Origin: a virus
IMG/VR virus record: IMGVR_UViG_3300046010_011283
Coordinates: 1 to 23,112 of that record
DNA: 23,112 nucleotides
Strand: one strand, 5' to 3'
Shown here: positions 1 to 23,112 of the stretch, in pieces
Layout of the letters: each line of letters begins with the position of its first letter
How positions within the stretch are numbered: position 1 is the first letter of the stretch
Notes under the pieces: model-generated
Databases searched by the model: none
Told to the model about the DNA's origin: nothing
What the model saw: the letters and a program-made list of their open reading frames with translations, nothing else
Position numbers and translations under genes: made by a program

Positions 1-871
1 AAACATCTATATTGGCAGCATATACCCCTTGAATTGAGGCACCATTTATGGCAGACATCAGTCCTGTTACTGTGTTATTGGGAGATGACGGCACCAATAC
101 AGAATTTTCGTTGATGAATATCTCTGCGCCTGCTGTCAAAGTACTGGTGTAGGTGTTGGTGGCTTGATAAGTGGGCCAACTCAATTTCCATGCATCACTG
201 CCAACTAATACCCATGTATTATAGAGATCAGTTAATTCAATGGCATTGCTTTGAGCAGCTTCTACAGCACCGTTTTTGTAATAAACTGGATTGGCAGTAT
301 TGGTAGTGACCACTGCATAATTGCCAATTGATCCATAATCTGAATTGGGCACGCCGCTGGTCAAATTCTCAGTGTCGGTGATTTCCAATGGTATTTGATT
401 GGTAAATGCACCAGTTGTTTGATTCCACTCAAATGCACCCCATGCTGTGGCACCCAATACCAACCATGCAGTACCGTTGTCTGGCTCACCTGTGGGTCTG
501 GTCAGACTGGCAGTGAGTTGTGATAAATCAACATTGACTCGTTGAATATATGCACGATTGGTCACTCCCAATGCACTGTAGGCTGCCAACAATCCATATT
601 CATTGAGCTCATAGCCGTTGATGGGAGTTCCAGTTGTGGTTTTGTAAAAGAAAGGATTACCAAAAGTATTGACTAGATCTCGCTGACTGGTTATCAGATA
701 AATTTTATTTGCATTGGCTTCCAGTGTACCTGCTGCTACACCCACGCCAGATGGACTGACTTTGTTTTGTGCAGTGGCCACCAGTATATAGGGTACACTA
801 TTGGTTGCTGCTGGTATATAGGTACTTTCATCTATGATGCTTACTTCTACGCCTGGACTAGTTAATGCCAT
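1..871 (-). CDS. 18: Tail sheath protein gp18, C-terminal part cut off by window edge
   Basis: The minus strand is open from an ATG at 869-871 to the window edge (290 codons). The product starts MALTSPGVEVSIIDES and continues with YIPAATNSVPYILVATAQ, the N-terminal pattern of T4-like contractile tail sheath proteins: an N-terminal arm with the SPGVEV motif, then the first sheath domain. In the virion, sheath subunits polymerise around the tail tube and contract to drive DNA injection. A strong Shine-Dalgarno (AAAGGAG) lies just upstream, and a perfect late octamer TATAAATA sits 25 bases before the ATG, as expected for a late structural gene. T4 gp18 is about 660 residues, so less than half is visible here. 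The assignment rests on motif recognition, not alignment. Confidence 0.85.
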   Translation of the reverse strand, partial: MALTSPGVEVSIIDESTYIPAATNSVPYILVATAQNKVSPSGVGVAAGTLEANANKIYLITSQRDLVNTFGNPFFYKTTTGTPINGYELNEYGLLAAYSALGVTNRAYIQRVNVDLSQLTASLTRPTGEPDNGTAWLVLGATAWGAFEWNQTTGAFTNQIPLEITDTENLTSGVPNSDYGSIGNYAVVTTNTANPVYYKNGAVEAAQSNAIELTDLYNTWVLVGSDAWKLSWPTYQATNTYTSTLTAGAEIFINENSVLVPSSPNNTVTGLMSAINGASIQGVYAANIDV

Positions 872-896
872 TTTGGCTCCTTTATAAACTTTTAAA

Positions 897-904
897 TATT
901 TATA
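897..904 (-). promoter_or_regulatory. T4-type late promoter for gp18
   Basis: The minus strand reads TATAAATA, a perfect match to the T4 late promoter octamer recognised by gp55-programmed RNA polymerase. If it occupies -13 to -6, transcription starts near 891. That leaves a leader of about 20 bases that includes the AAAGGAG ribosome site of the sheath gene. Confidence 0.75.
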
Positions 905-927
905 CTAGTTCTGGAAAAAACTGCTGT

Positions 928-935
928 TATAAATA
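928..935 (+). promoter_or_regulatory. T4-type late promoter for the HNH gene
   Basis: The plus strand reads TATAAATA, a perfect late octamer. A start near 941 would give a leader of about 14 bases carrying TAAAGG, 7-8 bases before the ATG at 955. It lies back to back with the gp18 octamer, 23 bases away. Confidence 0.7.
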
Positions 936-954
936 CCTTTATAAAGGTTTTATC

Positions 955-1326
955 ATGCGCCCTATTTGTTTGGTATGTAATCAAAGGTCCTGTGCAATCA
1001 ACTATAGGCGAAACAATCAAATCTACTATAGAAAAACCTGTAACTTTTGCATTGCAAGAAATAAAAAAATAAAACCACCGACTCCAAGGTGGCAAACCAA
1101 TGGCTATAAGAAAAAAAACATATGCGATCGTTGTGGTTTTAGGTCTCGGTATCAAAGCCAGATCATAGTCATGCACTGCGATGGCAATTTACACAATAAC
1201 TCAATAACTAATTTGAGATCGATTTGCTTGAACTGTATGGAAGAAGTCAAGAGACTGGATAATCCCTGGGTTGTGGGAGATCTTCAAGAAGATTATCGAT
1301 ATAGTAATAAAGATCGGCGATTGTAA
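955..1326 (+). CDS. Small zinc-binding HNH-like protein
   Basis: A 123-residue basic protein. The start at 955 was chosen over an upstream ATG (865) because 865 lies inside the divergent sheath gene and its ribosome site, while 955 has TAAAGG and a perfect late octamer upstream. Two metal sites are visible: C5/C8 with C29/C32, and C57/C60 with C91/C94. Between the second pair is an HNH-like core, H74-x-D76-G-N78 followed by N81, N82 and N86-L. The usual last His after the final CxxC is missing (CLNCM), so nuclease activity is uncertain. Similar small HNH-like proteins occur in T4-like cyanophages (from memory). It could be a homing-type or packaging-related nuclease or a DNA-binding protein. 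Its 3' end overlaps the convergent dNMP kinase gene by 80 bases. Confidence 0.65.
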   Translation: MRPICLVCNQRSCAINYRRNNQIYYRKTCNFCIARNKKIKPPTPRWQTNGYKKKNICDRCGFRSRYQSQIIVMHCDGNLHNNSITNLRSICLNCMEEVKRLDNPWVVGDLQEDYRYSNKDRRL

Positions 1327-1897
1327 GATCATTGTCAATGATGTAATCAAATTTTTGTCCCACCCAACTAGTTTCACTGGCATGAATTTTATTGGATTCT
1401 AAATAACGCATAGAATCAACCACCCCTTGATTAGCCAAAATAGCATGGTTGTACCAATCCGGTAGCGGAGATCTCCTAATCCAAAGTAAACGAGCATTTA
1501 GCCTGCGAAGCATGGCAAATTCGTTGGGGAATCTAACATCAGATATAACAATATTATTTTTTTTGTTGATCAGTTTTTTTTCTAAGGTCGCCACCCAAAT
1601 TTCATCATGAAATCCTTCTCTACATACTTCAGTGCCCCAATACTGTAAAATCCACCTGGGAGTAAGATGTGGGATGTTTAACCGTTGACTCCACCAAGGA
1701 TCAACTTGTTCGCGCCACTGTCTGGCTTCTTTGGTTTGTCCTTCCAGTAATGTTCTGTCCCAATCAAAGATTTTGGCAATGGCATCTTTCAGTGCACCCG
1801 CGAAACTTTCCCTTTGAAATTGTCTTTCCCTGACCAAATACTCGGCCACAGTGTCCTTGCCACTGCCAATAAAACCCGAGATAGCAATAATTGTCAT
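1247..1897 (-). CDS. 1: Deoxynucleoside monophosphate kinase (T4 gp1-like)
   Basis: A 216-residue P-loop kinase that phosphorylates dNMPs to dNDPs, feeding phage DNA synthesis. The N-terminus has the Walker A loop GFIGSGKDT (residues 8-16) and residues 115-125 carry VISDVRFPNEF, the DVRFPNE motif typical of the T4 gp1/dNMP kinase family; T4 gp1 is 241 residues. The lid region is rich in Trp and Arg (WREQVDPWW). It starts at 1897 in an ATGA overlap with the stop of the upstream exonuclease gene, so the two are translationally coupled and probably share the sigma70-like promoter at 2443-2471. Its last 80 bases overlap the convergent HNH gene. Confidence 0.88.
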   Translation of the reverse strand: MTIIAISGFIGSGKDTVAEYLVRERQFQRESFAGALKDAIAKIFDWDRTLLEGQTKEARQWREQVDPWWSQRLNIPHLTPRWILQYWGTEVCREGFHDEIWVATLEKKLINKKNNIVISDVRFPNEFAMLRRLNARLLWIRRSPLPDWYNHAILANQGVVDSMRYLESNKIHASETSWVGQKFDYIIDNDLTIADLYYYIDNLLEDLPQPRDYPVS

Positions 1898-2421
1898 ACT
1901 ATTTTTTTAATGTTTAAAAATTTAAATGTTTTTTGTAACAACACAATTTGCCGTTGACAATCTTCTAGAGAATTATGAGAAGCCGGCAATCGTTCTAGAT
2001 TGGGATATAAAGAGTACACAGTCCTACAATCTCTGACTCTGCTGTATTTCCACGGTAAGGGCATTTTATAACTGCGATATGCATCTTCTAAAATATTCAT
2101 ATCAAAAGTTACCCCATTGGCCCATATAAAATCGCAGTGAAAAATAAATCGCGACAGTTCTTCTAATACTGGCTGCAAATCAAATCTATTGGGTGCTTCG
2201 AATGCTTCGAATAAACTGGCTTTGGGCTGCTTTGACCACCATTCGATTGTGGGGTCATCGATGGATCTATCAGTTTGACTGTCTATGTTTACTCTTTTGT
2301 ATAGATGTTTTTCACTGATCGAATCACTGAAAGGATCAAACATATGAGCAGCTATTGTTAGAATGCAAGCATCTTTATTGGTGCCTGCTGTCTCTATGTC
2401 AATCATCACTGACGAATTCAT
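1894..2421 (-). CDS. dexA: DEDDh 3'-5' exonuclease, DexA-like
   Basis: A 175-residue exonuclease of the DnaQ/RNase T fold. The catalytic set is intact: D8 and E10 (MIDIETAGT), D107 (NGVTFDMNI), H149 and D154 (ASHNSLEDC), which is the DEDDh pattern. Residues 58-63 (TIEWWS) and the RDCRT element resemble phage T4 DexA, which has TIEWWKNQ and RDIRT at the equivalent places; T4 DexA is 227 residues, so this one is shorter. It probably degrades DNA from the 3' end, recycling host DNA, and the coupled downstream dNMP kinase would use the released dNMPs. An RNase T-like role on RNA is the alternative. The Shine-Dalgarno is weak (AGAGA region). Confidence 0.85.
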   Translation of the reverse strand: MNSSVMIDIETAGTNKDACILTIAAHMFDPFSDSISEKHLYKRVNIDSQTDRSIDDPTIEWWSKQPKASLFEAFEAPNRFDLQPVLEELSRFIFHCDFIWANGVTFDMNILEDAYRSYKMPLPWKYSRVRDCRTVYSLYPNLERLPASHNSLEDCQRQIVLLQKTFKFLNIKKIV

Positions 2422-2442
2422 ATTATCTCTTATAAAAGACTA

Positions 2443-2471
2443 ATTATAACAAAATAATATCAATGATTCAA
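2443..2471 (-). promoter_or_regulatory. Putative early (host sigma70-type) promoter for dexA and dNMP kinase
   Basis: On the minus strand a TTGAAT hexamer is followed after exactly 17 bases by a perfect TATAAT, ending about 20 bases upstream of the dexA start. The -35 matches TTGACA at 4 of 6 positions. This is the only spacer between dexA and gp13 (66 bases), where a promoter would be needed if these nucleotide genes are early. AT-rich DNA gives chance matches, so this is moderate evidence. Confidence 0.5.
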
Positions 2472-2487
2472 CAGAAAAAAGATTGAA

Positions 2488-3255
2488 TTAGCCGATCACA
2501 AAAGTAAGAGGTTGACTGCCATCTACATAATTGGTCAATTCTAAAATTTTGGCATCCATGATGGCCTGCGCTTCTGATTTCATGGCGGTTCCATTGAGTT
2601 GACTACCGCCTTGAGGCCCAGCAATTGATGCAAATTTTTCTCGGGCTTCACCAATGATCATTTTACATGCTGCTACCATATAATCTTTGATCCATTGGCT
2701 AATTTGAAAATCACTGAGTAAATTTATCTCAGGTCGTAAATTATATGTCCACAATAAAACCACTTCGCCATTGCCTTTGGGGTCACGAATCAACTGTAAT
2801 TTTTTTGTCACCGGATTCCAAGTATAATTTATGAAACCGCCAAACATTCTGGCTGCTAACTCCACATATTGTGTGTAGTAATCATAGGTGGCCAGCCCAC
2901 CAGCTTGATTGAAATTGATCAAGTAGACATTCATCTGTGCTTGACTAAATGGATCAAAATTTGATCCGAACGGACCAGTGGCTATACCAAAAGTTCTACG
3001 AAATATCTGTCTGACCTGTACAACTTCCTGAGGTAAAGTATAAATGTTTACATCGTTGACCAATTCCATGAAACTATAGCTTTCTTCGTATGCTCCGCTG
3101 GCTCGCTGTCTGTACACACCGATGGTTCTCTGATACGCCACCTCGTAGTGTTCTGGATCGAGTTCAAGATCTACGATCTGATCGCCCAATATCAATCTCA
3201 CATAGTCAAATAAATTTTGTTTGATATTGGCTAATGTTTCAGCGGTTTGGGCCAT
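2488..3255 (-). CDS. 13: Neck/head completion protein, gp13-like
   Basis: A 255-residue soluble protein with no signal peptide or membrane segment. The N-terminal half reads like marine T4-like gp13: a helical start (LFDYVRLILGDQIVDLELDP), then YRQRASGAYEESYSF, and the VNDVNIYTLPQEVVQVRQIF strand region. T4 gp13 (309 residues) forms the neck with gp14, closing the DNA-filled head and joining it to the tail. A Shine-Dalgarno (AAGGAG) and a CATAAATA octamer 20 bases before the ATG fit late expression. The 3' end is 66 bases before dexA. The neighbouring neck genes gp14 and gp15 lie across one intervening gene on the opposite strand, unlike the co-oriented 13-14-15 run of T4. The call is by family resemblance and could be a related connector protein. 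Confidence 0.7.
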   Translation of the reverse strand: MAQTAETLANIKQNLFDYVRLILGDQIVDLELDPEHYEVAYQRTIGVYRQRASGAYEESYSFMELVNDVNIYTLPQEVVQVRQIFRRTFGIATGPFGSNFDPFSQAQMNVYLINFNQAGGLATYDYYTQYVELAARMFGGFINYTWNPVTKKLQLIRDPKGNGEVVLLWTYNLRPEINLLSDFQISQWIKDYMVAACKMIIGEAREKFASIAGPQGGSQLNGTAMKSEAQAIMDAKILELTNYVDGSQPLTFVIG

Positions 3256-3275
3256 ATTATACTCCTTGACAACAG

Positions 3276-3283
3276 TATTTATG
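3276..3283 (-). promoter_or_regulatory. Late promoter variant upstream of gp13
   Basis: The minus strand reads CATAAATA, 7 of 8 matches to the T4 late octamer, 20 bases upstream of the gp13 ATG. The predicted start near 3270 leaves a 15-base leader with AAGGAG. It overlaps nothing but the short gap after the upstream gene's stop. Confidence 0.6.
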
Positions 3284-3286
3284 GTC

Positions 3287-4450
3287 CTACCATACTTTTA
3301 GAATGACCATGTCCTCATTGCTTCTGCCGTTGAATTTGGTTTCGACACTTTTAATATCTTTGAAAATTTTTCGCACTGCAGGTTTGCTGCCGGACATAAT
3401 AGATTTTAATTGCTCGGCAGGTTTTCTTAATGTCTTTTGTTGACTTTGTACCTCGTCAAATCCCACTATGCTGCTGTTTTTTACAGTGAATGTGCCGCTG
3501 TGTGTATCTGCAACCACATGAATAAGTTTTCGTTTTTTGGTATCAAACAGCCATGCTTCGCTGGCATTGACCAGTCGAGTGGGAGATTCGCTGACAAGTT
3601 TGAGTTGACCGAAACTTTTCAAGTATCGAAATTTACTGACCAGTTTTTCTACTGAGACGGGTTTTCTATTTCTTGGTTTTCGTTCTACTTTTTTGATCTG
3701 TACATATCCTGCACAGTCATTGATAATTTGGTCAGCAAATTTAATCAGATTTTTAATCTGTGTTTTATTAAAACGCCGATACCCTTCAACCAGTTGACGA
3801 TCTTTACCTACTTGCACTGCTTCAAATTCTACTTTTTTGTTTTTCCAAATTCCAGCAATCATACCTATCAATTGTGGGCTGAGATTTTTGGCTCGAAATA
3901 TATCCACCACAGTGTATTTTTCCACTGATCTACAATTGTTTTGTACAAACTCATCAAATTGGCCTTCGATTTCCCCAGCACATTCAGAAATTTTCTCTTT
4001 TAAACGATCTTGAATATTGGGCATTACTGGTATGACTGTGGATGTATTGCCCACAATTTTGGCTTTTTTCTTTTCAAGATTTTGATTACGAGCAATATGC
4101 ACTGAAATTTGATCTGCCAATAGTTTTTCCAGAGTTTGTTGTTCTTGCTGTAATAATTCTAAACCCACAGTATTCATCCTACAAATCCAGCCCAATGTAG
4201 GAATAATATCTGACTCCAAAATTTTACTGATGATTTCGTAATCTGCTTTTCTTTTGTTGACAGACAACCAAAACAAGATCATTTCTTTGGCATGTTTTTG
4301 ATTGTAAAAATAATTGTAAAAATTAAAGGCTCGGGTAAGCTGAGCCTGTCTTTTGTTTTCCGGTGGCTGTACTTTCCATGCCGGTTCATCACCGATATAC
4401 TTTGTGTCAGCATTACGAGGATTCAATAGTTTTACTGTATTGGCTGTCAT
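3287..4450 (-). CDS. Uncharacterised 387-residue protein, probably early
   Basis: I do not recognise this protein. It is long, basic and lysine-rich, with no signal peptide or membrane segment. Residues about 95-155 are strongly helical with charged repeats (LLQQEQQTLEKLLADQIS, NLEKKKAKIV) and could form a coiled coil. A basic stretch around 255-270 (VERKPRNRKPVSVEKL) could contact nucleic acid, and residues about 300-340 look beta-rich (AWLFDTKKRKLIHVVADT). The start is firm: GGAGGT sits 5 bases before the ATG. The gene lies inside the neck-gene region yet is preceded by a near-perfect sigma70-like promoter, which argues for early or constitutive expression rather than a virion component. 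A nucleic-acid-binding or host-takeover role is possible but not shown. Confidence 0.75.
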   Translation of the reverse strand: MTANTVKLLNPRNADTKYIGDEPAWKVQPPENKRQAQLTRAFNFYNYFYNQKHAKEMILFWLSVNKRKADYEIISKILESDIIPTLGWICRMNTVGLELLQQEQQTLEKLLADQISVHIARNQNLEKKKAKIVGNTSTVIPVMPNIQDRLKEKISECAGEIEGQFDEFVQNNCRSVEKYTVVDIFRAKNLSPQLIGMIAGIWKNKKVEFEAVQVGKDRQLVEGYRRFNKTQIKNLIKFADQIINDCAGYVQIKKVERKPRNRKPVSVEKLVSKFRYLKSFGQLKLVSESPTRLVNASEAWLFDTKKRKLIHVVADTHSGTFTVKNSSIVGFDEVQSQQKTLRKPAEQLKSIMSGSKPAVRKIFKDIKSVETKFNGRSNEDMVILKVW

Positions 4451-4479
4451 GTTACCTCCAGAAAATCAAAATTTTACAC

Positions 4480-4508
4480 ATTATAACATGTCCCATCAAT
4501 CTAGTCAA
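4480..4508 (-). promoter_or_regulatory. Strong sigma70-type promoter for the 387-residue gene
   Basis: The minus strand has TTGACT, a 17-base spacer and TATAAT: 11 of 12 consensus positions at the optimal spacing. Transcription would begin near 4473, giving a leader of about 23 bases with the GGAGGT ribosome site of the gene starting at 4450. This is the best host-type promoter I found in the window. Confidence 0.65.
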
Positions 4509-4510
4509 GC

Positions 4511-4518
4511 CATAAATA
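4511..4518 (+). promoter_or_regulatory. Late promoter variant at the gp14 start
   Basis: The plus strand reads CATAAATA, the same 7-of-8 variant seen before gp13. It is the left half of a near-palindrome CATAAATACATTTATG (4511-4526). If the octamer occupies -13 to -6, the first transcribed base would be about 4524, the A of the preferred gp14 ATG, implying a leaderless or nearly leaderless message. Confidence 0.4.
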
Positions 4519-4523
4519 CATTT

Positions 4524-5888
4524 ATGCCAAGATTAAGTTTATACCGCCCCAACAGAACCAACGACTACACTTTTTTGGATCGAACTATCAAAGAAATGTA
4601 TAGCCAAGGCGGTCTTGACATTTTTGTTCACAAGTATTTGGGTCCCAAAGTGGCAGGCGAAGAAGGAGACAACGATGCCACCCTGCCCAAATACAACGAA
4701 AGCAATCCACTTTTTATAGAAGATTTGCTGCTGTTGGAAAACAGAGACAGAGCCTATGACAACGACATCTATATCATACGCGGAGTATACAATGTCAACA
4801 GCATTGACTTTGATTTGACACAATTTGGATTGTTTTTAAACCAAGACACATTGTTCATAACTTTTCATTTCAATACCATGATAGATCTTATTGGCAGAAA
4901 GTTAATGAGTGGCGATGTCATAGAAGTTCCAAATCTCAAAGATTATTATCCATTAGACAGTGCTATACCAAGAGCTGTGCCAAAATACTATGTCATTCAA
5001 GATGCTGCATTTGCCAGCGAAGGATTCAGTCAGACTTGGTTGCCACACCTTTGGCGTGTCAAGGCAACACCATTGGTAAATGCACAGGAATACAACGATA
5101 TTTTAAACAAACCTTTTATGCCAGAACAAATCTGGGACAATGGCAATTACTATCCGCAAGGCAGCATAGTCAATGCCGGTGATGTCTATTATACTGCTGT
5201 CAAACCAGTTCCGCCTGGCATAGAAATTACCAATACTGAATATTGGCAACAGACCACTACCAATACAATAGCAGACAAAATCAGTACCAGACCCAAAGAT
5301 CTACAAATCAACGATGCAATCATAATGCAGGCAGAAGATGAAGTTCCACTCAGTGGTTATGATGTAGTAAAATTTTGGATATTGCCAACAAATTTAGATG
5401 GCAGTATAGGTGATCCCAATACCTATACTGCCGATTATACAGGCACAGATGCTAGTCGGACTGTGGTTAATTTAGAAGATACTCCACGAACAGATGGATA
5501 TACTGCAGGGTATTTGACAGGAGACGGTATTGCACCAAACGGATTACCAGTCACTGCTGGACTACAATTTCCCTTGAACCCAGTGACAGGAAATTATTGT
5601 TTAAGATTGGATTATTTTCCCAATCGACTATTTAGATATGATGGTACCAAATGGATCAAAATAGAAGATAAAATAAGAACACAACTCACACCCGGGCCAT
5701 CAGTGAACACACTGAGAAGCAGCTTTGTCAATAATTCTTATACCACACCCACTACAGACCAAGGAAATATTCCCAGTAGACAGAGCCTCAGTGAAGCATT
5801 ACAGCCCAAAGCAGACAACGGTAATCAAGGCGGCAATAAACCAGCCAATCCTTACCCAAATACTCAACCAAGACAACAATCTAGTTAA
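4524..5888 (+). CDS. 14: Neck protein gp14-like with a long C-terminal extension
   Basis: 454 residues from the ATG at 4524; in-frame ATGs at 4488 (12 residues more) and 4353 also exist, but none has a ribosome site. I prefer MPRLSLYRPNRTND because marine T4-like homologues begin this way, as far as I recall. The first roughly 200 residues (FGLFLNQDTLFITFHFN, GRKLMSGDVIEVPNL, then a YYVIQDAAFASEGFS stretch) fit gp14, which partners gp13 in the neck. T4 gp14 is 256 residues, so this has about 200 extra. The extension holds a Trp/Tyr-rich segment at 5122-5253 resembling a small carbohydrate-binding module (WDNGNYYPQGSIVNAGDVYY ... EYWQQ), an FRYDGTKWIK element and a low-complexity Asn/Gln/Pro tail. 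gp15 follows after 30 bases. Confidence 0.65.
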   Translation: MPRLSLYRPNRTNDYTFLDRTIKEMYSQGGLDIFVHKYLGPKVAGEEGDNDATLPKYNESNPLFIEDLLLLENRDRAYDNDIYIIRGVYNVNSIDFDLTQFGLFLNQDTLFITFHFNTMIDLIGRKLMSGDVIEVPNLKDYYPLDSAIPRAVPKYYVIQDAAFASEGFSQTWLPHLWRVKATPLVNAQEYNDILNKPFMPEQIWDNGNYYPQGSIVNAGDVYYTAVKPVPPGIEITNTEYWQQTTTNTIADKISTRPKDLQINDAIIMQAEDEVPLSGYDVVKFWILPTNLDGSIGDPNTYTADYTGTDASRTVVNLEDTPRTDGYTAGYLTGDGIAPNGLPVTAGLQFPLNPVTGNYCLRLDYFPNRLFRYDGTKWIKIEDKIRTQLTPGPSVNTLRSSFVNNSYTTPTTDQGNIPSRQSLSEALQPKADNGNQGGNKPANPYPNTQPRQQSS

Positions 5889-5918
5889 TGGCAAAAAAGG
5901 TTATTAGGAAAACATGTT

Positions 5919-7325
5919 ATGAGTCAAAGTTTCTTTTACGACGAACAAATACGCAGATATCTATTGCAGTTCACGCGATTGTTGAGTAATTTTCAAATTG
6001 AGTATGGTCGAGATCCTGAAGGTAATAAAGATCTTATCCGTGTGCCCATTAGATATGGTGATGCCAGCCGCCAAGCACAAACTATCATACAGAACAACAG
6101 TGCAAACAGTTTGCCATCAACACCCATGATGACATTTTATATTTCGGGCATGGAATACGATCGTGGACGAATGCAAGAACCATATCATGTCAGTAAAATA
6201 CAAGTGAGACAAAGAACTTATGATTCTGCCACAGACAGTTACGAAACCACACAAGGTAATGCGTTTACCATTGAAAGATTGATGCCAGTTCCATACACAA
6301 TGACTATCAATTTAGACATATGGACTAGCAACACAAATCAAAAAATGCAGTTGTTTGAACAAATAGCCACACTGTTCAACCCCAGTTTGGAAATACAAAG
6401 CACCGACAATTACATAGACTGGACCAGCTTGAGTGTCATTGACTTACAGAGAGTTCAATGGAGCAGTAGAACTATACCAATGGGCACAGAAAATCCCATA
6501 GACATTATGTCTATTACTTTTACTTTACCAATTTGGATCAGCAGTCCTGCCAAGGTTAGAAAACTGGGAGTTGTGGAACGAATTATCAATTCAATTTACG
6601 ATGCCCAGGGAGATCCACTCAATGCCATTGCCGACAATGATTTGTTGTTGGGTACCCGATTAAAGCTGACCCCATATGGATACAAAGTTCTATTGCTGGA
6701 TGGTCAATTGCAAATTCTTAATAATAATGCGGTGATCAGTACCACAGCACAAAATCTTGCGCCCTTTACTTTTCCGGTCATAGAAGATCCACAAATTGTG
6801 TGGCCCGCAGTCATTGCAGCATATGGTGTACTGAGACCTGGAATAAGTTACATCACTTTGAGTAACCCGTGGGAGCCGGACACAGAAATAGTTGGCACAA
6901 TCACTGTCAACCCAGCCGACGATAGGTTGCTGATTTATAATATTGATCCAGATACTGCACCGGCCAATACCCTAGATCCTGTGGATGCAGTCATTAACCC
7001 TTTATTGAGTGGCCCAGATGATGGATTAGATTCCAGTCTTGTGGGTCAAAGATACTTGTTGACAGAGGGCACGGGTAATCGTGCCAATACCAGTAACCCC
7101 CTTGCTTGGTTGGGCAACAACGGTCAACCATTATATGCCGAAGCCAATGACATTATTGAGTTCGACGGTCTTAGATGGCGTGTGGTATTTGACAGTGTGA
7201 ATCGACCAGATATCCAGTATGTGACAAATTTGATAACCGGTATACAATACAAGTGGACAGGCAGCGAATGGGTCAAAAGTATAGATGGATTATATCAAGG
7301 CGGCTCATGGAATCTTATATTGTAA
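5919..7325 (+). CDS. 15: Tail completion / sheath terminator gp15-like, extended
   Basis: A 468-residue protein. The N-terminus (SFFYDEQIRRYLLQFTRLLS, then NFQIEYGR and LIRVPIRYGD) closely follows T4 gp15 (FYNSSFRRYATLMGDLFSNIQIKRQ ... IRVPITYAS), and the middle LDIWTSNTNQKMQLFEQI parallels the gp15 region LSIFTRYEDDMFQIVEQI. gp15 caps the completed tail by binding sheath gp18 and tube gp19 and docks the tail to the neck. T4 gp15 is 272 residues; here residues past about 260 form an extension of about 200. Near its end is YKWTGSEWVK, which resembles the FRYDGTKWIK element in the gp14 extension. The start at 5919 has AGGAAAA about 10 bases upstream. The 3' end overlaps the Nudix gene by 19 bases. 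Confidence 0.8.
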   Translation: MSQSFFYDEQIRRYLLQFTRLLSNFQIEYGRDPEGNKDLIRVPIRYGDASRQAQTIIQNNSANSLPSTPMMTFYISGMEYDRGRMQEPYHVSKIQVRQRTYDSATDSYETTQGNAFTIERLMPVPYTMTINLDIWTSNTNQKMQLFEQIATLFNPSLEIQSTDNYIDWTSLSVIDLQRVQWSSRTIPMGTENPIDIMSITFTLPIWISSPAKVRKLGVVERIINSIYDAQGDPLNAIADNDLLLGTRLKLTPYGYKVLLLDGQLQILNNNAVISTTAQNLAPFTFPVIEDPQIVWPAVIAAYGVLRPGISYITLSNPWEPDTEIVGTITVNPADDRLLIYNIDPDTAPANTLDPVDAVINPLLSGPDDGLDSSLVGQRYLLTEGTGNRANTSNPLAWLGNNGQPLYAEANDIIEFDGLRWRVVFDSVNRPDIQYVTNLITGIQYKWTGSEWVKSIDGLYQGGSWNLIL

Positions 7326-7762
7326 AAGCAGTGGGCATATGGTATTACTGTTGTTTGACAAACAGATACTTGTACCTATTAAGAAACCATCCAAAAAATC
7401 CAGGATTTTGGGGTTTGCCCGGAGGCAAGCAAGAACAAAATGAAACACTGTTGCAAACCATAGAACGAGAATGCACAGAAGAACTGGGTTTTGTGCCTCG
7501 GCACATGGAGCTGCTTCCTCTGGAAAAATTCACCAGTCTAGACAACAAATTCGAATATCATACTTTTTGGGCCAGCGTGGAAGAAGAATTCACACCAATA
7601 CTGAATCACGAACACATTGGATGGGCATGGATTCAATCAGGGCATTGGCCCAAACCCATGCACCGCGGACTGTGGAATGTGGTCAACGAAGATATTCTTA
7701 AATCCAAAATCACCACAATGGAAAAAGAAAATAATTTTTTGAAAACCACTGTGAAATCATAA
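7307..7762 (+). CDS. Nudix hydrolase
   Basis: A 151-residue protein with a complete Nudix box: G-x5-E-x7-R-E-C-T-E-E-L-G-F, from GGKQEQNETLLQTIERECTE, preceded by the usual GFWGLPGG. Nudix enzymes cleave nucleoside diphosphates linked to another group (NTPs, NDP-sugars, dinucleotides), using Mg bound by the REXXEE glutamates. The ATG at 7307 is preferred over one at 7253 because it begins the conserved first strand and follows AAGGCGG; the 7253 start would lie deeper inside gp15. T4 NudE and other small phage Nudix proteins are similar in size. Substrate cannot be read from the sequence. It adjoins, tail to tail, the ADP-heptose operon (6-base overlap), so an NDP-sugar substrate is possible, but it is co-transcribed with gp14 and gp15. 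Confidence 0.85.
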   Translation: MESYIVKAVGIWYYCCLTNRYLYLLRNHPKNPGFWGLPGGKQEQNETLLQTIERECTEELGFVPRHMELLPLEKFTSLDNKFEYHTFWASVEEEFTPILNHEHIGWAWIQSGHWPKPMHRGLWNVVNEDILKSKITTMEKENNFLKTTVKS

Positions 7763-8512
7763 CCTTAAAATAGATCTAGTTTTGGTCATGTCTGCACAGG
7801 TATAACGCTGATAGCTTGATTTTAGATTGTCCGGCATGGGTATAAATTTAATAGAATTTGTGACTTCCAGTGCCACTGATAAAAAAGACTTAGATTGTCC
7901 TGTGCCTAGATTAAATAAGCCCGATTGGTCAACAGACATAAACCGATTTTGTAAATCAAATACTGTTTCTACTGGAATAAAATCTCTGTAATAGTGTTCG
8001 CTGCCTTCAAATAATTCTACAAAACCCTGTTCTTGATATTGTTTTGCGAACTTTGAATAAGGACTGGCCTGTGCCCCTTTGTGTTCTTCGCCGGGACCGT
8101 AAACATTGAAATATCTAAAACATTGCACCACAATGTCCCAGTCATGTTGTTGAACATATCTCTCAAATAAATATTTTGACCAAGCATAGGGAGTAAGTGG
8201 ATCCGGCGGAGCTGCTTCGTCAAATCTATTATTTTTTCCATAGATGGCTGCAGTTGAAGCAAATTGTAAATTTACACCATGGCGATGGCAATTCTCCAAC
8301 AATGCCACAGAAAAATCATAGTTTTGTTTCATGACTTTTTCCACATCGGTTTCGGTGGTGGAGGTTATAGCGCCCAAATGAACTATCAAATCATAGTCAT
8401 AGCCAGGAAATTGCTGCCCCCATTCGTAGCCGTCTACAACATGGTCTTTTTGTAATCGTTTGTAAAAATATTGGCCTATAAAGCCTTTATGACCGGTTAC
8501 TAGGATCTTCAT
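7757..8512 (-). CDS. hldD: ADP-L-glycero-D-manno-heptose 6-epimerase-like (HldD)
   Basis: A 251-residue extended SDR enzyme. The NAD(P) loop GHKGFIG is at residues 7-13, the active-site Ser is in FASTAAIYG and the YxxxK pair is in YAWSK. The stretch FRYFNVYGPGEEHKGAQAS closely resembles HldD (FRYFNVYGP followed by HKG and an Ala-Ser), which separates it from ordinary UDP-sugar epimerases. HldD inverts C6 of ADP-D-glycero-heptose to give the L,D form used in LPS inner core. E. coli HldD is about 310 residues, so this is compact. It is the last gene of the operon and overlaps the HAD gene by 26 bases; its start is fixed by the N-terminal dinucleotide-binding strand. Confidence 0.8.
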   Translation of the reverse strand: MKILVTGHKGFIGQYFYKRLQKDHVVDGYEWGQQFPGYDYDLIVHLGAITSTTETDVEKVMKQNYDFSVALLENCHRHGVNLQFASTAAIYGKNNRFDEAAPPDPLTPYAWSKYLFERYVQQHDWDIVVQCFRYFNVYGPGEEHKGAQASPYSKFAKQYQEQGFVELFEGSEHYYRDFIPVETVFDLQNRFMSVDQSGLFNLGTGQSKSFLSVALEVTNSIKFIPMPDNLKSSYQRYTCADMTKTRSILRL

Positions 8513-8801
8513 TGAAAAAATTTTCCGAGTTTATGGCTCTATCATCTATCCAAATATCATATGAGGGCTTGAACATTTTTAATTCGTGATATAAACAACC
8601 CCATTGTTTTAATTGATTGTCTGTCAATTCACTCCAATCAATACCGGAATTGCCGCCTCTGGCAGTCCAATACACTATTATGTGCCCATCTTTGTACAAA
8701 TCATTGATTTTTTTAATTCTATCTAGTATAGGTTGACTTTCAAAATATTTACTACCATTTGTAACACAAATAGTATTGTCAATATCAACAATATATTTCA
8801 T
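8487..8801 (-). CDS. Minimal HAD-family phosphatase, candidate heptose-bisphosphatase
   Basis: A 104-residue HAD-fold protein. Motif I is D6-I-D8-N-T10, motif II the Thr in YWTARG, and motif IV the paired Asp in WIDDRAIN. There is no cap domain. The start at 8801 sits in an ATGA overlap with the cupin gene and begins directly with the motif I strand (MKYIVDIDNT); an ATG at 8888 in the same frame would add 29 residues lying inside the cupin gene. Similar small proteins occur in polysaccharide loci. Between heptose kinase/adenylyltransferase and epimerase genes, the obvious role is the missing GmhB step, removing the 7-phosphate of heptose 1,7-bisphosphate. True GmhB is about 190 residues, so this is inference from context. 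Confidence 0.72.
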   Translation of the reverse strand: MKYIVDIDNTICVTNGSKYFESQPILDRIKKINDLYKDGHIIVYWTARGGNSGIDWSELTDNQLKQWGCLYHELKMFKPSYDIWIDDRAINSENFFNEDPSNRS

Positions 8802-9157
8802 TTTTGACTGTCGCCTTTTATAACACGATAATTGTCTTCTACAGAATCTTGTGTGCTGACTTCTATAATGGTGCCTTCTTCCAGGCATTCAAGTTGATGT
8901 GGCAGTAGAGGCATATTTCTCCAAACATTTCCTTCATTCAACTCGTTTTCATATATTGTAGCGGTTTTTGTATCAATATGCCTGACAATAAATTTACCAG
9001 ATAACACATACCAAGTCTCATCTTTCTCGGCATGAAAGTGCATACTAAATTTTGCACCTTGATTAAATTTTAGTAATTTACCGCAATAGAGATCATTGCT
9101 TGCCCATATCAATTCATGACCCCATCCTTTGTGAATTTTGTTCGATTGACCGGTCAT
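8798..9157 (-). CDS. Cupin protein, sugar-phosphate isomerase-like
   Basis: A 119-residue single-domain cupin. The metal-binding first motif is visible as HFHAEKDETWYVLSG (His, His, Glu) and the second as LPHQL. The N-terminus KGWGHELIWASNDLYCGKLL resembles the C-terminal cupin of type II phosphomannose isomerases and stand-alone cupins in polysaccharide loci. It is coupled at both ends by ATGA overlaps, to the kinase upstream and the HAD phosphatase downstream, so it very likely acts in the same heptose pathway. It could be an aldose-ketose isomerase, a sugar epimerase or a regulatory binding protein; the sequence does not decide. Confidence 0.72.
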   Translation of the reverse strand: MTGQSNKIHKGWGHELIWASNDLYCGKLLKFNQGAKFSMHFHAEKDETWYVLSGKFIVRHIDTKTATIYENELNEGNVWRNMPLLPHQLECLEEGTIIEVSTQDSVEDNYRVIKGDSQK

Positions 9158-9894
9158 AATAACTCTCGCAGTTCGGGTGCATATACGCCAACATGTTTCA
9201 CTGTAATTGTTGCTGCTCTAATTGCAAATTCTATCGATTTGACAATATCCTTTGTTTGTAGATACCAAAAACACAAAGAAGCTAAAAAAGTATCTCCAGC
9301 ACCACAGACATCAGTGATTTCTAATTTTGGTGCAGGGTAAACCCTGCCATTGAATCTAGCACCTTTGTCGCCGTTAGTGATTATGATATTGTCGCAGACA
9401 GTTTTGGCTCGATTGTATTCGTTGTTGTTGATTTTGACAAATGCACCTTGAAATCTGGACAGATCAGTTTTTTTTGTATCAATGAACACCGGTTTTCTAA
9501 AACTGATGATTTTTTCCACTAATTCATATGACACAAATCCCTTGTCATAGTCAGATATCACAAATGCATCTACATCCTGATCAAATTCAGTCTGTGTTGA
9601 CAAAGGTTTCGATTCTACATCTCGATCAACTCGAATTATATGTTGTTTGGATCTACGGTCGATCATGCGTGTTTTGGTTGATGGCTGCCCAAAATATTTT
9701 GTGACCGACACTCCCAATTTTTCTAAATTGTCAGCCACATTTGCTGCCATGCCCTGTTTGATTTCAACGGATTCGGGCACAAACACAGGTATCGGAGCTT
9801 CGGGGCTGAGTCTATCTACTCGCCCATAGTAATACTCATCTGTGCACACATCACCGATTAATATAACTTTCAATGATTTTTGTTGTTGATTCAT
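9154..9894 (-). CDS. hldA: D-glycero-beta-D-manno-heptose-7-phosphate kinase (HldA / HldE kinase domain)
   Basis: A 246-residue PfkB-family sugar kinase. GDVCTDEYYYG and RLSPEAPIPV at the N-terminus match the HldE kinase signature (GDVMLDRYWYG, RISPEAPVPV in E. coli). FVISDYDKG matches VLSDYAKG, and CGAGDT at residues 197-202 holds the catalytic base D201. It phosphorylates heptose 7-phosphate to the 1,7-bisphosphate. The E. coli domain is about 318 residues; roughly 30 residues between the GMAANVA helix and TKTRMI are missing here, where the lid/dimer region lies in relatives. The first Gly of GGAANVA is replaced (GMAANVA). It overlaps the upstream adenylyltransferase gene by 44 bases and the cupin by an ATGA. 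Confidence 0.82.
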   Translation of the reverse strand: MNQQQKSLKVILIGDVCTDEYYYGRVDRLSPEAPIPVFVPESVEIKQGMAANVADNLEKLGVSVTKYFGQPSTKTRMIDRRSKQHIIRVDRDVESKPLSTQTEFDQDVDAFVISDYDKGFVSYELVEKIISFRKPVFIDTKKTDLSRFQGAFVKINNNEYNRAKTVCDNIIITNGDKGARFNGRVYPAPKLEITDVCGAGDTFLASLCFWYLQTKDIVKSIEFAIRAATITVKHVGVYAPELRELL

Positions 9895-10249
9895 TGTGCA
9901 TTCTATCGAAAAATTTCAAGGATTTTGCATAGGTGGCTCCTATGACTGTTTGATTTTGCCAATCGGATCCCACTATCATGATGTCTGGTCTATAGTCCTT
10001 GATCAAGTCAATTAACTCATGGTTGTTGTCAAACACAGCCACACGGTCGACCGGTTTTAAATTTTGCATGACAGCCAGTCTGTTGACTTGATTATTAAAT
10101 GGTCGATCTGAACCTTTTTTTTCTGTGATTCTGGCATCAGAATCGATTGCCACAAATAAAAAATCTCCAAGACTTTTGGCATAATTTAATAATTCCAAAT
10201 GCCCTCTATGTAACACATCAAATGTGCCATTTACAAAAACTTTGATCAT
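9851..10249 (-). CDS. hldC: ADP-heptose synthase adenylyltransferase (HldC / HldE C-terminal domain)
   Basis: A 132-residue nucleotidyltransferase. VNGTFDVLHRGHLELL has the HxGH motif (H14, H17) of the cytidylyltransferase superfamily; VAIDSD and RLAVMQNLKPVD follow the HldE C-terminal domain, and the ESTTKIIE stretch near the end matches the family's STTxII signature. It joins AMP from ATP to heptose 1-phosphate, giving ADP-heptose. The closely similar glycerol-3-phosphate cytidylyltransferases are an alternative, but the adjacent kinase and epimerase favour ADP-heptose. It starts in an ATGA overlap with the glycosyltransferase upstream. In E. coli HldE the kinase domain comes first; here the adenylyltransferase gene precedes, so this is not a broken HldE. 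Confidence 0.82.
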   Translation of the reverse strand: MIKVFVNGTFDVLHRGHLELLNYAKSLGDFLFVAIDSDARITEKKGSDRPFNNQVNRLAVMQNLKPVDRVAVFDNNHELIDLIKDYRPDIMIVGSDWQNQTVIGATYAKSLKFFDRMHNESTTKIIESYINR

Positions 10250-11055
10250 GGGTTTATGTCTATGCTATCCCAAAGAACTTTCCAATCCACATAGGGATCA
10301 GGATGCTGTTGTATGTGATGGCTGAATGTATTGACAGGAGTCACACCCAATACTCCCTTTTGAGTAAACATATAATTCAATGACTTATTTTCTAATTGTC
10401 TGGATTGATCATCGAGTTGAGGAATCAAATCAAAAAATTTATTATACAAATCCCAATGTTGAGAAAATTGCTGATGGGATGTCAAAAAAGAACACGAAGT
10501 GTCGTAGATTTGAATCCAATACCCAGTTTTGCCCATTGAAACCAGTCTGGGCGTGGGACGATTTTTATATATAAATTCCCAATATACTATGTCATTGAAT
10601 GGTTGTATGATTGCATGTGTGTTGCAATTGTGCAAAATATTATAAAAATGTTCGATGGAATCATGTATGGTGTTTATGGAAAATAGATAATCATCTTGAA
10701 CCTGAAATACAAAATCTTGACCGTTGTTGTCTAGCCAATTGTAACAATATCTCAGACTGTTGACCATGCCAGTCTTGGGTTTCAATGAATGCAACTTGAT
10801 TGTGATATTTGGATTTTGCACTTTATCGATCAATCGATTTGTATACTCAATCAATTGCTCGGTGGCTTGATCCTCAATGATCATCAAATGATGTGCTGTT
10901 TCGGGCCTGGTTTGTTGACAATGTTGTATTGAGTCTATCAACGATGTCAATGACTTTTTTGACAACAAAGTTCTATCTTGTCCACAAAATCTAGTGTTAT
11001 TTTGATAAAACAACACATCGCTCATTTGCAATGCATAATGAATATGTATGGTCAT
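10246..11055 (-). CDS. Glycosyltransferase, GT-A (GT2-like)
   Basis: A 269-residue soluble protein. FVFQVQDDYLFS carries an Asp-Asp element after a hydrophobic strand, as expected for the metal-binding DxD-type site of GT-A transferases. It is preceded by a strand/helix pattern (HHLMIIEDQATEQLIEY, SLRYCYNWL) typical of nucleotide-sugar binding folds. A WKVLWDSIDINP C-terminus overlaps the start of the adenylyltransferase gene by four bases. Donor and acceptor are unknown. It follows the methyltransferase gene after a 2-base gap, in the middle of the glycan operon. I assign only the superfamily. Confidence 0.65.
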   Translation of the reverse strand: MTIHIHYALQMSDVLFYQNNTRFCGQDRTLLSKKSLTSLIDSIQHCQQTRPETAHHLMIIEDQATEQLIEYTNRLIDKVQNPNITIKLHSLKPKTGMVNSLRYCYNWLDNNGQDFVFQVQDDYLFSINTIHDSIEHFYNILHNCNTHAIIQPFNDIVYWEFIYKNRPTPRLVSMGKTGYWIQIYDTSCSFLTSHQQFSQHWDLYNKFFDLIPQLDDQSRQLENKSLNYMFTQKGVLGVTPVNTFSHHIQQHPDPYVDWKVLWDSIDINP

Positions 11056-11057
11056 GA

Positions 11058-11672
11058 TTATTTCATTTTGTCTATTAGATCTTGGTATCTACCTGGTTTA
11101 TGCACTCTGATAAAAATATTGACTGTTTCACAGACATTGGACATGGTATTTAAATTTACATTCAATTGGGCCGACCCAATCAAGCCTTGATTTTGTTGAT
11201 TTTTCCAGTATTCAATGATATTGTAACCAACATCAAATACTTCTAGATCAACTGAATGATAAATTCCAAATGTGCTTTCACTTAGTTTTCGTTCAATGGT
11301 ATCAAAATTTAATTTCTGATCAAACATATGAAATGTCTTGGCACTCAATGCCCTCACATGTGTATAGTCATCCCAAAATAAGTCGCAGCGATGATGCGGG
11401 ACACATATGAACCATTCGGCTTGATCTTCGCTGACTCTATACATTTCCTTGATCACATTGGTAAAAACTTTGGGATCTTGACCCAAATGTTCCAGGATAT
11501 TGTCAGCAGTGATTCTGTTAAAAAAATTGTCTTCGTAGGGCCATGGTGTTTGTTCCAGATCCAAAATTTGGTCTGGATTACATCTCGATTCCACATCTAC
11601 ATTCCAATGGTCGTATAATTTTTTAAATCCACAACCCATGTTTAATTTACGCGATTCAGGCAACATAATCAT
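11058..11672 (-). CDS. SAM-dependent methyltransferase
   Basis: A 204-residue class I methyltransferase. Motif I is KLNMGCGFKKLYDHWNVDVE, ending in the acidic strand that binds the SAM ribose. A WPYEDNFFNRITADNILEHL segment gives the motif usual in Methyltransf_11-type enzymes, and FICVPHHRCD follows. Proteins of this type are common in LPS, capsule and phage glycan loci, where they methylate sugars or glycan ends. It starts in an ATGA overlap with the GT25-like gene and is followed by the GT2-like gene, so it probably modifies the same glycan. Target unknown. Confidence 0.78.
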   Translation of the reverse strand: MIMLPESRKLNMGCGFKKLYDHWNVDVESRCNPDQILDLEQTPWPYEDNFFNRITADNILEHLGQDPKVFTNVIKEMYRVSEDQAEWFICVPHHRCDLFWDDYTHVRALSAKTFHMFDQKLNFDTIERKLSESTFGIYHSVDLEVFDVGYNIIEYWKNQQNQGLIGSAQLNVNLNTMSNVCETVNIFIRVHKPGRYQDLIDKMK

Positions 11673-12346
11673 TTTTTCCTTATTTTAATAATTGTTTCGC
11701 CAGGTTGATCATATGCATAAAATCCTGTTTGAATAATTGCAATATCATCTGATCTAATCATGACATCTGCACTTTCGAAAATCCCCCTAGACAGCACATT
11801 TGTAAATAATTTTCTTGCAGCCGCAGGATCTATTGAATAGGCATGTGCACGATTTATAAAATTCCAATTTTTGTTGATACCACTGAATGTCGGTATGATA
11901 CCTTGATTTTCTTTGGAGTTTTTTAAATTATCCTGTGATCCCAAATAGTCTATGCCATTGTAAATTCTGTGTTCTAAATAGGGTTTCAGCATGATGGCAT
12001 CATGCTCCAATATCACTATGGGTCGATCTTGTTCCATGCATTTGACCCACAATGATATATGACTGAGACTGCATGCTATTTCGGCCAAACTTTGATAATG
12101 ATCTGTGACTTTGAGCCATTTATACCAACTTTGATTTCTGATCAAACTGGGCACTACTAGTTCATTGCCAGTCCCGTTGAATCCTTCCCACAACTCAGCT
12201 GAATAATTTATTTTTTTACAACTTTCCAAACATCTATTGGCCAAATTTACAGATATATGGCTGTCAGGCACGTATATGATATATGCATTTTCTATTTTTA
12301 GATTATAACTATTATACAAAAATTTTACCGATTCAGGACTATTCAT
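11669..12346 (-). CDS. GT25-like (LPS) glycosyltransferase
   Basis: 225 residues from the ATG at 12346, which comes one base after the stop of the oxygenase gene; another ATG at 12415 would add 23 residues overlapping that gene. Neither has a ribosome site, so reinitiation from the upstream stop is likely. The sequence NAYIIYVPDSHISVNLANR at the N-terminus, then ACSLSHISLWVKCMEQDRP and IVILEHDAIM, fits glycosyltransferase family 25: a first strand with a nearby Ser/Arg, the CxxSH element, and an E-x-D metal site. GT25 members add galactose or other sugars to LPS core or to other acceptors. RAHAYSIDPAAARKL is also typical of the family. Confidence 0.72.
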   Translation of the reverse strand: MNSPESVKFLYNSYNLKIENAYIIYVPDSHISVNLANRCLESCKKINYSAELWEGFNGTGNELVVPSLIRNQSWYKWLKVTDHYQSLAEIACSLSHISLWVKCMEQDRPIVILEHDAIMLKPYLEHRIYNGIDYLGSQDNLKNSKENQGIIPTFSGINKNWNFINRAHAYSIDPAAARKLFTNVLSRGIFESADVMIRSDDIAIIQTGFYAYDQPGETIIKIRKK

Positions 12347-12347
12347 A

Positions 12348-12935
12348 TTATGATTGTTTAAAATTATACGATATGCTGATTCGAATTTGATCAGATTCGT
12401 GTCTTTCCACTGCATGATTGAGATAACTGGGGAAAATTATCAACATGCCGGGAATTGACTGACACTGTATTTGATCAACCATTTCCTGTTTTACCACAGT
12501 TTTTTTAACATGATACATGTTGTTGATGGGAGTGTTGAAAAAAATTCTAGCACCACGGCTGTCACAGCATAACACATATATTGCAGATACCACACTGGTG
12601 GGGTGCACATGATTTTCCTGAAAATCATGTTTTCTGTAAATATTAAACCAAGACCCATTGTTGGTCAAATTTTGAGATTGTATATTCAAGCGATTGCAAT
12701 AATACTCAACTGATGTTCGAACCCATTGATTTAACTTTGAAAAATTTGCATCTGAGAAAATATCATATTGTCCATTGCTGGTGTTGTATGTTTTGTTGGA
12801 CAGCCATCCAGTGCCCCCAGTGGCAATTTCTGTGCTCAATTGTAAACAATGATCTACTAATTCTTTTTCCATACTGGCGTGATCGGGGTTGGTTATATTT
12901 CCAATCACTGTGGGGAAAAAAGAATCTAGATTCAT
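12348..12935 (-). CDS. Putative 2-oxoglutarate/Fe(II) oxygenase
   Basis: 195 residues from the ATG at 12935, which overlaps the sulfotransferase stop by one base (TAATG); an ATG 18 bases upstream is less likely. The N-terminus (MNLDSFFPTVIGNI) and later parts follow the putative 2OG-Fe(II) oxygenase family common in cyanophages: WFNIYRKHDFQENHVHP with H109 and H111, SAIYVL, and IIFPSYLNHAVERHESDQIR with H174 and R185 as probable iron and 2-oxoglutarate ligands. Such enzymes hydroxylate proteins, sugars or small molecules. Within a glycan operon a modified sugar or a glycosylation-site residue is a possible substrate. Confidence 0.78.
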   Translation of the reverse strand: MNLDSFFPTVIGNITNPDHASMEKELVDHCLQLSTEIATGGTGWLSNKTYNTSNGQYDIFSDANFSKLNQWVRTSVEYYCNRLNIQSQNLTNNGSWFNIYRKHDFQENHVHPTSVVSAIYVLCCDSRGARIFFNTPINNMYHVKKTVVKQEMVDQIQCQSIPGMLIIFPSYLNHAVERHESDQIRISISYNFKQS

Positions 12936-13729
12936 TATACCCATGCATTCCAAAAAATTTCTCTATTGTATTGTTCAAATAAATCCAACCCCAAGTATTC
13001 AACACAATTCACGGTGGTTTTGGAAATTGTTGGTTTGATCTTGTGTAGATTCGGTAATCCCACTGCTAGATCGTTATATACTTCATCTTGTGATATGTTG
13101 TCAAAATCGTGAGCAAACTCAGTTAACTCAAAAAACTCATAGATTCTTTTCATTTGGCTTCTGGGACTATTACAAAATCTATTGTAGTCTACAAATAAAA
13201 ATCTATCCAAATAACCCATGATAATTGCATCTTTGATATGGCGATGTGCCATGCCCATTGCACCATCTGGTCCAGCATAATAGTATGCTCTTGATGCAAT
13301 ATTGGAACTTTCTTTGAGTTGTTGATCTGCACGAGTAAAAAACAAAGGATTTTCTTTTCTTAGTCGTTCAAAGGAGGTCAATATTTCAGCTGGATTTCTA
13401 ACACAGACAATTATTTTGACTTGACGTTGTATGACCGATTCTATGACAGGTATCAAAGGTATCCAACCTCGATCTTTGTCAAAAATAATATTTTTGTCTA
13501 TATGACTGTAGTATCCTTGAAGAACTCCGGTCAAAACTCCTGTTTTGGCAGAGGAATTTTTATATTCTTGATTTGATTCAAATTGATTCCAGTTGGCGTT
13601 GATTGTTCCAACCAACGATGCCAACGAACTGACCGATTCGCCGTGTATTTCGGGATTTTGTTTTAGAATATTGGCAATAAGCGTGGACCCGGATCTTGGC
13701 AATCCGGAAATAAAATGCAAAACTTTCAT
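12935..13729 (-). CDS. PAPS-dependent sulfotransferase-like protein
   Basis: A 264-residue protein of the P-loop sulfotransferase fold. SGLPRSGSTLIANIL at residues 8-22 is the 5'-phosphosulfate-binding loop, and IVCVRNPAEILTSFERL around 106-122 is the 3'-phosphate-binding element with its conserved Arg and Ser. These enzymes move sulfate from PAPS to sugar or protein hydroxyls. No PAPS synthesis gene is visible, so host PAPS would be needed. Phage relatives exist in marine T4-like genomes near glycosyltransferases. It has AAGG before the ATG and an AATAAATA octamer 28 bases upstream. The next gene begins in its stop codon. Confidence 0.75.
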   Translation of the reverse strand: MKVLHFISGLPRSGSTLIANILKQNPEIHGESVSSLASLVGTINANWNQFESNQEYKNSSAKTGVLTGVLQGYYSHIDKNIIFDKDRGWIPLIPVIESVIQRQVKIIVCVRNPAEILTSFERLRKENPLFFTRADQQLKESSNIASRAYYYAGPDGAMGMAHRHIKDAIIMGYLDRFLFVDYNRFCNSPRSQMKRIYEFFELTEFAHDFDNISQDEVYNDLAVGLPNLHKIKPTISKTTVNCVEYLGLDLFEQYNREIFWNAWV

Positions 13730-13757
13730 GAAATTACCTTATCGAAAAATGTGAAAA

Positions 13758-13765
13758 TATTTATT
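13758..13765 (-). promoter_or_regulatory. Possible late promoter before the sulfotransferase
   Basis: The minus strand reads AATAAATA, 7 of 8 matches to the late octamer, in the 53-base gap upstream of the ATG at 13729. Predicted start about 13752, leaving a 23-base leader containing AAGG. This variant also occurs by chance in AT-rich DNA elsewhere in the window. Confidence 0.4.
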
Positions 13766-13782
13766 ATTTTATTCTGTCACTT

Positions 13783-14817
13783 CTATATTTTTTTCTTTGG
13801 AAATTTCAACAACAGTTCGTCCCTTACCTGTTGAAAAGTATCAGTCCATTGACCGAATTTATTTTGTCTATAAACCACAGTTTGTTCGCTGTACCAAGGA
13901 CTGTGTCGATCACCATGTGCCCAAATATGATAAGGTAATATGGGAACAATCACCCAGGTTGGTTTGCCCATGGCCGATGCCAAATGAGCGATACTGGTGC
14001 AACTGGTGATTATCAAATCTAAATTTTCTATGGCAGCAGCAGTGTCTTCCCAACTTATTAATATGTGATTGAGATCTTGTATTTCACTGGGCAATTCTCT
14101 TAGATCATTGTCTCTTTGTAGACTATAAAATTGAATATGATCATTGTCTTTGTGTAGATCAATTAACATCTCTGGAGGAAATATTCTGAATTGTTGATGC
14201 TCAAATTTTGGATTACCACTCCAACGAATACCCACTTTGAACTTGTCAGATTTGATTATGGATTTCCATATTTCCACACTGTCAGGTTTGGCAAAAATAT
14301 AAGGCTCATTGGGCATGTTTTCTGCTGTATGACCAAATATCCAACTGCAACTAAAGCCCGGTATCCAAAAATCATGATAGGTCATTTCAACTTGATCCAG
14401 AGTGATACACTGATCTACACCAGGTATTCTCATAAAAATACTATGCACTGTTTTGTCACAACATAATATGCATTTACCACCGCGAGTCCATACTTCGGTT
14501 GCAAATCTTGCTTGTATGATATTGTCACCATAACCGGCCTCTAAGTTTATGATCAGCGTTTTTCCTTTGAGATCACTGCCATCCCATATGGGTTTATTGG
14601 TGTTTAATTTTGGCGCACCATAGACATTGAGTGATCTGCCATACTCTAGACATTGAAATCCTTCTTGAAATTTGCCTTGGTGTATTAAAAACCAACCTCT
14701 ATTGAATTTTGCTCGACGATCATCAGGATACAATTTTTCTAGTTCTTCGGCAATACGCCACCCTTCATCAAAACGCCCACGAATCATTAAATTTAACTGC
14801 TGATCTATTAAATGCAT
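13783..14817 (-). CDS. TPR plus GT9-like (heptosyltransferase-fold) glycosyltransferase
   Basis: A 344-residue two-part protein. Residues 1-65 are TPR-like helices (RRAKFNRGWFLIHQGKFQEG). From about 84 comes a GT-B fold: GKTLIINLEAGYGDNIIQAR corresponds to the Gly-rich first loop of heptosyltransferases (GDIL/GDxI), then VGIRWSGNP, and the C-terminal DLIITSCTSIAHLASAMGKP, the donor-site motif of GT9 and related TPR-GT proteins. GT9 enzymes use ADP-heptose, which the genes downstream would make, so a heptosyl transfer is attractive. TPR-GT fusions can also act on other donors. The ribosome site is poor (GATGGAA). Late-type octamers lie at 14843 and 14873. Confidence 0.75.
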   Translation of the reverse strand: MHLIDQQLNLMIRGRFDEGWRIAEELEKLYPDDRRAKFNRGWFLIHQGKFQEGFQCLEYGRSLNVYGAPKLNTNKPIWDGSDLKGKTLIINLEAGYGDNIIQARFATEVWTRGGKCILCCDKTVHSIFMRIPGVDQCITLDQVEMTYHDFWIPGFSCSWIFGHTAENMPNEPYIFAKPDSVEIWKSIIKSDKFKVGIRWSGNPKFEHQQFRIFPPEMLIDLHKDNDHIQFYSLQRDNDLRELPSEIQDLNHILISWEDTAAAIENLDLIITSCTSIAHLASAMGKPTWVIVPILPYHIWAHGDRHSPWYSEQTVVYRQNKFGQWTDTFQQVRDELLLKFPKKKI

Positions 14818-14842
14818 ATAATTTTTCCATCAAGATTTGATA

Positions 14843-14850
14843 TATTTATT
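14843..14850 (-). promoter_or_regulatory. Possible late promoter before the TPR-GT9 gene
   Basis: AATAAATA on the minus strand (7 of 8 to the late octamer), 25 bases upstream of the ATG at 14817, the same distance as the perfect gp18 octamer from its gene. It would separate the glycan operon from the fibre block. Confidence 0.45.
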
Positions 14851-14872
14851 GTCGATTAATACAATATTCCAA

Positions 14873-14880
14873 TATTTATT
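14873..14880 (-). promoter_or_regulatory. Second late-type octamer overlapping the RCC1 stop codon
   Basis: A second AATAAATA on the minus strand includes the TAA stop of the giant RCC1 gene (14876-14878). Both copies here are preceded by C (CAATAAATA) and lie 30 bases apart. It may be an alternative start for glycan-operon transcription or coincidence. Confidence 0.3.
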
Positions 14881-17800
14881 GTGAATAATTCCACGGAAAA
14901 ATATCATTTGTGGTCAAACCACCGGTGTGTTCGAGACCTGCCGAAACCACAGTCCAACTGCTGCTGCCTACTTGAACCGGGCTGCTGCGATCCACTGTGT
15001 CTCCAAGTCCCAATTGCCCCGACGGATTAGCGCCCCAGGTGAACAATCCACTATCACTCCGTAACGCAGCGGTATGTGTGCCACCGGCTGAAACCGCTGT
15101 CCAACTGCTGCTGCCTACTTGAACTGGACTGGATTTATCGACAGTGCTACCATCACCTAATTGTCCACTGGTGTTTAGTCCCCAAGTAAACAATGTTCCA
15201 CCACTCCGTATGGCTGCGGTATGTGTGCCACCTGCAGAAACCACAGTCCAACTGCTGCTGCCTACTTGCACTGGACTGGATCGGTTGGCGGTGGCATCAT
15301 CACCTAATCGACCACTGGTGCCCGATCCCCAGGTGAATAATCCCCCATCGCTGCGTAACGCAGCGGTATGCAAGTCACCGGCTGAAACCACAGTCCAACT
15401 GCTGCTGCCCACTTGAACCGGGCTGCTGCGATTAGCTGTGTTACCATCGCCCAATCGACCTGATCCACCAGCACCCCAGGTGAATAATCTACCATCACCC
15501 CGTAACGCAGCGGTATGAGTGCCACCGGCTGAAACCGCAGTCCAACTGCTGCTGCCGATCTGCACTGGACTTGATTTGTTGTCAGTGGTGCCATCACCTA
15601 ATCGACCTGATCCACCAGCACCCCAGGTGAATAATCCCCCGTCACTGCGTAACGCAGCGGTATGAGAGCCACCTGCAGAAACTGCAGTCCAACTGCTGCT
15701 GCCGATCTGCACTGGACTGCTGCGAACCACTGTGGTGCCATCGCCCAATCGACCAAAAGCACCAGCACCCCAGGTGAATAATCCCCCGTCACTGCGTATG
15801 GCAGCGGTATGAGAGCCACCTGCACTGACTGCTCGCCAGGACGTTACTGTATTACCGCCTCCTATTAGAACAGGGCTGGATTGATTGCTGATAGATGGAA
15901 GTAGTGTTATGTTTCCGATAAAAACCGGACTGCTGCGGTTGATTATAAAATTGTCACCCAACTGCCCCGACCCACCGGCACCCCAGGTGAATAATCCACT
16001 GTCACCTCGTAACGCAGCGGTATGAGAGCCACCTGCTGAAACCACAGTCCAACTACTGCTGCCCACTTGTACTGGGCTGCTGCGAGCCACTGCGTCCCCG
16101 CCACCTAATCGGCCATCGGTGCCTAATCCCCAGGTGAATAATCCACTGTCATCTCGTAATGCAGCGGTATGAGAGCCACCAGCTGAAACCACAGTCCAAC
16201 TACTGCTGCCCACTTGAACCGGACTGCTGCGACTCACTGTGTTCCCAAGACCCAATCGCCCATTGGTGCCGAGCCCCCAGGTGAATAATCCACTATCACT
16301 CCGTATAGCTGCAGTATGATCTTGACCAGCACTGACCACAGTCCAACTACTGCTGCTTACTTGAACTGGGCTACTTTCACTGAATGACTTGACCAATACT
16401 GGACTGTTTCTCGAGACCGTGTCATCAAGACCTAATCGACCAAATAATCCATCACCCCAGGTAAACAACGAGCCACCATTTCTGATGGCTGCGGTATGTG
16501 TGCCACCAGCTGAAACCACAGTCCAACTACTGCTGCCCACTTGTACTGGGCTTGATTCGCTGCTAGTGCTACCAAGACCTAATCGCCCATCGCTGCCGAG
16601 TCCCCAGGTGAATAATCCACCATCACCCCGTATGGCTGCAGTATGATCTTGACCAGCACTGACCACAGTCCAACTACTGCTGCCCACTTGAACCGGACTG
16701 CTGCGACTCACTGTGTTCCCAAGACCCAATCGCCCAAAGGTGCCTAATCCCCAGGTGAATAATCCACTATCACTCCGTATAGCTGCAGTATGATCTTGAC
16801 CAGCACTGACCACAGTCCAACTACTGCTGCCCACTTGAACTGGGCTACTTTCACTGAATGACTTGACCAATACTGGACTGTCTCTCGAGGCAGTGGTGTC
16901 ATCGCCCAATCGACCAAAATCACCATTTCCCCAGGTGAATAATCCACCATCACCCCGTATGGCTGCGGTGTGTGCGTTACCTGCAGAAACCACAGTCCAA
17001 CTGCTGCTGCCCACTTGAACCGGGCTGCTGCGATTAGCTGTGTTACTAAGACCTAATCGACCAAAAGAACCAGCACCCCAGGTGAATAATCCCCCGTCAC
17101 CTCGTAACGCAGCGGTGTGTGCGAGACCTGCCGAAACCACAGTCCAACTGCTGCTGCCTACTTGAACTGGACTGCTGCGATCCGCTGTGTCCCCAAGACC
17201 TAATTGACCACTAAATCCAAATCCCCAAGTAAACAATGAGCCACCACTTCTGATGGCTGAAGTATGTGTGCCACCGGCACTGACCACTGTCCAACTACTG
17301 CTGCCCACTTGAACTGGGCTACTTTCACTCAGTGCCTTGACCAATACTGGACTGGATCTGCTGAAAGCGGTGTCACCACCTAATCGACCTGATCCACCAT
17401 CACCCCAGGTAAACAACGAGCCACCACTTCTGATGGCTGCGGTATGAGAGCCACCTGCAGAAACCACAGTCCAACTGCTGCTGCCGATCTGCACTGGACT
17501 GGATTTGCTGACAGTGCTACCATCACCTAATCGCCCATCGCTGCCGAGCCCCCAGGTGAATAATCCACTGTCACCTCGTAACGCAGCGGTGTGTGCGAGA
17601 CCTGCCGAAACCACAGTCCAACTGCTGCTGCCTACTTGAACCGGGCTGCTGCGATCTACTGTGTCTCCAAGACCCAATTGCCCCGACGGATTAGCGCCCC
17701 AGGTAAACAACGAGCCACCACTTCTGATGGCTGAAGTATGTGTGCCACCGGCACTGACCACTGTCCAACTACTGCTGCCCACTTGAACTGGGCTATTTGC

Positions 17801-20800
17801 ACTCAGTGCCTTGACCAATACTGGACTGGATTTGTTGACAGTGCTACCATCACCTAATTGACCTGCTCCACCAACACCCCAGGTGAACAATGTACCATCA
17901 TTTAGTTTAGCTGCAGTATGCACACCAACTGAGACCGCAGCCCAACTGCTGCTGCCTATTTGCACTGGACTGGATTTGCTGTTAGTGCTATTATCACCTA
18001 ATCGACCTGTTCCACCTTGCCCCCAGGTGAACAATCCACCATCGCTGCGTATGGCTGCAGTATTTGCGTCACCGGCTGAAACCACAGTCCAACTGCTGCT
18101 GCCCACTTGAACCGGGCTGCTGCGATCCGCTGTGTCATTAAGACCCAATCGACCAATTAATCCTTCTCCCCAGGTGAATAATCCACCACCACTTCTGATG
18201 GCTGCGGTGTGTTCTTCACCTGCCGAAACCACAGTCCAACTACTGCTGCCGATCTGCACTGGACTTGATTTGCTGACCCTGGTGTCATCGCCCAATCGAC
18301 CAAAACCACCATTACCCCAGGTGAACAATCCACCATCGCTGCGTAACGCAGCGGTATGAGCGCCACCTGCTGAAACCACAGTCCAACTGCTGCTGCCTAC
18401 TTGAACCGGGCTGCTGCGATCCACTGTGTTCCCATCGCCCAATCGACCTGATCCACCAGCACCCCAGGTAAACAACGAGCCACCACTTCTGATGGCTGCG
18501 GTATGTGTGCCACCAGCTGAAACCACAGTCCAACTACTGCTGCCCACTTGAACCGGGCTGCTGCGATTAGCTACGCCATCGCCTAATCGACCTGATCCAC
18601 CAGCACCCCAGGTGAATAATCCACTATCACTGCGTAACGCAGCGGTATGAGAGGCACCTGCTGAAACTGCAGTCCAACTACTGCTGCCTATTTGAATCGG
18701 CACGGATTGACTGGCAGTGGTACCATCACCCAATCGACCAAAGGTGCCTAATCCCCAGGTAAACAATAGACCATCACCCCGTATGGCTGCAGTATGAGAG
18801 GCACCTGCTGAAATCGCGGTCCAACTGAATCCTTCAAAGCCCAACTGCCCACTGGTGTTTAACCCCCAGGTGAATAATCTACCATCACCCCGTAACGCAG
18901 CGGTATGAGTGCCACCGGCTGAAACCGCAGTCCAACTGCTGCTGCCTACTTGAACTGGGCTGCTGCGATTAGCTGTGTCTCCAAGACCTAATCGACCATT
19001 GCCACCATTACCCCAGGTAAACAACGAGCCACCACTTCTGATGACTGCGGTATGAATGTCACCGGCTGAAACCACAGTCCAACTGCTGCTGCCCACTTGA
19101 ACCGGGCTGCTGCGATTAGCTGTGTCTCCAAGTCCCAATTGCCCCGACGGATTAGCGCCCCAGGTGAATAATCTACCATCACCCCGTAACGCAGCGGTAT
19201 GTGTGCCACCTGCAGAAACCACAGTCCAACTGCTGCTGCCTATTTGAATCGGCACGGATTGACTAACAGTGGTACCATCACCTAATTGTCCATTGGTGCC
19301 TAATCCCCAGGTGAACAACCGGCTATCACTGCGTATGGCTGCAGTATGTGCGCCACCTGCTGAAATCGCGGTCCAACTGAATGCATCAAAGCCCAACTGC
19401 CCACTGGTGTTTAGTCCCCAGGTGAACAATAGACCATCACCCCGTAACGCAGCGGTATGTGTGCCACCGGCTGACACCACAGTCCAACTGCTGCTGCCCA
19501 CTTGAACTGGACTGCTGCGATCCACTGTGGCACCATCGCCCAATCGCCCACTGCTGCCAAACCCCCAGGTGAACAATAGACCATCACCCCGTATGGCAGC
19601 GGTATGTGTGCCACCGGCTGAAACCGCAGTCCAACTGCTGCTGCCTACTTGAACCGGGCTGCTGCGATTAGCTGTGTCTCCAAGTCCTAATCGACCATTG
19701 CCACCAAACCCCCAGGTGAACAATCCACCATCACCCCGTAACGCAGCGGTATGAAAGTCACCGGCTGAAACCACAGTCCAACTGCTGCCGCCCACTTGAA
19801 TCGGCACGGATTGACTGACAGTGGTACCATCACCTAATTGTCCACTGGTGTTTAGTCCCCAGGTGAACAACCGGCTATCACTGCGTATGGCTGCAGTATG
19901 TGTGCCACCTGCTGAAATCGCGGTCCAACTGAATGCATCAAAGCCCAACTGCCCACTGGTGTTTAGTCCCCAGGTAAACAATAGACCATCACCCCGTAAC
20001 GCAGCGGTATGTGTGCCACCGGCACTGACCGCAGTCCAACTGCTGCTGCCTACTTGCACTGGACTGGATCGGTTGGCCGTGGCACCATCGCCCAATCGCC
20101 CAAAACCACCATTACCCCAGGTGAACAATCCACCATCGCTGCGTAACGCAGCGGTATGAGCGCCACCTGCTGAAACCACAGTCCAACTGCTGCTGCCCAC
20201 TTGAACCGGGCTGCTGCGATTAGCTGTGTTACCATCGCCCAATCGACCAAATTCACCATTTCCCCAGGTGAATAATCCACCATCACCCCGTATGGCAGCG
20301 GTATGAGAGCCACCTGCTGAAACCACAGTCCAACTACTGCTGCCTATTTGAATCGGCACGGATTGACTGACAGCGGTACCATCACCTAATTGTCCACTGG
20401 TGTTTAGTCCCCAGGTAAACAACAGGCTATCACTGCGTATGGCTGCAGTATGTGCGCCACCTGCTGAAACTGCAGTCCAACTGAATGCATCAAAGCCCAA
20501 CTGCCCATTGGTGTTTAGTCCCCAGGTAAACAATAGACCATCACCCCGTAACGCAGCGGTATGTGTGCCACCGGCACTGACCGCAGTCCAACTGCTGCTG
20601 CCTACTTGCACTGGACTGGATCGGTTGGCGGTGGCACCATCGCCCAATCGACCATTGCCACCATTACCCCAGGTGAATAATCTACTGTCACCCCTGATGG
20701 CTGCGGTATGAAAGTCACCGGCTGAAACCACAGTCCAACTGCTGCTGCCCACTTGAACCGGGCTGCTGCGATTAGCTGTGTTACCATCGCCCAATCGACC

Positions 20801-21883
20801 TGATCCACCATCACCCCAGGTGAATAATCCACCATCATCTCGTAACGCAGCGGTGTGTGCGAGACCTGCCGAGACCACAGTCCAACTGCTGCTGCCTATT
20901 TGAACTGGACTGGATTTAGCGACAGTGCTACCATCACCTAATTGTCCACTGGTGTTTAGTCCCCAGGTAAACAACAGGCTATCACCCCGTATGGCTGCAG
21001 TATGTGCGCCACCGGCCGAAACTGCAATCCAACTGTATGTATCAAAGCCCAACTGCCCACTGGTGTTTAGTCCCCAGGTAAACAATAGACCATCACCCCG
21101 TAAGGCTGCGGTGTGTGTGCCACCAGCCGAAACCGCAGTCCAACTGCTGCTGCCTATTTGCACTGGACTGGATCGGTTGGCTGCGGTTTCGTCACCCAAC
21201 TGTCCATTGGTGCCCGATCCCCAGGTGAATAACGAGCCACCACTCCTGATGGCTGCGGTGTGTTCGAAACCTGCAGAAACCGCAGTCCAACTGCTGCTGC
21301 CGATTTGCACCGGACTGCTACGAGCTACTATATCCCCAAGACCCAATCGACCTAATGTGCCGAGCCCCCAGGTGAATAATCCACCATCACCCCGTATGGC
21401 TGCAGTATATTGATCACCGGCCGAAACCACTGTCCAACTACTGCTACCTATTTGCACCGGGCTGCTTCGATTCGCTGTGTCTCCAGTGCCCAATTGACCG
21501 TTTGTACCTGCTCCCCAAGCAAACAACAGCCCATCATTTCTTATTGCTGCAGTATGCACACCACCGGCCGAAACTGCAGTCCAACTGTATGCCGGTCCCA
21601 GATATTCGACATAACCCAGCCGGCCCAATGATCCCAATCCCCATGTGTATAAAAATAATGTGGCACCAACAGAACCGGCTGCTGCAAATAATTGACCTAT
21701 GTCCGTGTTGTTGCTTTGATAATCAGTGGTGCCATAGGGGGTTCCTTCGGATGCATTGGCATAAAAATTAGATATGTCTGTGCCTGCACTCAGATAACCC
21801 ACATCTGCCCGTTTGGCTGTATCACCGATGGGCTCAAACAACGAATCTAAATCAATGTTATTAACTAGATAATTAGACGGCAT
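14876..21883 (-). CDS. Giant RCC1-repeat protein, probable fibre or adhesin
   Basis: A 2335-residue protein built almost wholly from about 46 RCC1-type repeats, each ending in a [FYA]TWG-like strand start and carrying G[RQ]LG, SSPVQ[IV]G, SSSWT[VA]VSAG and HTAA[IL]R. RCC1 repeats form blades of beta-propellers, so six or more propellers could follow one another. Most repeats are 49 residues; every fourth unit from 1 to 21 is short (about 37), and every third from 28 to 40 carries an extra segment. The N-terminal 80 residues differ and have three copies of a [IT]D[LI]xxL/FF-like motif as in phage fibre proteins. No signal peptide or membrane segment. It lies 9 bases after the chaperone-like gene with no Shine-Dalgarno. 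The composition is visibly more GC-rich than neighbours. Function as virion adhesin is inferred from position and architecture. Confidence 0.85.
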   Translation of the reverse strand: MPSNYLVNNIDLDSLFEPIGDTAKRADVGYLSAGTDISNFYANASEGTPYGTTDYQSNNTDIGQLFAAAGSVGATLFLYTWGLGSLGRLGYVEYLGPAYSWTAVSAGGVHTAAIRNDGLLFAWGAGTNGQLGTGDTANRSSPVQIGSSSWTVVSAGDQYTAAIRGDGGLFTWGLGTLGRLGLGDIVARSSPVQIGSSSWTAVSAGFEHTAAIRSGGSLFTWGSGTNGQLGDETAANRSSPVQIGSSSWTAVSAGGTHTAALRGDGLLFTWGLNTSGQLGFDTYSWIAVSAGGAHTAAIRGDSLLFTWGLNTSGQLGDGSTVAKSSPVQIGSSSWTVVSAGLAHTAALRDDGGLFTWGDGGSGRLGDGNTANRSSPVQVGSSSWTVVSAGDFHTAAIRGDSRLFTWGNGGNGRLGDGATANRSSPVQVGSSSWTAVSAGGTHTAALRGDGLLFTWGLNTNGQLGFDAFSWTAVSAGGAHTAAIRSDSLLFTWGLNTSGQLGDGTAVSQSVPIQIGSSSWTVVSAGGSHTAAIRGDGGLFTWGNGEFGRLGDGNTANRSSPVQVGSSSWTVVSAGGAHTAALRSDGGLFTWGNGGFGRLGDGATANRSSPVQVGSSSWTAVSAGGTHTAALRGDGLLFTWGLNTSGQLGFDAFSWTAISAGGTHTAAIRSDSRLFTWGLNTSGQLGDGTTVSQSVPIQVGGSSWTVVSAGDFHTAALRGDGGLFTWGFGGNGRLGLGDTANRSSPVQVGSSSWTAVSAGGTHTAAIRGDGLLFTWGFGSSGRLGDGATVDRSSPVQVGSSSWTVVSAGGTHTAALRGDGLLFTWGLNTSGQLGFDAFSWTAISAGGAHTAAIRSDSRLFTWGLGTNGQLGDGTTVSQSVPIQIGSSSWTVVSAGGTHTAALRGDGRLFTWGANPSGQLGLGDTANRSSPVQVGSSSWTVVSAGDIHTAVIRSGGSLFTWGNGGNGRLGLGDTANRSSPVQVGSSSWTAVSAGGTHTAALRGDGRLFTWGLNTSGQLGFEGFSWTAISAGASHTAAIRGDGLLFTWGLGTFGRLGDGTTASQSVPIQIGSSSWTAVSAGASHTAALRSDSGLFTWGAGGSGRLGDGVANRSSPVQVGSSSWTVVSAGGTHTAAIRSGGSLFTWGAGGSGRLGDGNTVDRSSPVQVGSSSWTVVSAGGAHTAALRSDGGLFTWGNGGFGRLGDDTRVSKSSPVQIGSSSWTVVSAGEEHTAAIRSGGGLFTWGEGLIGRLGLNDTADRSSPVQVGSSSWTVVSAGDANTAAIRSDGGLFTWGQGGTGRLGDNSTNSKSSPVQIGSSSWAAVSVGVHTAAKLNDGTLFTWGVGGAGQLGDGSTVNKSSPVLVKALSANSPVQVGSSSWTVVSAGGTHTSAIRSGGSLFTWGANPSGQLGLGDTVDRSSPVQVGSSSWTVVSAGLAHTAALRGDSGLFTWGLGSDGRLGDGSTVSKSSPVQIGSSSWTVVSAGGSHTAAIRSGGSLFTWGDGGSGRLGGDTAFSRSSPVLVKALSESSPVQVGSSSWTVVSAGGTHTSAIRSGGSLFTWGFGFSGQLGLGDTADRSSPVQVGSSSWTVVSAGLAHTAALRGDGGLFTWGAGSFGRLGLSNTANRSSPVQVGSSSWTVVSAGNAHTAAIRGDGGLFTWGNGDFGRLGDDTTASRDSPVLVKSFSESSPVQVGSSSWTVVSAGQDHTAAIRSDSGLFTWGLGTFGRLGLGNTVSRSSPVQVGSSSWTVVSAGQDHTAAIRGDGGLFTWGLGSDGRLGLGSTSSESSPVQVGSSSWTVVSAGGTHTAAIRNGGSLFTWGDGLFGRLGLDDTVSRNSPVLVKSFSESSPVQVSSSSWTVVSAGQDHTAAIRSDSGLFTWGLGTNGRLGLGNTVSRSSPVQVGSSSWTVVSAGGSHTAALRDDSGLFTWGLGTDGRLGGGDAVARSSPVQVGSSSWTVVSAGGSHTAALRGDSGLFTWGAGGSGQLGDNFIINRSSPVFIGNITLLPSISNQSSPVLIGGGNTVTSWRAVSAGGSHTAAIRSDGGLFTWGAGAFGRLGDGTTVVRSSPVQIGSSSWTAVSAGGSHTAALRSDGGLFTWGAGGSGRLGDGTTDNKSSPVQIGSSSWTAVSAGGTHTAALRGDGRLFTWGAGGSGRLGDGNTANRSSPVQVGSSSWTVVSAGDLHTAALRSDGGLFTWGSGTSGRLGDDATANRSSPVQVGSSSWTVVSAGGTHTAAIRSGGTLFTWGLNTSGQLGDGSTVDKSSPVQVGSSSWTAVSAGGTHTAALRSDSGLFTWGANPSGQLGLGDTVDRSSPVQVGSSSWTVVSAGLEHTGGLTTNDIFPWNYSQ
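15915..17870. repeat. 474-bp higher-order repeat (3 RCC1 blades) inside the giant gene
   Basis: The string ttgaccaatactgg on the plus strand starts at 16389, 16863, 17337 and 17811, exactly 474 bases apart. Each marks a repeat with an 11-residue insertion (LVKxxSxxSPV), every third blade. A fifth, diverged insertion occurs in register near 15915 (FIGNITLLPSISNQSSPV). Ends are approximate. Confidence 0.85.
18281..21600. repeat. 552-bp higher-order repeat (4 RCC1 blades) inside the giant gene
   Basis: The plus-strand string [at]tcaaagccc starts at 18833, 19385, 19937, 20489 and 21041, exactly 552 bases apart. Each marks a short blade (FDxxSW in place of DGxTVxxSSPVQIGSSSW), every fourth repeat. 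A sixth short unit (unit 1, ending GPAYSW) lies in register near 21593. Neighbouring copies differ by only a few bases over more than 150. Ends are approximate. Confidence 0.88.
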
Positions 21884-21892
21884 AATTTAAAA

Positions 21893-22366
21893 TCAATATT
21901 CAGGCCAAATGATATTTGATAAATCTTCCTGGTTGGTTATGTCTGCCAAGGCTTGCATGTAATTATCAAGGTTTTCCAATGAATCGGTTGTTGGTAACCC
22001 TAACCTAATTTGCCTATGATAACGAGTATATCTCCATTCAAAATCACGCATTTTTTCATCGCGAACTATTCTTATTTCTTTTAATAGGTCGTCTCTGGTG
22101 GGCACATATATGACTTTTTCCAGTATTTCTCTTTGTTCAATCACTTGATTATTTTCCACTCGGTAACTGGGAAAATCACTCAAGTAATGTGTGTCAGAAT
22201 CGTATTGATACTGAGATTTGACAATTTTTACAAAATTATTGTCTCTCATATACTGTTCATCATTTTGACATCTGATATCAAATTGATTTATTCCATCCCA
22301 GAACTTGGGTATGAGATCATATACCCCTTTGACTTCGCCTTCAACTAAATTTGCATATACAGTCAT
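21893..22366 (-). CDS. Small tail-fibre assembly chaperone-like protein
   Basis: A 157-residue acidic protein. The C-terminal half (LLKEIRIVRDEKMRDFEWRY, then GLPTTDSLENLDNYMQALAD and NIIWPEY) fits phage tail-fibre assembly chaperone families: a RDxxLxxxDW-like helix, a helical L-Y-x-QAL segment and a terminal WP. Such proteins assist folding or trimerisation of the adjacent fibre. It starts in an ATGA overlap with the S74 fibre gene and uses the GGGAGG ribosome site encoded in that gene's last codons. The giant RCC1 gene starts 9 bases after its stop, so its client could be either neighbour. Assigned from pattern and position. Confidence 0.6.
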   Translation of the reverse strand: MTVYANLVEGEVKGVYDLIPKFWDGINQFDIRCQNDEQYMRDNNFVKIVKSQYQYDSDTHYLSDFPSYRVENNQVIEQREILEKVIYVPTRDDLLKEIRIVRDEKMRDFEWRYTRYHRQIRLGLPTTDSLENLDNYMQALADITNQEDLSNIIWPEY

Positions 22367-23112
22367 TGTTCCTCCCTTTGTTTGATTTTTAATTCATTGA
22401 TTTGACATTGCTGTTCTTTGATTGCTTCGATTAATAAACCGATTATACTGTCATAATTTACACTCTTGACACCACCGCTGTCAGTATTTACAATTTCCGG
22501 TACCACTTTTTCAATCTCTTGAGCGATAATACCAATTGATTTGTTTTTGTTGTCCTTCCAAACAAAACTTACACCTCGCATTCTTAGAACTTTTTCTAAA
22601 GAATTGGCAATAGTTTCTATATTTTCCTTGCTATTTATGTCAGACAAAGTATTGAAAATTGTGGCATTCAAAGTACCTGTACTGGGATTAAAATATAGTT
22701 TGGTGGTAGTAACTTTTGGTGTTTCTGAATTGCCTGCCGATGCCACAAATACTGGATAGAAACTGGCGTTGGTAGTGGTATCGTTGGTGGCAGTCAACGC
22801 ATTGCCTGGACCGGATATACCTTGTATCCCTTGTGTGCCCTGTGTGCCCTGTGTACCTTCAGTGCCTTGTGTGCCTTGTGTGCCTTGTGTACCTTGTGTG
22901 CCTGTTCCGCTTGTTCCTTGTGTGCCGGTTGTTCCTTGACTTCCTGATCCGTCCAGACCCTGTATGCCCTGTGTGCCCTGTGTGCCTGTTCCACTTGTGC
23001 CTTGGATACCCTGTGTGCCCTGTGTACCTGCTCCAGTAATACCTTGTATGCCCTGTGTACCCTCGGTGCCCTGTGTACCCTGTGTACCTGCTCCAGTGAT
23101 GCCCTGTATGCC
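22363..23112 (-). CDS. Collagen-like tail fibre with S74 intramolecular chaperone, N-terminus beyond the window
   Basis: The reading frame is open from the right edge (249 residues visible, 5' end missing). Residues 1-103 are collagen-like G-x-y triplets, mostly GTQ, with regular GxG interruptions (GAGTQ, GTGTQ, GSGSQ). A linker of about 50 residues (LYFNPSTGTLNATIFNTLSD) leads to a peptidase S74 domain: SDINSKENI carries the Ser and Lys (S157, K162 here) of the self-cleavage dyad, followed by FVWKDNKNKSIGIIAQEIEK, VPEIV and VNYDSIIGLLIEAIKEQ. S74 domains help fibre trimers fold and then cut themselves off. A TTG at 22797 could be misread as a start; the frame continues upstream without a stop. 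Confidence 0.87.
   Translation of the reverse strand, partial: GIQGITGAGTQGTQGTEGTQGIQGITGAGTQGTQGIQGTSGTGTQGTQGIQGLDGSGSQGTTGTQGTSGTGTQGTQGTQGTQGTEGTQGTQGTQGIQGISGPGNALTATNDTTTNASFYPVFVASAGNSETPKVTTTKLYFNPSTGTLNATIFNTLSDINSKENIETIANSLEKVLRMRGVSFVWKDNKNKSIGIIAQEIEKVVPEIVNTDSGGVKSVNYDSIIGLLIEAIKEQQCQINELKIKQREEQ
22800..23112 (-). repeat. Collagen-like Gly-X-Y coding repeat
   Basis: About 35 GGN-ACA-CAR-type triplets (G-T-Q, G-I-Q, G-T-E) in tandem with periodic loss of one position giving G-x-G. The array reaches the window edge, so its length is unknown. It forms the shaft of the S74 fibre. Confidence 0.85.

Follow-up and report, generated by a model that had tools for sequence, protein, structure and literature searches.

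A viral RCC1-repeat gene probably encoding seven-bladed propellers inserted into one another

The window—that is, the whole stretch of DNA analyzed here—is an IMG/VR virus record of 23,112 bases, and a large RCC1-repeat open reading frame (ORF) lies within it among the following genes.

12935–13729, minus strand: sulfotransferase, 264 aa, part of the conserved downstream set
13783–14817, minus strand: 344-aa protein with no family match, directly downstream of the RCC1 ORF; a similar-sized (~350-aa) protein lies there in relatives
14876–21883, minus strand: RCC1-repeat ORF, 2335 aa, 46 blades, ATG start, without an internal stop
21893–22366, minus strand: tail-fibre assembly chaperone-like protein, 157 aa; PF16778 just under the cut-off, with the counterparts in L021 and L103 above it
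22363–23112, minus strand: C-terminus of a collagen-like tail fibre with an S74 chaperone domain; ORF open at the window end

The order of S74/collagen fibre, tail-assembly chaperone, RCC1 gene, ~350-aa protein, and sulfotransferase is kept in several relatives, and the RCC1 gene is encoded within a tail-fibre gene set. A T4 gp15-like sheath stabilizer and other T4-type genes are also present in the window, and fit a T4-like myovirus. The G+C content of the RCC1 gene (14876–21883) is 0.54, compared with 0.38 in the rest of the window, with a difference in the same direction at all 10 related loci checked.

Counting by the [F/L]TWG motif yields 46 blade units, the same number as originally predicted. 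The spacing of this motif (in aa) is 42, then (49, 49, 49, 37) five times, then 49, 48, 49, 49, 49, 48, and 60 in the first part, followed by (49, 49, 60) three times, then 49, 49, and 71, and finally 49 five times in the remainder. Pfam RCC1 (PF00415) matches the ORF 45 times, always above the curated cut-off, which places the protein in the RCC1 repeat family; PF13540 and PF25390 also match, and the relatives in the PDB are UVR8 (the best, with an E-value of 6e-53), HERC2, RPGR, and RCC1. A normal blade is 49 aa long and contains, in chain order, strands A (WTVVSAG), B (HTAALR), and C (LFTWG), a GRLG loop, and strand D (SSPVQVGSSS), which continues directly into strand A of the following blade. 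Since the outermost strand of a blade leads to the innermost strand of the next in propellers in general, we take strand D to be the outermost one. Two variants of this blade occur: a short blade of 37 aa without strand D (that is, without the SSPVQVG outer strand; sequence ...GQLGFDAFSW), and a long blade of 59–60 aa (in one case 71) with two D-type strands, SSPVLVKALSESSPVQVGSSSW. Independently of the motif count, five Pfam RCC1 matches are truncated (at 21041, 20492, 19940, 19388, and 18836), and five are elongated. Across the 34 regular blades, variation peaks at positions 8–9 (the A–B turn, SAGxxHT), 25, 27–28 (the loop after TWG), 35, and 38, positions that would suit a binding surface presenting many slightly different copies.

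The 37-aa short blades recur exactly every 552 bp in the N-terminal half of the gene, and the long blades, with their 11-aa insertion, exactly every 474 bp in the C-terminal half. Both periods had been predicted, and each was found by DNA autocorrelation to be the dominant peak of its half (identity 0.84 and 0.77, respectively, with an identity of 0.57–0.58 at one blade, or 147 bp). As for the membership of the two series, units 5, 9, 13, 17, and 21 are short as predicted, with unit 1 (42-aa spacing) being an inexact and divergent member; similarly, four of the five predicted insertion units (28, 31, 34, 37, and 40) agree, with unit 40 (71 aa) diverging in its insertion of 22 aa, the sequence of which is unlike that of the other long blades. 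When blade cores are compared, identity is 0.85 at lag 4 versus 0.72–0.74 at lags 1–3, and this period of four was equalled by none of 5000 order shuffles; the period of three in the C-terminal half is weaker on blade cores alone, and was equalled by 227 of 5000. Duplication at the level of blocks, also predicted originally, is supported both by the identity at 552 and 474 bp within each arm and by a relative differing by exactly one 4-blade block.

The key relation between the two periods is 4 + 3 = 7: a block of four blades and one of three are best taken as halves of one seven-bladed propeller that is discontinuous in the chain. In this bracket reading, a short blade is an opening and a long blade a closing, and blades are counted per closed frame. 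The protein of the relative L009 (IMGVR 3300046009_009407), with 42 blades, is parsed in this way into six propellers of seven blades: the tip (blades 18–24), then 14–17 with 25–27, 10–13 with 28–30, 6–9 with 31–33, and 2–5 with 34–36, and lastly blade 1 with 37–42, the base frame, which strand C at the N-terminus closes together with strands A and B at the C-terminus. Under this pairing, the first short blade (42 aa) is matched with the last long blade (71 aa), both of them divergent. Viral contigs were surveyed with an RCC1 two-blade alignment and, in a second survey, with a short-junction alignment. Short and long blades proved to be general in a group of large viral RCC1 proteins, including those with much more diverged blades, and in many diverged proteins the short intervals have no D motif and the long ones two. 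In the first set, 37 of 43 clean closed frames contain seven blades and two contain 14, as compared with a mean of 1.85 and a maximum of 8 sevens in shuffled token orders; in the wider set of 89 non-redundant ORFs, 56 of 74 contain seven and five contain 14 (null mean 3.1, maximum 13), with token thresholds set by hand and adjusted between the two sets after the bracket idea—the result being clear with the first thresholds already—and with frame counts that are not fully independent, because several of the proteins are related. Among 13 distinct balanced token strings, 49 of the 52 frames, including the base, amount to seven blades, two to 14, and one to six. An all-seven parse arose by chance in 0–2 of 200,000 shuffles for each of L009, L021, L030, L033, and L145. 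Across the viral proteins, the splits vary among 4+3, 5+2, 3+4, 2+5, and 4+1+2. With last-in-first-out (LIFO) pairing of short and long blades, 51 of 53 pairs enclose a multiple of seven blades; the earlier supposition that the blocks might form unusual propellers is not supported. The strand composition of short and long blades, their balance, and the near-constant count of seven can be read directly from these proteins. In the nested register, blades are weakly more alike in 12 of 15 proteins, although block duplication is a partial confounder for the window and L009.

Our preferred explanation, in which we have good confidence, is that the gene product is tail-associated and consists of seven-bladed RCC1 propellers with recursive insertion of one into another. 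That one chain forms a linear or branched tree of such propellers under a balanced-bracket rule, with natural phage populations resizing the tree by blade-block recombination, is a wider and still likely proposal. We infer the three-dimensional fold and the strand return of the nested propellers as follows. The chain would leave a short blade after strand C, where strand D would normally follow, and form an entire inserted propeller, and the absence of the outermost strand D from short blades would be due to this departure; the long blade would end the inserted propeller, its extra D strand returning to complete the short blade of the host. In the linear form, as in L009, each propeller would thus consist of four blades laid down outward and three on the return, with a tip of seven contiguous blades and a base propeller closed by both chain termini. 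The insertion, in the C–D loop of host blade 4, would lie roughly opposite the host's own insertion point in its parent, so a 4+3 series should, judging from the topology, give a row of propellers with two linkers each. The result may be a fairly rigid rod of propellers joined by paired linkers, with branches in other members of the group. The window ORF is divided accordingly in the list below, in which the wording of the parts follows the bracket reading.

21656–21883, minus strand: N-terminal non-repeat domain, aa 1–76, probable virion anchor; similar N-termini in L017, L023, L033, L051, L101, and L116
21584–21655, minus strand: blade 1, N-terminal strand C of the putative base propeller and first short (opening) junction, 42-aa spacing
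21032–21583, minus strand: N-arm 4-blade block 1, blades 2–5, ending in a 37-aa short blade
20480–21031, minus strand: N-arm 4-blade block 2, blades 6–9
19928–20479, minus strand: N-arm 4-blade block 3, blades 10–13
19376–19927, minus strand: N-arm 4-blade block 4, blades 14–17
18824–19375, minus strand: N-arm 4-blade block 5, blades 18–21
20249–20800, minus strand: 552 bp missing from L009, position exchangeable by up to 80 bp; leaves one opening junction unpartnered
17798–18823, minus strand: tip, blades 22–28, seven contiguous between the last short and the first long blade
17324–17797, minus strand: return-arm 3-blade block with an extra outer strand (SPVQVGSSS), blades 29–31, long blade last
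16850–17323, minus strand: return-arm 3-blade block, blades 32–34
16376–16849, minus strand: return-arm 3-blade block, blades 35–37
15884–16375, minus strand: return-arm 3-blade block, blades 38–40, with the divergent 71-aa long blade
14879–15883, minus strand: C-terminal blades 41–46 and terminal strands A and B, expected to make blade 1 complete (in L009, the base propeller)

In the best parse, only the tip consists of seven contiguous blades, as opposed to the seven contiguous blades per propeller of classical RCC1 proteins; the other frames are interrupted hosts, and an insert is itself a host. AlphaFold2 predictions for the N- and C-half proteins, which separate the predicted partners, had a mean pLDDT of 52 and 50, respectively, values too low for the models to inform on the fold. 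Growth by copying whole propellers is not supported, since the similarities of N- and C-blocks are uncorrelated between nested partners in L009 (rho 0.12). The N-terminal 75 aa had no match among 50,697 annotated phages, and the idea that they form a widespread phage domain was rejected, one diverged viral contig being the only match besides L009; further N-termini similar to that of the window were noticed solely among nested RCC1 proteins.

Several relatives extend the picture. The most telling protein is that of L021, with 49 blades in seven parsed propellers split 4+3, 5+2, 3+4, and 4+1+2, each sum being seven. In the branched L030, L033, and L145, one propeller would host two inserted ones; L030 appeared irregular under the first thresholds, with one short and one long blade misread, and gives all sevens with the adjusted ones. 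The apparent imbalance of L101 and L051 stems from one N-terminal short blade in each that was missed by the motif scan, and the 1483-aa protein of L116 gives sevens by eye if an interval of 118 aa is counted as two blades. The only clear exception found is the 1069-aa RCC1 ORF of L116, with a clean inserted (child) frame of six blades. Small members, such as L035 (711 aa, 14 blades), L133 (1116 aa, 21 blades), and L144 (1124 aa), are also balanced. The closed frames of 14 blades belong to L040, L103, L105, and L112, and apparently represent two tandem propellers with one insertion in common. Larger and more diverged viral RCC1 ORFs (L069–L074, L077, and L079), of up to 5441 aa and 80 blades, are parsed by the motifs only in part and badly. 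With respect to a bacterial origin, one genome scan returned only five loci, 44–48% identical over the query, and no bracketed ORF among them was parsed.

As assembled, the window and its near-identical relative L009 differ in the number of blocks. The L009 contig matches the window nearly base for base upstream and downstream of the RCC1 gene, and its RCC1 coding sequence is that of the window except for three adjacent bases and exactly 552 missing bp, the junction of which falls inside an 80-bp exact repeat. A contig from a third sample, L010, is identical to the window over 9.9 kb bar one base, and reaches just the last RCC1 blades. L009 is balanced, but the window protein, with six opening and five closing blades, is not; indeed, after corrections, the window is the sole clearly parsed complete ORF with an unclosed short blade (L142 having only doubtful tokens). 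The chances are about even that the 46-blade arrangement of the window is in part an assembly artefact with a wrong block number, the nested family being real, and this would be compatible with recursively inserted propellers. The longest exact repeat inside the gene is 121 bp, with many of 60–99 bp, so a short-read assembler could misjudge the number of blocks. However, 318 31-mers of the window are absent from L009, and L009 has 33 private 31-mers and a three-base difference of its own; at least part of each version is thus backed by sequence peculiar to it, and the two cannot be accounted for entirely by one having simply collapsed into the other. The window copy may thus be described as carrying one unpaired 552-bp block, and is either a wrong assembly or a recent unequal recombinant unable to fold in a fully nested form. 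If the assembly is wrong, it either has a surplus 4-blade block or lacks a 3-blade block, and the true number of blades would be 42 or 49, respectively.

The position of the gene between the collagen/S74 fibre with its chaperone and the sulfotransferase makes a tail adhesin likely. Judging from these gene neighbours, it is rather more probable than otherwise that the RCC1 protein is a host-binding (adhesin) or spacer part of a T4-like phage tail-fibre system, with the variable loops as the likely contact surface. RCC1 itself binds chromatin, and BLIP-II binds beta-lactamase, which gives some weight to action inside the host instead of on the virion, with the protein packing DNA or inhibiting a host protein; furthermore, ordering of DNA in the capsid was proposed for the RCC1-like proteins of phage phAPEC6 (PMC7247149). 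Such an in-host role is nevertheless improbable, as the RCC1 gene directly follows the tail fibre and tail chaperone genes in several relatives, and mass spectrometry identified an RCC1-like protein of phage GAP32 as a structural component of its virions (PMC5259590).

The original prediction envisaged two separate rounds of duplication. Two unrelated block amplifications in series, of four blades and then three, would yield unusual propellers of 4/8 and 3/6/9 blades, and would agree with the strong 552- and 474-bp identity inside each arm as well as the exact loss or gain of one 552-bp block between near-identical contigs. This history is very unlikely, and the claim of unrelated rounds is not supported, because the same short/long system occurs with other block sizes in many diverged viral proteins, in which lower blade identity is still accompanied by sums of seven, and because the tip has seven blades in the window, L009, L021, L030, L033, and L040. 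Similarly small is the probability of strand exchange between oligomer subunits, with the surplus strand of a long blade in one chain filling a short blade in another. Propellers in general are known to complement strands or blades across chains, and sequence alone cannot separate cis from trans; exchange in trans, however, needs neither LIFO order nor closed frames of seven blades in a single chain. Least probable of all are plain sequential seven-bladed propellers with short and long blades as mere loop length variation: although blade totals are multiples of seven in 28 of 41 full ORFs (more after corrections), and the bracket-free L026 (14 blades) and L055 (21 blades) look like plain tandem propellers, the positions of short and long blades vary modulo 7 along the chain, there is no excess similarity in the sequential register in the window or L030, and sequential, first-in-first-out pairing was rejected with multiples of seven in 17 of the 53 pairs overall and, where the two pairings differ, in 2 of 37 versus 36 of 37 for LIFO. 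Recursive insertion is the reading that we retain.

The blades of the window ORF belong to the same family (PF00415) as those of the RCC1/UVR8/HERC2-type seven-bladed propellers. Proteins of this type are single contiguous propellers, and to our knowledge none has a series of strand-deficient and strand-surplus blades. Recently amplified repetitive propellers, the largest of 47 blades, have been surveyed as WRAP propellers (PMC6805158; PMC9218822); these resemble the window protein in having many near-identical blades per chain (mean blade-core DNA identity in the window, 0.75) and in raising the same assembly doubts. However, WRAP amplification starts from single blades, whereas in the window the 4- and 3-blade periods dominate over lag 1, and these units complement each other to seven. 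Cyanobacterial RpoC2 SI3 shows a six-level nested domain insertion of the A1-B1-C-B2-A2 type (PMC13114784), and thus domains within domains to about the same depth as L009, which is parsed as five insertions deep; the difference is that in L009 the RCC1 fold would be inserted in itself, at the C–D loop of a blade, with a constant blade count. Among phages, two related Kyanoviridae isolates, S-SRM01 and BUCT-ZZ01, carry RCC1 genes: those of S-SRM01 likewise adjoin tail-fibre genes, upstream of a TPR protein and a sulfotransferase, but are three genes of about seven blades each, and that of BUCT-ZZ01, also next to a tail-fibre gene, is one gene of 14 blades; neither phage has short/long brackets. 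GAP32, 121Q, and phAPEC6, the last with eleven RCC1-like proteins (PMC7247149), encode theirs as separate genes, for which nesting was not reported. Each of three elements is already known: RCC1 propellers, highly repetitive propellers, and nested domain insertion. The original prediction that no phage protein of nested design has been described stands in that no account of propellers nested or inserted by this strand rule, or of such phage RCC1 proteins, was found in the open-access literature searched, and needs qualification in that phage RCC1 genes themselves are not new (PMC5259590; PMC7247149).

If recursive insertion is true, these proteins would show how a single fold, placed recursively in itself under a readable rule, can yield a long or branched chain, a design so far undescribed, and sequence would tell which blades share a propeller and whether the tree is linear or branched. 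Among the questions that would become testable are how repetitive propellers of 40–50 blades partition, a point left unsettled for the protein with 47 blades (PMC9218822); how balance can evolve if any one tandem duplication upsets it; and what advantage a phage draws from long rods of propellers next to the tail fibres. The balance rule would also serve as an internal check on assembly, with an unbalanced string flagging an error or a recent recombinant.

Other genes of the window include a GT25 glycosyltransferase, a 2OG-Fe(II) oxygenase, and the sulfotransferase, at 11669–13729 (minus strand), near the collagen-like tail fibre; these putative enzymes may modify the fibre or the RCC1 protein. 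The collagen-like GTQGTQ tract of the fibre gene is coded by tandem repeats of a nine-base unit (22820–23085, minus strand). Genes of ADP-heptose-type biosynthesis lie at 7757–10249 (minus strand), namely an HldD-like epimerase (7757–8512) and two ORFs (9154–9894 and 9851–10249, minus strand) for the HldE domains, kinase and adenylyltransferase, all with strong E-values that are under the curated NCBIfam cut-offs.
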